Positions 1-64,000 of a stretch of DNA of 64,000 nucleotides are shown here, piece after piece. The notes beneath the pieces were generated by a model. That model saw nothing but the letters and a program-made list of their open reading frames with translations, searched no databases and had not been told where the DNA came from. Source of the stretch: Methylobacter sp. (lineage in GTDB: Bacteria; Pseudomonadota; Gammaproteobacteria; Methylococcales; Methylomonadaceae); contig JAUYMY010000060.1 of the NCBI GenBank assembly GCA_030699385.1, positions 62,001 to 126,000 of the forward strand. Direction: 5' to 3'. Position 1 is the first letter of the stretch. The number at the start of each line of letters is the position of its first letter. Made by a program: the position numbers and the translations under genes.

Positions 1-99
1 TTTCTCTGGATGGAGCTGACTATCGCTCTATTAATTGTCGGGGCAACCGTTTTATACGATTTATGGCAGGAAAAAAGGCAAAATCATGACACTAATTGA
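1..99 (+). CDS. C-terminal end of a membrane protein (partial)
   Basis: The frame is open from base 1 and closes with TGA at 97-99, giving 32 residues. They form one hydrophobic helix (MELTIALLIVGATVLYD) followed by a short polar tail (LWQEKRQNHDTN), as at the end of an inner-membrane protein. It overlaps the start of aroE by 14 bases, which suggests translational coupling. The family cannot be identified from this fragment. Confidence 0.5.
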   Translation, partial: FLWMELTIALLIVGATVLYDLWQEKRQNHDTN

Positions 100-937
100 T
101 CGCTACGCGGTGTTTGGGCACCCCATTAAACACAGCAAATCACCCCGTATTCATGGCCTTTTTGCCGAGCAAACCGAACAAGTGCTTGAATATACCGCGC
201 AGGATGTACCCGCCGAGCAATTTTCAAATCGCGCTGAAAAATTTTTTGCTGAAGGCGGCAAGGGTTTAAACTGCACCGTGCCGCTAAAGGAGCTGGCCTG
301 GAGTTATGCTGATTATAGAACCGAACGCGCCCAGATAAGCAAGGCTGTCAACACGCTGGCCTTGCAAGCAGACGGTGCTATTCTTGGCGATAATACCGAC
401 GGCATAGGCTTGGTGACCGACTTGGTCACTAATCATGCCATTCGCTTATCGGGTAGCCGCATACTGGTTCTCGGTGCGGGCGGCGCCAGTCGCGGTATTC
501 TCGCGCCGATTCTTGAGCAGTCACCGCACAGCTTGGTTATCGCTAACCGTACCGCCGATAAAGCGATTAAATTGGCCGCCGAATTTCACGCTAACGGCTC
601 TGTTATTGGCTGCGGTTTTGATGGGTTAGAGAGCCGGCAATTTGACTTGATTTTAAATGCCACTTCCGCCAGTTTGAGCGGCCAATTGCCGCCATTGCCG
701 ACAGGTTTGTTGGCTGAGGAGGGCTGTTGTTACGACCTTGCCTACGGCAACGAACCGACCGCTTTTGTGCGCTGGGGTCTGGAAAATCATGCGGTAAAAA
801 GCCTGGATGGTCTGGGTATGCTGGTCGAACAAGCAGCGGAAGCCTTTTTTATCTGGCGCGGCGTTCGTCCCCGAACCCAGCCAGTTATCGCGTTGTTAAA
901 TGCGGAAAGGCCGTTGATCGCGGACTATAGAAAATAG
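86..937 (+). CDS. aroE: Shikimate dehydrogenase (NADP+)
   Basis: AroE reduces 3-dehydroshikimate to shikimate with NADPH in the cytoplasmic pathway to chorismate. The 283-residue protein has the usual length. The N-terminal substrate domain begins YAVFGHPIKHSKSPRIH, the classic shikimate-binding signature. NTDGIG and the nucleotide-binding glycine loop GAGGASRGI follow, and the C-terminal part contains DGLGMLVEQAAEAF. The ATG at 86 is preferred over the in-frame codon at 35 because it has a purine-rich AGGAAAAAAGG just upstream and gives the family's normal N-terminus. The gene overlaps the end of the preceding membrane protein. Assignment is firm. Confidence 0.95.
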   Translation: MTLIDRYAVFGHPIKHSKSPRIHGLFAEQTEQVLEYTAQDVPAEQFSNRAEKFFAEGGKGLNCTVPLKELAWSYADYRTERAQISKAVNTLALQADGAILGDNTDGIGLVTDLVTNHAIRLSGSRILVLGAGGASRGILAPILEQSPHSLVIANRTADKAIKLAAEFHANGSVIGCGFDGLESRQFDLILNATSASLSGQLPPLPTGLLAEEGCCYDLAYGNEPTAFVRWGLENHAVKSLDGLGMLVEQAAEAFFIWRGVRPRTQPVIALLNAERPLIADYRK

Positions 938-1009
938 AATCTGAAAAATCACCACGAAGAGCACGGAGAACACGAAGAATGATTAACGTTGCCTGTGGGA
1001 AATAAAGCT

Positions 1010-1546
1010 TCATATTGAGTCTTTTAAATACTCATTTTTCAGCTGTATATATTGCCGGGATGAGTATTCCAAAAATTCCTTTTCAGACTCTTTTAACGGT
1101 CTGGCCTGTTTGGCGGGTACGCCGACATAAAGATAACCGCTGTCCAGCTTTTTCCCCGGCGGCACCAGTGCGCCGGCGCCGAGCATCACATAATCTTCAA
1201 GTACCGCGCCATCCATAATAATGGCGCCTATCCCGATCAGACAATAATCGCCGACAGTACAGGCATGAACCACCGCTCTATGGCCAATGGTGACGCCTTT
1301 GCCGATGGTTAATGGATAACCTTGCGCGGTATATTTGCCGGCATGAGTCACATGCAACACCGAACCGTCTTGCACATTAGTGCCATCGCCAATAGTGATA
1401 GGCGCCACATCGCCCCTAATTACTGTTGTAGGCCATACCGACACATCATCACCTAAGCTAACATCGCCAATGACCATCGCGCTATCATCGATAAAGACCG
1501 ACTTGCCAAGGCTGGGTTGTTTATTGTTAAATTCTCTAACCGCCAT
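1010..1546 (-). CDS. Gamma-class carbonic anhydrase family protein (hexapeptide repeat)
   Basis: This 178-residue protein is built of left-handed beta-helix hexapeptide repeats (IGDGTNVQDGSVL, IGKGVTIGHRAVVHAC, IGIGAIIMDGAVL) and ends in an alpha-helical tail, like YrdA/PaaY/CaiE proteins. Histidines near residues 65/68, 89 and 94 match the trimer-interface zinc site of gamma carbonic anhydrases. Activity as a carbonic anhydrase is plausible but unproven, since many YrdA-type members show little or none. An AGGAGAG ribosome site lies just upstream of the ATG. It stands alone, converging on aroE. Confidence 0.85.
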   Translation of the reverse strand: MAVREFNNKQPSLGKSVFIDDSAMVIGDVSLGDDVSVWPTTVIRGDVAPITIGDGTNVQDGSVLHVTHAGKYTAQGYPLTIGKGVTIGHRAVVHACTVGDYCLIGIGAIIMDGAVLEDYVMLGAGALVPPGKKLDSGYLYVGVPAKQARPLKESEKEFLEYSSRQYIQLKNEYLKDSI

Positions 1547-1746
1547 TACCCGCTCTCCTTATTATATTTATTGCTTGTTTATAAAAAAAAATCATTGCTT
1601 GCCGATATGTAAACTATCCTAATAAATTGCGTGTATTCAGTTATTCGACGGTAAAAAACGCCAAATTAGTCACATTTTTCACGTATAATTTAAACATGAT
1701 GGCGTTATTATGCTAACCACTTTACCTCTATTTTTAAAAAACTAAC

Positions 1747-3033
1747 ATGCCTCTTTTCGGTAGTTTTCTTCAAGATAAAAAAAAAATAAAAGCTGACAGC
1801 GTAAAAGGTGTCAGCGGCGACGACGTGCCGCTTGATGTATTAAAAGGGCTTTTTCCTATCCGCAATTATGATAGCGAAAAATTGTTGGCCTTTGCCTCCG
1901 GCCTTAAATCAGAAATATTTCCTGAAACAATGCTGTTATTTCGTGCCGGCGAGTCGACCGATTCGGCGTTTTATTTGCTTAATGGCACCGTTTCCTTATC
2001 GGATGAACATGGCAAAAGTTATGAAATAGTCTCAGGCACAGGGCCTGCCAAGTTTCCGCTGTCCAGCGGCGCCAAACATACCACCACGGCGATAGCTAAA
2101 ACTAAAGTCAGTGTGTTGCGCGTCTCGCAAAAAATCATGTCCAGCAAATACGCACCGGCATCGGAATTGTCAAAGTTGGTGATCCCTACCGAGTTGGCTA
2201 AAAATAAGTTATTGAACAGCTTTGCCCATTATTATGTTAATGAAGAGCTTGAAATACCGTCATTACCCGGTATTGCACTTAAATTGCAACACGCCATGCA
2301 ACAGGATATCGGCATTGCCGATGCGGTAAAAATTATTCAGCTCGACCCGGTTATTTCAGCCAAATTGATTGGCTTGGCTAATAGCCCGCTTTATGTCAGC
2401 GTCGTTCCGGCAAAAAGCTGCCTTGAAGCGGTCAACCGTATTGGCTTAAATGCCGCACGTAATTTAGTCATTGGTTTAAGCCTTGGCAGCATTTTTAAAA
2501 GCAACTCAGCGCTGATCAACAAATACGCTGATAAAATCTGGCGGCAAAGCCTGTATATCGCCACCATCAGCCATGTTTTGGCGGCGGTTACCAAGCAGTG
2601 TAATCCTCAAGAATCGCTACTTGCCGGACTTATCTGCGATATTGGTGCAGTGCCGTTCTTAAGTTTCGTCGCCAAATTACCCAAAGATTATTACACCGAA
2701 GCCGATATTGAACTGGCTCTGCCATGCATTAAAGGGCCGGTAGGCTACAAGATTTTGCTCGATTGGGGTTTTTCCGAGGAATTTCTTAAAGTGCCGCTTT
2801 ATTCTGATGATTGGTATCAAAATCATAGTGCAGAACTGAGCTTAACCGACATTGTGGTGCTGTCCCGCTTACACAGCAAAATTGGGCAAGGTGCCTCCGA
2901 ATTGCCAACGATTACCTCTATTCCTGCGGCCAGTAAATTAAAGGATTTTGCTCTTTCTCCAGAGCATTCCTTGAGTGTGCTGCATGAAGCCAAGCAGCAA
3001 ATTAATGACGCCATGAAGGCGCTGTCTAGCTGA
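1747..3033 (+). CDS. HDOD-domain signalling protein with N-terminal cyclic-nucleotide-binding-like domain
   Basis: The protein has 428 residues. About residues 40-140 resemble a cyclic-nucleotide-binding/cupin fold (MLLFRAGESTDSAFYLLNGTVSL). The C-terminal part, from about residue 175, is an HDOD domain (ELEIPSLPGIALKLQHAM, VIQLDP-like IIQLDPVISAKLIGLAN, GLICDIGAVPFL), a non-enzymatic relative of HD phosphohydrolases found in regulators of motility, biofilm and c-di-GMP output. A close paralogue with the same architecture lies at 25546-26865. It is transcribed alone after a 200-base gap. The ligand is unknown. Confidence 0.85.
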   Translation: MPLFGSFLQDKKKIKADSVKGVSGDDVPLDVLKGLFPIRNYDSEKLLAFASGLKSEIFPETMLLFRAGESTDSAFYLLNGTVSLSDEHGKSYEIVSGTGPAKFPLSSGAKHTTTAIAKTKVSVLRVSQKIMSSKYAPASELSKLVIPTELAKNKLLNSFAHYYVNEELEIPSLPGIALKLQHAMQQDIGIADAVKIIQLDPVISAKLIGLANSPLYVSVVPAKSCLEAVNRIGLNAARNLVIGLSLGSIFKSNSALINKYADKIWRQSLYIATISHVLAAVTKQCNPQESLLAGLICDIGAVPFLSFVAKLPKDYYTEADIELALPCIKGPVGYKILLDWGFSEEFLKVPLYSDDWYQNHSAELSLTDIVVLSRLHSKIGQGASELPTITSIPAASKLKDFALSPEHSLSVLHEAKQQINDAMKALSS

Positions 3034-3060
3034 GCGTGCTTGAATCAAACACTATCTATT

Positions 3061-3150
3061 TTAAAAAATCCGAGTAAATCCGTCCGATCTGTGCTGTCCG
3101 TGTTCTATCCCACGAAGAGCACGAACGTGTCGTGTCCTTCGGGCGAATAA
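3061..3150. repeat. Half-copy of repeat family B joined to a family A hairpin
   Basis: Bases 3061-3108 read like the right arm of the repeats at 52703-52801 and 61663-61765, ending CCGTGTTCTAT. They run directly into CCACGAAGAGCACGAACGTG, a member of the CACGAA family also seen at 951-979, 21955-21993 and 25388-25453. The segment lies between the convergent ends of the HDOD gene and lptG and could act as a transcription stop, but there is no strong T-run. Confidence 0.55.
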
Positions 3151-3161
3151 AATTCCCTTCA

Positions 3162-4232
3162 CTAGCCTTGAACCCGCTTTAACGCCCATAGCGCCAGCAT
3201 TAATACGGTCAGACTCGGCGCAAAGGCCATCAATGGCGGGTTAAGATCATAAATCAAGCCGACATGGCCGACGATTTTATCGATGATATTAAAACCCATG
3301 CCGATAACGACGCCTATCATCATCCGTCCGCCCATATTAACGCCGCGCTTCACGCCGATAACAAAAGGCGTCGACACCAGTAGCATTACAAAAACGATTA
3401 ACGGATTAACCACGCGTCCCCAGAAAGCCAGCTCAAATTCGTGCGATTTTTGCGCATTATTTTTCAAGAAGCTAATGTACATAGCAAGATCGTACAGCGA
3501 TAAATTGTTCGGATTGACCACCACGATTTTCAATAAATCCGGCGCAACGCTGGATTGCCAAGCTTGCTCGTCGTAATGAGTGGCGCTCATTTGCTGAGTC
3601 GAAATAGTCGATTGCTGGATTTTTTCTAGCTTCCATTGCTGGCGCCCTTGGAAAGTCGCCGTTTCGGCATGAGTTGAATAACGCAAACGGCGCTGATCAT
3701 CGAGCTCATAAATGCTAATGTCGGACAGACTGCCGTCGTCTTGTATTTTGCGGACATTAATGAATTTTTTGCCTTCGCGCAGCCACAGTCCGTATTTGGC
3801 ATCCATCACAACCTGTTCGTTCTGGGCGGTGACTTTGAGCACACGTGCCGCACGCTCGGTGACCGGGGCAATAAATTCACCGACTAAAATCGAAATAATC
3901 ACCAAAATAGCACCGGCCAGCAGAACCGCTCGAATGATGCCGAAAATAGATAAACCGGCGGCTTGCATCGCAATCAGTTCGCGGTTATTGCCCATTGCAC
4001 CCAGGATAAACAAACTGCCCAGCAACGCAGACGCCGGCATTAGTTCATAAAAGACGGTCGGGGAGGTCAGTGCCAAATAATAAAAAATTTCCTTTAGCCC
4101 ATAATTGCCTACGCCCAAATCTTTGAGCTGGTCGCTAAAGGTAAATAAATTGAATAAGGTCAGTAATAATAAGATGGCAATAAATGAGCCTTTTAAAATT
4201 TCCTTGACGATATAAGCGGTTAAGACATTCAC
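3162..4232 (-). CDS. lptG: LPS export ABC transporter permease LptG
   Basis: LptG pairs with LptF in the inner membrane and works with the ATPase LptB to pull lipopolysaccharide out of the membrane and pass it to LptC/LptA. The 356-residue protein has the YjgP/YjgQ architecture: three N-terminal membrane helices (from MNVLTAYIVKEILKG), a periplasmic beta-jellyroll of about 160 residues, and three C-terminal helices (FVMLLVSTPFVIG, GRMMIGVVIGMGFN, MAFAPSLTVLMLAL). It overlaps the end of lptF by four bases, so the pair is translated as an operon. Confidence 0.93.
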   Translation of the reverse strand: MNVLTAYIVKEILKGSFIAILLLLTLFNLFTFSDQLKDLGVGNYGLKEIFYYLALTSPTVFYELMPASALLGSLFILGAMGNNRELIAMQAAGLSIFGIIRAVLLAGAILVIISILVGEFIAPVTERAARVLKVTAQNEQVVMDAKYGLWLREGKKFINVRKIQDDGSLSDISIYELDDQRRLRYSTHAETATFQGRQQWKLEKIQQSTISTQQMSATHYDEQAWQSSVAPDLLKIVVVNPNNLSLYDLAMYISFLKNNAQKSHEFELAFWGRVVNPLIVFVMLLVSTPFVIGVKRGVNMGGRMMIGVVIGMGFNIIDKIVGHVGLIYDLNPPLMAFAPSLTVLMLALWALKRVQG

Positions 4233-5365
4233 AGAGCCACCTTTGCTTTAACTTTCATCAGCAACCAGTGCCAGCCATATAATCTGGCCAGCAACACCCC
4301 GCCTATCACCAGCAGCAGCATATTGACGCCGACAGCGCCGAGCCACGGCGGAATGGTTTGATTCATCACCCAGCTTTGGCTGACGCGAATAAGATTGCCG
4401 TAACTAAAATAAATCAAAAAACCCACCAACATATTGCCGTAAACGCCGCCACGCGGTGACATCTGTGCCAAAGGCACGGCGATAAAGGTCAGCAACATCA
4501 CGCCGACCGGAATGGAAAAGCGGCGCTGTAATTCGGCAATGTCGGTTATTTGCTCGGAGCGCATTAAGATATCGCTGGCGACAGCGGCTTTGCCAAAATT
4601 AACGCTCGATTCTTTGCTGTCGACGCGCACCGCGTATTCGCCGAACTGTTCCAGCGTATAACTCAAGGCGCCCGGCTGTCCCTGTACGCGCTCGCCATTT
4701 TCTAAAATGACATAGCGCCCGTCAGGCAAATCCTCCAGCCGACCGGATTCTGCATTAATAATTGCCAAGCGGCTACCTTGCCGGTGCTGCACAAAAACCT
4801 GCTGCATTTTTTTGTCGGCATCGATTTTTTCTACATAAAAGACCAAATCGCCATGACTGTATTCACTGAATTTTCCGGCGGCAATACCCCTAAGATCGGC
4901 CGATTCCTTATCTTGGTGCATGATTTGATCCATCATAGCTTCCGCCCAAGGCGACACATACAAGGACAAGCCGGCCGACACGATGCTGAGCGGAAAAACC
5001 AGTAAAAACACCGCCCGATAGATGATTCCCGAACCGCCGCCGGCAGACGCCACCGCCGACATTTCCTGATCCCGATACATGCGCCCCAGAACCATCAACA
5101 CCGCCATGAACAACGCCGCCGGTAAAAAAGTAGCGCTGGCAATCACTGTTTTTAAACCCAGCACAGTCAGCAAAGTATGATTGGAGACTTGGCCTTCAAC
5201 GGCTTTGTCGAGAATCCTGATAAACTGCCGACTGACGATAATCACCACAATCACCGACCACACCGCCAGCAATGTCCGTAACAAATCTGAGGCCACCATT
5301 TTGTCCAAAACCGTGACTAATTTGCGCCGGCCCACTTTATAGCCTTTATTTAAGTTCACTTCCAA
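4229..5365 (-). CDS. lptF: LPS export ABC transporter permease LptF
   Basis: This is the partner permease of LptG in the LptB2FG complex. The 378-residue protein has N-terminal helices with the family pattern (ASATFLPAALFMAVLMVLGRMYRDQEMSA, shown here only as its core RMYRDQEMSA), a periplasmic domain, and C-terminal helices ending near the stop. The start is a TTG at 5365 preceded by AGGAGA at five bases' spacing. It gives an N-terminus about 20 residues longer than usual, so the internal ATG at residue 23 remains possible. It is divergent from pepA, the arrangement also found in E. coli. Confidence 0.92.
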   Translation of the reverse strand: MEVNLNKGYKVGRRKLVTVLDKMVASDLLRTLLAVWSVIVVIIVSRQFIRILDKAVEGQVSNHTLLTVLGLKTVIASATFLPAALFMAVLMVLGRMYRDQEMSAVASAGGGSGIIYRAVFLLVFPLSIVSAGLSLYVSPWAEAMMDQIMHQDKESADLRGIAAGKFSEYSHGDLVFYVEKIDADKKMQQVFVQHRQGSRLAIINAESGRLEDLPDGRYVILENGERVQGQPGALSYTLEQFGEYAVRVDSKESSVNFGKAAVASDILMRSEQITDIAELQRRFSIPVGVMLLTFIAVPLAQMSPRGGVYGNMLVGFLIYFSYGNLIRVSQSWVMNQTIPPWLGAVGVNMLLLVIGGVLLARLYGWHWLLMKVKAKVAL

Positions 5366-5585
5366 GCCAATCTCCTATCAGAAACGTGTGTTGTACAGCA
5401 AAAGTAGGGCGCCAAACCTTAGCCAGAGCCTTAAAATAGCGGCCTATTTTATAGGAAACAACCGTGTTGGAAATAATTCATTGTTATCATGTCCGTAGCT
5501 CAAGGTTAAAGGTTGGCTCAGTTGCCCCCTGTTTTTTTGCCGTTTGCCTTTCATCAGACACCATCAAAAATCAATAGTTGTGTTG

Positions 5586-5591
5586 TATAAT
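5586..5591 (+). promoter_or_regulatory. Likely -10 box of the pepA promoter
   Basis: A perfect TATAAT lies 58 bases upstream of the pepA ATG in the 283-base gap between divergent lptF and pepA. No convincing -35 box is seen 16-18 bases upstream, so only the -10 element is claimed. Confidence 0.4.
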
Positions 5592-5648
5592 CATCAAAAA
5601 CCGCTCGGCTCAAGAGTGCTCTCCATTTTGTAAAACCAAGGGTAAATT

Positions 5649-7142
5649 ATGGATTATTCAATAGAAACCGCGCCATTAGAAGAACTACAATGTGATTGTA
5701 TGATTGTAGGCGTCTATCAAGACCGCCAGCTCAGCCCGTCGGCGCTTGCCCTGAACAACAGCAGCCAAGGTCTGATTAATAACATACTCAGCCGTGGCGA
5801 CATCGGCGGCAAAAATGGCGAAACGGTGTTAATCAACGCCGTACCTCATACTCAAATTGAACGCATTTTGCTGGTTGGATTGGGCGAAAACACGCCTTTG
5901 TCGGGCAAGAACTACAAAAAAGCCTTGCTCGCCGCCATCAACAGCCTGAAAAAAACGCAGATAAAATCGGTTGTTTGTTGCTTGGCCGAATGCGCTGTGA
6001 TCGACCGCGACTGGCAATGGAAAGCGCGGCATATCATCGAAGTGTTTAACGATGTTGCTTATCAATTTACTCATACAAAATCGGACAAAGACACCGAAAT
6101 AAAGCTGGAAAAAATCGCTATCGCCGCACCGGAAAACGAGCGCGCTTTGGCGCATTCCGGTTTGTTGCAGGGCAAGGCTATCGCTGAAGGCATGACCTTG
6201 ACCAAACACTTGGGCGATTTGCCGGGAAACCTTTGCACTCCCGCTTTTCTTGCTGAACAAGCCCTTGAGCTGGGTAAACAATACGACAGCCTGACCGTTA
6301 AAATCCTCGAAGAATCGGATATGGCGGCTTTGGGCATGGGCGCTTTGCTGTCGGTGTCGCGGGGTAGTCGTCAGCCGGCGAAATTAATAACGCTGGATTA
6401 TCAACGTGGCGAGAAAAACGCCAAACCTATCGTGCTGATCGGCAAAGGCCTGACCTTCGATGCCGGCGGCATTTCATTAAAAACCGCTGCCGGTATGGAT
6501 GAAATGAAATACGACATGTGCGGCGGCGCCACCGTACTCGGTGTTTTGCTCGCCGCCGCACAAATGCAACTGCCGCTGAATATTATCGGCCTAATTCCTT
6601 CGTCGGAAAATATGCCCGATGGCGACGCCAACAAACCCGGCGATATTTTGACCAGCATGTCCGGCAAAACCATCGAAGTGCTGAATACCGACGCCGAAGG
6701 CCGTCTGCTGCTGTGCGATACTCTGACTTACGCCGAACGCTATAATCCCGAAGTGGTTATCGATCTGGCTACCTTGACCGGCGCTTGTCTAGTGGCTTTA
6801 GGCCGTGTCGCCAGCGGTCTGCTCGGTAACGATGACGCCTTGTGCAATGATTTGAGCGCCGCCGGTGAAACGGCCAATGACAGCCTGTGGCGCTTGCCGC
6901 TGTGGGAAGAGTATCAGGAACAACTTAAATCCAATTTTGCTGATATGGCCAATGTCGGCGGCAAAGATGCCGGCACCATCACCGCCGCCTGTTTTTTGGC
7001 GCGGTTTGCCGAAAAATTCCGCTGGGCGCATTTGGACATCGCCGGTACCGCCTGGCGCACAGGGCAAACCAAAGGCGCAACCGGTCGCCCGGTGCCCTTA
7101 TTAAGCCAATATTTGCTTGATCGTGCGCAACAAAGTGACTGA
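5649..7142 (+). CDS. pepA: Leucyl aminopeptidase (M17 family, two-metal)
   Basis: PepA removes N-terminal residues from peptides in the cytoplasm. In some bacteria it also binds DNA in site-specific recombination and carAB control. The 497-residue protein has a poorly conserved N-terminal domain and a conserved C-terminal catalytic domain with [15 protein letters not shown], the metal and catalytic region around [10 protein letters not shown], and the family signature [10 protein letters not shown]. Length and order (pepA followed by holC) match E. coli. Confidence 0.95.
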
Positions 7143-7548
7143 AGTCAGTTTTTATGTGTTGCCGACTGAATCGCTAAAAGAGCGCTATCTGTTCGCCTGC
7201 AAACTGATTGAAAAAGTGTACCGTAGCGGCCAGTTTTGCTATGTGTTGACTGATGACGTCGAGCAAAGCCAAGCCCTAGATGACCTGCTCTGGACGTTCA
7301 GAGCAGGCAGTTTTATACCGCACCAGCTTTATACAGGCGACATTCCCTCGACTGAACACGTATTAATCGGCTCACTCCCCGCACCCGCACAGTGGCAAAA
7401 AACCGTGATTAATTTATCTTCACAGTGTGCCAACGCTGAACGGGTGCTGGAAATATTGGACAACAGCGAAGCAACTAAAGCAGTAGGTAGAGAGCGCTAT
7501 CGGCACTATAAAGAAGCAGGGCATACGCTAACTACGCATAAAATGTAG
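7135..7548 (+). CDS. holC: DNA polymerase III subunit chi
   Basis: Chi links the clamp-loader subunit psi to single-strand-binding protein during replication. The 137-residue product begins [12 protein letters not shown] and contains the family pattern of tyrosine and acidic residues ([29 protein letters not shown]). The GTG at 7135 overlaps the end of pepA by eight bases and gives the normal N-terminus. An upstream TTG at 7117 would add six residues. In E. coli valS follows holC directly; here 3.7 kb of accessory DNA intervenes. Confidence 0.88.
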
Positions 7549-7577
7549 GTTGGGTTGCCGCTTTTTGGCAACCCAAC
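7549..7577. repeat. Perfect hairpin at the left edge of the accessory island
   Basis: An 11-base arm GTTGGGTTGCC (7549-7559) pairs perfectly with GGCAACCCAAC (7567-7577) across a 7-base loop. It begins one base after the holC stop codon. It may terminate pepA-holC or mark the left boundary of inserted DNA; there is no T-run on the far side. Confidence 0.6.
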
Positions 7578-7613
7578 AAATACCTAAACACTCATAACCT
7601 GTGAGAATCGCTC

Positions 7614-7826
7614 ATGATGACTTTAGAATTAGACGATGAAACTGCAACTCTGCTAACTGAGCTAGTAGAATTAGAGCATCTGAGCCATGCCCAATTATTG
7701 AAAAAAATGCTCCATGAACACCTAGACAATTATCAAGATGAACTGGATGCTAAAGAAGCCGAGCAGGTATTACAAGAAGCGGGTGGTGTTTCTTTATCAG
7801 AGCTAAAAAACAAATATGGCTTATGA
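7614..7826 (+). CDS. Type II antitoxin, RelB-like
   Basis: This acidic 70-residue protein has a ribbon-helix-helix-like N-terminus (MTLELDDETATLLTELVE) and a C-terminal tail (VSLSELKNKYGL) typical of antitoxins that wrap a RelE/ParE toxin. It overlaps the next gene by 11 bases. The ATG at 7617 is an equally possible start. It is predicted to neutralise the toxin and repress its own operon. The family call rests on size, composition and position. Confidence 0.75.
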   Translation: MMTLELDDETATLLTELVELEHLSHAQLLKKMLHEHLDNYQDELDAKEAEQVLQEAGGVSLSELKNKYGL

Positions 7827-8073
7827 AATTATTATTAAGCCCTCTGCTGAGAAATCATTCGCTAGATTAGAAAAAGCCCAGCAAATTAAAATTGTTAAAG
7901 CCATTGAAAACTTGGCAGTTAATCCCAGACCACAGGGTTTTAAAAAATTAAAATCGCTTGCTGAACTTTATCGTATTCGAGTAGGCGATTATCGAATTAT
8001 TTACAGCATTGATAATAATATACTGATAATTATCGTTGTTAAAATCGGACATCGAAAAGAGATTTATAAATAA
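7816..8073 (+). CDS. RelE/ParE-family toxin
   Basis: This basic 85-residue protein has the RelE/ParE fold pattern: an N-terminal strand (YEIIIKPSAEKSF), two helices, PRPQGFKKLK, then the conserved core YRIRVGDYRIIYSID and the C-terminal IGHRKEIYK. RelE members cleave mRNA in the ribosome and ParE members poison gyrase. The core RVGDYRIIY with a terminal KIGHR is closest to RelE-type mRNA interferases, which is inference. It is coupled to the antitoxin by overlapping frames. Confidence 0.85.
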   Translation: MAYEIIIKPSAEKSFARLEKAQQIKIVKAIENLAVNPRPQGFKKLKSLAELYRIRVGDYRIIYSIDNNILIIIVVKIGHRKEIYK

Positions 8074-8142
8074 ACTGGGCGTATTTTTAATCCTGTTGGG
8101 TTTCGCTATCACTCTACCTAACTTACGAGCTAAAGAAAAACT

Positions 8143-9186
8143 ATGAGCAACGAAATTAAAAAAATTGAAGAAGAACAGGAGTATGAAAGCATTTCTGAAA
8201 ATGTCCCCCCTTCGGACATTATAGCTTTTAATGAAATGAGGTCATGCTTGGAATTAGTCCGATTGTCCAGTACAAATCAACTGGAGATTAAACCTGATTT
8301 TCAGCGCGATGTTGTTTGGCAAAGACCTGCACAAACTAGGTTTATTGATAGCCTTACAAAACAATTGCCAATTCCTAGTATGTGTATAAGTTTGGATAGT
8401 AAGACAGATAAGCGTTTAATTATTGATGGATTGCAAAGAATGCAAAGCATGATTTATTTTTTAACAAACGATGACTGGGAGCTTTCCAAGTTAGATGATA
8501 TAAACGAACGTTTGTCTGGAAAAAAAGTCTCTACAATTAAAAATGAATCTGATGACATTTATAAACGGGTTCAAAATATCATGATACCAATAACAGTTAT
8601 TAGATGTGATTATTCAAAAAAGTCACATAATGAATATTTGTTCACTATATTTCACAGATTAAACTCTGGAGGTATGCGGTTAAATAATCAGGAGATAAGG
8701 AACTGTATTTACAGCGGTATATTGAATGAATCTCTAAAAAAATTAGCGAATAGAAAAGATACTAAGGCTTTTTTTGGAGTTAGGAAAAGATTTTCCAATG
8801 AAGAAATGATACTCAGGTTTTTTGCGTTTACTGATGAGTTTGACAAATATAACGGAAAGTTAGCTAGTTTTTTAAATAACTATATGTTTGAAAATAGAAC
8901 GAAAGTAGTAGGCGATAACGCTTACGTTAGTTCACTGGATATTATTGAAAAAATGATTAAACATCCATCCAAAACATTTAGTAAAACAGTGCTTGAAGGG
9001 TTGTTATATGGTGTTTCTCAAAATATTGAAACATTAACGAATCAATCTCATGGGGAATTAAAAATACTGTTTGAGAACTTTAAATCATTACCAGAGTACA
9101 GTCCCGAAAATTTAAAATCTGCTCTTTCTGATAAAGATAAAGTAAAAGAAAGATTACTTTCTGCTAAAAACTGCTTTGCCCTATAA
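8143..9186 (+). CDS. DUF262-domain protein (ParB-like nuclease fold)
   Basis: The protein has 347 residues. The N-terminal 160 form a DUF262 domain: DFQRDVVWQR (residues 53-61), then the catalytic-type loop DGLQR (95-99), where most members have DGQQR. DUF262 is related to ParB/Srx folds and occurs in the GmrS part of type IV restriction enzymes and in several phage-defence proteins, where it binds or hydrolyses NTPs or cuts DNA. The C-terminal half is helical and has no recognised nuclease motif such as HNH. Base composition is clearly AT-richer than the flanking housekeeping genes, a sign of transfer. The HEPN-like gene follows three bases after the stop. Confidence 0.8.
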   Translation: MSNEIKKIEEEQEYESISENVPPSDIIAFNEMRSCLELVRLSSTNQLEIKPDFQRDVVWQRPAQTRFIDSLTKQLPIPSMCISLDSKTDKRLIIDGLQRMQSMIYFLTNDDWELSKLDDINERLSGKKVSTIKNESDDIYKRVQNIMIPITVIRCDYSKKSHNEYLFTIFHRLNSGGMRLNNQEIRNCIYSGILNESLKKLANRKDTKAFFGVRKRFSNEEMILRFFAFTDEFDKYNGKLASFLNNYMFENRTKVVGDNAYVSSLDIIEKMIKHPSKTFSKTVLEGLLYGVSQNIETLTNQSHGELKILFENFKSLPEYSPENLKSALSDKDKVKERLLSAKNCFAL

Positions 9187-9189
9187 ACA

Positions 9190-9675
9190 ATGAACTCTAA
9201 GCAAGATATAGAAAATTTGCTACAAAAAATTGCGGAGCTTTATGATACAACTCATGATGATATGGATAAAGTTCTCTACTCAAAGATAGCACTATTGGAA
9301 CTTTGTGGTTGGTTAGAAATGACCTTGGATAAGATAGTATTAGAGTATGCGGAACCTAAGCTAACTAATGACTCCAATACTAAGTATTTAAACGATAAAA
9401 TAAAGAGCATTTATAGTTTTGAATATTCAAAATTTCGGGATATGTTAATTGCAGTAATAGGAATAATCCGTGTTGAGGGATTAGAAAATCTTTTTGAGTT
9501 ACAGAAGTTAAGGACTGATTTAGGGGAGCTTAAAAAGAAAAGAGATGATTTTGCTCATACAACGGTTATTGTGGGTGCGATGCCTAATATTGATGCACCT
9601 TCAATAACAATTAACAAGTTAAGAACTCTTTATCCTATCTTGCAAGAACTTGAGAGGGAGTTAAATGAAATATAG
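9190..9675 (+). CDS. HEPN-like protein, predicted RNase partner of the DUF262 gene
   Basis: This all-helical protein has 161 residues. A helix-rich N-terminus (LYSKIALLELCGWLEMTLDKIV) is followed by LKKKRDDFAHTTV, which contains R118-x4-H123, the RX4-6H signature of HEPN ribonucleases. The N-terminal part (residues 30-50) resembles the MAE_28990/MAE_18760 HEPN group, which is known to neighbour DUF262 genes; I am recalling that association, not checking it. It lies three bases after the DUF262 gene and shares its AT-rich composition. Predicted role: toxic RNA cleavage controlled by the DUF262 partner. Function is inferred. Confidence 0.6.
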   Translation: MNSKQDIENLLQKIAELYDTTHDDMDKVLYSKIALLELCGWLEMTLDKIVLEYAEPKLTNDSNTKYLNDKIKSIYSFEYSKFRDMLIAVIGIIRVEGLENLFELQKLRTDLGELKKKRDDFAHTTVIVGAMPNIDAPSITINKLRTLYPILQELERELNEI

Positions 9676-9828
9676 GTTGTATTTTGACCTAAAAATAAGG
9701 TGGTAAAAATAAACGCGATAAGCCAAGCCCATTAATCGCGAGCTATGCGCGTCCTTCGTCAGCCCATCCTATTAATTTTCATGTACGACTCGTAACTTGC
9801 AAGATGGTAGCAAGTAGCCTAGATGAAG

Positions 9829-9900
9829 CGTAGCGGAATCTGGGGCAGTTTTTCTAGTTCCCACGCGCCGCGTGGGAACTAGAAAAATAGGAAATATCTC
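9829..9900. repeat. REP-like element with a perfect 39-base palindrome
   Basis: Bases 9849-9887 form a perfect hairpin: a 19-base arm (TTTTTCTAGTTCCCACGCG) and its exact complement around one central base. It is preceded by CGTAGCGGAATCTGGGGCAG and followed by ATAGGAAATATCTC, which leads into an antitoxin gene. Bases 10488-10583 share both flanks but not the palindrome, so the element and the following gene start have been duplicated. The A- and T-rich outer arms could also terminate transcription in either direction. Confidence 0.7.
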
Positions 9901-10170
9901 ATGCAAGCCTACTATGAAATAGAAACTGATATTACGGCTAATCATCAATTACATATTCAACTGCCCGACAGTATCCCCCAAGGTCGCGCTAAAATTAAAG
10001 TTATTTATGAAGTAGAAGAAAATACTAAAAGAAAATTTGAAGATACCCCCGCTTTTAATATGTGGAAAGATAGAAACGACATGACAGATGTAGGGGGGGT
10101 ATGTTGCTCAATTAAGAAAGCAAAGATAACAAGATGTTTATGTCACGCTGTAGCGTTACAACAATTGTAA
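9901..10170 (+). pseudogene. VapB-like antitoxin with a +1 frameshift in a G-run
   Basis: The first 32 residues (MQAYYEIETDITANHQ...) are nearly identical to the antitoxin at 10584. After residue 64 the frame meets seven G's (10093-10099) and continues into an unnatural tail. Removing one G restores GGYVAQLRKQR and a stop at 10127-10129, an ordinary 75-residue antitoxin ending. The gene is therefore frameshifted, phase-variable, or affected by a homopolymer sequencing error. No toxin gene follows directly. Confidence 0.65.
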
Positions 10171-10195
10171 CGATATGAATATGCGAGAAAATATC

Positions 10196-10426
10196 ATGAT
10201 AACGAAAGCAGATTTAAAACAAGAAATTGAGCAATTAGACGACAATTATTTAGACTTGATCTTTCGTTTATTGCAACAGTTTCCACATCAAAAAAATAAG
10301 CCTGACCTTTTGGCGTGTTCTCGCCCTATCCATTATCCAGACAATGAAGTGAGTGATGGCATGGCATTTACTGATATTGAAAACGCTACTGAATATGGCA
10401 AACAATTAAGAATCTCGGCATGGTAA
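10196..10426 (+). CDS. Small protein, likely antitoxin upstream of a truncated PIN toxin
   Basis: The 76-residue acidic protein starts MITKADLKQEIEQLDDNYL and ends YGKQLRISAW. I do not recognise a named family. Its size, charge and position, seven bases before the remnant of a PIN-domain gene (10434-10502), point to an antitoxin. The ATG at 10196 is favoured over 10175 because MITKADL is a natural N-terminus. Confidence 0.5.
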   Translation: MITKADLKQEIEQLDDNYLDLIFRLLQQFPHQKNKPDLLACSRPIHYPDNEVSDGMAFTDIENATEYGKQLRISAW

Positions 10427-10433
10427 AAAAATA

Positions 10434-10502
10434 ATGGCTGATTATTTACTTTGCGATATTTGCGTAATTATTGACACTATTAATGGTCGTAGCGGAATCT
10501 AG
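10434..10502 (+). pseudogene. Truncated PIN-domain toxin (N-terminal remnant)
   Basis: The 22-codon frame MADYLLCDICVIIDTINGRS has the look of a PIN-domain N-terminus, with the first catalytic Asp in LLCD.CVIID. It stops abruptly where sequence shared with the repeat at 9829 begins (10488). The repeat and antitoxin duplication appears to have cut off the rest of the toxin gene, leaving the antitoxin at 10196 without a partner. Confidence 0.5.
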
Positions 10503-10685
10503 GGCAGTTTTCCAAAAAATAATGGTTTTCCCACATTCCGCTTTGCTCGAATGGGCTACCAATAAACTCATAGGAAATATCTCATGCAAGCCTACTATGA
10601 AATAGAAACTGATATTACTGCTAACCATCAATTACATATTCAACTGCCCGACAGTATTCCCCAAGGTCGCGCTAAAATCGCGGTT
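10488..10685. repeat. Second copy of the duplicated repeat plus antitoxin 5' end
   Basis: This segment repeats 9829 to about 10000: CGTAGCGGAATCT, GGGCAGTTTT, a different spacer, then ATAGGAAATATCTCATGCAAGCC and roughly 95 bases of antitoxin coding sequence with only three mismatches. The spacer here is not palindromic. Confidence 0.7.
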
Positions 10686-10829
10686 ATTTATGAATTAGCT
10701 GAATGGCAACAACCGAAAAAATTAGGTAGTTATTTACACCAGCACGTTATGGAACTGACTGGTGGTGTTGAATTAGAGTTACCAGAGCGTTCACTGCCGC
10801 GTCCTGCCCCTGATTTTTCAGATTTATGA
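10584..10829 (+). CDS. VapB-like antitoxin
   Basis: The 81-residue antitoxin shares its first 32 residues with the broken copy at 9901 but has a different C-terminus (HQHVMELTGGVELELPERS). The N-terminal half looks like a short DNA-binding beta domain, and the acidic, proline-rich tail should bind the PIN toxin. Its stop overlaps the toxin start by four bases (ATGA), the normal vapBC arrangement. It is expected to autorepress with its toxin. Confidence 0.75.
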   Translation: MQAYYEIETDITANHQLHIQLPDSIPQGRAKIAVIYELAEWQQPKKLGSYLHQHVMELTGGVELELPERSLPRPAPDFSDL

Positions 10830-11242
10830 TATTACTCGACACTAATATTATTTCTGAGTTAATGCGACCAGAGCCTAATCAAGCGGTTATTGAATGGTTA
10901 GATGAACAAGTTGTCGAACAATTATTTCTTCCTGCTATTGCTAAGGCTGAAATTGAAACAGGTATTGCAATTTTAGATGACGGTAAACGCAAGCAATCCT
11001 TATTAAAAGCCGCTGAATTTATTTTTATAAACTTTACTAACCGTTGTTTGCCATTCGATGTTAAGACTGCCAGTCATTATGCGAACATCATTGCTGTTAC
11101 GAAAAAACAAGGTCGTCCTATGAGTGTTGAAGATGCTCAGATTGAGGCGATTGCGATACAACACGCAGCAACATTGGCTACGCGTCATGTAGCGGATTTT
11201 GATTTTTTAGTGGGGCTTGAATTTAATCAATCCATTCAATGA
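10826..11242 (+). CDS. VapC/FitB-type PIN-domain toxin
   Basis: This 138-residue PIN-domain endoribonuclease begins MILLDTNIISELMRPEP. Acidic residues expected to bind metal are D5, E42/E44, D103 (SVEDAQIEAIA) and D124/D126 (HVADFDFL). The sequence most resembles FitB-type toxins. Targets of such toxins are usually tRNA or rRNA; the target here is unknown. It is translationally coupled to the antitoxin and ends 40 bases before valS. Confidence 0.87.
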   Translation: MILLDTNIISELMRPEPNQAVIEWLDEQVVEQLFLPAIAKAEIETGIAILDDGKRKQSLLKAAEFIFINFTNRCLPFDVKTASHYANIIAVTKKQGRPMSVEDAQIEAIAIQHAATLATRHVADFDFLVGLEFNQSIQ

Positions 11243-11282
11243 TAAACTTTAACAACATATATAACTAACAACCGAGTCACAC

Positions 11283-14093
11283 ATGGAAAAAACATATTCA
11301 CCTCACGCGATTGAACAACGCTGGTACGACACTTGGGAAGCGAACGATTATTTCTCCGCTAAACCTGCCGATGAGTCTTATTGCATCATGATCCCGCCGC
11401 CGAATGTTACGGGTAGTTTGCACATGGGCCACGCATTTCAGGACACTATCATGGATGCGCTGATCCGCTATCACCGCATGAAAGGCTGCAGCACCTTGTG
11501 GCAAGCGGGTACCGATCATGCCGGTATCGCCACGCAAATGGTGGTGGAGCGTTTGTGTAATGCCGACGGCCAGACCCGTCACGATCTCGGTCGTGAAAAG
11601 TTTCTGGAAAAAGTCTGGCAATGGAAGGAAGAATCGGGCGGCACCATTACCCGTCAATTACGCCGCATGGGCTCTTCGTTGGACTGGAAACGGGAACGCT
11701 TTACGATGGACGAAGGCATGTCCGATGCCGTACAGGAAGTGTTTGTCCGTCTGTATGAAGAGGGTCTAATTTATCGCGGCAAACGCTTGGTCAATTGGGA
11801 TCCGGTTTTGCATACCGCCGTGTCCGACCTGGAAGTGTTGTCGGAAGAAGAAAACGGTTTTATGTGGCATTTGCGCTATCCGCTATCGAACGGCCAAGGC
11901 CATTTGATTGTGGCGACTACCCGCCCTGAAACCATGCTCGCCGATGCCGCAGTAGCGATACATTCCAGCGATGAACGCTATAAACATTTGCTCGGCGAGT
12001 TCGTGACGCTGCCGCTAACCGGCCGCCGCATTCCGATTATTGCCGATGACTATGTCGATCCTGAATTCGGCACCGGCTGCGTCAAAATCACCCCGGCTCA
12101 CGATTTTAACGATTACGAAGTGTGGACGCGCCACCGTCATACCTCGGCTATTCAGGATTTACCGCATGGCGGTTTGATCAATTTGTTTACCGTTGATGCG
12201 GCAATACGCGCTAACGAAGATAACGAACATAATTTAATCCCTGCCCAATACGTTGGTTTGGATCGTTTTGCCGCGCGCAAACAAATTGTTGCCGATCTTG
12301 AGGCGGCAGGTTTGCTGGAAAAAATCGTTGATCATAAGTTAATGGTGCCGCGAGGCGATCGCACTAACAGTGTCATCGAACCGCTGTTGACCGATCAATG
12401 GTATGTCCGCGTTGCGCCGTTGGCCGAACCTGCGATTGCCGCTGTCGAAAACGGCGACATTAAATTTGTGCCGGATAACTGGAAAAATACCTATTTCGAG
12501 TGGATGCGCAACATCCAGGATTGGTGTATTTCACGGCAAATCTGGTGGGGACACCGTATTCCCGCTTGGTATGACGAAATGGGCAATGTCTATGTCGGCA
12601 ATTCCGAGCAGGCTATTCGCGCTAAACACAAGCTGCCGGACGATTTTGTGCTGAATCAGGATGAAGACGTGTTGGACACTTGGTTTTCATCGGCATTGTG
12701 GCCTTTTTCTACCTTGGGCTGGCCGGAACAAACTCCTGAATTAGCCAAGCATTATCCGACTAGCGTACTGGTGACCGGTTTTGACATCATTTTCTTCTGG
12801 GTGGCCAGGATGATTATGATGGGGCTGAAATTTCAGGGCGAAGTGCCGTTTAAAGAAGTCTATATCCATGGTTTGGTGCGTGATGCCGAAGGGCAAAAAA
12901 TGTCCAAATCCAAAGGCAACGTACTCGACCCGATTGACATCATCGACGGTATAGGTCTGGAAGATTTGGTGGCAAAACGCATTTCCGGCATGATGCAGCC
13001 GCATTTGGCCAAGAAAATCGAGCAGGATACGCGCAAACATTTTCCGGACGGCATACAGTCTTACGGCACCGATGCCTTGCGTTTTACTTTTGCTTCATTG
13101 GCATCGACCGGCCGCGATATTCGTTTCGATCTGGCGCGTACCGAAGGTTACCGCAATTTCTGCAATAAATTATGGAATGCGGCGCGTTTCGTGTTGATGA
13201 ACACAGAAGGACAGGATAACGGCCTGTCCGGCGAACCTTGTCAGTACAGTCAGGTCGACCGCTGGATCACCTCGCGTTTGCATCAGGTGACGACAGTGAC
13301 GGCTAACGCCATCGAAAATTACCGTTTTGATTTGGCGGCTCAGGCGATTTATGACTTCACCTGGAATGAATACTGCGACTGGTATCTGGAGTTGGCAAAA
13401 ATATCTTTGCACTCGAATAATGCCGCATTGCAGCGTGGCACCCGTAAAACGTTGTTGACGGTTTTGGAATCGATTTTGCGTTTGGCGCATCCGATCATGC
13501 CGTTTATTACCGAAGAAATCTGGCAGCGCGTTGCGCCGCTGGCTGGAACTGCAGGCGACACTATTATGTTGCAGCCGTATCCGGTCGCCGATGAAGCGCT
13601 GATTAATAACAAGGCCATCGCTGAAATCGATTGGGTGATGAGTTTTATTCTGGGTGTGCGCCGTATTCGCGGCGAAATGAATATCGCCCCCGGCAAACCG
13701 CTGCCGGTGTTGCTGCAAAACGGCACTTATTCAGACCAACAAAGTCTGGACAACAATCTGATGTATTTGCAAAAACTGGGCAGACTGGAATCAATTATCT
13801 GGCTAAATAGCAAAGAAAGCGCACCGGAATCAGCGATGGCGCTGGTAGGCGATATGAAGATTCTGATCCCGATGGCCGGGTTAATCGACAAGGAAGCCGA
13901 ATTGGCGCGACTGGATAAGGAAATACAAAAAATCAACAACGACCTGCCCAGAGTTGAAGGCAAGTTAAACAACCCAACTTTTGTCGATAAAGCGCCGCAA
14001 GAAGTGATCGATAAAGAAAAAGCCAAGTTGGTTGATTTACAGTCGATGTTGAAAAATCTTGAGCAACAACAGCGCAAAATCCAGTCGTTATAA
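11283..14093 (+). CDS. valS: Valyl-tRNA synthetase
   Basis: This class I synthetase charges tRNA-Val in the cytoplasm. The 936-residue protein has [14 protein letters not shown] with the HIGH-type motif near residue 46, the editing (CP1) domain, MSKSKGNV near residue 538, an anticodon-binding helical domain, and the C-terminal coiled coil (about 870-936) typical of bacterial ValRS. It is intact despite the insertion of accessory DNA between it and holC. Confidence 0.97.
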
Positions 14094-14101
14094 GGAAGAG
14101 C

Positions 14102-14165
14102 AGGTTCAAGGTTCAAGGGCAAGGAAAGCGGGCGGCTTAACCTTGCTTCCTTGAACCTTGAACCT
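14102..14165. terminator. Long hairpin downstream of valS (repeat family C)
   Basis: A 17-base arm AGGTTCAAGGTTCAAGG (14102-14118) pairs exactly with 14149-14165, and GCAAGG/CCTTGC extends the stem inward. A TTTTT follows on the + strand, so it probably ends the valS transcript. Related GTTCAAGGCTAAAGGC or GGCGAAAGG sequences occur at 46570-46625, 48027-48071 and 54778-54832. Confidence 0.65.
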
Positions 14166-14215
14166 TTTTAACCTATATTTGCCAAAACAACCGACAAATC
14201 AACCCTTATATTAAT

Positions 14216-15928
14216 ATGAATAGTGCATCGACAAATTCACAATTTAGCGGACTTATTTCGTGCTTGATTGAAAAAGGTTTGCTAACCCAGAGTGATGCGC
14301 AAACCTATAGTCAAGAAGCGCAAAAAAACCGCATCCCGTTAATTCGCTATTTGGTTACCAACAAACTGGTTGACAGTAAAGCTGTGGCACGCGAGGCTTC
14401 AATTGAATTCGGTGTGCCTTTTTTCGATCTTAATGCCATTGATTGCCGCAAACTACCGATTAATTTGGTGGGTGAAAAGCTGGTGCGCAAATGCCATGCG
14501 CTGCCGCTGTTTATCCGGGGCAAAACGCTGTTTGTTGCCATATCGGATCCTGCCAATTTTCATGCGCTCGACGACATTAAATTCCACAGCCGTCTCAATC
14601 CTGAAGCCATTTTGGTTGAAGAAGACAAGCTGATAAAAGCCATCGAAGTGGCCTTGGAAGCGGCCGATAATTCGATGACCGAGATGCTCGATGCCGATCT
14701 CGATAATCTGGACATCACCGGCGGCGATGAGGATGCCAATAAGGTTGAAGTCAACTCAGATATTGATGACGCGCCGATTGTGCGTTACGTCAACAAGATT
14801 TTGCTCGACTCAATCAAGCAGGGGGTTTCCGATATACACATGGAACCCTATGAAAAAACCTTCCGTATCCGCTACCGCTCGGATGGCATATTGCGTCAGG
14901 TGGCATCGCCGCCGCCCAGCATCGCTAATCGCTTGGTATCGCGGCTGAAGGTTATGTCTAAAATGGATATTGCCGAGCGCCGGGTGCCGCAGGATGGTCG
15001 TATCAAAATGACCTTGTCCAAGAACCGTGCCATCGATTTCCGGGTCAATACCTGTCCTACGCTGTTTGGCGAAAAAGTCGTGTTGCGTATTTTGGACCCC
15101 ACCAGTGCCCAGTTGGGTATTGAAAAACTGGGTTTTGAGCCTGAACAACAGCGCATTTTCCTTGAAGCGATTAATAAGCCTTATGGTCTGGTGCTGGTAA
15201 CAGGGCCTACCGGTAGCGGTAAAACGGTAACCCTGTATACCGGCTTGAACATCCTCAACACCATAGAGCGCAACATTTCCACGGCGGAAGATCCGGTGGA
15301 AATTACCGTGGAAGGTATCAATCAGGTCAATATGAATCCCAAAGCCGGCTTGACCTTTGCCAGCGCGTTGCGGGCCTTTTTACGACAAGATCCCGACATC
15401 ATCATGGTCGGCGAAATCCGGGATTTGGAAACTGCCGAAATTGCCGTTAAAGCCGCGCAAACAGGCCATTTGGTGTTATCTACGCTGCATACCAACGACG
15501 CGCCGCAAACCTTGAACCGGCTGCTGCAAATGGGTATTCCTGCTTTCAATATTATTTCTGCGGTCAATTTAATTATGGCGCAACGCTTGGGGCGGCGGCT
15601 GTGCGAACATTGTAAAATCCCGGCCGAATTCCCTGACAAAATATTGCTCAGTGCAGGCTTTAAACAAGAAGAGTTGCGTGATCTTAAAATTTTCAGCGCA
15701 GTCGGCTGCGATCACTGTACTAATGGCTATAAAGGCCGGGTCGGTGTGTATCAGGTGCTGACATTGACCGATAAAATGCGCACACTGATACTCAACGGCG
15801 GCAATACGGATCAATTAGCCGAGTGCGCCTTGGCTGAAGGTTTTAATGATTTGCGCAGATCCGGGTTAAATAAAGTGCGCATGGGTGTCACCAGTCTGGA
15901 AGAAATCGACCGAATTACTAAGGAATAA
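14216..15928 (+). CDS. pilB: Type IV pilus assembly ATPase PilB
   Basis: PilB is the cytoplasmic hexameric motor that polymerises pilins. The 570-residue protein has an N-terminal GspE_N/MshEN domain (about 1-150), a Walker A loop GPTGSGKT near residue 330, the Asp box and Walker B region DPDIIMVGEIRD, a His box (TGHLVLSTLHTNDA), and a tetracysteine zinc site (CEHC near 462 and CDHC near 498). It is followed two bases later by pilC and then pilD, the conserved order. MshEN domains can bind c-di-GMP; whether this one does is not clear by eye. Confidence 0.95.
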   Translation: MNSASTNSQFSGLISCLIEKGLLTQSDAQTYSQEAQKNRIPLIRYLVTNKLVDSKAVAREASIEFGVPFFDLNAIDCRKLPINLVGEKLVRKCHALPLFIRGKTLFVAISDPANFHALDDIKFHSRLNPEAILVEEDKLIKAIEVALEAADNSMTEMLDADLDNLDITGGDEDANKVEVNSDIDDAPIVRYVNKILLDSIKQGVSDIHMEPYEKTFRIRYRSDGILRQVASPPPSIANRLVSRLKVMSKMDIAERRVPQDGRIKMTLSKNRAIDFRVNTCPTLFGEKVVLRILDPTSAQLGIEKLGFEPEQQRIFLEAINKPYGLVLVTGPTGSGKTVTLYTGLNILNTIERNISTAEDPVEITVEGINQVNMNPKAGLTFASALRAFLRQDPDIIMVGEIRDLETAEIAVKAAQTGHLVLSTLHTNDAPQTLNRLLQMGIPAFNIISAVNLIMAQRLGRRLCEHCKIPAEFPDKILLSAGFKQEELRDLKIFSAVGCDHCTNGYKGRVGVYQVLTLTDKMRTLILNGGNTDQLAECALAEGFNDLRRSGLNKVRMGVTSLEEIDRITKE

Positions 15929-15930
15929 AC

Positions 15931-17151
15931 ATGGCAGAACAAAGCGAACAAATAGATTTCGTCTGGGCGGGCACCGACAAAAATAAACAAAAAGCCGGCG
16001 GCATCATTTCGGCAAAAAGCGAAACCATTGCCAAAACCGAGCTGAGGCGGCAGGGCTACCGGGTTATCAAATTCAAGAAAAAGCCTAAACCATTATTTAG
16101 CGCCAAGGTTCAAGCCATTACGCCGGGCGACATTGCCATTTTTACCCGGCAGTTATCAACGATGCTGAAAGCCGGTGTGCCGCTGGTTCAGTCTTTCGAT
16201 ATTGTCGGCAAAGGCCACGACAATGCCAGCATGGAAAAGTTGTTGATGGGCATTAAAGCCGACATTGAAGGCGGCGATACCTTGGCCCAGGCGCTGAATA
16301 AAAAATCACTGTATTTTGATGAATTAACCTGCAACTTGGTTGAGGCGGGCGAACAGGCTGGGGTGTTGGAAACCCTGCTGGATAAAATCGCCACCTACAA
16401 AGAAAAAACCGAGTCAATGAAGAAAAAGATCAAAAAGGCGCTGACTTACCCGATTGCGGTTATTGTCGTTGCCTTTGTGGTCACCACCATCCTGTTGATT
16501 TTTGTGGTGCCGGTATTTGACGATATGTTCAAAAGCTTCGGTGCCGATTTGCCCGCCTTCACCAAAATGGTGGTCAGTATGTCCGAATGGATGCAGGCTT
16601 GGTGGTATGTCGTGGTCGGCATTGTTGTCGCTACGGTTTATACCTTCGGCTATTTTAAAAAACGTTCCAAGGCCTTCAACCATTTTCTCGATAAAACCCT
16701 GTTGAAAATACCAGTGGTTGGTCTGATTTTGAACAAGTCGGCGGTGGCGCGCTTTGCCAGAACCTTGGCGACGATGTCCGCTGCCGGCGTGCCGTTGGTC
16801 GAGGCGCTGGAATCTGTGGCCGGTGCTTGCGGTAATATCATTTACACCGAGGCGGTGTTAAAAATGCGTGAGGATGTGGCCACCGGCCAGCGCCTGCAAT
16901 TTGCCATGCAGCAAGTCGATCTTTGGCCGAACATGGTGGTGCAAATGGTCGCCATCGGCGAAGAATCAGGTGCGATGGATTCTATGTTACTGAAAGTTGC
17001 TGACTTTTACGACGAAGAAGTCGATAACCTGGTTGATAACCTGAGCAGTCTGATGGAACCTATCATCATGGTGATTTTGGGCATCCTGGTCGGCGGCCTG
17101 ATTGTCGCGATGTACTTGCCGATCTTTAAAATGGGCGCGGCGGTTGGCTAA
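15931..17151 (+). CDS. pilC: Type IV pilus inner-membrane platform protein PilC
   Basis: PilC is the inner-membrane platform that couples PilB and PilT motors to pilin assembly. The 406-residue protein contains two T2SSF domains (the first with FTRQLSTMLKAGVPLVQSF, the second with FARTLATMSAAGVPLVEAL) and three membrane helices, the last near the C-terminus (IIMVILGILVGGLIVAMYLP). It lies two bases after pilB. Confidence 0.95.
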   Translation: MAEQSEQIDFVWAGTDKNKQKAGGIISAKSETIAKTELRRQGYRVIKFKKKPKPLFSAKVQAITPGDIAIFTRQLSTMLKAGVPLVQSFDIVGKGHDNASMEKLLMGIKADIEGGDTLAQALNKKSLYFDELTCNLVEAGEQAGVLETLLDKIATYKEKTESMKKKIKKALTYPIAVIVVAFVVTTILLIFVVPVFDDMFKSFGADLPAFTKMVVSMSEWMQAWWYVVVGIVVATVYTFGYFKKRSKAFNHFLDKTLLKIPVVGLILNKSAVARFARTLATMSAAGVPLVEALESVAGACGNIIYTEAVLKMREDVATGQRLQFAMQQVDLWPNMVVQMVAIGEESGAMDSMLLKVADFYDEEVDNLVDNLSSLMEPIIMVILGILVGGLIVAMYLPIFKMGAAVG

Positions 17152-17185
17152 TCGCCTGATTCAATAAAAAATAAAAAAAACACAA

Positions 17186-18064
17186 ATGCAACAACTTGAT
17201 ATGCTTTTAAATAGTGCTGTGCTGTTTTCAGCGCTGGCCGGTGTGGTCGGCCTACTGGTCGGCAGTTTCCTAAATGTGGTTATTTATCGGCTGCCGATTA
17301 TGATGCAACGGGGCTGGCAAAAGGAATGCCATGACTATCTGCAACTCAGTCCGGAAGGCGTCGTAGAAGAGGTCGAGCCGTTCAATCTGGTTTTGCCTTT
17401 ATCGCGCTGTCCCGCCTGCAATACGCCGATCAAACCGTACCAAAATATTCCGCTGATCAGTTATATTTTTTTAAAAGGCCGCTGCGCCGCCTGCGGCAAT
17501 CCTATTTCCCTGCGTTATCCGGTGATAGAAGCGCTGAGCGCGATTGCATCTATCGCGGTGGCCTGGCATTTTGGCTACGGCGCACAGGCTTTTTTTGCTT
17601 TGCTGCTGACTTGGTCGTTGATTGCACTCATCTTTATCGATATTGATCACCAATTATTGCCGGATTCCATCACCTTGCCGATGCTGTGGCTGGGGCTAGG
17701 TTTAAGTCTTTTTAATGTGTTTACCGATGCCCATGCCGGCATCATCGGCGCTATCGCCGGTTATTTGGCGCTGTGGAGCATTTTTCATTTGTTCAAGCTG
17801 GCAACCGGCAAAGAAGGCATGGGTTATGGCGATTTCAAATTGCTGGCCTTGTTCGGCGCCTGGCTGGGCTGGCAATATTTGCCTATTATCATTTTATTGT
17901 CCTCGCTGGTGGGCGCGGTTATTGGCATCGGCATGATCATTTTCGTCAAACACGATCATAACGTGCCCATTCCGTTCGGCCCCTATCTCGCTGTCGCTGG
18001 ATGGATTGCGCTACTTTGGGGTCACGATCTTAATCAACTCTATTTGTCTACTGTAGGTCTGTAA
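17186..18064 (+). CDS. pilD: Prepilin peptidase / N-methyltransferase PilD
   Basis: PilD cleaves the type III signal of prepilins and pseudopilins at the inner membrane and methylates the new N-terminal residue. The 292-residue polytopic protein has the cytoplasmic zinc site with two CxxC pairs (CPACN and CAACGN) in the first loop. The two catalytic aspartates lie in IDIDHQLLPD and GYGDFKLLA. It lies 34 bases after pilC and four bases before coaE. Confidence 0.95.
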   Translation: MQQLDMLLNSAVLFSALAGVVGLLVGSFLNVVIYRLPIMMQRGWQKECHDYLQLSPEGVVEEVEPFNLVLPLSRCPACNTPIKPYQNIPLISYIFLKGRCAACGNPISLRYPVIEALSAIASIAVAWHFGYGAQAFFALLLTWSLIALIFIDIDHQLLPDSITLPMLWLGLGLSLFNVFTDAHAGIIGAIAGYLALWSIFHLFKLATGKEGMGYGDFKLLALFGAWLGWQYLPIIILLSSLVGAVIGIGMIIFVKHDHNVPIPFGPYLAVAGWIALLWGHDLNQLYLSTVGL

Positions 18065-18068
18065 GGCC

Positions 18069-18671
18069 ATGTTAAAAGTAGGTCTGACCGGTGGCATAGG
18101 CTGCGGTAAATCGACGGTGGCTAAACTTTTTGCCGAGTTAAATGTCCCAATCTTGGATGCCGACATTATCGCCCATCGACTGGTTGAGCCGGGACAACCC
18201 GTACTGGCTCAGATACAGCAAGCCTTTGGCGATGACATCTTAAAACCGGACGGCTCGTTAAATCGCCATCAACTCAGAGAGCTGGTTTTTTCCGACGCCG
18301 AAAAAAAGCAACAACTCGAAGCTATCCTGCATCCGCCGATTTATCAAACCCTGCAAACCGAAATGGCACAGCTGAGCGCGCCGTATTGCATCATCTGCAT
18401 TCCCTTATTATTTGAAACCGACAAGGCTGCTTTCGTCGACCGCGTACTGGTGATTGACTGTGCTGTTGAAATCCAGCTGCAACGCGTTAAGCAGCGCGAC
18501 AAACTGACCGAGACAAGAATACAATCAATAATCGACAATCAGGTGTCGCGCGCCTTCAGAAAAGCCCACGCCGACGACCTGATTGATAACTCGGCTGCCG
18601 ATGATAGACTTGCAGAACAGGTAAAAAAACTGCACAATTTGTACCTTTCTTTAAGCGTCTGTCAGGATTAA
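18069..18671 (+). CDS. coaE: Dephospho-CoA kinase
   Basis: CoaE performs the last step of coenzyme A synthesis, phosphorylating the 3'-hydroxyl of dephospho-CoA. The 200-residue P-loop kinase starts MLKVGLTGGIGCGKSTVAKLF and has DADIIAHRLVEPG and the lid-region PLLFET. Linkage to pilD is conserved in gammaproteobacteria. Confidence 0.95.
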   Translation: MLKVGLTGGIGCGKSTVAKLFAELNVPILDADIIAHRLVEPGQPVLAQIQQAFGDDILKPDGSLNRHQLRELVFSDAEKKQQLEAILHPPIYQTLQTEMAQLSAPYCIICIPLLFETDKAAFVDRVLVIDCAVEIQLQRVKQRDKLTETRIQSIIDNQVSRAFRKAHADDLIDNSAADDRLAEQVKKLHNLYLSLSVCQD

Positions 18672-18672
18672 C

Positions 18673-19449
18673 TTGTCTGTGAACAACACTATTACCTATG
18701 AATTTCCACTCAATGAACGCATCCGGGTTTTCATACGGTTAGAACAACTTTTCAAACAATTCAGCCATTTTTTAACCGGCGAAACCATTGCCGATAAACG
18801 CGCGGCAATCAGCGCGTTACTGGACATCATGACCATTTTTCGGCGCAATGACCTGAAGTCGGAAATACTGAAAGAGCTGGATCGCCATGCTAATGTACTG
18901 AATAAAATTGCCCATAATCAGGGGGTTGACACCCAAAAGCTAGAAGAACTACTGGCTCAACTCAATCAGACCAGTAAAAAGCTCTACGCCACCAGCGGAA
19001 AAATTGGCAGCCAAGTGATGGAGAGCGACCTGTTTCAAAGCATCGCCCAACGCAGTTCCATTCCGGGCGGCACCTGTTCTTTCGATTTACCCGAATTTCA
19101 TTATTGGCTGGAACAGGACGAGGCAGTGCGCTTAAAAGATCTGGAGCATTGGAGCAGTCCGTTTGATGATATTCGTAATGCGATCGACCTGATTCTTAAT
19201 TTTATCCGCAATTGCAGTTCGCCGACGCAAGAGGTGGCTGAGGCAGGTTTTTTCCAATTTTTGCTGGATACTCAATTGTCCCACCAATTACTACGCGTGG
19301 ATGTTGATAAATCCATCGCCTGTTTTGCCGAAATCAGCGGCGGAAAACACCGTTGTACCATTCGCTTTATGATACCGCCTTTAGATAACAAACGCCCCAC
19401 GCAAAGCCCTGACGACATCCATTTCAGCTTAACCTGTTGCCTGTTCTAA
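18673..19449 (+). CDS. zapD: Cell division protein ZapD (FtsZ bundling)
   Basis: ZapD binds the C-terminal tail of FtsZ and bundles protofilaments at the Z-ring. The 258-residue protein starts with TTG at 18673, one base after the coaE stop, and has the family features [19 protein letters not shown] and the C-terminal beta domain ending FSLTCCLF. The GTG two codons later is an alternative start. The stop codon overlaps the yacG start (TAATG). Confidence 0.93.
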
Positions 19450-19655
19450 TGTCCGCATCCAGCAAACCCCTGATAGTAAAATGCCCTAATTGCGGCTGCT
19501 CGGTGCCGTGGTTGCCGGAACAACTGGCTAAGCCGTTTTGCTCGGAACGCTGTAAATTAATCGATTTGGGCGAATGGGCGATGGAAGAAAAAAGAATCCC
19601 CGGTGAACCTTTAGCGCTAGATGACGAGTTTGAAGAGGACAATTTTTTTCAGTAA
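19449..19655 (+). CDS. yacG: DNA gyrase inhibitor YacG (zinc protein)
   Basis: This 68-residue zinc-finger protein binds four cysteines (CPNCGC and [12 protein letters not shown]) and has an acidic tail. E. coli YacG inhibits gyrase by binding GyrB. The ATG at 19449 overlaps the zapD stop by one base and gives the usual N-terminus; the TTG at 19437 is less likely. It closes the pilBCD-coaE-zapD-yacG run. Confidence 0.92.
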
Positions 19656-19706
19656 CAGGTCACGACTACACAACCTGCACGCTAATCCACATAAGGACAT
19701 TCCCGC

Positions 19707-20183
19707 ATGGCTATAGAAATAGAACATAAATTTTTGCTTGCCAATAATGATTGGCGTCAGCATGTCAGCCATTCGACAAAATATCGGCAAGGTTATTTAA
19801 GCGCTTTGCCGACCAGTTCAATCAGGGTGCGCACTAGCGATGATCACGCCTGGTTGAATATCAAAACCGCGACAATCGGCACTCATCGGCATGAATACGA
19901 ATATGAAATCCCGCTGGCCGATGCTGATGAGATATTGGCCAACCTTTGCGCCAAACCGCTAATAGAAAAAATCCGGCATTTTGTCACCGATGATGGCAAT
20001 CTCTGGGAAATAGACGAATTTGCAGGCGACAACCAAGGCTTAATCGTCGCTGAAATCGAATTGAAACAAACCGGGCAAGCGTTTACTCAACCGGCTTGGC
20101 TGGGTGCCGAAGTCACCGGCGATTTACGTTATTACAACAACAATCTGGCGAAACACCCGTACTCGGAATGGCGCGAAGGTTAA
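19707..20183 (+). CDS. CYTH-domain triphosphatase-like protein
   Basis: The 158-residue single-domain protein begins AIEIEHKFL, with the ExExK signature of CYTH/triphosphate tunnel enzymes. Conserved tunnel residues include RVRTSD, WLNIKT and EIDEFAGDNQGLIVAEIEL. Stand-alone bacterial members hydrolyse inorganic triphosphate; a few make cyclic AMP. Which applies here is not decidable by eye. Confidence 0.88.
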   Translation: MAIEIEHKFLLANNDWRQHVSHSTKYRQGYLSALPTSSIRVRTSDDHAWLNIKTATIGTHRHEYEYEIPLADADEILANLCAKPLIEKIRHFVTDDGNLWEIDEFAGDNQGLIVAEIELKQTGQAFTQPAWLGAEVTGDLRYYNNNLAKHPYSEWREG

Positions 20184-20241
20184 GCGAATTGCCTAGCCTT
20201 CATTTTGTATCCTATAACCCTAAACGACTGATCTAAACACT

Positions 20242-21909
20242 ATGGCGCAATACATTTATTCAATGAACCGGGTCGGCAAAATTGTCCCGCCCAAAAAATA
20301 TATCCTCAAAGACATTTCGCTGTCTTTTTTTCCCGGCGCCAAAATCGGCGTGCTGGGCTTAAACGGTTCCGGTAAATCGACGCTGCTGCGCATCATGGCG
20401 GGCATCGACAAGGAAATCGAAGGCGAGGCGATTCCGCTTAAAGGCATCAAAATCGGCTATTTGCCGCAAGAGCCGCAACTTGATCCTAGCAAAACAGTGC
20501 GCGGTAATGTTGAAGAAGCGGTTGCGGAAATCAAGGAAACCTTGGCAAAACTCGATGCCGTTTATGCCGCTTACGCGCTTCCCGATGCCGATTTTGACAA
20601 ATTGGCCGCCGAACAAGCGTTCCTGGAAGACTTCATTAATGCCTGCGACGGTCATAATCTGGAGCGCAAGCTCGAAGTCGCCGCCGATGCGTTGCGCTTG
20701 CCGGATTGGGATGCCGATGTCACCAAGCTGTCGGGTGGTGAAAAACGCCGCGTGGCGCTGTGCCGCTTGCTGCTGTCCAATCCTGATATGCTGTTGTTGG
20801 ACGAACCGACCAACCATTTGGACGCGGAATCGGTCGCTTGGCTGGAACGCTTCCTGCACGATTATCCGGGCACCGTGGTCGCGGTCACCCATGATCGTTA
20901 TTTCTTGGACAATGTGGCTGGTTGGATTTTGGAGCTGGACAGAGGTTCCGGCATTCCGTGGGAAGGCAATTACTCCAGCTGGTTAGAGCAAAAGAGCAAT
21001 CGCCTGTTGCAGGAAGAGAAACAGGAATCTTCCCGTCAAAAAGCCATGAAAGAGGAGCTGGAATGGGTGCGCTCCAATCAAAAAGGCCGCCATGCCAAAA
21101 GCAAGGCGCGTCTGGCGCGTTTTGACGAATTGTCATCAGTCGACGTGCAAAAACGCAACGAAACCCAGGAAATTTATATTCCACCCGGCCCACGTTTGGG
21201 CGATGTGGTGATTAATGCCGACAACATCGGTAAAGCGTTCGGCGACAAGTTGTTATTCAACGGCTTGAGTTTTAAATTGCCGCCCGGCGGCATCGTCGGC
21301 ATTATCGGCCCGAACGGCGCCGGTAAAACCACGCTGTTCCGCATGATGGCCGGTGTCGAGCAGCCCGATTCCGGCACCTTGACGCTGGGGCAAACCGTTC
21401 AACTCGCTTATGTCGACCAGTTGCGTGATGACCTGGACCCGAAAAAAACCGTGTTCGATGAAATTTCCGACGGGCTGGATTTGATTACCGTTGGCAAATA
21501 TGAAACGCCGTCCCGCGCTTATGTCGGCCGTTTCAACTTCAAAGGTGCAGACCAGGGCAAACGCATCGGCGATTTGTCCGGCGGCGAGCGCAATCGGGTG
21601 CATCTGGCCAAGCTGCTGAAAACCGGCGGCAACGTGCTGCTGCTCGATGAGCCGACCAACGATTTGGACGTTGAAACCCTGCGTGCGCTGGAAGAAGCGC
21701 TGCTGGCATTTCCCGGCTGCGCGGTGGTTATTTCGCATGACCGCTGGTTCTTGGATAGAATCGCCACGCACATGCTGGCGTTTGAAGGCGACAGTAACGT
21801 GGTCTGGTTTGAAGGCAACTATGAAGAATACGAGGCCGACCGCCATCGCCGCTTGGGCAGCGACGCCGACAACCCGCATCGCTTGAAATACAAAAAACTG
21901 ACGGGTTAA
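20242..21909 (+). CDS. ettA: ABC-F protein EttA (energy-dependent translational throttle)
   Basis: EttA binds the ribosomal E site and gates entry into the elongation cycle according to ATP/ADP. The 555-residue protein has two ABC domains (Walker [10 protein letters not shown] and GPNGAGKTT; signature [12 protein letters not shown] and [13 protein letters not shown]) joined by the P-site tRNA-interaction motif linker with basic [19 protein letters not shown]. It has no membrane segments. Length matches E. coli EttA (555). Confidence 0.95.
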
Positions 21910-21922
21910 TTGTGTAGGGTTA

Positions 21923-22045
21923 GGCGATTTCCTGAGAACGACATACCAAAAATTGTCCACGAAACACACGAAAAGCACGAAATTTTCGTGGACTCTGTTT
22001 TTTATAGCCCATGATCATCAAGGATGTTATTTCTCGGAAATCGCC
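21923..22045. repeat. Nested inverted repeat with an inner CACGAA hairpin
   Basis: Outer arms GGCGATTTCCTGAGAA (21923-21938) and TTCTCGGAAATCGCC (22031-22045) are complementary apart from one extra base. Inside, GTCCACGAAA (21955-21964) pairs with TTTCGTGGAC (21984-21993), followed by TCTGTTTTTTAT, which looks like a terminator for ettA. The outer arms give the unit the shape of a miniature mobile element. The rest of the 338-base gap before the cinA-like gene holds no reading frame I can support. Confidence 0.6.
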
Positions 22046-22247
22046 TTAAAATTTGATGCTCAGGTTTTTAGTTTTACTGAAATAATCTGTTATAAATTAA
22101 TGTATTGCTGAAGTCGCGACTAGAAATATAATCTATTAATTTATGTTGGGTTACTTTTGTTAGGCTAAAAACTTGAACATTGAGTAAAAGGCTAAAAAAT
22201 TACCTTTCGATTACCGGCTCTTGAACCTTTTACCTTGCATCTACATC

Positions 22248-23453
22248 ATGAATCCAACGCTGGAAATATTTTCTCAAGGCGAAGAAGTTGTTACCGGGCA
22301 AACCGTTGACACCAATGCCGCCTGGCTGTCGACGCAAGCCGTCAACATGGGTTTTACTGTCACTCGGCATACCGCAGTCGGCGATAAGCTCGATGATTTG
22401 GTCGCTTTGTTGCGGGAAATTTCAGCGCGCGCCGATTGCTGTATTTGCACCGGCGGACTGGGCCCTACCAGCGATGACCTGACTGCCGAGGCTGTCGGCA
22501 AAGCTTTTAATCTACCGCTCGAATTCGATGCTGTTGCTTTTGAACAGATCCAGCATTTTTTTACCCTCAGAAACCGCGAAATGCCGGAATCGAACCGTAA
22601 GCAGGCGCTGTTTCCGCAAGGCGTCGAACGCATTGATAATACCTGGGGCACAGCGCCGGGATTTTCTTTGCAGGCGGGTCGTTGTTGGTTTGCTTTTGTT
22701 CCGGGCGTGCCTTCGGAAATGCGGCATTTGTTTGAAGAATCGATACAAGCCACGCTGGCGCGCCGGTTTTCTTTGCGTCCCGACATATTAGTCACGCTTA
22801 AAACAGTCGGCATCGGCGAATCGGCTATTCAAGAATGCATCCGCACCGTTGAAATTCCAGCGCCGGTGCAGTTGGGTTTTCGGGCAGGCCCCGATGAAGT
22901 GCAAACCAAACTGCTGTTTCCGCACGATTATCCTGAAGCCGACATGATCGCACTGGTAGAAAGCGTGAGCGAAAAATTGGGTGATACGGTTTTTGCTGTG
23001 GATGGCTTAGGCCAAGCCGGTGGCGACTTGGTGTCTGTGGTCGATAGTCTGATGCGCGCCGGACAGCACAGTTTGGCGGTAGTGGAAACCACCAGTCAGG
23101 GCTTGTTGGCGGCCAAGTGCATCGGACTGCCCTGGTTGCGGGAATCCCGATATCGGCAAACGCTGGCAAATTTAGAGCCGGGCGAAGATTTGGCCGTTAT
23201 CGCGCAAAGCCTTGCGGCTGAAATGCGAGGCAGCAGCGGCGCCGCTTGGATCTTGGTTCAGCTTTACACAGGAAGCCTGCAAGCATTTCACGATAAAAAT
23301 CAGGCCATTGTTTTATATAATGGCTTACTCACCGAAGATGGCTTTTATCAAAACACCCGTTCCGTGGCCGGGCCTATTAACGTTAAGCAAAATCAAGCGG
23401 CGTTATTGGCACTGGATTTATTACGGCGTCATTTACAACATAAAGAACTTTAA
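22248..23453 (+). CDS. CinA-family protein (MocF-like domain; degenerate deamidase domain)
   Basis: The 401-residue protein starts MNPTLEIFSQGEEVVTGQ. Its N-terminal half is a molybdopterin-binding-like domain (CTGGLGPTSDDLTAEAV), known in CinA/COG1058 as an ADP-ribose pyrophosphatase. The C-terminal part should be an NMN amidohydrolase, but the usual AESCTGGL serine loop reads VETTSQGL, so deamidase activity is doubtful. The ATG at 22248 is chosen over a TTG at 22221. The stop is three bases before uup. Confidence 0.85.
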   Translation: MNPTLEIFSQGEEVVTGQTVDTNAAWLSTQAVNMGFTVTRHTAVGDKLDDLVALLREISARADCCICTGGLGPTSDDLTAEAVGKAFNLPLEFDAVAFEQIQHFFTLRNREMPESNRKQALFPQGVERIDNTWGTAPGFSLQAGRCWFAFVPGVPSEMRHLFEESIQATLARRFSLRPDILVTLKTVGIGESAIQECIRTVEIPAPVQLGFRAGPDEVQTKLLFPHDYPEADMIALVESVSEKLGDTVFAVDGLGQAGGDLVSVVDSLMRAGQHSLAVVETTSQGLLAAKCIGLPWLRESRYRQTLANLEPGEDLAVIAQSLAAEMRGSSGAAWILVQLYTGSLQAFHDKNQAIVLYNGLLTEDGFYQNTRSVAGPINVKQNQAALLALDLLRRHLQHKEL

Positions 23454-23456
23454 ACA

Positions 23457-25352
23457 ATGCCCTTATTAAGATTGTCCAACGTTTCCATCGCTTTCGGCAC
23501 TCATGCCTTATTAAAAGATGCCGAATTTCAACTCGATGCGGGGGAACGCGTAGGTTTGTTAGGCCGCAACGGCGAGGGTAAATCGACCCTGATGAAGATT
23601 ATTGCCAGCAATATTCAAGCCGATCACGGCGATATTTGGCGGCAGCCCGGTTTAAGGCTGGCGTGGCTGGAACAAACGCCCGATTTGCCCGATGATGCGA
23701 CCATTTACGATGCTGTTGCCGGTGGTTTGGGCGATTTAGGACATTGGATTACCCGTTATCACGAACTATCCATGACTTTGGATGGCACGGATGAAAAAGC
23801 CATGACAGAATTTGGCGATTTGCAGCACAAACTCGAGGCCCATAACGGCTGGCATTTTCAGCAGCGGGTTGAAACCACATTAAGCAAGCTGGATTTGCCC
23901 GGCGAATTGAAGATCAGCGGTTTGTCCGGCGGCTGGAAACGGCGCGTGGCTTTAGCCAGAGCCTTGGTGATTGAGCCGGAAGTGCTGTTGCTGGATGAGC
24001 CGACCAACCACTTGGATTTTGAAAGCATTACTTGGCTGGAAGAGCAGTTGCTGAACTTTCAGGGCGCGGTCTTATTCGTCACCCATGACCGGTCATTTTT
24101 GCAAAAACTGGCGACCCGGATTGTCGATTTGGATCGCGGCAACCTAGTGTCCTGGCAGGGCAGTTATGACGACTATCTGGCGCGCAAAGCGGCTGCATTA
24201 GAGGATGAATCCAACCAGAATGCCGAATTCGACAAGAAACTGGCCGATGAGGAAGTTTGGATCAGACAAGGCGTAAAAGCGCGGCGTACACGCAACGAAG
24301 GCCGGGTTAGGGCGCTGGAAAAATTGCGCAACGAACGCGCCCAACGCCGCAATACCCAAGGCACCAGCAAAATGTCGTTAGACCGTGGCGATGCGTCCGG
24401 TAAAAAAGTCATCGAAGTCAACGACATCAGTTTTGCTTACGAAGACCGGCAGATTATTTCGCATTTTTCCACACTGATTCAGCGCGGTGACAAAATCGGC
24501 CTGATTGGCGCCAACGGTGCCGGCAAATCGACCTTATTAAAATTATTGCTGAAACAGCTGGAGCCTAATAGGGGCACGGTAGAGCAGGGCACCAAACTGG
24601 AAATTGCCTATTTTGACCAGTTGCGTGACCAGCTCGACCCCGAAATGACCGTGGCCGACACAGTGGCCGACGGCAATGACTTTGTCGAAATCGCCGGTAA
24701 CCAGCGCCATGTGATGTCGTATTTGGGCGATTTTCTGTTCGCCCCAGCCAGGGCGCGTTCGCCGGTAAAAAGCCTGTCGGGCGGCGAGAAAAACCGCCTG
24801 CTGTTGGCGCGCCTGTTCACCAAAGCCTCCAACCTGATCGTCATGGACGAACCGACCAACGACCTGGATTTGGAAACCTTGGAGCTATTGGAGGAAAAAC
24901 TGGTCGAGTTTGACGGCACGTTGTTGCTGGTCAGCCATGACCGGGCTTTTCTGGATAACGTCGTGACCAGCGTTTTTGTCTTGGATGGCACTGGCGATGT
25001 CGATGATTTTGTCGGTGGTTATAGCGATTGGATGGATCATGTTAAACAGGCGAAACAGGCCGAACCTGTAAAAGCCGCCAAGCCGGAAAAGCCAGCGGCC
25101 AAGACTGCAGCACCGACCGCAAGCAAAAAAAAACTCAGTTTTAAAGAGCAGCAGGAACTGGACAGCATACCGAAACTGATTGCCGATCTGGAAGTCCAGC
25201 AAGCGCAACTAACTCAGCAAACCAGCGCGGCTGAATTTTATAAACAGGATCAAGCCGTTGTAGCTAAAACGTTAGACGAACTAAAACAGATTGATACCAA
25301 ACTGGAACAGGTTTACCAGCGCTGGGATGAACTGGAAGCGCTGGCTGATTAG
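23457..25352 (+). CDS. uup: ABC-F ATPase Uup
   Basis: Uup is a soluble ABC-F protein linked to ribosome function and to suppression of precise transposon excision. The 631-residue protein has two ABC cassettes (GRNGEGKST, GANGAGKST; LSGGWKRRVALARAL, LSGGEKNRLLLARLF). A C-terminal extension after residue 530 has an Ala/Lys/Pro linker and a coiled coil (QELDSIPKLIADLEVQQAQL), the DNA-binding tail that separates Uup from EttA. Confidence 0.94.
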   Translation: MPLLRLSNVSIAFGTHALLKDAEFQLDAGERVGLLGRNGEGKSTLMKIIASNIQADHGDIWRQPGLRLAWLEQTPDLPDDATIYDAVAGGLGDLGHWITRYHELSMTLDGTDEKAMTEFGDLQHKLEAHNGWHFQQRVETTLSKLDLPGELKISGLSGGWKRRVALARALVIEPEVLLLDEPTNHLDFESITWLEEQLLNFQGAVLFVTHDRSFLQKLATRIVDLDRGNLVSWQGSYDDYLARKAAALEDESNQNAEFDKKLADEEVWIRQGVKARRTRNEGRVRALEKLRNERAQRRNTQGTSKMSLDRGDASGKKVIEVNDISFAYEDRQIISHFSTLIQRGDKIGLIGANGAGKSTLLKLLLKQLEPNRGTVEQGTKLEIAYFDQLRDQLDPEMTVADTVADGNDFVEIAGNQRHVMSYLGDFLFAPARARSPVKSLSGGEKNRLLLARLFTKASNLIVMDEPTNDLDLETLELLEEKLVEFDGTLLLVSHDRAFLDNVVTSVFVLDGTGDVDDFVGGYSDWMDHVKQAKQAEPVKAAKPEKPAAKTAAPTASKKKLSFKEQQELDSIPKLIADLEVQQAQLTQQTSAAEFYKQDQAVVAKTLDELKQIDTKLEQVYQRWDELEALAD

Positions 25353-25387
25353 GTCTCGTGCTGTGCCGTTGCTGTTAAGCTAAGGGG

Positions 25388-25453
25388 AATTGTCCACGAA
25401 AAGCACAAAAGGCACGAAAATTTCGTGTGTTTTCGTGCCTTTCGTGGACAATT
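25388..25453. terminator. Long CACGAA inverted repeat after uup (repeat family A)
   Basis: Arms of about 33 bases, beginning AATTGTCCACGAAAAGCAC and ending GCCTTTCGTGGACAATT, pair with a few mismatches. The outer 13 bases match perfectly. It is the fullest copy of the family also seen at 951-979, 3109-3150 and 21955-21993, and is placed where a uup terminator is expected. Confidence 0.65.
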
Positions 25454-25545
25454 ATTGGGGTATGTTTTTTCAGAAAATTACCTGATCTGTGGTGTTGCAT
25501 TTTTCACCACCGTGTCGTTATTAATTATTAAGGGAGCGTCATTGT

Positions 25546-26865
25546 ATGATCTGGGATTTTTTTAAGAAAAAAGCGCCAAAGCAGAGTCCAGGTCATCAGC
25601 AATCGGACTCGCCCCACGCCGACGATAAAAAACAGGTGAGAGGAAAAGAAGTCAAGGTGCCGATTTCTTTTCTACAAAGACTGATGCCGCTTGCCCAATT
25701 GCTTTCGGAACAAGAAATACAGCAACTGCAGGTCACCTCTGCCAGCTTTGCGCCGGGAGCTATCGTTTTTAATCGGGGAACTGAAGTAGAATCATTGGCC
25801 TACCTTATCAAAGGTAAAATATTCATGGAGGCGGGTAATGGTTCGGGACTTGAAATAGACGCCGACACCTTTAAGGCGTTGTATCCGTTATCGGCAGGAA
25901 AACTCCATTATTTCACTGCCATTGCCAGCTCGGATGTCACGGTAATCTACGTTCCCAAGGCCGTACTTCAGCCTCACCAAGGTACGATTGCGCCGTTGGA
26001 TAATGACCTAAAAACGACAGTTCAGCTTAAAAACAACCCGTTTTTTAATCATTTTTACCGACACTTTAGACAGGGGGAACTTAAAATCCCCACTTTTCCT
26101 GATATTGCGATAAAACTGCGCAAAGCGATTCAGCAGGATCGCAATATTAGCGACATTGTCAAAATCGTTAATATGGACCCTGTCATTTCCGCCCGACTGA
26201 TACAGGTTGTCAACAGCCCGGCTTACCGGCCGATGAGTCCGATCAGCAATTGTCTTGAGGCCATTAATAGGCTGGGGCTGACTACAACGCGTAATTTGGT
26301 GACCGCGTTCAGCATGAAAAATTTGGCTCAAAGCAAAAATCCAGCCATCAAAAAAGCGATACAAAACTGTTGGTTACAAAGCATCAAGGTGTCCAGTATT
26401 GGTCACACTTTGGCCCAACTGACTCGCGAAGTCGATCCCGATGAAGCCCTGCTTGCCGGGCTTTTACACAATATTGGCGCGCTACCGATTTTAACGTTTG
26501 CCGACAGCTTGCCGCCGGGATCTTATCAAAGCGTCGACATTGAGCTTTGCATCAACGAAATTCAAGGCCAGATAGGCTCTATGATTTTGGAAGAATGGGA
26601 ATTTCCGGATAATTTAAAGAGAATCCCCCAGTTATCTACAGACTGGTTTGCCAGCACTACTGAAAACATTAACCTGAATGACATTGTATTGCTGGCGAAA
26701 TACCATAGTTTATTGGCTTCGCCCACCAACAAACTGCCATTGCTGATTACCCTCCCGGCTTTTCAAAAATTAGGCAACCAATCGCTGACCCCGGAAATGT
26801 CTCTACAAATACTCGATGATGCGAAAAAACAAATTACCGACACCATGAGTTTTTTCTCCTCATAA
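25546..26865 (+). CDS. HDOD-domain signalling protein (paralogue of the 1747 gene)
   Basis: The 439-residue protein has the same layout as the one at 1747: a cyclic-nucleotide-binding-like domain (PGAIVFNRGTEVESLAYLIK) and an HDOD domain (LKIPTFPDIAIKLRKAIQ, IVNMDPVISARLIQVVNS, EALLAGLLHNIGALPIL). Many segments align residue for residue with the first copy, including matching C-terminal DDAKKQI..AM/TM endings. It has a clear ribosome site (AAGGGAG) and probably its own promoter. Output partner is unknown. Confidence 0.85.
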   Translation: MIWDFFKKKAPKQSPGHQQSDSPHADDKKQVRGKEVKVPISFLQRLMPLAQLLSEQEIQQLQVTSASFAPGAIVFNRGTEVESLAYLIKGKIFMEAGNGSGLEIDADTFKALYPLSAGKLHYFTAIASSDVTVIYVPKAVLQPHQGTIAPLDNDLKTTVQLKNNPFFNHFYRHFRQGELKIPTFPDIAIKLRKAIQQDRNISDIVKIVNMDPVISARLIQVVNSPAYRPMSPISNCLEAINRLGLTTTRNLVTAFSMKNLAQSKNPAIKKAIQNCWLQSIKVSSIGHTLAQLTREVDPDEALLAGLLHNIGALPILTFADSLPPGSYQSVDIELCINEIQGQIGSMILEEWEFPDNLKRIPQLSTDWFASTTENINLNDIVLLAKYHSLLASPTNKLPLLITLPAFQKLGNQSLTPEMSLQILDDAKKQITDTMSFFSS

Positions 26866-27135
26866 GAGTTGCAGGGAAGAGGGATGGTCATCATTTTTTT
26901 TGCGTGATTTGGATGTCAATGAGGCGGAGCTGTTCAAAGCTGGCATTTGCAGTTCGATTAGTATTTAGTTGGTTTGAGATGTTTATAGCAATGAATGTGG
27001 TTAATACCGGCTTTATTTAGCCCCGCTGTTTTCTCAAACAATCCCGTCCTGTATCATGTAAGCACCAAAATTGTCACCAAGGCGTGTACCAAAAAACTAG
27101 GTCACCTTTAGTGCAACTATAAAAAACAATAGCTT

Positions 27136-30100
27136 ATGAAGATACTCAACATTCGTTTTAAAAATATCAACTCGCTGGAAGGCGAAAGCCGCATCGATTT
27201 TGAGCAGGCGCCTTTTTCTGATACCGGGGTTTTTGCCATTACCGGGCCTAATGGTTCGGGCAAATCGACGATTTTGGATGCGATTACGCTGGGCTTGTAT
27301 GGCGAGACGTTTCGTTTTGATCGCCCGGCACGGCATGTGATGACACAACATACCGGCGAATGTTTTTCGGAAATTGATTTTATTCTGGATCAGGAAAAAT
27401 ACCGGTCGAGTTGGTTTGCGCGGCGACACGACGCGAACCCTGAAGCTGAGCTGATGCCGCCGGAAATGAAGTTGCTGCGATTGAGTGATGGCGAGGTGCT
27501 GGCAACGACGGCGCAACAGGTTTGCAGCCGCATTACTGAAATTACCGGGATGAATTTCCGTAATTTCACCCGCTCCATCATGTTGGCGCAAGGTGATTTT
27601 TCTGCGTTTCTTAATGCGCTGGATAATGAGCGCATGGATATTCTGGAAAAAATTATCAGCGCCGATATTTATACCGATTATAAAAATGAAGTCGCTGATA
27701 AGGCCGCTGCGGCGCAACAGCGTTTGGATTATTTGCAACAGGATTTATCGGTTATTCCGCTGCTGGAGGTGGCAAAACGGGAAGCCTGCGAACATGATCT
27801 GAGTGATTTTATCGAGCAAAAAAACGAGTTGCAGCAAGAGCAAAAGCTGCTAAAACAACAGCAAAGCGCGCTGCAAAACAGGCAGGCGTTGCAACAACAA
27901 ATTAGCGCGCAGGAAAAAAATCTACAGCAAACTCAAGCTGTGCAAGCCGCTGAACAGCAAAAATTGGAGCGATTGGCGGCAGCGCAAGATGCTCTGCTGT
28001 TTAAGGATGATGCTGACGTCATTCAAGAAAAAAGCCAGGAGCTGCATCAAAACAAAGCGGCTCTGCACGACTTTCGCAACGAATTAAAACAGATACAAGA
28101 GCGCGTCGGCAGCGACACCTCGGCACCCGCCGATTTACCGCTGAAATCGTTTGCAGAACAGGGACAAACAATCACCGGGCTCAAATCACAAATAGGTCAA
28201 CTGACGGGACAACAGCAGTCTGAATCGGATTTATGGCAAGCGCTAATCCTGCAAATTAATGAGAAAAAGTCGGTTCTGGCCACGGTTTCGACTTGGCTTG
28301 AGGCGCATGGCGCGGATGAATCGTTGCTGGATAGTTTTCCCGAAACCGCCCGTTTAAAAAACCTCCGCGCTGAGTTGGTCGAACTAAAAGAACAACAAAA
28401 AACCTTCGCGAAATGGTCAAAAACGACCACGACGGCACTGAAAAATAACAAATCTGCGGTTGAGCAGGAAACCAAGAAAATAGCCGAATTAAAGCTTAAG
28501 TTGCCACTATCGGAACAGGCGCTGACTGAGTTGGCGCAAGGCCGCGACTTGCCTGAACTTGAAGATTTTTTGCAGGAACAGCAACAGCGGGTTAAGGATT
28601 TTCGTGAGCTTTATAATCTGGCAAAAGCCAATCAGCGCTTGAGTCCTAGCGGTTTTAATTTTTTTGGCATGTTCGGCCGTAAAGAATCGCCAAGCCTTGA
28701 CGTGGATGAGTTGACGCCGCAGTTGGATGCGCTAAATAAGGACATCGGCAAAGAAGAAAATATCAAAAAAACGTTGGAAATGGCGGTCTTCCATGAGGCG
28801 TTGCTGAAAAAAATGGCGGGTGACCGGCAGCACTTGGTCGATGGCGAGCCTTGTTTTTTATGCGGTGCCTCGGTTCATCCCTATGTTGATTACCCTCCGA
28901 AACAGACCGATTCCAAACAGGCTTTGGCCGATCAGAAAGCGAAAATAAAGGCTTTATCGGTTGCGATTAATAAGCTTGAACAACAGATTAAAATAGCGCA
29001 AAAACAGTCAGAAAAGAATCAGGCCAATCTGAACGAACTGCTTAAAATCAGATCGCAATGGCTCACCTTGTGCAACCGCCTTAATACCGCGAGCGAGGAC
29101 TTGAGCATCAACAAATTGCGTTTGATGAAAAACTTGTTGCAGACTGAAGTCGGCGAGTTAACAACAATTGCCAAGTTGGTGGCAAGTTACAAACGCAAAC
29201 AGGCTGATATTGAACAAATAAAATCGGCGATCAGCGAAGGTGAAGCGACCATTGAACGCTTGCACTTAAGTATTCAGCAACTGGATGCAGAGTGGCAAAC
29301 GCGTCCCCAAGGCGAAATCGACTACGACGCAGTGTTGGCCAGCCGCCAACTGGAAGAGCAACAACTGGCCGACAAGGTGATCGCGCAATTGACCGCATTG
29401 GGCGAAAAAATGCCCGCTAAAGGCAAGGAAGATGCGCTGTTCGACCGGTTGAATGCGCGTCGTCAGGATTATCAAAGTTATGTGTTACGGCAAAAAGCGC
29501 TCAACGATGAGTTGGAAACTTTAACCACGAAAGCGGAACATTGTCAGGTTGAAATAGCGGGATACAACGAAAAAATTGCGCGCCACAGCCAGCAATTGCA
29601 CGGCGAGGAAATTGTCGGCTTGCATTTGGCCTTGATTGAAAAGCAAAAGCTGATTGCCGACAAGGAGCAGTTTATTGTCCGACTCGAAGCCGAGCTCAAC
29701 GCTTTAAAACAAGCCTTGCAGTATAAAATACAGGGCAGCCAATTTGCTACGCTGCATGAACTGACTGAGGTGCTAGCGCTGTTTGAACAGCGGCCGGAGC
29801 TGGAGCGGCATTTGGCTGAATTGGAACAGGAAATCGACGCCAAAACCATAGAACTGGATGCGCTCCGTCTGGAATTGGCCGCTGAAAATACGCCTAACGT
29901 GAGCGAATTAAGCCCGGAACAATTGCATAGCCAGCTAAAGGGCGTGTCCGAAAAAGTGGACATTGCAAACCTCGAAGTTCAACGTCTGGAAGCTCTGTTA
30001 GCCGAACAGCTGCAACTGCAACAAAAGGCCGATGCGCTGTCGCTTCAATTGCAAGAGCAACAACAAGCCGCCCAGTTGTGTCTTGCAGAGGCCGCAGAAA

Positions 30101-30579
30101 TAGCCGAAGAAAGCGGCATGGATTTTCGCCGTCGGGTGCAAAAACGCATCGCCGAACAGCTGTTGTCTCAAACTAATGCGGTGCTGGAAAAAATCAGTGG
30201 CCGTTATTATCTGCGGCAAACGCCGAGCGAACAGGGTTTGGCGTTGGCGGTTGAAGATACTTATCAAGGCAATGTACAACGGCTGCCCAAAACTTTATCC
30301 GGTGGAGAAAGTTTTGTCGTCAGTCTGGCGCTGGCGTTGGGGCTGTCGGAGTTGTCCAATAACGGCAAGTCGGTGGACTCGTTGTTTCTCGATGAAGGTT
30401 TCGGTAATTTGGATGCGGAAACGCTTTATACCGTGATCAGCACCTTGGAAAGTTTGCATACCCACGGCAAAACCGTCGGCGTCATTTCTCATGTTGAAGG
30501 CGTACAAAAACGCTTTAAAGCCCAATTGCAAGTGGTCAAAAAGCCTAACGGCATGGGCATGTTGAAACAGGCGTCGTAA
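27136..30579 (+). CDS. sbcC: Exonuclease subunit SbcC (Rad50-like SMC ATPase)
   Basis: SbcC is the ATPase of the SbcCD nuclease, which cuts hairpins and protein-blocked DNA ends. The 1147-residue protein has a Walker A GPNGSGKSTILDAI near residue 45, long coiled coils, a zinc hook CFLC at 573-576, the signature LSGGESFVVSLALAL and Walker B FLDEGFGNLD. sbcD normally lies directly upstream; none is present here, where 270 bases without a supported gene precede it. Its stop overlaps the next gene by one base. Confidence 0.93.
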   Translation: MKILNIRFKNINSLEGESRIDFEQAPFSDTGVFAITGPNGSGKSTILDAITLGLYGETFRFDRPARHVMTQHTGECFSEIDFILDQEKYRSSWFARRHDANPEAELMPPEMKLLRLSDGEVLATTAQQVCSRITEITGMNFRNFTRSIMLAQGDFSAFLNALDNERMDILEKIISADIYTDYKNEVADKAAAAQQRLDYLQQDLSVIPLLEVAKREACEHDLSDFIEQKNELQQEQKLLKQQQSALQNRQALQQQISAQEKNLQQTQAVQAAEQQKLERLAAAQDALLFKDDADVIQEKSQELHQNKAALHDFRNELKQIQERVGSDTSAPADLPLKSFAEQGQTITGLKSQIGQLTGQQQSESDLWQALILQINEKKSVLATVSTWLEAHGADESLLDSFPETARLKNLRAELVELKEQQKTFAKWSKTTTTALKNNKSAVEQETKKIAELKLKLPLSEQALTELAQGRDLPELEDFLQEQQQRVKDFRELYNLAKANQRLSPSGFNFFGMFGRKESPSLDVDELTPQLDALNKDIGKEENIKKTLEMAVFHEALLKKMAGDRQHLVDGEPCFLCGASVHPYVDYPPKQTDSKQALADQKAKIKALSVAINKLEQQIKIAQKQSEKNQANLNELLKIRSQWLTLCNRLNTASEDLSINKLRLMKNLLQTEVGELTTIAKLVASYKRKQADIEQIKSAISEGEATIERLHLSIQQLDAEWQTRPQGEIDYDAVLASRQLEEQQLADKVIAQLTALGEKMPAKGKEDALFDRLNARRQDYQSYVLRQKALNDELETLTTKAEHCQVEIAGYNEKIARHSQQLHGEEIVGLHLALIEKQKLIADKEQFIVRLEAELNALKQALQYKIQGSQFATLHELTEVLALFEQRPELERHLAELEQEIDAKTIELDALRLELAAENTPNVSELSPEQLHSQLKGVSEKVDIANLEVQRLEALLAEQLQLQQKADALSLQLQEQQQAAQLCLAEAAEIAEESGMDFRRRVQKRIAEQLLSQTNAVLEKISGRYYLRQTPSEQGLALAVEDTYQGNVQRLPKTLSGGESFVVSLALALGLSELSNNGKSVDSLFLDEGFGNLDAETLYTVISTLESLHTHGKTVGVISHVEGVQKRFKAQLQVVKKPNGMGMLKQAS

Positions 30580-30596
30580 TGGCTCAGGCGGCAAAC

Positions 30597-31440
30597 ATGC
30601 CTGAACGAATTTTGCTATGCACCGACCTTGACCGAACCTTATTGCCCAACGGCAACGCACCGGAATCGGCGCAGGCCAGAGCGCTGTTTGCCGCTTTGGT
30701 GAGTCATCCGAACTGCACGCTGGTTTATGTCAGCGGACGGCATAAAGCGCTGGTGCAGGAGGCCATCGCCGAATTCAACTTACCCATACCGGATGTTGTC
30801 ATCGGCGATGTCGGCACCAGCATTTATCAAGTGGGTGCAGACGGCTGGCAGCAATGGCCGCAATGGATTACCAAAATCGCAGCTGACTGGGACGGATGTG
30901 AACAACCTGATCTGCAGTATTTGTTCGGCCATTTAGCCGAATTGACCTTGCAGGAAAGCAGCAAGCAAAACCGTTTCAAGCTCAGTTATTATGTGCCTAC
31001 GACTATCGATCCGAAACCGTTGTTAAGCGCCATGCGCCAATGTCTGGCACTGCATTCAATTCGCGCCGAGTTGATTTACAGCGTCGATGAGGCGAGCGCC
31101 ACCGGCTTGCTCGATGTGTTACCGGCTTCCGCCACCAAATTACCATGCCGTTGAATTTTTGATGCAGCAGCTTAGGTTTAGCTTGGACAATACCGTATTC
31201 GCGGGCGATAGCGGCAACGACCTGCCGGTGTTGACCAGTCCGATCAAATCGGTGCTGGTCGCCAATGCCACCGACGAGGTACGGAAACAGGCATTGCAAT
31301 TGGTGCGGGAACACTCGACCGAAACGGCGCTGTATTTGGCCAAAGGCGGCTTTATGGGCATGAACGGTAACTATAGTGGCGGTATTCTGGAAGGCGTCGC
31401 GCATTATTTACCTCGAATCAAACAGTGGCTTAACGCATGA
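30597..31440 (+). pseudogene. spp: Sucrose-phosphate phosphatase (HAD family), frameshifted
   Basis: The N-terminal part has the HAD nucleophile motif LLCTDLDRTLLPNG and VYVSGRH, then continues to LLDVLPASATK. There an extra T (31140/31141) throws the frame to a stop at 31152-31154. The remainder resumes in another frame as YHAVEFLMQQL...FAGDSGNDLPVL, the C-terminal HAD acidic motif, ending at 31440. Together they make a normal-length (about 280 residue) sucrose-phosphatase. Adjacency to fructokinase fits methanotroph sucrose metabolism. Either a real pseudogene or a one-base sequence error. An ATG at 30579 is also possible as the start. Confidence 0.75.
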
Positions 31441-32321
31441 CTAACAAACCCGTTATTGTTTTTGGCGAAGTCTTATTCGATCATTTCCCGGATGGCAGCC
31501 GTGTTTTAGGTGGCGCGCCGTTCAATGTCGCTTGGCATTTGCAGGCATTCCAGCAGCGGCCGCATTTCATCAGCCGGATCGGCGAAGATTCAACCGGCGA
31601 AACGATTAGCGCGGCCATGCGGCATTGGGCTATGGACATGACCGGCCTGCAACGCGATAAAAATCATCCGACCGGCAGCGTCAAAATCAGCATCGAGCAG
31701 GGCGAACCCGATTACAAAATCTTGCCGGAACAGGCTTATGACTATATCGACGCTGCGGCACTGGCAGCACCCGAAGGCAGCGGCTTGCTCTATCACGGCA
31801 CCTTGGCCTTGCGGCATCCGCCTGCCGCCGCCGCATTAGCGCAATTAAAGAGCCGTCATCAGGGCCGTGTTTTTATCGATGTCAATTTGCGCCAGCCGTG
31901 GTGGCATAAAGCCGATGTGCTGGGCTGGGTCAGTCAGGCGCATTGGGTCAAACTGAACCAGCATGAGCTGGCAGCGCTGTACCCGTCATCCGGCGGACTT
32001 GACGCCGACATGCGCGCCTTTCGTGCGCGTTATGGCTTGGACGGGCTGATTGTCACCAGCGGCGAACGCGGCGCTAGCGCAATCGACAACAACGGAACTT
32101 TGTTTAACGTCACGCCGCAAACCATCGTCCAAGTGGTCGATACTGTCGGTGCCGGCGATGCGTTTTCTTCGGTGCTATTGCTGGGGCTTAATCTCGATTG
32201 GCCGCTACCACTCACTCTGGAGCGCGCACAAGATTTTGCCTCGGCATTGGTCGGTCAACGCGGCGCCACGGTCAGCGACAGCGCTTTTTATCAAACCTTC
32301 ATCAAGGCTTGGGCGTTGTAA
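31437..32321 (+). CDS. PfkB-family carbohydrate kinase, likely fructokinase
   Basis: This 294-residue ribokinase-fold enzyme has an N-terminal VFGEVLFDHFPDG and GGAPFNVAWHL, a central INVNLRQPWW-like DVNLRQPWW, and the C-terminal signature DTVGAGDAFSS containing the catalytic Asp. Fructose is the likely substrate by family resemblance and by its place next to a sucrose-phosphatase. It overlaps the preceding gene by four bases. In Methylomicrobium a fructokinase belongs to a sucrose synthesis cluster; the synthase gene is not next to it here. Confidence 0.85.
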   Translation: MTNKPVIVFGEVLFDHFPDGSRVLGGAPFNVAWHLQAFQQRPHFISRIGEDSTGETISAAMRHWAMDMTGLQRDKNHPTGSVKISIEQGEPDYKILPEQAYDYIDAAALAAPEGSGLLYHGTLALRHPPAAAALAQLKSRHQGRVFIDVNLRQPWWHKADVLGWVSQAHWVKLNQHELAALYPSSGGLDADMRAFRARYGLDGLIVTSGERGASAIDNNGTLFNVTPQTIVQVVDTVGAGDAFSSVLLLGLNLDWPLPLTLERAQDFASALVGQRGATVSDSAFYQTFIKAWAL

Positions 32322-32332
32322 ATACGCTCGTG

Positions 32333-32851
32333 TCAACGCTCCGGCGGCGGTTCGTTGACTGCCAGCCAATATATTCCCAGTCGCGCCACGGTTTCAGAAA
32401 AATCGGCAAAATTTACCGGTTTACGGACAAAGCTGTTGGCACCGTTTTCATAACTTTTCAGCCTATCTTGCTGTTCGTCAGAAGATGTCAGCATCACCAC
32501 CGGCAGTAGCGCCGTGCGCGTGTTGGCGCGTAGCTGTTCGAGCACTTCCAGACCGGACAGGCGCGGCAGACAAATGTCGAGCAACACGACGGCGGGTAGC
32601 GCGGCACCTTGCTGTCCGGCAAACTCGCCTTCTTGAAACAGATAGTCGAGCGCCTGCTTGCCGTCGCGAACCACGTCCACTCGGTTGCCGAGCCCTGCGC
32701 GATGTAACGCCCGCAAAGTCGATAACTCGTCTTGAGAATAATTAACCGCAGATTCATAGTGAGTGGGTGATATACGGCTCAAGGCGCGCAGGGTCAGCAT
32801 TTCGTCTTGAGAGTTGTCTTCTACCAGCAAAATAATTTTGGAACTCATCAT
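32333..32851 (-). CDS. Response regulator (single receiver domain) with internal duplication
   Basis: The 172-residue stand-alone receiver of the Rcp1 type begins KIILLVEDNSQDE. It has the phospho-acceptor in VVLLDICLPRLSG (D92), the switch threonine in VVMLTSSD and the lysine in SFVRKPVN. A 25-residue unit is repeated: SQDEMLTLRALSR (14-26) and SQDELSTLRALHR (39-51), so helix 1 and the following loop are doubled compared with normal receivers. It overlaps the kinase gene by four bases, forming a two-component pair. Confidence 0.88.
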   Translation of the reverse strand: MMSSKIILLVEDNSQDEMLTLRALSRISPTHYESAVNYSQDELSTLRALHRAGLGNRVDVVRDGKQALDYLFQEGEFAGQQGAALPAVVLLDICLPRLSGLEVLEQLRANTRTALLPVVMLTSSDEQQDRLKSYENGANSFVRKPVNFADFSETVARLGIYWLAVNEPPPER

Positions 32852-34476
32852 TCAGTCTCCTGTTCGCCCGCCGACTTTGCGGGCATATCTGATAAAGTAA
32901 AATGGAACACCGCCCCTTTACCCGGTTCGGCGTGCGCCCCAATGACACCGCCGTGACGCTGTACGATGCGCTGCACAGTGGCTAGGCCGATGCCGATGCC
33001 GGGAAATTCTTCCTGGCGGTGCAAGCGCTGAAAAGGCTGAAACAGCCGGTTAACATGAGCCATATCGAAACCGGCGCCATTGTCGGCGACACAAAATCGG
33101 CGTTCGCCCTCTTTTTCTTCGGCATAGACGCGGATGCTCGGTGTCGGCTGGTGCGCGGTGTATTTCCAGGCGTTGTCCAGCAAGTTGCGCATCACCACCT
33201 TAATCATGCGCGCATCGCCCTGTACTTGAAGTCCCGCCTCGACCTGCACCGCCACTTGGCGTTCGGGAGCATTTTGTTGCAATTCATTCAGCAACTGCCC
33301 GGCAAGACTGGAAAGATCGATAAGGTCGTAGTGCAATTCGCCGCGTGTGCTGCGTGCGAGTGCCAGCAAACCGTCAATCAACTCGTTCATATTACGGCCG
33401 GCAAGGTCAATCTGTTCCAGATAAAGCTTGGCCTCGCCTTGCAACTGATGACCATAATCCTCGATCAGTGCTTGACTAAAACCGCACATGGCGCGTAGCG
33501 GCGCACGCAAATCGTGGCAGACGGCATAGCTAAAACTATCGAGTTCACGGTTGGTGGCGGTCAGTTCAGCGGTGCGCTCGATAACTCGACGTTCCAGATC
33601 GGCGTTAAGAAGGCGTATTTCGTTCTCGGCCAACTTGCGCGCAGTGATATCACGGGCAATGATTGAAACACCAACAATCTGTTCCTCTTTGTCCCGAATG
33701 GGAGAAGTTGATACGGAAACAATGATCCGACTGCCATCCTTACACATCCGCTCGGTTGCGTGAAATTTAATCGATTCGCCGCGTTGGATAGTAACAAGCA
33801 CTTTTTGCAGTTCAGCTTGATGTTCGGGAGGAATCAGCACGGATGCGCTGCACCCAATAATCTCCTCCGCCCGGTAACCAAACATTTTTTCCGCTGCTTG
33901 GTTCCAGCTAGTGATAATACCATCCAGCGTTTTGCTGATAATGGCATCTTCGGAGAATTCGACGATAGCCGCCCTGAGTATTCGCTCTTCTTGCAAGTTA
34001 TCTTCCGCCGCTTGCTTAGCCAACCTTAGCGATTCCTCGACACACTTGCGTTCGGCGATTTCGTTTTCTAGCGCTTCGTTAATCTGCCGCAACTGATTAG
34101 GCCCCGGAAGCCTTAGGGCATGAGGGAGCAAAGGCCAAAGCGCGATGGCGGTCACTACTGATATCAGTGCGGTGACTGCCTTTAACAAAGCATCAAGACC
34201 ATATAAAGGCTGCCACAGCACGATGGCTCCCATCAGGTGGGTGGTGCCGCAAGCCATGATGAATGCTGCGAACATCCACAACAGCCATTGATAAGGAAAA
34301 TCCTTGCGCCGCCGACCGAAATAAACCAGCGCCAACGGCATCGATGCATAGGCCAGGAAAATCAGGATATCGCTAATAACGTAGGTTAAAACCAGCCATG
34401 ACGACCAATTTAAGCAATAACCGTGGGGGAGATAATCGTTTACGGCAAGAAACTGATTGAGTTTGTCGAATATCAT
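32848..34476 (-). CDS. Hybrid-free sensor histidine kinase with ethylene-receptor-like membrane domain and PAS
   Basis: The 542-residue kinase has an N-terminal three-helix domain (about 30-115) that matches plant ethylene receptors: SDILIFLAYASMPLALVYF then FIMACGTTHLM. D36, Y43, P47, I73, C76 and H80 have the exact spacing of ETR1 D25, Y32, P36, I62, C65 and H69; C65 and H69 bind the copper cofactor. A PAS domain (about 165-280), HisKA with H321 (CHDLRAPLRAM) and HATPase_c (NLLDNAWKYT, GIGIGLATV) follow. The start at 34476 is preferred over 34518 because it matches family N-termini. Confidence 0.9.
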   Translation of the reverse strand: MIFDKLNQFLAVNDYLPHGYCLNWSSWLVLTYVISDILIFLAYASMPLALVYFGRRRKDFPYQWLLWMFAAFIMACGTTHLMGAIVLWQPLYGLDALLKAVTALISVVTAIALWPLLPHALRLPGPNQLRQINEALENEIAERKCVEESLRLAKQAAEDNLQEERILRAAIVEFSEDAIISKTLDGIITSWNQAAEKMFGYRAEEIIGCSASVLIPPEHQAELQKVLVTIQRGESIKFHATERMCKDGSRIIVSVSTSPIRDKEEQIVGVSIIARDITARKLAENEIRLLNADLERRVIERTAELTATNRELDSFSYAVCHDLRAPLRAMCGFSQALIEDYGHQLQGEAKLYLEQIDLAGRNMNELIDGLLALARSTRGELHYDLIDLSSLAGQLLNELQQNAPERQVAVQVEAGLQVQGDARMIKVVMRNLLDNAWKYTAHQPTPSIRVYAEEKEGERRFCVADNGAGFDMAHVNRLFQPFQRLHRQEEFPGIGIGLATVQRIVQRHGGVIGAHAEPGKGAVFHFTLSDMPAKSAGEQETE

Positions 34477-34649
34477 GCAAGTCCCTACCCAATAAAATTT
34501 GATATTAATGAAAAGCAAACATCCAACGCTTAGGTTTCAGGGGATAAGCTTTCCCAAGAAGCGCAACTGTCGTTAAGCATATACGGCTATTCAAGCTCAG
34601 ATAAAGGCTTTATCATAAATAAAATATCATTATTCACAAGCTCCGTACC

Positions 34650-35369
34650 GTGGCAAATAAATCCAGTTATCCCCGTAAAAGTAAGCTCCATGCCTTATCT
34701 ATCAAGGACATCGTCCGTAAAGGGGCGCTTTATATCTTAATCACTTTTCTAGCAACATCAATCGGCCTGTGTGTGTTGTTGCGCTGGCTACCGGTGCCGA
34801 CGTCGGCATTTATGGTCTATCGGCATGTTGAAGATTTAATGGACGGCGGTTCGTTCAAGCCGATTCGCTATTCATGGGTTGATACCAAAAAAATCTCCAG
34901 TCATGCATTTTCCGCTGTTATTGCGGCCGAAGACCAGCGGTTTTTTCAGCACTCCGGGTTTGATGTGCAGTCGATACAGTCATCGATTGATGTGTACATG
35001 GACGGCGGCAAATTGAGGGGAGCCAGCACCATTTCCCAGCAAGTGGCGAAAAATTTATTCTTGACGCCTTCTAAAAGTTTTGTTCGCAAAGGCCTGGAAG
35101 TCTGGTTTACGTTATTGCTCGAATTAGTGTGGAGTAAAGAACGGATAGTGCTCGTTTATCTGAATATCGCCGAATTTGGCGACCACATTTTTGGCATAGA
35201 AGCGGCCAGTCGGCATTATTTTGGCATTCCGGCAAAGCAAATTAACCGCACTCAAGCGGCATTATTAGCGGCAACGCTACCTAATCCAATACTTTTAAAA
35301 GCGGCACAGCCTTCCGCTTATTTGCTAAAGCGGCAGCACTGGATACTGCAGCAAATGAAAAATCAGTAA
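34650..35369 (+). CDS. mtgA: Monofunctional peptidoglycan glycosyltransferase
   Basis: MtgA polymerises lipid II into glycan strands at the periplasmic face of the inner membrane. The 239-residue protein has one N-terminal membrane helix (ILITFLATSIGLCVLLRWL) and a GT51 domain with EDQRFFQHSGFD (catalytic Glu) and GASTISQQVAKNLFL. The start is a GTG at 34650. It has no transpeptidase domain. Confidence 0.94.
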   Translation: MANKSSYPRKSKLHALSIKDIVRKGALYILITFLATSIGLCVLLRWLPVPTSAFMVYRHVEDLMDGGSFKPIRYSWVDTKKISSHAFSAVIAAEDQRFFQHSGFDVQSIQSSIDVYMDGGKLRGASTISQQVAKNLFLTPSKSFVRKGLEVWFTLLLELVWSKERIVLVYLNIAEFGDHIFGIEAASRHYFGIPAKQINRTQAALLAATLPNPILLKAAQPSAYLLKRQHWILQQMKNQ

Positions 35370-35392
35370 GGCTTTTTAAGCCCCGCGTCTGA

Positions 35393-35398
35393 TATAAT
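35393..35398 (+). promoter_or_regulatory. Likely -10 box of the mlaA promoter
   Basis: A perfect TATAAT lies 47 bases upstream of the mlaA ATG. A clear -35 box is not seen. Confidence 0.4.
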
Positions 35399-35444
35399 TA
35401 ACGAATATATATCACCTCAACACCCAGTTAATAAGAGATAGACC

Positions 35445-36317
35445 ATGCGTATGCAAAAAAACACCCTCAACACACGTTTATTAATGAGCAGCCTGGTTAT
35501 ATCAAGTGTGCTTAGCGGCTGTGCCACTACATCAACTGTCAACGAACAAGATCCTTGGGAAGGCTGGAATCGCGGCACTCAAGACTTTAATGACAATATT
35601 GATAAAGCCGTTGTCAAACCGGTGGCAAAAGGCTATTTATGGGTGACGCCGGAATTTGTCAGCACCGGTATCACTAATTTTTTCAGTAATATGAATGACA
35701 TCGGCGTGACCGTCAACGATTTGCTCCAGCTTAAGCTAGTGCAAGCCGGCATGGATGGCAGCCGTTTTTTGATTAATACCACTGCTGGCGTCGCTGGTTT
35801 TGTCGATGTGGCAACGATGATTGACCTGCCCAAACATAATGAAGATTTCGGGCAAACGCTGGGGTTTTGGGGTGTGCCGACCGGTAATTATCTGGTGATG
35901 CCGTTTATGGGCCCCAGTTCACCGAGGGAAGTCGTAGGTGCCGTTGGCGATGCTTTGTTGAACCCTATTACTTATACTTTCGTTTTTGCCGGTAGCGGCG
36001 CAGCTGTCAGTGCCATCAATGCAGGTGCCAAAGCGGTTGATGTGACTGATACCCGTGCCGGGTTGATTGCAACAGAAAAGCTGGTTGATGAAGCTTCGGT
36101 CGACCGTTATTCTTTTATCAAAAATTCTTATCAGCAACGCCGAGAATTCCTGTTGCATGACGGTAATATTTCTGAAGATGATGATGTTCAATTAGAAGAA
36201 GAGGCCGCTGCGACACCTGCACCTATAACTAGCGCCACGCCTAGCTCTAGCCATAATGGTTTCGCGCCAGTCACCGACAATTCCAGGCATTTATTAAATT
36301 TGTCTGCACCTAAATAG
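35445..36317 (+). CDS. mlaA: Outer-membrane lipoprotein MlaA (VacJ)
   Basis: MlaA removes misplaced phospholipids from the outer leaflet of the outer membrane and passes them to MlaC. The 290-residue precursor has a lipoprotein signal with lipobox LSGC near residue 25. The MlaA core follows: DPWEGWNRGTQDFNDNID, FFSNMNDIGVTVNDLLQ, GVAGFVDVATMIDLPKHNEDFGQTLGFWGVPTGNYLVMPFMGPSSPR (core only quoted as GQTLGFWGVPTGNYLVMPF). The low-complexity tail after residue 245 is rich in Ala, Thr, Pro and Ser. The rest of the Mla system is not in the window. Confidence 0.95.
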   Translation: MRMQKNTLNTRLLMSSLVISSVLSGCATTSTVNEQDPWEGWNRGTQDFNDNIDKAVVKPVAKGYLWVTPEFVSTGITNFFSNMNDIGVTVNDLLQLKLVQAGMDGSRFLINTTAGVAGFVDVATMIDLPKHNEDFGQTLGFWGVPTGNYLVMPFMGPSSPREVVGAVGDALLNPITYTFVFAGSGAAVSAINAGAKAVDVTDTRAGLIATEKLVDEASVDRYSFIKNSYQQRREFLLHDGNISEDDDVQLEEEAAATPAPITSATPSSSHNGFAPVTDNSRHLLNLSAPK

Positions 36318-36332
36318 TCCGTTACGCGACAA

Positions 36333-36363
36333 CAGCAGAGATGCCGGTCTGGTGTCTCTGCTG
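36333..36363 (+). terminator. Terminator-like hairpin after mlaA
   Basis: CAGCAGAGA (36333-36341) pairs with TCTCTGCTG (36355-36363) over a 13-base loop and is followed by CCTTTCTTAT, a moderately T-rich tract 16 bases after the mlaA stop. Confidence 0.55.
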
Positions 36364-36538
36364 CCTTTCTTATCCCCCCCGTTTAAACGGTGTTGCGCTT
36401 AAATCCAACCCTTGTTTTTGTTAAGCAGTCATTAAGGTTATAACGAATAATATGACGCCAAAGGTTGTTACAGGCTAATCACCTATGCCGACTTCATGCA
36501 GAACAAAATTACATTATTTACCACGGGGTAAAATCACC

Positions 36539-36985
36539 ATGAAAAAGTCGCTTTTTTTAATACAGTTGATTGTATTTTCGCTTATTTATTCTTCGGCTTC
36601 TTTTGCTGACAGAGGCGGCCATTATGATCGGGGCGGTTACGGGCGTCCTATGTATGGGCACGGCCATAGACACGGATATTTGCCCCGGCCACAAATAATT
36701 TATTATGCTGCGCCACGGGTTCGTTATTATCCGGCTCCACCGCCACCCGTTTATTATTATCCTGCGCCTCCTGTTCACTACTATCCGCCGCAACCGCAGG
36801 TTCATTATTATCCACAACCAGCGCGTTATTCAGGTGACCAACGTTCGCACCAGGGCTTGGCAGGCGGCGTTGTCGGTAGTGTTTTAGGCTATGAAATCGG
36901 TAATGGCGATCCTCTCGCCACCGGATTAGGCGCTGCCGCGGGCTCTTTGTTGGGCAATGAAATGGGCGGCTATTCAAGAAGGTAA
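36539..36985 (+). CDS. Tyr/Pro-rich envelope protein with C-terminal glycine zipper
   Basis: The 148-residue protein has a cleavable signal peptide (KKSLFLIQLIVFSLIYSSASFADR). The middle is made of repeats of YYPAPPP and VHYYPPQPQ type. The glycine-zipper end (LAGGVVGSVLGYEIGNGDP, GLGAAAGSLLGNEMG) resembles the Rick_17kDa/SmpA-type outer-membrane anchoring segment. The ATG at 36539 begins the signal peptide and is chosen over the in-frame codon at 36485. Function is unknown; an envelope structural role is likely. Confidence 0.75.
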   Translation: MKKSLFLIQLIVFSLIYSSASFADRGGHYDRGGYGRPMYGHGHRHGYLPRPQIIYYAAPRVRYYPAPPPPVYYYPAPPVHYYPPQPQVHYYPQPARYSGDQRSHQGLAGGVVGSVLGYEIGNGDPLATGLGAAAGSLLGNEMGGYSRR

Positions 36986-36997
36986 GTTCAAAACTCA

Positions 36998-37028
36998 AGC
37001 CAAAGGCTAAGTCAAACAGCCTTTGGCT
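36998..37028. terminator. Bidirectional terminator hairpin between convergent genes
   Basis: AGCCAAAGGCT (36998-37008) pairs perfectly with AGCCTTTGGCT (37018-37028) across a 9-base loop, between the end of the glycine-zipper gene and the end of metH. Confidence 0.6.
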
Positions 37029-37045
37029 ATCCGCATTAAATCATC

Positions 37046-40000
37046 TCAATGGTGCAAATGCGCCGCCAGCCAACGTTCAGCCACTTCTTCCGCGATACCT
37101 TTACGTCTGGCGTAATCTTGCAATTGGTCTTTATCTATCTTGCCGACATTAAAATACTGCGACTCGGGATGCGAGAAATACCAGCCGCTGACTGCTGATG
37201 CCGGGTACATTGCGTAACTTTCGGTCAGCTCTATGCTGGTATTTTCGGTCACCTTGAGCAGCTCAAACAACTTACCCTTTTCGGTATGATCGGGACAGGC
37301 GGGATAACCCGGCGCTGGCCGTATGCCTTGGTAGGCTTCGTTGATTAACTGCTCGGCCTCATGCGTTTCATCTTGGGCATAGCCCCAGTATTCTTTCCTG
37401 ACCACCTGGTGCATATATTCCGCAAATGCTTCAGCTAAACGGTCGGCCAAGGCTTTTAGCATGATGGAGCTGTAATCGTCATGATCCCGTTCAAATTCTT
37501 GCAGTTTTTGCTCGATGCCGATGCCCGTCGTGACCGCAAAAGCGCCGATATAATCAGCCTTGCCGCTTTCAACTGGAGCGATAAAATCGGATAGACAGTA
37601 ATTGGGCCGGCCCGGCGCTTTGACGTTTTGTTGACGCAAATGCTGCAGGGTTTCTTTTGTCCGAGTGCGGGTGTCATCGCTGTAGACCACGACATCATCG
37701 CCATCGCTGTTGGCGGGAAAAAAGCCAACTACCGCACGGGCGCTGACCCATTCTTCGCTGATAATCTTTTTCAGCATCTCCTGAGCATCGGCAAACAATT
37801 TTCTGGCTTCAACGCCAATGACTTTATCATCCAATATTTTGGGATAGCTTCCGGCCATTTCCCAGGTTTGGAAAAACGGCGACCAGTCGATATACCAAAC
37901 CAGCGTGTCCAAGGGAAAATGGTCGATGACTTTGATACCCAGAAACGACGGTTTAATCGGTTCGTAGTTGCCCCAGGTGAATTTATTGCGCCGGGCTTCT
38001 TCCAATGGATGTTGCTTGGTTTTAGCTTCCCGGCCTTTGTGCCGTTCCCTGACGTCTTCGTATTCGTCGCTGATACTTTTAACGAAGTCATCTTTTAATT
38101 CGGCGCTGAGTAAGTTACTGGCGACACCGACACCACGCGACGCATCAGTCACATAAACAATCGGGCCGTCGTAATTCGGGGCGATTTTTACTGCGGTATG
38201 CGCGCGCGAAGTGGTCGCACCACCTATCATCAATGGAATGGTGAAACCCTGGCGCTGCATTTCTTTGGCGACATGCACCATTTCATCCAGTGACGGGGTG
38301 ATCAGGCCGCTTAGGCCAATGATGTCGACGTTTTCTAGGCGCGCGGTTTGCAAAATATTTTCTGCCGGCACCATCACGCCCATATCAATCACGTCATAAT
38401 TATTGCATTGCAGCACCACGCCGACGATGTTTTTGCCGATGTCATGCACGTCGCCTTTGACCGTCGCCATCAGGATTTTGCCGTTGGTTTGCCGCTCACC
38501 AGCGGCTTTATCGGCTTCCATAAACGGCATCAAATAGGCCACGGCTTTTTTCATCACCCGCGCCGATTTAACCACTTGCGGCAGGAACATTTTGCCCGCG
38601 CCAAACAAGTCGCCAACCACGTTCATACCGTCCATTAACGGGCCTTCGATAACATGCAGCGGCCGTTCGGCTTCCAGCCGTGCCTGCTCGGTATCTTCGT
38701 CGATGTAATCGGTGATGCCTTTGACCAGTGCATGTTCCAGGCGCTTGCTAACCGGCCAGGTACGCCATTCCAGATCCTGCTCTTTTCCGGCGCTGCTGCT
38801 ACCGTCGCCGCGATATTTGTCGGCCAGTTCCAGCAATTTATCGGTGCCGCTGCCGTCGTGTGTATTTAATATGACCGCTTCAACCGCATCGCGCAGGTCT
38901 TTTGGAATATCATCATAAATCGCCAACTGACCGGCATTGACGATGCCCATATCCATACCCGCTTGAATGGCATGGTATAAAAACACCGCATGTATCGCTT
39001 CGCGCACCGGGTTATTGCCCCGAAACGAAAATGACACATTGGACACGCCGCCGGAAATCAGCGCGTAGGGCAGGGTGCGTTTAATCTCGCGGGTGGCTTC
39101 GATAAAATCTACGCCGTAATTGTTGTGCTCATCGATGCCGGTGGCGACCGCGAAAATATTGGGGTCGAAAATAATGTCTTCGGGCGGGAAGCTGACTTGT
39201 TCGGTCAATATTTTATAGGCCCGTTGGCATATTTCGATTTTCCGGGCTTTGCTATCGGCCTGCCCTTCCTCGTCGAAAGCCATCACGATAACCGCCGCGC
39301 CATAACGGCGCACAAGTTTGGCATGCTCGATAAACGCCGCTTCGCCTTCTTTCAGCGAGATGGAATTGACTACGCCTTTGCCCTGTATGCATTTAAGTCC
39401 GGCTTCCAGAATATCCCATTTGGACGAATCCAGCATAATCGGCACTTTGGCGATGTCCGGCTCGGACGCAATCAACATCAAAAAACGCACCATCGCTTCT
39501 TTGGACTCCAACATGCCTTCGTCCATATTGATGTCGATAATTTGCGCGCCGTTTTCGACTTGCTGTTTGGCGACATCTAGCGCCGCTTCAAAATTACCTT
39601 CGATAACCAAGCGCTTAAAGACGGCAGAACCGGTCACGTTGGTGCGTTCGCCGACATTGACGAACAGCGAGTCGGGGCCGATATTCATCGGCTCAAGTCC
39701 GGACAAGCGGCATTGTTTAGGTATTTCCGGGATTTTGCGGGGAGGATATTTTTGTACCGCTTCGACAATCGCTTTGATATTGGCAGGCGAAGTGCCGCAG
39801 CAACCGCCGATAATATTCAAAAAGCCCATTTTCGCCCAATCGGCCAATTCTGTAGCCATCGCTTCCGGCGTTTCGTCGTATTCGCCAAACTCGTTAGGCA
39901 AGCCGGCATTGGGATGAGCGGAAATGTAAGTGTCGGCAATGCCCGATAATTCGTCGATATATTGGCGCAATTCGGTGGCGCCTAAGGCGCAGTTAAAGCC

Positions 40001-40726
40001 GAATGAGATTGGCTCGACATGCTTCAATGAATTCCAAAATGCGGCAACGGTTTGCCCGGATAACGTTCTGCCAGACGCGTCGGTAATAGTACCGGAAATC
40101 ATCACCGGCAGTTTATAGCCAAGTTGCTCAAAAACCTGTTCGACCGCAAAAATGGCGGCTTTGGCATTTAAGGTATCAAACACGGTTTCTATCAGGATAA
40201 TGTCCGCGCCGCCGTCAATCAGGCCATGCGTGGCTTCGGTATAGGCGACAACCAAGTCATCAAAGAAAATATTGCGAAAGCCCGGATCGTTGACATCAGG
40301 CGACATCGATGCTGTGCGGTTAGTCGGGCCTAGTACGCCAGCGACAAAACGCGGTTTGTCTGGTGTTTTTTGCGTGTATTCGTCAGCCGCTTCCTTAGCC
40401 ACCCGCGCTGCGGCAACATTGATTTCGTAGGCCAGTGCTTCCATTTTGTAGTCGGCCATCGCGATAGTGGTCGCATTGAAAGTATTGGTCTCAACAATAT
40501 CGGAACCGACTTCAAAATAAGCGCGATGAATCGCTTTAATAATGTCCGGCTGGGTTATCGACAGCAAATCATTATTACCTTTAAGATCAACCTCCCACTG
40601 CGCAAAACGCTCGCCGCGATAATCTTTTTCTTCCAGCTTGTAGCTTTGTATCATCGTACCCATTGCGCCATCAAGAAATAAAATGCGCTGGGATAATTGC
40701 TGTTGTAATAAGTCTGTTTTGCTCAT
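37046..40726 (-). CDS. metH: Cobalamin-dependent methionine synthase
   Basis: MetH transfers a methyl group from methyltetrahydrofolate to homocysteine through cobalamin. The 1226-residue protein (E. coli 1227) has, in order, a homocysteine domain with the zinc motif GGCCGTSP, a pterin domain ([16 protein letters not shown]), a cap and B12 domain with [11 protein letters not shown] near residue 757, and the C-terminal AdoMet reactivation domain. The ATG at 40726 gives the normal N-terminus; a start at 40765 would add 13 residues. No cobalamin riboswitch is seen in the short upstream gap. Confidence 0.96.
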
Positions 40727-40820
40727 AGGAACTGTCGGAGGGCTATTGATGTTGGATATAATCATTGCTTAAAAAGCAATGAAGAACTATTATTTTTTAC
40801 TATTTTTGCCGGAGATGAGC

Positions 40821-41012
40821 ATGTCAAAACCCACAATTATTCAAGTCATAAAAAGCGTTTTGGCTGCCGCTATTGGTGTGCAAAGCAACAAAAACCGGCA
40901 ACAGGACTTCGAGCAAGGCTCGCTGCCGTTGTATATTATTGCAGGCTTGGTTTTTACCGTAATCTTTGTTTTCGGTTTGGTTTTTCTTGTTTCTACGGTG
41001 TTGGGCAAATAG
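40821..41012 (+). CDS. DUF2970 small membrane protein
   Basis: The 63-residue protein begins SKPTIIQVIKSVLAAAIGVQSNKNRQQDFEQG, here shown only as IIQVIKSVLAAAIGVQ, and has one C-terminal membrane helix (LYIIAGLVFTVIFVFGLVFL). This is the DUF2970 layout, of unknown function. The ATG at 40821 has a GGAG six bases upstream; in-frame codons at 40779 and 40815 are less likely. Confidence 0.8.
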   Translation: MSKPTIIQVIKSVLAAAIGVQSNKNRQQDFEQGSLPLYIIAGLVFTVIFVFGLVFLVSTVLGK

Positions 41013-41057
41013 TGCTTTAACGCAACAGAGCCCCCTGTAATCAGCAGCCATAAAAAA

Positions 41058-41085
41058 AGCCCAAGTATTGCTTGGGCTTTTTTTT
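41058..41085. terminator. Rho-independent terminator (bidirectional)
   Basis: AGCCCAAG (41058-41065) pairs with CTTGGGCT (41071-41078) over TATTG, with a T-run on the + side and an A-run on the other. It serves the DUF2970 gene and the convergent gene ending at 41105. Confidence 0.85.
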
Positions 41086-41104
41086 ATATGCCATTTTTGT
41101 GTTA

Positions 41105-41530
41105 TTAATCAGTTGTTTTGAAGCTATTTTTGATGCTTTGGAACATCTCTTTAAGGCCGCCAAATAAATTACTCACTGTGATTGGCTCTTTGGTGATAAA
41201 TTTTATCCGAATCAGCGCCGCCACTAAGAAGCCCACGATTTGTGGCATTAACTCCATGTACACTGAAAACAAAACACCGCCAAACCCCTGAAAACCACCT
41301 TCATTTTTTCTATCGCCGATGCTGGTTAAATCGCGCTCATAGTCGCTACCGCCTTCACCGCTTTTAATGGATTCCATAATGTAGAGATTGACATCAATAA
41401 ATAACAGTTGCACTGCAAAAAACGCAACTGCGCCAATCGCCACCCACATCATTACATTACTCGCTTTCGCCTTCATGGCTGACTGGTACATCCAGAGAGC
41501 CACCAAAATCATTACAATGCCACCTATCAT
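41105..41530 (-). CDS. Hypothetical inner-membrane protein
   Basis: The 141-residue protein has two N-terminal membrane helices (MIGGIVMILVALWMYQ and MMWVAIGAVAFFAVQLLF), a polar loop (YERDLTSIGDRKNEGG), a third hydrophobic segment (YMELMPQIVGFLVAALI) and a basic C-terminal tail. I do not recognise the family. It lies 18 bases after the secreted-protein gene and has a GGA ribosome site seven bases before the ATG; the two are probably one operon. Confidence 0.65.
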   Translation of the reverse strand: MIGGIVMILVALWMYQSAMKAKASNVMMWVAIGAVAFFAVQLLFIDVNLYIMESIKSGEGGSDYERDLTSIGDRKNEGGFQGFGGVLFSVYMELMPQIVGFLVAALIRIKFITKEPITVSNLFGGLKEMFQSIKNSFKTTD

Positions 41531-41548
41531 AGCTATATCCTTTTTTAA

Positions 41549-41935
41549 TTATTTTTTTGTTAGAAAGAAGAAATATGCACACTTTAAAATCATCTCAGAA
41601 CCCTGTTTCTCAATTACTTTGCAGGACTCATACTTTTCCCTCCCAGGAGCGGACTGCTTTCTGATTTCGCCATTTTCGACGGAATACTTCAATGGAATTT
41701 TCAACGCACTGATTCGACCTGCGACATCAGAGGCCGATGAAATAAGCGTTCCATCCGCCTTAAACTCCCATTCCTGCGTCACAGCCTTTTTGGGGGCAGT
41801 TAACGAGACTGCTTCATCATGAAGATTCCATTTCCCTAAAATTTCAGAATTATCTTTTAATTCAACATCGGCATGTGCCGATAACGTAAAGAAAATTGCG
41901 ACCAATGGTAATATTTTAACGCATCTGTTCATCAT
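41549..41935 (-). CDS. Hypothetical secreted protein
   Basis: The 128-residue protein has a signal peptide (MNRCVKILPLVAIFFTLSAHA) and a mature part resembling lipocalin-like periplasmic proteins that begin LKDNSEILGKWNLHDE and contain WEFKADGTLISS. Two cysteines (in ESCKVIEK and LKCAYFF) could form a disulfide. The second ATG at 41932 is better spaced from AAGGA. Function is unknown. Confidence 0.65.
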   Translation of the reverse strand: MMNRCVKILPLVAIFFTLSAHADVELKDNSEILGKWNLHDEAVSLTAPKKAVTQEWEFKADGTLISSASDVAGRISALKIPLKYSVENGEIRKQSAPGREKYESCKVIEKQGSEMILKCAYFFFLTKK

Positions 41936-41997
41936 AATTCCTTATCCAAAAATATATCAACACTTCAAACGATAGATTTTAAACTATACCACACTGG

Positions 41998-42385
41998 CTA
42001 TCGAGCATTGACATCCTCCTCCAGCTAAAGCAAGAGGATTCCTGATTGCTCAGGAGTGAGTATGTATCGCTACTGCCCACTGGTTTCTGCTGCTGACGGC
42101 ATTATTGCACCGTTCACTTCACAGACTAGCCCCGTCAGCCCGACGGTTGGTTTATACTTTTTAAAACGGTTATTCAGGCTTCACATAGTTTGCTTGGTTT
42201 TCGCGAGTTGTGATTTTGAAGCCGTTTAAAACTTAAGTTGCCGTCATTGAGAGAGCCGATAGCGTCCTCTGGTAGCAAGAGTCGATTTTAACACAATGGA
42301 AGGATTTAACACGATGAGAAATACGAAACTGAGCCGCTTACATCCCCGCCCTGAAAGGCGGGGTTTTACGCTACTCGCTGATAAA
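41998..42385 (-). mobile_element. IS200/IS605-type remnant without a transposase or TnpB gene
   Basis: The stretch holds conserved non-coding ends of IS605-group elements. On the minus strand the last 40 bases (CAGGAATCCTCTTGCTTTAG then GGAGGAGGATGTCAATG) match the usual right end, with a TCCTC/GAGGA hairpin. The preceding bases (CCGTCAGCAGCAGAAACCAG, then GTGGGCAGTAGCGATAC) resemble the omega-RNA scaffold upstream of it. On the other side is a CCCCGCC/GGCGGGG hairpin (42344-42363). No tnpA or tnpB reading frame remains. Family resemblance is from memory; boundaries are approximate. Confidence 0.55.
42344..42367 (+). terminator. GC-rich hairpin with T-run
   Basis: CCCCGCC (42344-42350) pairs with GGCGGGG (42357-42363), followed by TTTT. 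It lies inside the IS605-type remnant and would stop transcription on the + strand. Confidence 0.6.
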
Positions 42386-42440
42386 TTTCAATCAGAAACA
42401 ATAGTTATCTATCATCAGCTATTTCACTGAACAATAAGCC

Positions 42441-42468
42441 TTGACTTTAACTTCGCCTAAAGTATTAT
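42441..42468 (+). promoter_or_regulatory. Sigma-70-type promoter for the 43-residue membrane peptide
   Basis: TTGACT (42441-42446) and TATTAT (42463-42468) are 16 bases apart, giving a start near 42475 and a leader of about 60 bases before the ATG at 42535. Confidence 0.55.
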
Positions 42469-42534
42469 GCTCATTCCGTTTGCTATGTACTTAGCATTAT
42501 TTCTAAAAATACAAAATTATAGGTAGGACATCCC

Positions 42535-42666
42535 ATGGGAGCGATCTTAGATATCACTGAAATGTTAAAAGAACCAGCTGGAATGGTTGGCGCAGTTGTT
42601 GTTATAGCTGCAGGCTATTTTCTGGTAAAATGGGTTTTCGCAGAACACCCAGACGACGAAAAATAA
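42535..42666 (+). CDS. Small single-pass membrane protein (43 residues)
   Basis: The frame starts MGAILDITEMLKEPAG, has one hydrophobic helix (MVGAVVVIAAGYFLVKWVF) and an acidic tail (AEHPDDEK). A strong ribosome site TAGGTAGGA precedes the ATG, a promoter lies upstream, and a terminator follows, so it is very likely a real, independently expressed gene. I do not recognise its family. Confidence 0.7.
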   Translation: MGAILDITEMLKEPAGMVGAVVVIAAGYFLVKWVFAEHPDDEK

Positions 42667-42690
42667 GTCGACATCCGATTTAGTTAACTT

Positions 42691-42740
42691 AGGCCGCTCA
42701 CATCAATTCTTTATGCGTTGAGTGCGGCCTTTGTTTTTTC
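42691..42740 (+). terminator. Rho-independent terminator of the small membrane protein gene
   Basis: AGGCCGCTCA (42691-42700) pairs with TGAGTGCGGCCT (ending 42730) with a two-base bulge, followed by TTTGTTTTTTC. Confidence 0.7.
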
Positions 42741-42811
42741 TGTACATTTCAAACATAAACCCTACATTTCTTATATAATTTATACATCTTCCCGATTTTT
42801 AGAATCATGAA

Positions 42812-44704
42812 ATGTATAAACTTATCTCTGCTAAACTTTTAGAACTCCATTCCCAGCAAGCTCCGGCTACCGGCATCGCTTTATTCCGACTTTTTTACGG
42901 CCTGATCACGCTACAGGAAATTATTTTCCTGTTGTATTTTAATCATTTAATTTTTGACCCTATACCTTATATAGATGTCGAATTCCCGATGATTCCTTTT
43001 TTTCTGTGTTTTTGGGGCGTCATTGCCGCATTTATTGTGGTCGGCTATCGTTATCAATTTGCGCTGATCTGTAATTACGTCACTTGGCTGGTTTTTGTTA
43101 ATTTCACGCCGATGCAGCGCGACTTTGATGGCGGCTTTGATTTGTTCATGATAGGGGCGGGATTTTTCCTTCTTTTTATGCCGGGGGATAGGGCATTTTC
43201 AATAGACAGCCTGCGTCGTAAGTTAAGTACGCCGTTCACCCATTACAGAAGTTATCCAAAGCCCACCGTCTCGGTGCTTGCCTATACCCTGCCTGTCGCT
43301 ATTTGCCTGGGTTTTTTGTACTTTGACTCGGCCATCCACAAGCTATTTGCCGAACACTGGCGCAACGGCTTGGGTACTTGGCTGCCGGCAACGCAGCCTT
43401 ATTATGTGTCAGCCATCGACATGTCGCCCTTGCTGAACAACAAGTTACTGCAAAACATCCTTGGCTATACTATTTTAGCCTTTCAATTTAGCTTTATTTT
43501 CTTGTTTACCCGGTCTCGGCTGCGCCCACTCTATTTATTGGTTGGTCTTGGGTTACATCTAGGTATCACGCTGTCTTTTAACATCTACCCTTTTGGCTTG
43601 GGGATGATCATCTTTTATTTCCTCCTCGTCCCGTTTAAATGGTGGCGCTATATTGGCCAATGCGTTAGCGCAAAACAGCCTTTACTGACGGTGTTTTATG
43701 ACCGCCTGTGCCCGCTATGTAATCGCACAGTACTCATTCTTAATCATTTCGACCTATTCAACTGCATAGACTTTAAAAATGCCCAAGAATATGCAGCTCA
43801 CTATCCTGCACTTGCCACGATTGACGCTAACACTCTGCTAACCGATTTATATGCAGTCGATCACGCAGGCCGGATTTATTCCGGCGTTGACACCTATAGC
43901 CAGATATTTAAAAAAATGCGCTACTTATTTCCGCTTGGCGTTATGTTGGAGCTTCCAGGAATTCACTCGCTCGCCCTGAAGAAATACCGGGCAATTGCCG
44001 ACACCCGGAGCCGCGTCCCCTGTACATCCGATTGCCTAATGCCGCAAGCACTGCCCAACACTACTTTTTATCATCATTTTTTTGAAGAATTTGCCGCGCA
44101 AAAGCCAAATGCTTTTTCCAGAAAATTGGCAAAAATATTGCTCGCATTGCTCGTTTTGCAATTAAATAGCACGATTCATTACGGACTGGTTTACCGGCTT
44201 AAGATTGACAACCCCAAAAGCCCCATTTCACAAGCCAGTAACGCGATGTTAATGCTCTCTCAGGCGTTTTTAGGTATTACCCCTCATGCGCTTTATCTGC
44301 ATGATCATTTCGCCGGCTATGACCATATTTTGGCCATCACCTACATTGATACAGACGGCAGCGAACATTGGCTGCCTTTTGTCAATGAACAAGGTCGCCT
44401 GCTTTCCCCTAACTGGGGTCGCGTTCATTCGATGTGGGCCAATATTGCGGTTACACCCAACATTGACAACAAGCGCTTGCACAAACTGACGATGAAAGTC
44501 ACCGCTTTCTGGGGGCAAAAAATCGGCCTCAATCTGAACGATGTCGTTTTCAACATTAAGCTAAAAAAAATCAGCGCGCCATCTTATTGGGTTCATGATC
44601 AATTGCATTTTAACTTTACTTCGCCCTGGGTAACGATAGGGACGGTAAAATGGAGCGACAACAAAATTTCTTTTAATTTACCGGAAGATATCAACGAGCT
44701 GTAA
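42812..44704 (+). CDS. HTTM-DUF393 fusion membrane protein
   Basis: The 630-residue protein has an N-terminal HTTM (vitamin K carboxylase-like) membrane domain of several helices (about 15-290; for example GIALFRLFYGLITLQEIIF and FDGGFDLFMIGAGFFLLFMPG-type segments). A DUF393 thiol-oxidoreductase-like domain follows, with FYDRLCPLCNRTV (C300-x2-C303). The C-terminal third has one membrane helix and a soluble region. The fusion is known in bacteria, but its substrate is not. No carboxylase activity is claimed. Confidence 0.8.
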   Translation: MYKLISAKLLELHSQQAPATGIALFRLFYGLITLQEIIFLLYFNHLIFDPIPYIDVEFPMIPFFLCFWGVIAAFIVVGYRYQFALICNYVTWLVFVNFTPMQRDFDGGFDLFMIGAGFFLLFMPGDRAFSIDSLRRKLSTPFTHYRSYPKPTVSVLAYTLPVAICLGFLYFDSAIHKLFAEHWRNGLGTWLPATQPYYVSAIDMSPLLNNKLLQNILGYTILAFQFSFIFLFTRSRLRPLYLLVGLGLHLGITLSFNIYPFGLGMIIFYFLLVPFKWWRYIGQCVSAKQPLLTVFYDRLCPLCNRTVLILNHFDLFNCIDFKNAQEYAAHYPALATIDANTLLTDLYAVDHAGRIYSGVDTYSQIFKKMRYLFPLGVMLELPGIHSLALKKYRAIADTRSRVPCTSDCLMPQALPNTTFYHHFFEEFAAQKPNAFSRKLAKILLALLVLQLNSTIHYGLVYRLKIDNPKSPISQASNAMLMLSQAFLGITPHALYLHDHFAGYDHILAITYIDTDGSEHWLPFVNEQGRLLSPNWGRVHSMWANIAVTPNIDNKRLHKLTMKVTAFWGQKIGLNLNDVVFNIKLKKISAPSYWVHDQLHFNFTSPWVTIGTVKWSDNKISFNLPEDINEL

Positions 44705-44723
44705 ATTATTCGTTTTTTTATTA

Positions 44724-44752
44724 TTGCATCATCGTTTCTATCATGATATAAA
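44724..44752 (+). promoter_or_regulatory. Promoter of the small lipoprotein gene
   Basis: TTGCAT (44724-44729) and TATAAA (44747-44752) are exactly 17 bases apart, about 70 bases before the ATG at 44821. Confidence 0.55.
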
Positions 44753-44820
44753 ATGCACGTGCTTTAATTCAATGGCGCAAATTAATAAAAATAATTGAAA
44801 CCCCTTTGGAGGATATTCGT

Positions 44821-44934
44821 ATGAATAAAATTTTATCTCTTATAGCTATGGCATTAATGATTGTTGGTTTGACTGGTTGCATCGACAACCCAGATGATTC
44901 TAAACAAAAAGTTTCTAGTTCTATTCAATTATAA
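44821..44934 (+). CDS. Small lipoprotein (37 residues)
   Basis: The peptide MNKILSLIAMALMIVGLTGC has a complete lipoprotein signal with the lipobox LTGC (cysteine 20), leaving a 18-residue mature part (CIDNPDDSKQKVSSSIQL). The ribosome site TTGGAGGA is strong. A promoter and a UUCG-loop terminator bracket it, so this is a real monocistronic gene. The family is unknown; entericidin-like size, but no sequence link is claimed. Confidence 0.75.
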   Translation: MNKILSLIAMALMIVGLTGCIDNPDDSKQKVSSSIQL

Positions 44935-44954
44935 ATAGAACGCTTAGCAGTACC

Positions 44955-44982
44955 AAAAAACCCAGCTTCGGCTGGGTTTTTT
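44955..44982. terminator. Rho-independent terminator with TTCG tetraloop
   Basis: CCCAGC (44961-44966) pairs with GCTGGG (44971-44976) around TTCG, with A's on the left and TTTTTT on the right. It can act in both directions between the lipoprotein gene and trkH. Confidence 0.88.
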
Positions 44983-45111
44983 GTTTGTAAAGATTTTAAT
45001 CTCGAAATACTTCGCTATTAGCCGCTCCGCATTAAAATAGATTTTCAATCTTTCTTGCAGCGCAAAAAAAACAGCTTCACTAAAACAAAATCAGCTTATT
45101 GCAGGACATCA

Positions 45112-46569
45112 CTATTTTCGCCAAAATTCCGGTACGAATAAGATAACAATGGAAAATATTTGCACTCGACCTAATAACATCGCAAAAGTGCAAAGACTGG
45201 TTTGCATATCGCTCAAACTGGCGTAGTTGGTCGCAGGGCCGACTTGGTTAAGGCCTGGGCCCGTGTTGTTAAAGCAAGCGATAATCGCTGAAAAAGCAGT
45301 AATAAAATCCATGCCGCTGAGTAATAGCATAAAAACCATGATAACAATGCTGATGAAATAGAGAAAAATAAATCCGGTGACTGAGGTAACGATTTTATTA
45401 TTGACCACTGTATCGCCAATTTTCATCGATTTAACCGCAAAAGGGTGGATAAATTTGAATAGCTCCAAACGCGCCTGCTTCATCAAAATAATGGTGCGTA
45501 TCATGCGAATGCCGCCCCCTGTGGAGCCTGAGGAGGCCGAAATACAACATAAAAACAGCATCCACATTGGCACAAAAATAGGCCACTGATTAAAGTCCTG
45601 ACTAGCATAGCCGCTGGTGGTGGCAATGGTGACCAAGTTAAATGTGGCATGGCGTAAAGCGGTCAAAAAATCAGGATAGGTGCCGGCTTGCCATAGCACC
45701 CAGGCCGTTACCAGGCAACTTCCCAAAATTAGAGTCAGAAATGACCGTACTTCTCTGTCATGAATATAGGGTTTAAGTGAATGTTTTCTCAGTGCAACGA
45801 AATGGGTGGCGAAATTAATCGCCGCCAGCAATTGGAATAGGGTTAATACCATTTCGATAGGCACCGAATCAAAGTATTCGATGCTGATGTCATGGGTGGA
45901 AAAGCCGCCTAAACTCATGGCCGAAAAAGCATGGCAAATCGCATCAAACCAAGTCATCCCCGCTAAACGTAAAGCAGCAATACAAGCCACGGTAACGCCG
46001 GCATAAACCAGCCATAACGCTTTTGCTGTTTGCGCTATACGCGGCGGTAAATCGGACTCTTTAACCGTTCCCGGCGATTCTGCTTTGTATAGCTGCATAC
46101 CGCCGATACCCAAAATAGGTAACACAGCGACGGCCAAAATGATGATGCCCATGCCGCCTACCCATTGCAATTCATGGCGCCAAAGATTAATTGACATGGG
46201 CAATTGATCAAGACCGCTCAGTGTTGTCGCGCCGGTTGTGGTCAGGCTGGAAACGGTTTCAAAATAAGCATCGACAAAACTCAGTTCGGTCAGGTAAAGC
46301 ATCAATGGAAACGTGCAAAATACCGGAATGATTGACCAAGTAACGGCTACCATTAAAAAACCGGTTTGCCGCGTCACTTTTTTAGGGAGGCGTAGCGTTG
46401 GCGCAAACATCAAGGCACCCAACAGCAGGGTAATGATGCAGCCTTGAAAAAAAGCGATGGTCGCGCCATCATCGGCGATGACGGAGGTCAGAAAACAAGT
46501 GACCATTAAGCCGCCAAAACCTAGCGTAACTAAGCCGAAAATATTAACGATGGTGAGGATGACATTCAT
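45112..46569 (-). CDS. trkH: Potassium uptake protein TrkH
   Basis: TrkH is the inner-membrane K+ channel of the Trk system, gated by TrkA. The 485-residue protein has four repeated M1-P-M2 units with selectivity-filter glycines (SLTTTGATTLSGLDQL, AMSLGGFSTHD, STGGGIRMIR, ACFNNTGPGL). It lies 60 bases after trkA on the same strand; the gap holds a family C repeat arm. Confidence 0.94.
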   Translation of the reverse strand: MNVILTIVNIFGLVTLGFGGLMVTCFLTSVIADDGATIAFFQGCIITLLLGALMFAPTLRLPKKVTRQTGFLMVAVTWSIIPVFCTFPLMLYLTELSFVDAYFETVSSLTTTGATTLSGLDQLPMSINLWRHELQWVGGMGIIILAVAVLPILGIGGMQLYKAESPGTVKESDLPPRIAQTAKALWLVYAGVTVACIAALRLAGMTWFDAICHAFSAMSLGGFSTHDISIEYFDSVPIEMVLTLFQLLAAINFATHFVALRKHSLKPYIHDREVRSFLTLILGSCLVTAWVLWQAGTYPDFLTALRHATFNLVTIATTSGYASQDFNQWPIFVPMWMLFLCCISASSGSTGGGIRMIRTIILMKQARLELFKFIHPFAVKSMKIGDTVVNNKIVTSVTGFIFLYFISIVIMVFMLLLSGMDFITAFSAIIACFNNTGPGLNQVGPATNYASLSDMQTSLCTFAMLLGRVQIFSIVILFVPEFWRK

Positions 46570-46629
46570 GGGGTAGGTTCAAGGCTAAAGGCTAAAGACT
46601 AAGGTTTTTCGCCTTTCGTCCGCCCTTAA

Positions 46630-47991
46630 TTAAAGAGGTTGGAATTTTTTTTCGATGTTAACAATCAGTTTTTTATCCATCACAAACATGACCACATGAT
46701 CGCCTTCTTCAAATACCGTGTCACAGTGAATCGCAATGACTTTTTTGTTGCGTATCAGTGCGCCGATGACGATACCTTCGGGAAAGCTGATGGCATCAAC
46801 CCGACGTCCCACCACCGAATTCAAATCGTGGCTTTGGTGGGCAATCGCCTCAATGGCTTCAGCGGTGCCGCCACACAGCGAACTGACTTGAGCGACATCG
46901 CCTTGGCGTAAGTGCTTTAAAATACTGCCCAGGGTTTCCTGATTGGGCAGAACCGCCACATCAATTCCGGTTCCGGGCAATAGCTTGCTGTACGAAACAT
47001 GATTGAGTAAACAAATCGCTTTGCGCACACCCAGGCTTTTTGCCAAAGAAGCCGAAACGATATTGACGCCATCATTTTCAGTAATCGCACAAAATAAATC
47101 GGTGCTGTCGATAGATTCATCGATCAATAGCGCTTCATCGGCGCAATCGCCTAATAGCACGACGCTTTGCTCCAAATCATTGGCTATTTTATGTGCGCGT
47201 CGGGGGTCTTTTTCAATAATTTTGACTTGATGATCGCTTTCTAGTGCCAGCGCCAAGCGTTTGCCGACATGACCGCCGCCGGCGATAATAATGCGTCTTA
47301 TCGGCGCTTCCAGCTTATGTAGCGCTCTTAGCACCTCTTGTACTTGTTCGCGTGGCGCCACGATAAAAACTTCATCACCGGTTTCGATAACCGCTTCACC
47401 ATTGACCATTAAAGGCTTGCCTTGTCGAAAAATAGCGACTATGCGGATTTTATCGCCGGTCAAACGGGCGCTGATGGTTTTGATTTTTTTGCCGGTTAAA
47501 ATACCGTCAGCCACCACTTTGACTGAAAATAGCCGCACCAAGCCATCGGCAAAATCGGAAATATGCAGCACGCCGGGGAATTCAATTAAATTACGGATCG
47601 CCTCCATAACGATTTGTTCAGGGCTGATGACAATATCGACAGGAATGCCGTTGGGGCCGAACAATTGCGGATTTTTCAGATAATCGACTGCGCGTACCCG
47701 GGCGATTGTTTTCGGTTGGCTATACAGTGCATTAATAATGACACAGGCCAGCATGTTGGTTTCGTCGCTGTCGGTCACTGCAATAATAATATCGGCAGTG
47801 CGTGCGCCGGCTTGTTCGAGCACTTTCGGGTGCGCCGCATTACCTGCAACGGTGGCAATATCGAAACGCTCTTTTAAGGCATCGAGCAACTCTGTCCTGA
47901 AGTCGACAACAACGATATCATTTTCTTCGCTTGCCAGTGCGCCGGCAACCGATGAGCCGGTAACGCCTGCTCCAAGAATAAGTATTTTCAT
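46630..47991 (-). CDS. trkA: Trk system potassium regulator TrkA
   Basis: TrkA is the cytoplasmic gating subunit with two RCK units. The 453-residue protein has NAD(H)-binding glycine motifs at the start of each half (MKILILGAGVTGSSVAGAL and IIIAGGGHVGKRLALAL) and two TrkA-C domains (PLMVNGEAVIETGDEVFIVA and HCDTVFEEGDHVVMFVM). Length is standard (458 in E. coli). It is upstream of trkH in the same operon. Confidence 0.94.
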   Translation of the reverse strand: MKILILGAGVTGSSVAGALASEENDIVVVDFRTELLDALKERFDIATVAGNAAHPKVLEQAGARTADIIIAVTDSDETNMLACVIINALYSQPKTIARVRAVDYLKNPQLFGPNGIPVDIVISPEQIVMEAIRNLIEFPGVLHISDFADGLVRLFSVKVVADGILTGKKIKTISARLTGDKIRIVAIFRQGKPLMVNGEAVIETGDEVFIVAPREQVQEVLRALHKLEAPIRRIIIAGGGHVGKRLALALESDHQVKIIEKDPRRAHKIANDLEQSVVLLGDCADEALLIDESIDSTDLFCAITENDGVNIVSASLAKSLGVRKAICLLNHVSYSKLLPGTGIDVAVLPNQETLGSILKHLRQGDVAQVSSLCGGTAEAIEAIAHQSHDLNSVVGRRVDAISFPEGIVIGALIRNKKVIAIHCDTVFEEGDHVVMFVMDKKLIVNIEKKFQPL

Positions 47992-48026
47992 TTAGGCCCT
48001 TTGGGAATTAAAAAATAAAACGGACA

Positions 48027-48071
48027 AAGGGCGAAAGACAAAAGGCTAAAAGCCTTGTATCGTTCGCCCTT
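48027..48071. terminator. Compound hairpin after mtkB (repeat family C)
   Basis: AAGGGCGAA (48027-48035) pairs with TTCGCCCTT (48063-48071), and AAGGCT (48042-48047) pairs with AGCCTT (48051-48056) inside it. A TGTCCGTTTTATTTTTT follows on the minus strand, so it likely ends the mclA-mtkA-mtkB transcript before trkA. Confidence 0.6.
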
Positions 48072-48095
48072 CGTTTTTTGCTTTATATCTTTCGC

Positions 48096-48983
48096 TTACA
48101 TCTTGGCCAATACAGCCGCCACCGTTTCACCCATAGCTGCAGGTGTTGGGCAGATAGTAACGCCTAGTTCTTTCAATAAGGCTACTTTTTCTGCCGCGCT
48201 TTCGCCCGCTGAGGAAATAATCGCGCCGGCATGACCCATGCGTCGACCTTCCGGCGCGGTTAAGCCAGCGATATAAGCAACGACAGGCTTGCTCATGTGT
48301 TTGCTGGCAAAAATACCGGCTTCGACCTCTTGCGGGCCGCCGATTTCGCCAATCATAAGTATGACTTTGGTTTCCGGATCGGCTTCAAATTTTTCCAGAA
48401 TATCGCGGTGCGAGCTACCGTTAATTGGGTCGCCGCCGATACCGACCGAGCTTGAAATGCCGATACCCAAACGTTTCATTTGGTCGGCGGCTTCATAACC
48501 TAATGTGCCCGAACGACCGACGATGCCGACATTGCCTTGCATATAAATATGCCCCGGCATAATACCCAACATCGCGCGCCCCGGACTGATAGTGCCGGCG
48601 CAATTCGGGCCGGTCAGTATCATGCGTTGTTCTACTGGAAAACGGCGCAGAAAATTTTTCACCGTCATCATGTCTTGAGTCGGGATGCCGTCAGTAATTG
48701 CCACGCAATATTTGATGCCAGCGTCGGCGGCTTCCATAATCGAATCGGCCGCAAAAGCTGGCGGCACAAAAATAATGCTGGCTTCTGCGCCCACTTCGCG
48801 CACCGCTTCTTTGACGGTGTTAAAAACCGGCAAGCCTAAATGCGTTTGCCCGCCTTTGCCCGGCGTGATGCCGCCGACGACATTGGAGCCGTAATTAATC
48901 ATGTCTTGGGCATGAAAGCTGCCGATTTTTCCGGTAAAGCCCTGGACAATAATGCGTGTGCTTTGGTCAATTAAAATAGCCAT
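48096..48983 (-). CDS. mtkB: Malate-CoA ligase (malate thiokinase), alpha subunit
   Basis: This 295-residue SucD-like subunit carries CoA and the phosphohistidine, in RRMGHAGAIIS. It begins MAILIDQSTRIIVQGFTGKIG and contains GGITPGKGG. With MtkA it makes malyl-CoA from malate, ATP and CoA in the serine cycle. Its place next to mclA, not among citric-acid-cycle genes, separates it from succinyl-CoA synthetase. It lies three bases after mtkA. Confidence 0.88.
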   Translation of the reverse strand: MAILIDQSTRIIVQGFTGKIGSFHAQDMINYGSNVVGGITPGKGGQTHLGLPVFNTVKEAVREVGAEASIIFVPPAFAADSIMEAADAGIKYCVAITDGIPTQDMMTVKNFLRRFPVEQRMILTGPNCAGTISPGRAMLGIMPGHIYMQGNVGIVGRSGTLGYEAADQMKRLGIGISSSVGIGGDPINGSSHRDILEKFEADPETKVILMIGEIGGPQEVEAGIFASKHMSKPVVAYIAGLTAPEGRRMGHAGAIISSAGESAAEKVALLKELGVTICPTPAAMGETVAAVLAKM

Positions 48984-48986
48984 TGT

Positions 48987-50180
48987 TTATGCTCCCTGTG
49001 CCGCTTCTTTAGCAACCGCTTCATTGCGCGCTTGCACCGCTTTTTCAGCCGCTTCGGCCAAGGTTTCTGCGGTAATGATAGGCAGGCCGCTTTCCGCAAT
49101 AATGCGGCGGCCTTCTTCAACGTTAGTGCCGGACAATCTGACAATCAGCGGTATTTTCATATCGATTTTCTTGACCGCCTCGACCACGCCTTCGGCAATC
49201 CAATCGCAACGATTGATGCCAGCAAAAATATTTACCAACATGGCTTTTACGCCTTTATCGGCCAACACCAAACGAAAGGCTTTTTCGGTGCGTTCAGCCG
49301 AAGCGCCACCGCCGACATCGAGGAAATTGGCCGGTTCGCCGCCCGCCAGTTTAATCATGTCCATCGTCGCCATCGCCAAACCGGCACCGTTAATCATGCA
49401 GCCGATGTCGCCGTCTAGGCCGACATAACTTAATCCGCGATCAGCTGCCGCCATTTCGCGGGGATCTTCCTGCGTTTTATCGCGCAGTTCGGAAATTTTT
49501 TGCTGACGGAACAATGCGTTGTCATCAAAGCCCATTTTGGCATCCAGTGCGACCAATTCGCCGCTACGCGTCACCACCAACGGATTGATTTCCAACATAC
49601 TGACATCCAATTCACGCAGCGCACGGTAGCAGCCGCGAATAGTTTTAACCGCATGGCTCAACAATTCAGGCTCTAAACCTAAAGCAAAGGCCATTTCGCG
49701 CGCCTGATAATCTTGCAGGCCGACGGCAGGTTCGATATAAATTTTGGTGATGGCATCGGGATTATTTTCCGCCAGTTCCTCAATTTCCATGCCGCCTTGA
49801 GCCGAGCCGACCATGACGATGCGCTCAGTGCTGCGGTCAACCAGAAAACAAAAATACATTTCTTTGACAATGTCGGTGCCGGCTTCGATATACAATCTGC
49901 CACACACTTTACCGGCCGGGCCGGTTTGATGGGTGACTAATCTTTTGCCCAGCAGCGCGCCGGCGGCGGCTTCGACTTCATCGTGAGTCTTGCAGATTTT
50001 AATGCCGCCCGCTTTGCCGCGTGCGCCGGAATGAATTTGCGCTTTAACCGCCCAAATATGTCCGCCAATGTCTCTAGCACGTTGCACGGCTTCTTCAGGG
50101 CTGTACGCCATGCCGCCTTCAGCGATTTTAACGCCGTAACCGCTTAAAATTTCTTTCGCCTGATATTCGTGAATATCCAC
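48987..50180 (-). CDS. mtkA: Malate-CoA ligase (malate thiokinase), beta subunit
   Basis: This 397-residue SucC-like ATP-grasp subunit binds ATP and the dicarboxylate. It starts [18 protein letters not shown], the normal family N-terminus, and contains [30 protein letters not shown] and [16 protein letters not shown]. Gene order is mclA (50238-51185), mtkA, mtkB on the minus strand. SucC is the alternative by fold, but the cluster favours MtkA. Confidence 0.88.
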
Positions 50181-50237
50181 AGCATCTCCTAAATTTATGT
50201 GTTGCGTTGGCCGGGTTAAGGTAACCCGGCAAGACTG

Positions 50238-51185
50238 TTATTTTTTTGCTGCAATCGCTTCAGCAGCCCTGACCACGTTATTGGCCATTTTTTCCGATGC
50301 GGCATCGATTAAACGACCGTCTAATGCCGCCGCGCCTTTACCTTGCGCCGCTGCTTCTTTTAGCGCGACCAAAATACGTTTTGCTTTGTCGACTTCAGCC
50401 GCCGGCGGGGTGAATATTTCATTGGCCAATTCCACTTGCGATGGATGAATCGCCCATTTTCCCTCACAACCCAAAGCCGCTGCGCGTCTTGCCGCCAATT
50501 TGTAACCTTCGGGATCTTTAATATCGCCAAACGGGCCGTCAATCGGGCGCAAGCCATAAGCACGACAAGCCACCGTCATTCGGCTGATGGCAAAATGCCA
50601 TTGATCGCCCGGATAATCGGCATTTAAGCCGCCGATGTTAGTGGTTCTGGCGCGATTACTGGCTGCATAATCAGCCACGCCAAAATGCAAGGCTTCAAGA
50701 CGACCGGATGCGCCGTTGCGGGCAATGTCTTCCACATTCGCCATGCCCAAAGCGGTTTCAATCAAGGCTTCAATGCCGATTTTATTTTTCAGACCCTGCT
50801 GCATTTCCAGCTGGTTCAGCATCGCTTCAACCATATACACATCGGCATAAACACCGACTTTAGGAATCAAAATCGTGTCAATTTTGGCGCCGCATTGCTC
50901 GACCAAATCGACCACGTCACGCACCATATATTGCGTGTCCAGACCGTTAATGCGCACCGACACGGTGACGCCGTGGCCTTTCCAGTCGAGGTCGTTAATC
51001 GCTTCGATAATGTTTTTTCTGGCTTGCAGCTTGTCATCGGGCGCTACCGCATCTTCCAAATCCAGAAAAATAAAGTCCGCGCCACTTTTCATTGCTTTTT
51101 CAAACATTTCAGGGCTAGAACCCGGAACGGCTAATTCACAGCGCTGAACGCGTTGTACTGACGCTGCATATAAGGTGTGGCTCAT
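50238..51185 (-). CDS. mclA: L-malyl-CoA lyase (HpcH/HpaI aldolase family)
   Basis: McL cleaves malyl-CoA to glyoxylate and acetyl-CoA; the glyoxylate feeds the serine-glyoxylate aminotransferase. The 315-residue TIM barrel has RCELAVPGSSPEMFEKAMKS, the metal-site DFIFLDLEDAV, SVRINGLDT and GIEALIETALGMANV. It is the first gene of the operon, and its start codon faces sgaA across 344 bases. Confidence 0.9.
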   Translation of the reverse strand: MSHTLYAASVQRVQRCELAVPGSSPEMFEKAMKSGADFIFLDLEDAVAPDDKLQARKNIIEAINDLDWKGHGVTVSVRINGLDTQYMVRDVVDLVEQCGAKIDTILIPKVGVYADVYMVEAMLNQLEMQQGLKNKIGIEALIETALGMANVEDIARNGASGRLEALHFGVADYAASNRARTTNIGGLNADYPGDQWHFAISRMTVACRAYGLRPIDGPFGDIKDPEGYKLAARRAAALGCEGKWAIHPSQVELANEIFTPPAAEVDKAKRILVALKEAAAQGKGAAALDGRLIDAASEKMANNVVRAAEAIAAKK

Positions 51186-51529
51186 TGATTACATTCCTAA
51201 TGTCATTGTTGTAAATCCGGTCGAGTTGGCGTAACCCGCCATTTGACGGCGACCGTGACCTGTGGGCGAACCCAAATTACGCGGTTTAAGCCGAACTTAA
51301 ATTAACCCGACATTTTACTTCCAGAGCTTTTAAAGTCAATTTTTAAAGCTCCTTAGGGTGCCAGCATGGCTATCTATATCGCTGCAGGCACCGCGTATTT
51401 TCCATTTCAAGTCCTAATCTCACCTTGCCGATTTTTAGCGGCTATGTCATTATTGCCGGTTTTTGAACGCTGACTGTTTAGCGTTCAAGCCGTGTTAATC
51501 ACTCAAACTACTATTTAAGAGGCAATGCA
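51186..51529. promoter_or_regulatory. Divergent control region of the serine-cycle genes
   Basis: No gene fits here. The gap should hold the promoters of mclA-mtkAB and sgaA. An inverted repeat GAGCTTT (51324-51330) / AAAGCTC (51345-51351) with an A/T-rich centre is a candidate operator. AGAGGCAATGCAATG forms the sgaA ribosome site. No promoter hexamers were convincing. Confidence 0.4.
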
Positions 51530-52693
51530 ATGGCTGGTCGTAACCACCTATACATCCCTGGCCCTACTAATGTGCCAAACGAAATCCTGAATGCTATGCA
51601 TGTCACCATGGAAGACCATCGTTCTCCTGCGTTTCCTAAGCTGCTGACACCTCTTTTACAAGATCTGAAAAAAATCTTTAAAACAGAAACCGGACAAGCG
51701 TTTATCTTTCCGGCAACCGGCACGGCAGGCTGGGAAGTTGCGCTGACTAATACCTTAAATCCGGGCGACAAAGTGTTAATTTATCGCTTCGGTCAATTCA
51801 GCCATTTATGGGCTGAAATGGCGAAACGTCTGGGTTTTGAGGTCGAAATTCACCAAGAAGTTTGGGGGAAGGGTATTCCCTTGGACAGACTGGAAGCGCG
51901 ATTAAAAGAAGACACTAACCACGAAATCAAGGCTGTTTTAGCCACGCATAACGAAACCGCTACCGGCGTAACCAGCGACATCGGCGGTGTGCGTAAAGCG
52001 ATGAATGCGTCTAATCACCCGGCATTTTTATTCGTCGACGGCGTTAGTTCTATTGCCAGCCTGGATTTTCGTATGGACGAGTGGGGCGTAGACGGCGCTA
52101 TCAGCGGTTCGCAAAAAGGTTTCATGATGCCTGCCGGTGGCGCATTTTTAGCGTTTAGCCAAAAAGCCTTGGCTGCAGTTGAAACATCGACTTATCCGCG
52201 TTGCTTTCTGGATTTAAGAGACCAGATGAATGCCAACAAAGACGGCTACACGCCATATACGCCCGCGTTGCCGATTCTTTACGGCTTGCGTAAAGCGTTA
52301 GATATGTTATTGGAAGAAGGATTGGAAAACGTTTACGCGCGTCATTATCGTTTGGCTGAAGGTGTGCGTAAAGCCGTTGCAGCCTGGGGCTTGACTATTT
52401 GCGCCCAACCCGGTTTTGAATCGGATACCGTCACCGCGATTGTCGTGCCGGCGGATAAAGACGCTAAAGACGTGATTAGCACAGCGTTTAGCAAATACGA
52501 TATTTCTTTAGGCGCAGGTTTATCGGAATTGGCCGGAAAAGCTTTTCGTATCGGCCATGTTGGCGATATGAACGATGTGTCAATGTTAGGCTGTATCGCT
52601 GGCGTTGAAATGGCGCTGCTGGACAATGGTTTTGATTTTAAACCGGGTGCTGGTGTTGCGGCTGCGATTGAATATTACCGTTCAACTCAGTAA
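51530..52693 (+). CDS. sgaA: Serine-glyoxylate aminotransferase
   Basis: This PLP enzyme converts glyoxylate and serine to glycine and hydroxypyruvate in the serine cycle. The 387-residue class V aminotransferase starts MAGRNHLYIPGPTNVPNEIL and has the PLP lysine in SGSQKGFMMPAGGAF and ATHNETATGV. The product goes to HprA, encoded 148 bases downstream. Type II methanotrophs carry the same pair. Confidence 0.93.
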   Translation: MAGRNHLYIPGPTNVPNEILNAMHVTMEDHRSPAFPKLLTPLLQDLKKIFKTETGQAFIFPATGTAGWEVALTNTLNPGDKVLIYRFGQFSHLWAEMAKRLGFEVEIHQEVWGKGIPLDRLEARLKEDTNHEIKAVLATHNETATGVTSDIGGVRKAMNASNHPAFLFVDGVSSIASLDFRMDEWGVDGAISGSQKGFMMPAGGAFLAFSQKALAAVETSTYPRCFLDLRDQMNANKDGYTPYTPALPILYGLRKALDMLLEEGLENVYARHYRLAEGVRKAVAAWGLTICAQPGFESDTVTAIVVPADKDAKDVISTAFSKYDISLGAGLSELAGKAFRIGHVGDMNDVSMLGCIAGVEMALLDNGFDFKPGAGVAAAIEYYRSTQ

Positions 52694-52702
52694 ACGATAA
52701 AA

Positions 52703-52801
52703 ATAGAACACGGATGTCACAGATAGGACGGATCTAAACGGATTTTTAAACGCGCTTTTAATCAGTGCCCATCCGTTTTATCCGTGCCATCCGTGTTCTA
52801 T
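52703..52801. repeat. Long palindromic intergenic repeat (family B)
   Basis: Arms of 31 bases (ATAGAACACGGATGTCAC..., from 52703; ...ATCCGTGTTCTAT, to 52801) are complementary with four mismatches. It lies between sgaA and hprA, so it may weaken or separate transcription of the two genes. Relatives are at 61663-61765 and, as a half, 3061-3108. Confidence 0.7.
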
Positions 52802-52840
52802 ATCCTTAACTTAACGGCATTGCCCTGATGAGGATACCCC

Positions 52841-53812
52841 ATGAGCAAACCCAAAGTCTTTGTTACCCGCAAATGGCCCGCCTCGGTCGAGGCCAAACTC
52901 AAAACCCTCTACGACGTCACTTTAAACGAAGATGACCGGCCGCTAACTGCGGATGAATTCAAATCGGCCCTGCAAAATTACGATGCTGTTTGTCCCACGG
53001 TTTGCGATTCATTGCCTGCCGACGTGATTAATGTCGATAACAAACGCTGCAAAATCCTCGGCAACTTCGGTGTCGGCTACAATCATATAGACATTCCGGC
53101 GGCCAAGGCGCAAGGCTTAATCGTCACCAATACACCCGGCGTATTGACGCACAGCACCGCCGATATTGCGATGACCTTGTTGCTGATGTCCGCACGGCGC
53201 GGCGCGGAAGGCGACCGCCTGGTTCGCGCCAAACAATGGCAAGGCTGGTGTCCGACGCACATGCTTAGCAGCGACGTGACCGGCGCAACTTTGGGCTTGA
53301 TTGGCTTTGGCCGTATCGCTCAAGCGATGGCCAAAAAAGCTCATCACGGCTTCGGCATAAAAATCGTCTATTTCAAACCCAGTCCAGCCGATGACTATGT
53401 GGTTGAAGACCTTAACGCCACCCGTTGCGCCTCTATCGAAGAATTGCTGCAAAGCGCGGATTATGTGTCGTTGCACTGTCCCGGCGGCGAATCTACCCGG
53501 CATTTAATCAATGCCGACAGACTCAAGCTAATGAAACCGACCGCGCATTTAATTAATACCGCTCGAGGCGATGTCGTCGACAGCATCGCGCTGATTGAAG
53601 CGCTTAAAAACAAGCAGATTGCCGGAGCAGGTCTTGATGTGTATGAAGGGGAGCCTAATGTCCACGAAGGTTTTTTAAACCTGGATAACGTCTCGCTGTT
53701 GCCGCATTTGGGCAGCGCCACTTTAGGCACGCGCACGGCGATGGGCGAAAAAGTGTTAGCCAACTTAGCCGCCTTTTTTGCTGGACATCAGCTACCTGAT
53801 CGGATTGCTTAG
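52841..53812 (+). CDS. hprA: Hydroxypyruvate reductase (D-glycerate dehydrogenase)
   Basis: HprA reduces hydroxypyruvate to D-glycerate with NADH in the serine cycle. The 323-residue D-2-hydroxyacid dehydrogenase has a Rossmann loop GLIGFGRIAQAMAKKA, the catalytic Arg in NTARGDVVDS, the Glu in GAGLDVYEGEP and the His in LPHLGSAT. The start has GAGG upstream. Confidence 0.92.
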   Translation: MSKPKVFVTRKWPASVEAKLKTLYDVTLNEDDRPLTADEFKSALQNYDAVCPTVCDSLPADVINVDNKRCKILGNFGVGYNHIDIPAAKAQGLIVTNTPGVLTHSTADIAMTLLLMSARRGAEGDRLVRAKQWQGWCPTHMLSSDVTGATLGLIGFGRIAQAMAKKAHHGFGIKIVYFKPSPADDYVVEDLNATRCASIEELLQSADYVSLHCPGGESTRHLINADRLKLMKPTAHLINTARGDVVDSIALIEALKNKQIAGAGLDVYEGEPNVHEGFLNLDNVSLLPHLGSATLGTRTAMGEKVLANLAAFFAGHQLPDRIA

Positions 53813-54058
53813 CCAGTCTGTTCCAAGACAGGCAAATGCCTTGAAAACAGCGCCGGCTAAATTTTCAATGGCTATACTGGGGATTAGCCACTATAATACG
53901 GCGCTTAGTAACACGGCACTCCGCACAGATGCGAGACGTTTACTTAGGTTTTGCATGTTATTCAGCACTTTTCAGAAATTCCATTCGCTTTTCTTTTTAA
54001 AATTGCCCGGCATGATTTGCAATCAAACATTTTCTCATTGATTTATATAGGTAATTTT

Positions 54059-54265
54059 ATGGCAACAGGTACTGTTAAGTGGTTTAACGAAGCAAAAGGT
54101 TTTGGTTTTATTTCACCTTCTGATGGCAGCGCAGATGTGTTTGTACACTTTTCTGCAATCGCCAGCGACGGTGGTTACCGCACCTTGGCTGAAGGCCAAG
54201 CGGTTAAGTACGACGTAGAATCAGGCCCTAAAGGCCCACAAGCATCACAAGTAAGCGCCGCTTAA
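54059..54265 (+). CDS. Cold-shock protein, CspA family
   Basis: The 68-residue single-domain OB-fold protein has [15 protein letters not shown] (RNP1) and DVFVHFSAI (RNP2). It binds single-stranded nucleic acid and melts RNA structures. The ATG at 54059 starts MATGTVKWF; longer in-frame extensions to 53951 are not coding. The gap back to hprA (246 bases) may be its leader. Paralogue identity within the family is not resolvable. Confidence 0.93.
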
Positions 54266-54288
54266 AAAGCGCCTTACTTTTCCCATCT

Positions 54289-54315
54289 AACCCAGCATCT
54301 CAACAATGCTGGGTT
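54289..54315. terminator. Hairpin after the cold-shock gene
   Basis: AACCCAGCAT (54289-54298) pairs perfectly with ATGCTGGGTT (54306-54315) over a 7-base loop. There is no T-run, so it may stop transcription weakly or protect the mRNA end. Confidence 0.5.
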
Positions 54316-54372
54316 GTGACATAACCGGATCATCCGGCTCATCAACTCACCCCCCAATTTAGGACATGTCTT

Positions 54373-54639
54373 TTGAAACGAATTTTTGTAGGAAACTTAC
54401 CTAGCGAAGCCACTGAAGAAACTGTACAGGCTTTATTTTCTGAATACGGCAAAGTCCGTTCCATTCAACTTGTTTCCGACATATTTAGCGGAAAATGTCG
54501 GGGCTTCGGCTTTATCGGCATGGAAGGTCACGAAGCAAGAGCCGCAATAGCCGCACTCGACGGCAATCTTTATTGCGGAAAACCTCTAAAAGTTAAATTT
54601 GAAGATACCACGGCCGGCAAAAACGGCAGACGTAATTGA
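54373..54639 (+). CDS. Small RRM-type RNA-binding protein
   Basis: The 88-residue protein is one RNA recognition motif: RNP2 in IFVGNLP and RNP1 in CRGFGFIGM. It is most like the cyanobacterial-type Rbp proteins found in several gammaproteobacteria. The start is a TTG at 54373 with AGGA at 54361-54364; no in-frame ATG is available. It follows a cold-shock gene, which suggests linked low-temperature function. Confidence 0.88.
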   Translation: MKRIFVGNLPSEATEETVQALFSEYGKVRSIQLVSDIFSGKCRGFGFIGMEGHEARAAIAALDGNLYCGKPLKVKFEDTTAGKNGRRN

Positions 54640-55101
54640 AATAGCAACACCCTAACTCCCCGCTACAACCCTGATAACTCAACTGCCTTGGCTACACTAG
54701 TCAACAGGTCGGTTTAGCAAGTTTTAGAATCTTTCATTAGCCGCAATAGTCGGCAAATTCAGATAAAAATCAGGCAAAGGTGCAAGGCGAAAAAGCCAAG
54801 CTTCAAACAAGTTGTATTTCGCCTTGCGCCTTGAATTAACCACCTGCATTGCAAAAAAAACGCTTGACATCAAATCCCGTCAATCAGCTTTTCCACAAGC
54901 GAATATAAACTATTTTTTGTTTCAAGCGGATAAGCGAAATAGCGCACACGGCCGCTAAAATAATTCCAATAACGCCACCTTTTGCACGGCTAACTCATTG
55001 ATAGTTATTGCCATATAAGCTATAAAATGGGCGGTGGCTACAATCTGGCCGATTTAACAAAAAAGCTTTAGAAGTGAATAGTTAGACGCTTTATTTTCAG
55101 C
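54640..55101. other. Gene-free, AT-rich stretch with a family C hairpin
   Basis: GCAAGGCGAAA (54782-54792) pairs with TTTCGCCTTGC (54817-54827), the hairpin reaching out to 54778-54832. A TTTTCCACA at 54892-54900 region is one mismatch from a DnaA box. I see no reading frame worth naming. Confidence 0.4.
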
Positions 55102-55139
55102 TTATACACAGAGTTATCCACAGAAAATGTGGATAACTC
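55102..55139. promoter_or_regulatory. Cluster of three DnaA boxes
   Basis: TTATACACA (55102-55110), TTATCCACA (55114-55122) and, inverted, TGTGGATAA (55128-55136) lie within 35 bases. The last two form a perfect 12-base hairpin, GAGTTATCCACA and TGTGGATAACTC, over GAAAA. Two exact consensus boxes plus one variant so close together are rarely random. Function is unknown; DnaA titration or replication control are options. Confidence 0.55.
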
Positions 55140-55167
55140 GGCTTCAGTATTTAGATGCGGCCATTCA

Positions 55168-56622
55168 TCAACCGAAATTGATTTTAGCCTCTAAATCATT
55201 GCTGGAATCGGCATTTCTCAGCGCCTCTTCCAAGGTGATTTTGCCATCGGTGTACAGACCAAACAAGGCATCATCGAACGTTCTCATACCTTTACTGCCG
55301 CTAGATGCCATTGCCGTCTTAATTTCATGCAAATCGCCTTTTAAAATCAAATTGGCTATGTGAGGGGTGTTAATCATCACTTCAATCGCGGCACAGCGTT
55401 TGCCAGCAGTGTCCGGAATCAGACGCTGGGAAATAACCGCGCTCAAATTGGTGGCAAGATCCATAAATAATTGGCCATGATTTTCATGTGGGTACATATT
55501 AATAACCCGCTCCATCGCCTGATTGGCGTTATTGGCGTGCATCGTGGAAATACATAAATGGCCGGTGTTAGCCAGTTCCAACGCGGCCGACATGGTTTCC
55601 CGATCGCGAATCTCGCCGATTAAAATTACATCCGGCGCTTCCCGCAAACAGGCTTTTAGCGCGCGGGCGTAAGAATCGGTATCGACGCCGACTTCGCGCT
55701 GATTGACGATGGATTTCAGGTTAGGGTGCGAAAATTCGACTGGATCTTCAATGGTTAGAATATGCCCGGCCGAATTGGCATTACGGTGGTTAATCATCGC
55801 CGCCAGCGTGGTCGACTTGCCCGAACCGGTGCCGCCGACCATCAGCAACAAACCGCGTTTGGCCATAATCAATTCCATCAAAATGTCCGGCGTGCCCAAA
55901 TCCTTGCCGGTCGGGATGACAGAAGGAATCAAACGCATCACCAGACCAACGGTTTTACGCTGATAAAAAGCATTGGCGCGAAAGCGCGCACTGCCGTCCG
56001 GCAGGCTGATCGCAAAATCCAGATCTTTAGTCACTAAAAACTCGTCAATTTGCTCTTGATTCATAATGCTAAACGCGCCCGATTGGGTCAATTCAGGTGT
56101 CAGCAAAAAATCATCTAGCGGTACGGCCCGACCAAAAATTTTGGCTTTAACCTGCGAACCCACAGTCAAAAACAAATCCGATGCTTCCAGCCGGGTCATT
56201 TCCTGCAAATACGGCATAATGTTCAAGCCGCCTTCCGGTAGCGCCCCCAAAATCTGATGACTAACCGGCTGCTGCCTGCGCTCCGGCCCGGTATAAGGCG
56301 CTGCATCGACATCGGTCGATGCCTGCTCCGGCACAATAAACAGCACTAGGCCATTATCTTCAACCTTGGCGCTGACCAAAAACGTCTCGCCGCCAGGCGC
56401 AGCACAGCTAAATTCCAGTGCTTTGTTTTGCACTAATGCCTGCTTTTGTTGCTCATCAATCAGGCTAAAGGTAATTTCCTTGATAATATTTGGGCTCAAC
56501 TCGTTTTTACCCAACGGGTATGATTCGCCAGCCAAGCCTAGGAGTGCCGGAGAACCGGCTTTTAAAGACAGACTATCTGCTCTTTTTTCCAGCATTAATT
56601 TTAAATAAGGTGTCAGGCTCAT
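55168..56622 (-). CDS. PilT/PilU-type retraction ATPase with duplicated N-terminal domain
   Basis: The 484-residue protein is about 100 residues longer than PilT/PilU. Residues 1-98 (LTPYLKLMLEKRADSLSLKAG) look like a worn copy of residues 135-235 (IMPYLQEMTRLEASDLFLTVG); both are PilT_N-like. A linker with TGPERRQQ separates them. Walker A GGTGSGKS is at 263-270, with the Asp box, Walker B EIRDRETM and His box GHLCISTMHANN downstream. It lies 11 bases after the pilU gene in one operon. Predicted pilus retraction role. Confidence 0.9.
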   Translation of the reverse strand: MSLTPYLKLMLEKRADSLSLKAGSPALLGLAGESYPLGKNELSPNIIKEITFSLIDEQQKQALVQNKALEFSCAAPGGETFLVSAKVEDNGLVLFIVPEQASTDVDAAPYTGPERRQQPVSHQILGALPEGGLNIMPYLQEMTRLEASDLFLTVGSQVKAKIFGRAVPLDDFLLTPELTQSGAFSIMNQEQIDEFLVTKDLDFAISLPDGSARFRANAFYQRKTVGLVMRLIPSVIPTGKDLGTPDILMELIMAKRGLLLMVGGTGSGKSTTLAAMINHRNANSAGHILTIEDPVEFSHPNLKSIVNQREVGVDTDSYARALKACLREAPDVILIGEIRDRETMSAALELANTGHLCISTMHANNANQAMERVINMYPHENHGQLFMDLATNLSAVISQRLIPDTAGKRCAAIEVMINTPHIANLILKGDLHEIKTAMASSGSKGMRTFDDALFGLYTDGKITLEEALRNADSSNDLEAKINFG

Positions 56623-56633
56623 GGGTATTCCGC

Positions 56634-57818
56634 TTATTGTTGCTGTTTAATGACGCCAACATTGGCAGCGTGTGTCTCATCTTCATCGCTACCGTCATCT
56701 TTTGACTGTAATGAAAGCCCGCCACTTGACCGGTCTTCACCCGAGGCCAATTTGATTTGCAGGCGCAACTCGTTTTGGGAATCGGCATTTCTTAACGCTT
56801 CGTCATAATCTATTTTGCCTGCCTGATACAGCTCCAATAACGCCTGATCAAAAGTTTGCATACCCAATTCGCGAGATTTTGCCATCAACGGCTTGATGCT
56901 GGCCGCTTCGCCTTTGGCGATATAATCAGAAATCAACGGCGTATTTAATAAAATCTCAATCGCCGCACAGCGACCGCCGTCAACGGTTTTGACCAAACGC
57001 TGGGAAATAATGGCGCGTAAATTGACCGAAATATCCTGCATCAATTTAGCTTGTTGAGTGATAGGGAAAAAGCCCAAAATCCGGTCGATAGCCTGATTAG
57101 CATTGTTTGCATGTAAAGTCGCCAGCGCCAAATGGCCGGTTTGGGAAAATTCCAGGCCGTAATTCATGATTTCTTCGTCACGAATTTCGCCCAGCACAAT
57201 CACGTCAGGCGCCTGGCGTAGCGTATTGTGTAGACCAGCTTCCCAACTTTTGGTATCGACGCCGATTTCGCGCTGCATGACCACGCAGTTTTTATGGGCA
57301 TGCACATATTCAATCGGATCTTCCAGCGTAATGATATGGCCGTAACTATTGGCATTACGATGATCTATCATCGCCGCCATCGATGTCGATTTACCCGAGC
57401 CAGTCCCGCCCACCATAATGATCAGGCCATTTTTGTGCATCATCACTTCTTTCAATATAGGTGGCAAACCTAATTTATCGAAATTGGGTATTTCAGCGGC
57501 AATAACCCGAATAACCAAACCCTGACAGCCTTGCTGTACATAGGCATTAACCCGAAATCGGGATAACCCGGCCGGCGCAATGGCAAAATTACATTCTTGT
57601 GTTTCTTCAAATTCCTTCAGCTGCTTGTCGTTCATGATGCACTGCGTCAGCGCTTTAGAATCGTTAGCCGACAAAGGCTGCTGAGAAACCGGCGACATCT
57701 TGCCTTTGACCTTGATGGCAGGTGGAAAACCGGCAGTAATAAATAAATCAGACCCTTCTTTATGCAGCATAAGTTTGAGCAACTTAATCATAAAGTCCAT
57801 TGCTTCTTTTCTTTCCAT
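56634..57818 (-). CDS. pilU: Type IV pilus retraction ATPase PilU
   Basis: This cytoplasmic ATPase helps retract type IV pili in twitching, usually together with PilT. The 394-residue protein starts near MDFMIKLLKLMLHKEGSDLF, has Walker A GGTGSGKS at 137-144, EIRDEEIM and GHLALATLHANN. The C-terminal tail is acidic and glutamine-rich. It lies upstream of the longer ATPase gene. PilU rather than PilT is chosen for the N-terminus and the tail; exact assignment is less sure than the family. A start at 57800 would drop six residues. Confidence 0.87.
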   Translation of the reverse strand: MERKEAMDFMIKLLKLMLHKEGSDLFITAGFPPAIKVKGKMSPVSQQPLSANDSKALTQCIMNDKQLKEFEETQECNFAIAPAGLSRFRVNAYVQQGCQGLVIRVIAAEIPNFDKLGLPPILKEVMMHKNGLIIMVGGTGSGKSTSMAAMIDHRNANSYGHIITLEDPIEYVHAHKNCVVMQREIGVDTKSWEAGLHNTLRQAPDVIVLGEIRDEEIMNYGLEFSQTGHLALATLHANNANQAIDRILGFFPITQQAKLMQDISVNLRAIISQRLVKTVDGGRCAAIEILLNTPLISDYIAKGEAASIKPLMAKSRELGMQTFDQALLELYQAGKIDYDEALRNADSQNELRLQIKLASGEDRSSGGLSLQSKDDGSDEDETHAANVGVIKQQQ

Positions 57819-58120
57819 TGACTTCCCCCTGTATTATTTGGCCAGATAGGGTTTTAACCAAATTCGGCTAAGACCTGTTAAATTATTGAAAATTAGCGCT
57901 TTATAAAAGCGATGCAAATTATCATGAAACCCGCATTAATGTAGATGTGGATTTGTTGGATTATGCCATTATGTCCATGCTGAAAGAATTGTTTAATGAG
58001 CAATAGCACAATAATTTAACGTTATTTCACTGATGTTACGCAGAATCACAGAGTTATCGAAAGATGAATTGGATTTCAAACAGTTGTGGCTTTTGGTCAA
58101 GCCGATGATAAGGCGCTATT
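57819..58120. other. Gap with possible gene scraps
   Basis: Nothing clearly functional is seen. A frame ending INVDVDLLDYAIMSMLK-ELFNEQ-stop, just before 58010, looks like an antitoxin tail. An ATG at 58033 opens a frame (MLRRITELSKDELDF) that runs to a stop at 58129 just inside the IS element, as if truncated by it. Neither is firm. Confidence 0.3.
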
Positions 58121-59147
58121 TGATTAGCTAGATGCTTCAGCTAACCGAAGCCAGTCGGCCGGACGAGGCCCGATGGTGGCGGTGGCCACCAGCAGACGCA
58201 TTGGGAGTGTATCGAGTTGGAAGCGCCGGTTGAAGCGAACGCGGCCAAATAGCGGGGAGCATATTTGGCGAAATCAAATGAATGATACGAACCGCCCAGG
58301 CTGGTCTTGAGATTGCCGAGTATGGTGTTAATCCAAAGGAATTCGGGAAGCTCTTTAGGTTTGCGGCCACCGGCCACCACGGGATGATGTTGGCAACCCG
58401 CTTCGGTTACCGCAGTGAAACAGGCCAGACCGTCAGAAAGTACGCAGCAATTTGCACTGAGGTTGGCTTTGGCCCAGCCTGAAATGGCCTTGAGGGTAAA
58501 GCCACTGACCGGGGTCAGCTTGATACGCAAGGGATGGCCGTTGTCGTCCAGTGACACTGCCGCGACAAAAGGCACTTTGTTCTCAGACCCTCGCCCCGCC
58601 TTGCCGCCGCTAAGTTCACCGCCGAGATAGGCGTCGTCAATTTGGACTTGGCCGCTAAGCGTATATTTCGTTTCACGTTCGGACATGGCTTCCATCAGTT
58701 TATGCTGGATCAACCAGGCCGTGGGGTACCTGACGCCCAGATACCGCTTCAGCGCGAGTGCTGACAACCCCGTCTTGGCTTGGCTGACGAGGTAGATCGC
58801 CAAAAACCAAGTGGTCAGCGGCAGTTTGGTGCTTTGAAAGAGCGTGCCTGCGGTGAGCGAGGTTTGGTGACGGCATGTCCGGCACTGAAACATTTTGTGT
58901 GCCCCGACGATAAACACGCTACAGCCGGGTTCACTACAGCAGGGGCAGACAAAGCCTTCCGGTCAGCGTGATTGCTCCAAGGCAATCTCATATTGCGCTT
59001 CGCTACCGAATTGTTTGAGAAACTTAGGCATCGATAGGCCTATTTGAAACTGAATGCGGTTAATTGACATGACAGGCCTCTCTTGGTGATGGTTTACTGG
59101 CAGTCTACGCCCAAACTTGGGGCTTGGCTGAAGTATCTAGCTAATCA
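58121..59147. mobile_element. Defective IS1595-family (ISXO2-like) insertion element
   Basis: Terminal inverted repeats TGATTAGCTAGATGCTTCAG (58121-58140) and, inverted, GCTGAAGTATCTAGCTAATCA (59127-59147) differ at one base and enclose a transposase gene on the minus strand. No clear 8-base target duplication is visible, so flanks have decayed or the ends are slightly different. Confidence 0.75.
58124..59070 (-). pseudogene. IS1595-type transposase, broken by a nonsense codon and a frameshift
   Basis: From ATG at 59070 the frame reads MSINRIQFQIGLSM, then stops at TGA (58963-58965) where TGG (W) would restore EQSRWPEGFVCPCC. It continues with the zinc-binding cysteines (CPCC, CRTCRHQTS) and the DDE core (QIDDAYLGGE, AVTEAGCQHHP, NTILGNLKTSLGGSYHSF) to about 58235. 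A one-base deletion there puts the rest (RFNRRFQLDTLPMRLLVAT) in another frame, ending at 58124. It cannot make an active transposase as written. Confidence 0.8.
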
Positions 59148-59801
59148 GGATCGGTCTTGCCGCTAAGGTATTGGCAACGATTCAATATAACCCAAATTAT
59201 TTTCACGACCTTGCTGCGCACTAAGTCACGACAACGGCTAACGCTAAGGCAACTCAAAGACGCCGCAATTACCGCAGGCTAGGGTCTCCATCAGCAAACG
59301 CACTCTGTAAATTATAATGTCGTTCTCGACGACGGCGTTATCGTGCAAATGCCCGACACAGCGGATAATCAAGTGACTTCCCACAGTTGGACAGCCAAAA
59401 AACTGCAATCTGTACGATTGGCCTAAATCGCTTTAGCTGACTTTTTATGACCGGTTTCACGCTATAGACTAGACTGGTAAAGATGTTATCGATTAATTGC
59501 TTTAGTATCGAAAAAATCGATAGCCAATGCTGGTAACGCGCTGACTTTTGTGTCACGATTTATCGTCCTATTTGAGTTTAGTCAGGTCTTCAAATAACCG
59601 TAATTATATTCTTTTTGGGTTATTTATTATTTATTAATGACTTATTTTATCGTGGCGAGAACCGGAGCTTTAGTGAAAAATAGGGCGGCTATGTTGACAA
59701 AATCACAGCGATCAGATTAAAAGTGACATGGTTTTTATGCTGACATTGATGTCATCACAGTGGCGAAGCGTTGCCAATAATACCAATAAGGCGACATTGA
59801 T
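59148..59801. other. Gene-free stretch with weak remnants
   Basis: No intact gene was found in this 650-base stretch. A short + frame near 59300-59426 (HSVNYNVVLDDGVIVQMP, ending KKLQSVRLA-stop) looks protein-like but has no start and no family. An ATG-bearing frame on the minus strand (59556-59338) is not convincing. Confidence 0.3.
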
Positions 59802-61574
59802 ATGATCACCAGTTTGAATATCCACTACACGAGCAAGGTCGATCTTTACAATGCTAAGACGTTGCTTGCTAACCATCCGTCAAACCAAATATTGATTCAA
59901 GTTTTTTCCGGGCAGGTGACGCCAGCCGCCATCGAAACCTTGCTAAACGATTTGCGCACAGTTTTTCCCAATGTACCGATATTAGGGACGACTACCGGTG
60001 GCGAAATACTGAACGAACAGGTTCTTGAGTACAGTATCGTTATCAATATCAGTTTGTTTGAACACACGACCGTGCGTACCTTGTTGGTTGATAACAATGA
60101 TGATTTAACGGCAACAGGTGAAGCCATCGGTGACGGGCTCAAAACATTCCAGCCCGCCGCGCTGATACTTTTTGGTTGTGGTCTAAAAAACCGACGCACT
60201 ATTGACGCGACATCTCTGTTGTCGACTATCTATGAAAAACTGCCGCAAACCATTATTGCGGGTGCGCAAGCCGGTGATAATGGCAAGGGTGAGAATACCT
60301 TGGTATTTACTGAGGCAGGCATGACCGATAGCGGTGTAGCCGCTGCCGCACTGTCAGGCGAAAAGCTGATTGTCAACAATCGTTACAATCTGAGTTGGGT
60401 GCCTATTGGTAAAAAAATGACTATTACTAAAGTGGATGGTGCGCGCGTTTACAGCATCGATAATTGCCCACCTTATACGTTGTACAGTCACTATCTAGGA
60501 CAAGAGGTTGCTGATGGCCTGCCGTTGTCAGCGGCAGATTTCCCTCTAATCATCGAGCGTAACGGTATTCCTATGGCGATTCATGCTATTGGGGTCAATG
60601 ATGACGGCTCGTTTGAGTATATCCATTCATTCCAGCCCGGTGAGCAACTCCAGTTTGGCTTTTGTCATGCGGGCTTATTGGCGTTAGGCGCTCAGGAAAC
60701 CTTTAATAGCTTAAGGACCGAACCTGTTCAAGCCGCTTTTATCTATTCCTGTGTCTCGCGCAAATGGATTTTAGGGGAAGATATTAAAGTAGAAATTGCT
60801 CCTATAGCCACTCTCGCTCCTACCGCCGGCTTCTTTGCCTATGGCGAGTATTTTACTTTTCCCAGAAATGAATGCCTATTTTTTAGCCAGACCATGACTG
60901 TTCTTACCTTGGCTGAAACGGAAGCTTCATCGGCCCCGATTGACCGGGTTGCACTGTTAAGCGATCATGATTCAAAACAGCTTAAAACACTGCGCGTATT
61001 GCATCGTTTGGTGGAAACATCCGCCAGAGAAATTGAGTCCATCAATGCCAAATTGGCAGAATTGGCGAATAAGGACTCGCTGACCGAATTATCAAATCGT
61101 CGTCATCTCGACGAGCGGCTGGAACATGAGTTTTATCGAGCGGTTCGTTCCGTTGGGCCTATTTCGCTGATTATGCTTGATGTTGATTGTTTTAAGCTCT
61201 TTAACGACACCTATGGGCACGTCGAAGGCGATAATTGCCTGCGTAGTTTAGCGGGTGTGCTCAAAGTCATTATTCACCGCCCGATTGATGTTGTTGCCCG
61301 CTATGGCGGCGAAGAGTTTATTTGTGTTTTACCGGCCACTTGTTTTAATGGCGCCATGCTCATTGCGGAAAAAATTCGCGCCGGTGTGGAAAATTTGTCT
61401 ATTGCCCATCGCAGCTCAATCGTTGTCAATTTTGTCACTGTTTCGGTGGGTGTAATCACAGTGGAGCAGGGTCTGGAAGATATGAGTCCAGAATATCTAA
61501 TAAAGCTATGCGATGAGCAACTTTACCAGGCTAAATCTCGGGGTAGAAATCAAGTTGCCGGCATCGCCCTATAG
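59802..61574 (+). CDS. FIST-domain sensor diguanylate cyclase
   Basis: The 590-residue protein has FIST_N and FIST_C domains (about 20-380; IQVFSGQVTPAAIETLLNDL, PILGTTTGGEIL, FPLIIERNG, GGFFAYGEYF-like FFAYGEYFTFPRNE). The GGDEF domain reads GGEEF at 502-506 and carries the product-binding I-site R493-PI-D496, so it should make c-di-GMP under feedback control. FIST domains are thought to sense small ligands such as amino acids. It is not membrane-bound. A CGACATTGATATG-type site precedes the ATG. Lies upstream of another c-di-GMP protein. Confidence 0.92.
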   Translation: MITSLNIHYTSKVDLYNAKTLLANHPSNQILIQVFSGQVTPAAIETLLNDLRTVFPNVPILGTTTGGEILNEQVLEYSIVINISLFEHTTVRTLLVDNNDDLTATGEAIGDGLKTFQPAALILFGCGLKNRRTIDATSLLSTIYEKLPQTIIAGAQAGDNGKGENTLVFTEAGMTDSGVAAAALSGEKLIVNNRYNLSWVPIGKKMTITKVDGARVYSIDNCPPYTLYSHYLGQEVADGLPLSAADFPLIIERNGIPMAIHAIGVNDDGSFEYIHSFQPGEQLQFGFCHAGLLALGAQETFNSLRTEPVQAAFIYSCVSRKWILGEDIKVEIAPIATLAPTAGFFAYGEYFTFPRNECLFFSQTMTVLTLAETEASSAPIDRVALLSDHDSKQLKTLRVLHRLVETSAREIESINAKLAELANKDSLTELSNRRHLDERLEHEFYRAVRSVGPISLIMLDVDCFKLFNDTYGHVEGDNCLRSLAGVLKVIIHRPIDVVARYGGEEFICVLPATCFNGAMLIAEKIRAGVENLSIAHRSSIVVNFVTVSVGVITVEQGLEDMSPEYLIKLCDEQLYQAKSRGRNQVAGIAL

Positions 61575-61662
61575 GGAGCAATAGGAAGAAGACGAACGGG
61601 TCAAGCCATTTGGCTCGGTTTAATTGGTCATTAACAGCTGTAACTACTCAGCGAAAAAAGCA

Positions 61663-61765
61663 ATAGAACACGGATGGCATGGCAGGATGGCACTGGTTAG
61701 ACGGATAATTACTGATTTAAAAAATCTGTGTAAATCTGTCCTAATCTGTGTAATCCGTGTTCTAT
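61663..61765. repeat. Palindromic intergenic repeat (family B)
   Basis: Left arm begins ATAGAACACGGATGGCAT (61663) and right arm ends TAATCCGTGTTCTAT (61765); the outer 13 bases pair exactly and the interior only partly. It occupies most of the 338-base gap before the next gene; the remainder (61766-61912) holds that gene's leader. Confidence 0.65.
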
Positions 61766-61912
61766 TCAATTATTCTAGCAGTGACTGAGCCGTTACTAAC
61801 AGCTTATCCCGAACTCAGGTTAAATCATAACAATCCAAGCTTTTATAAGCGTACAATGGGCGCAATTTTAACCCCAAAATCCAGCAAAATAGTTAGTTTG
61901 GACGAGAACATT

Positions 61913-64000
61913 ATGTATTCAGTTGAAGTTTTCCCGTGGAATAAAAATTTCGAAACCGGTGTGCCGCTGATCGATATACAGCATCAGCGCTTGGTTGAGC
62001 TGTTAAATGTACTCGCAGGCCATCTCGCTTATCAGTCAGACATTCCTACTTTAAATAAGGTTTTTAACGACTTGGCGGAATACGCCATTTACCATTTTCA
62101 AGAAGAAGAAACTATCTGGCATAGCTATTTTCCTGAGGATCCGTGGGAAACCAAGCACAAAGACGATCACAGACGATTTTTGGCGACAGTCACCAAAATA
62201 ATGGGCGGCAAGACCACCCGCCCGTTAGATCAGGTCATTGAAGAAATCCTGGCCTTCCTGACCCAATGGTTGGCCTTTCATATTCTCGATACCGACATGC
62301 GCATGGCTAAAGTGGTGTTGGCGGTGCAATCAGGCACACCGTTAAATCAGGCCAAAGAGCAAGCCGATCAGGAAATGAGCGGGGCGATGCGGGTTTTGAT
62401 TGAAACCATGCTGTCGATGTTCGACGCGCTGTCTTCCCGTACCATGCAGTTGGCAAAAGAGGTGATTGATCGTCAGAAAGCCGAGCAATCCAGCCAAGAT
62501 GCCCTGGATCGCCTGCAAAAAATCGCCAGTCAAGTGCCGGGATTGGTATTTCAGTTCCAGCTGTTTCCCGATGGGCGCACCTGCATTCCTTATGCTAATG
62601 AATCTATACGCACCATCTATCGCGTCAGTCCGGATGAAGTCAGCGTCGATGCCAGCAAAATACTTGATGCCCTACATCCAGATGACCTGGAAAAGTTCAA
62701 AACTTCATTCAAAATATCGGCCAAAGAGCTAACACCTTGGCGCCAAGAATACCGCTTACAGTTCGATAATGCGCCGGTCTGCTGGCTATTCGGCAATGCG
62801 TTACCGCAGCTACAAGCCGACGGCTCTGTGCTTTGGCACGGCTTTATCACCGACATCACTAAACAAAAACAGGATGAAGTTAATCTTCGCATCGCCGCGA
62901 CCGCCTTTGAATTGCAGGATGCCATGTTGGTTACCGATGCTAATAACGTCATCCTTAAAGTCAATCAGGCCTTTACCCGAATCACCGGCTACAGCGCCGA
63001 TGAAGTGGTTGGTAAAACACCCAACTTGCTTAGCTCGGGACGGCATGACAAAGCTTTTTATAACACCATGTGGGAAAGTATTAATCTTACCGACGCTTGG
63101 CAGGGTGAAATATGGAACCGGCGCAAAAATGGCGAAGTGTACCCCGAATGGCTGATTGTCACTGCAGTCAAAGAGGCTGATGAAAAGGTTAATCACTATG
63201 TCGCCTCCTTTTCCGATATTACCTCGCGCAAGGCCGCCGAAGAGGAAATCAAACAACTGGCTTTTTATGATCCACTGACCAAACTGCCCAACCGTCGGCT
63301 GTTGCTGGAACGACTCAAGCACAGCATCGAAATGGAACGTCGTGACGGCAAACAACTGGCACTGCTGATGCTGGATTTGGATCGTTTTAAAGCGGTCAAC
63401 GATAGTTTGGGCCACGCCGCAGGTGACGAATTGCTGCAACAGGTCGCTAGCCGTATTCTAGCAAGGCTTAGAGACGTTGACATCGTGGCGCGCCTGGGCG
63501 GGGATGAATTTGTGGTCTTACTGGAAGACATTATTCATCCTGAAGATGCCGCACGGGTGGCGTCTGAAATCATTTCCGTATTAAGCAAATCGTTTCAACT
63601 CAGTCAAAGCAACGATGTACAAATTGGCGCCAGTATTGGCATCGGCCTATACCCGGAACACGGCACAAATTATGAAATCCTGATGGATCATGCCGATGCT
63701 GCCTTATATCAAGCCAAAGATCAAGGGCGCGGCTGTTACGCCTATTTTTCTGAAGACCAGACCCTCGCAGCGCGTGAACGCATCGCCCTAGAAACCCGAC
63801 TGCGTCGGGCCATCGAGCAAAACGAACTGCGCGTTTATTACCAGCCTCAAGTCGATATTGCCAGTGGCCGTATCGTCGGTGCCGAAGCCTTGGTGCGCTG
63901 GCAAGACCCGACAGAAGGCTTAATTCCCCCGCTACGTTTTATCCCTATTGCTGAAGAAACCGGGCTGATTTTGGACATTGGTGCCTGGGTGCTGCGAGAA
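61913..64000 (+). CDS. Bacteriohemerythrin-PAS-GGDEF-EAL protein (partial, runs off the end)
   Basis: At least 696 residues, beginning MYSVEVFPWNKNFETGVPL. The hemerythrin domain keeps all iron ligands: His in DIQHQRL, HFQEEE (H and E), HKDDH (two His), and HILDTD (H and D), so it should bind O2 at a di-iron site. Two PAS domains follow (residues about 200-440). GGDEF at 529-533 has a full active site and an I-site RDVD. An EAL domain starts at about 640 (EALVRW). Both cyclase and phosphodiesterase may be active, or one may regulate the other. The stop codon lies beyond the window. Confidence 0.92.
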   Translation, partial: MYSVEVFPWNKNFETGVPLIDIQHQRLVELLNVLAGHLAYQSDIPTLNKVFNDLAEYAIYHFQEEETIWHSYFPEDPWETKHKDDHRRFLATVTKIMGGKTTRPLDQVIEEILAFLTQWLAFHILDTDMRMAKVVLAVQSGTPLNQAKEQADQEMSGAMRVLIETMLSMFDALSSRTMQLAKEVIDRQKAEQSSQDALDRLQKIASQVPGLVFQFQLFPDGRTCIPYANESIRTIYRVSPDEVSVDASKILDALHPDDLEKFKTSFKISAKELTPWRQEYRLQFDNAPVCWLFGNALPQLQADGSVLWHGFITDITKQKQDEVNLRIAATAFELQDAMLVTDANNVILKVNQAFTRITGYSADEVVGKTPNLLSSGRHDKAFYNTMWESINLTDAWQGEIWNRRKNGEVYPEWLIVTAVKEADEKVNHYVASFSDITSRKAAEEEIKQLAFYDPLTKLPNRRLLLERLKHSIEMERRDGKQLALLMLDLDRFKAVNDSLGHAAGDELLQQVASRILARLRDVDIVARLGGDEFVVLLEDIIHPEDAARVASEIISVLSKSFQLSQSNDVQIGASIGIGLYPEHGTNYEILMDHADAALYQAKDQGRGCYAYFSEDQTLAARERIALETRLRRAIEQNELRVYYQPQVDIASGRIVGAEALVRWQDPTEGLIPPLRFIPIAEETGLILDIGAWVLRE

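What the first reader, a model, noticed from the sequence alone, without database searches (positions are those of the whole stretch)
32848..34476. Sensor kinase with an ethylene-receptor-type copper site
The membrane domain reproduces ETR1 residues D25, Y32, P36, I62, C65 and H69 with identical spacing (here D36, Y43, P47, I73, C76, H80); only I35 differs (M46). Such domains occur in cyanobacteria and some other bacteria. In a probable methanotroph this is striking, because methane monooxygenases also oxidise ethylene and need copper.
Basis: partly seen in the sequence, partly recalled or inferred. Interest (0 to 1): 0.78.

Follow-up and report, generated by a model that had tools for sequence, protein, structure and literature searches.

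The report
Methanotroph ethylene-receptor-like kinase, methionine variant
A methane-eating bacterium carries a membrane sensor built like plant and bacterial ethylene receptors, with a conserved methionine at one position of the predicted ethylene site, so it probably senses ethylene, a gas that harms methane oxidation; this has not been tested in the laboratory.

Summary
Minus-strand ORF 34476-32848 (542 aa) is ETR1_N (126 bits, cut-off 27), PAS, HisKA, HATPase_c, overlapping by 4 bp a receiver-only regulator (32851-32333). D36, Y43, P47, I73, C76, H80 and K99 match ETR1; I35 is M46. The layout is that of AzoEtr1, a proven ethylene receptor, so the kind is known. New here: (1) M46 marks a subfamily of 16 among 228 EBDs, shared by methanotrophs and records named Accumulibacter, Polaromonas and Rhodocyclaceae, so it is not methanotroph-specific. 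(2) EBDs are frequent in methanotrophs: 116 of 201 genomes of the window's family against 9 of at most 365 elsewhere in the class; in a family of another class 7 of 11 PF02461-bearing genomes against 20 of 138 others; but 5 of 91 in a family of likely ammonia oxidisers, so a copper monooxygenase alone does not explain it. (3) D25 and K91 covary: all 14 EBDs with N or H at 25 lack K/R at 91. Ethylene binding by this protein is probable but untested; a retuned Cu(I) site is the boldest open reading.

The parts
32848..34476 (-). EBD-PAS-HisKA-HATPase_c sensor histidine kinase, 542 aa
   Evidence: ORF and translation; Pfam
34108..34395 (-). ETR1_N (ethylene-binding) membrane domain, aa 28-123
   Evidence: Pfam PF25487, 126.3 bits; three long helices in AlphaFold2 model
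34339..34341 (-). Met46 codon, at the ETR1 I35 position; subfamily signature
   Evidence: 16 of 228 EBDs have M here, the other 212 have I or L; it defines the group, so the count is descriptive
34237..34251 (-). C76-x3-H80, the predicted Cu(I) ligands
   Evidence: aligned with ETR1 C65 and H69; invariant in the 12 EBDs
33646..33975 (-). PAS domain, aa 168-277
   Evidence: Pfam PF00989, 73 bits
33343..33537 (-). HisKA domain with phospho-acceptor H321
   Evidence: Pfam PF00512, 38.7 bits; H321 located
32890..33219 (-). HATPase_c domain, aa 420-529
   Evidence: Pfam PF02518, 81.4 bits
32333..32851 (-). receiver-only response regulator, 172 aa, overlapping the kinase gene by 4 bp; D92, T122, K144 present
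   Evidence: best solved chain 5ic5 (E 1e-39), RcpA, RcpB and Rcp1 also matched
32663..32812 (-). in-frame duplication, copies 75 nt (25 aa) apart, of the first receiver helix (limits approximate, copies diverged)
   Evidence: also in G097, absent from L170, L079 and L172

Best explanation
A two-component ethylene sensor of the AzoEtr1 kind. Shown: the gene pair, the domains, the conserved residues and the subfamily. Inferred: the EBD dimerises in the membrane, holds Cu(I) at C76 and H80, binds ethylene (or another small olefin) there, and changes H321 kinase activity through the PAS domain; phosphate passes to D92 of the receiver-only partner, which acts by protein contact or in a wider phosphorelay. 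In this host it would most plausibly warn of ethylene, which inhibits methane oxidation and is co-oxidised to toxic epoxyethane. M46 keeps a hydrophobic contact at the ethylene pocket and may tune affinity or copper retention.
For: ETR1_N at 126 bits. Six of seven binding residues and K99. Same order of domains and same kind of gene overlap as AzoEtr1 (525 aa; 135-aa regulator overlapping by 8 nt; PMC11819568), whose EBD, 45% identical over 122 aa, binds ethylene. Catalytic boxes present. A kinase with a receiver-only regulator just downstream is kept in G097, Methylobacter sp. KS41, G094 (9-nt gap) and a Rhodocyclaceae MAG. EBD enrichment in the window's family and in PF02461-bearing genomes of a second class. 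Ethylene toxicity to methanotrophs: PMC11507031 (passages, including from the abstract).
Against: One of seven binding residues differs. I found no binding data for any M46-type EBD. The nearest relatives are partly records of groups not known as methanotrophs. Only 5 of 91 genomes of a family of likely ammonia oxidisers have an EBD, although AMO is a homologous copper enzyme. The PAS domain could be the real sensor. In the orthologues of the M. buryatense genus the plain regulator is replaced by a receiver-PAS-kinase protein. AzoEtr1 is not among the best 40 full-length matches to this kinase.
Confidence: 0.62

Rival explanations
1. The M46 subfamily is mainly a Cu(I) sensor: the thioether joins C76 and H80 as a third soft ligand, so the site reports copper supply rather than ethylene.
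For: M at 35 in 16 of 16 and M at 63 in 14 of 16 members, against 0 and 8 of 212 others; mean 4.25 Met in the membrane region against 1.88. The published ETR1 model puts I35 in immediate proximity to the ethylene clusters near copper (PMC6586836, passages).
Against: The Met counts are confounded by common descent, and M35 defines the group. The subfamily also occurs in groups not known to me for high copper need. No coordinates could be measured, so the Met-to-copper distance is unknown. D36 and K99 are kept.
Confidence: 0.15
2. The EBD is a vestigial membrane anchor that no longer binds ethylene because of I35M; the PAS domain is the sensor.
For: I35 is one of seven residues required in ETR1 by alanine scanning (PMC11819568, states seven residues; which seven is taken from the finding and from PMC6586836; the original paper was not held). 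Some other EBDs have lost C65 (2 of 154 rows) or P36 (5 of 154) (the window counts twice there).
Against: The other six residues are kept in 11 of the 16 subfamily members, and the five exceptions have only D25E, which suggests continued selection on the site.
Confidence: 0.17
3. The resemblance to ETR1 is a chance match of a generic membrane domain.
For: None found.
Against: E 5.8e-37 to ETR1_N; 28 invariant columns in the 12 EBDs aligned.
Confidence: 0.01

Closest known systems
AzoEtr1/AzoRR-etr1 of Azospirillum brasilense Sp7
   Same: EBD-PAS-histidine kinase of similar length, receiver-only regulator just downstream with overlapping genes, D, Y, P, I, C, H, K of the site; EBD 45% identical over 122 aa
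   Different: I in place of M46; kinase not among the best 40 matches; regulator 135 aa, here 172 aa with a duplicated helix
SynEtr1 of Synechocystis (PMC6682694 passages)
   Same: EBD with histidine kinase output that signals to a response regulator
   Different: SynEtr1 also senses UV-A light and has PAS, PAC and GAF domains
Plant ETR1
   Same: three-helix EBD with Cys/His Cu(I) site
   Different: carries a GAF domain and signals through CTR1 and EIN2 (passages of PMC12643061 and PMC7700396)
Rcp1-type single-domain regulators
   Same: receiver-only regulator matched by RcpA, RcpB and Rcp1 chains
   Different: duplicated helix 1; Rcp proteins are partners of phytochromes (chain names, otherwise recalled)

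Membership tests
Pfam ETR1_N (PF25487) | score above the curated cut-off of 27 bits | tested here: met
   126.3 bits
Ethylene receptor (ETR1/AzoEtr1/SynEtr1) | all seven residues D25, Y32, I35, P36, I62, C65, H69 | tested here: not met
   six of seven; I35 is M46
Ethylene receptor (ETR1/AzoEtr1/SynEtr1) | three transmembrane helices | tested here: met
   helices 26-56, 63-86, 92-121, pLDDT 88; membrane insertion itself not tested
Ethylene receptor (ETR1/AzoEtr1/SynEtr1) | saturable ethylene binding | not testable with these tools
   needs 14C-ethylene assay
Ethylene receptor (ETR1/AzoEtr1/SynEtr1) | Cu(I) bound at Cys and His | not testable with these tools
   residues present; metal not measured
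Two-component system | kinase with phospho-His and ATPase boxes, partner receiver with phospho-Asp | tested here: met
   H321, boxes at 431, 464, 493; D92, T122, K144
Two-component system | phosphotransfer between these two proteins | not testable with these tools
   gene overlap only
Methanotroph genome | particulate methane monooxygenase | tested here: met
   PF02461 at 434 bits, C40; pmoB and pmoC not searched; PmoA rather than AmoA inferred from the family, which holds named methanotrophs (contig lengths)

The most novel reading that the evidence does not exclude
The M46 subfamily is a retuned copper site (Cys-His-Met), giving a membrane kinase that reads Cu(I) supply and ethylene together; in methanotrophs such EBD sensors would couple copper status and olefin stress to methane oxidation. 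More widely, methanotrophs of two classes have recruited EBDs as an ethylene alarm.
Probability: 0.15. Interest if true: 0.78.

Novelty: new variant of a known kind. Interest (0 to 1): 0.47.

Why it matters
Ethylene at 3-50 ppm strongly inhibited methane oxidation in several forest soils, and methane monooxygenase turns it into toxic epoxyethane (PMC11507031, passages). If methanotrophs sense ethylene at lower levels, plants and soil microbes could signal to the organisms that limit methane release. The kinase has an orthologue in Methylotuvimicrobium buryatense 5G (L173, 60% identity over 531 aa), so the question is directly testable. The natural N25/D-E91 charge-swapped EBDs also offer a check on the modelled D25-K91 contact of ethylene receptors.

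Tried and rejected
Chance match: rejected by the profile score and shuffles. Solved structure of the EBD: none by sequence (one hit, E 0.17, another protein) or by Foldseek (0 of 55 matches with E <= 0.001). Measuring the Met46-to-C76 distance: the model gives no coordinates, so not done. Plasmid PmoA as a bait for alphaproteobacterial methanotrophs: 5 records, Methylomagnum and actinobacteria, so I used a phylum sample instead. Structure of the regulator: 4-row alignment, mean pLDDT 70, residues 27-38, 53-55 and 159-172 under 50, so no conclusion. Literature: of eight searches four used methanotroph terms: 3 papers, all listed; 15 of 27 listed; 10 of 705 listed; 8 of 13 listed. No listed title or abstract start is about an ethylene receptor in a methanotroph; these are listings, partly capped, of an open-licence library. 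Wang 2006, Lacey and Binder 2016 and the 2023 PNAS paper were not held.

Results against the reading: the closest EBD found outside the genus is from a group not known as methanotrophic; the likely ammonia oxidisers have EBDs in 5 of 91; genome size, habitat and number of sensor kinases were not controlled for; the 11 PF02461-bearing genomes of the second class fall in three genera (the 7 with EBD in two of them), so the Fisher value of 6e-4 overstates independence. Likewise the 201 family genomes are one clade. That set holds only matches that one search listed (its list was cut) or that searches gave (46 kept the best 80 of 547), so weakly conserved EBDs are under-sampled.

Full report
What is there. 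The gene runs on the minus strand from 34476 to 32848 and encodes 542 aa. Pfam finds ETR1_N at residues 28-123 (126.3 bits, cut-off 27), PAS at 168-277, HisKA at 314-378 and HATPase_c at 420-529. Four bases of overlap join it to a 172-aa receiver-only regulator at 32851-32333. The kinase has H321 and the ATPase boxes; the regulator has D92, T122 and K144. AlphaFold2 with 70 sequences gives three long helices in the EBD (pLDDT 88). No solved EBD was found.

The host. The window lies in a 3.57-Mb genome (84 contigs, 87.8% complete) with one PF02461 protein at 434 bits and two more EBD proteins: a kinase with two PAS regions (C29) and a PAS-GGDEF-EAL protein (C56). The window itself has genes that look like malyl-CoA lyase, malate thiokinase, serine-glyoxylate aminotransferase and hydroxypyruvate reductase (read from the ORFs, not searched). 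This fits a gammaproteobacterial methanotroph; G010, G136 and G090 of the same family match contigs of Methylotuvimicrobium buryatense 5G, Methylobacter sp. KS41 and Methylobacter marinus A45 by length.

Closest proven relative. The EBD is 45% identical over 122 aa to that of A. brasilense Sp7 plasmid ABSP7_p1. The ORF there is 525 aa with a 135-aa regulator overlapping its end, the lengths given for AzoEtr1 and its regulator in PMC11819568. That paper reports 14C-ethylene binding by AzoEtr1(1-130) and little or no binding in disruptants. The architecture is thus known; AzoEtr1 is not among the best 40 full-length matches to the window's kinase.

The methionine. The 16 form one supported group in the EBD-PAS tree (26 rows, SH-aLRT 97, quick method; the tool warns of long branches, among them L174): the window, G097, G136 (KS41), G094, five genomes of the genus of M. 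buryatense 5G, and seven records named Rhodocyclaceae (three), Candidatus Accumulibacter, Polaromonas, Rhodoferax and Burkholderiaceae. On a common 104-column block the window's EBD is 91% identical to G097's, 84% to Accumulibacter's and 80% to G094's. Position 63, next to I62, is M in 14 of the 16 and in 8 of 212 others; position 71 is M in 12 of 16 and 69 of 212. In the published ETR1 model I35 lies in immediate proximity to the ethylene clusters near copper (PMC6586836, passages). Whether M46 touches copper is inference. The subfamily's EBD-PAS unit drives different outputs: kinase plus receiver (window, G097, KS41, G094, L172), kinase plus a receiver-PAS-kinase (L173), GGDEF-EAL (L171), and others.

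Methanotroph link. EBDs over the cut-off: 116 of 201 genomes in the window's family, 12 of 369 in a class-wide sample, of which 3 belong to the window's order, leaving 9 of at most 365, and 28 of 398 in a phylum-wide sample. In the family of G740, a genome of another class (probably Alphaproteobacteria) reached through PF02461, 11 of 149 genomes have PF02461; 7 of these 11 and 20 of the other 138 have an EBD (Fisher 6e-4, not corrected for kinship). In the family of G525, where 15 of 18 genomes tested carry PF02461 (five of the 18 were chosen because they have an EBD, and four of those five carry PF02461), 5 of 91 have an EBD, one of them only a partial match. So the enrichment goes with methanotrophy in two lineages but not with copper monooxygenases in general.

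Covariation. Across the 228 EBDs, the 14 with N or H at D25 all lack K or R at K91 (6 N-D, 5 N-E, 1 N-A, 2 H-L); of the other 214 only one does (D-M). In one parsimony reconstruction on a FastTree tree the changes to N or H and the loss of K91 fall on the same three branches, while three changes to E or G at 25 leave K91, and three K-to-R and one K-to-M change at 91 leave D25. The pair ranks 8th of 8256 column pairs by corrected mutual information. A D25-K91 bond had been predicted by modelling (PMC11819568). The window protein keeps D36-K99.

The regulator. An in-frame duplication with copies 75 nt apart repeats the first receiver helix. It is shared with G097 but absent from L170, L079 and L172. 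Its effect is unknown.

Verdict. What is new, as far as my searches show, is the M-type site, the frequency in methanotrophs, and the D25-K91 covariation.

Noticed in passing
window 32663-32812 (-): In-frame duplication (copies 75 nt apart) of the first receiver helix in the partner regulator; shared with G097, absent in three other orthologous regulators.
   Followed up: partly
EBDs L073, L075, L120, L125, L128, L131, L132, L135, L137, L144, L155, L159 (N25) and L133, L164 (H25): EBDs with D25 changed to N or H all lack K or R at 91, 11 of 14 with D or E there: a natural charge swap between helices 1 and 3.
   Followed up: yes
window 30579-31440 (+): Sucrose-phosphate phosphatase matches are split over two overlapping ORFs in different frames; a frameshift or sequencing error is possible.
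   Followed up: partly
window 31437-32321 (+) and L067 1-1623: The kinase pair sits beside sugar genes: a pfkB kinase after the sucrose-phosphatase pieces here, an alpha-amylase-family gene in G097.
   Followed up: no
L067 and window 34650-36985: The genes upstream of the kinase (transglycosylase by Pfam; a lipoprotein and a short protein, not searched) are matched in order in G097 but not in the other loci compared, which are short.
   Followed up: partly
L066 (Novosphingobium sp. ES2-1 plasmid p2): An EBD kinase and a regulator lie close to a cas9 gene on a plasmid typed as conjugative, so EBD sensors may travel.
   Followed up: no
L116, L149 (family EBD set): Two EBDs have lost the copper cysteine (F and G at C65) while keeping the histidine.
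   Followed up: no
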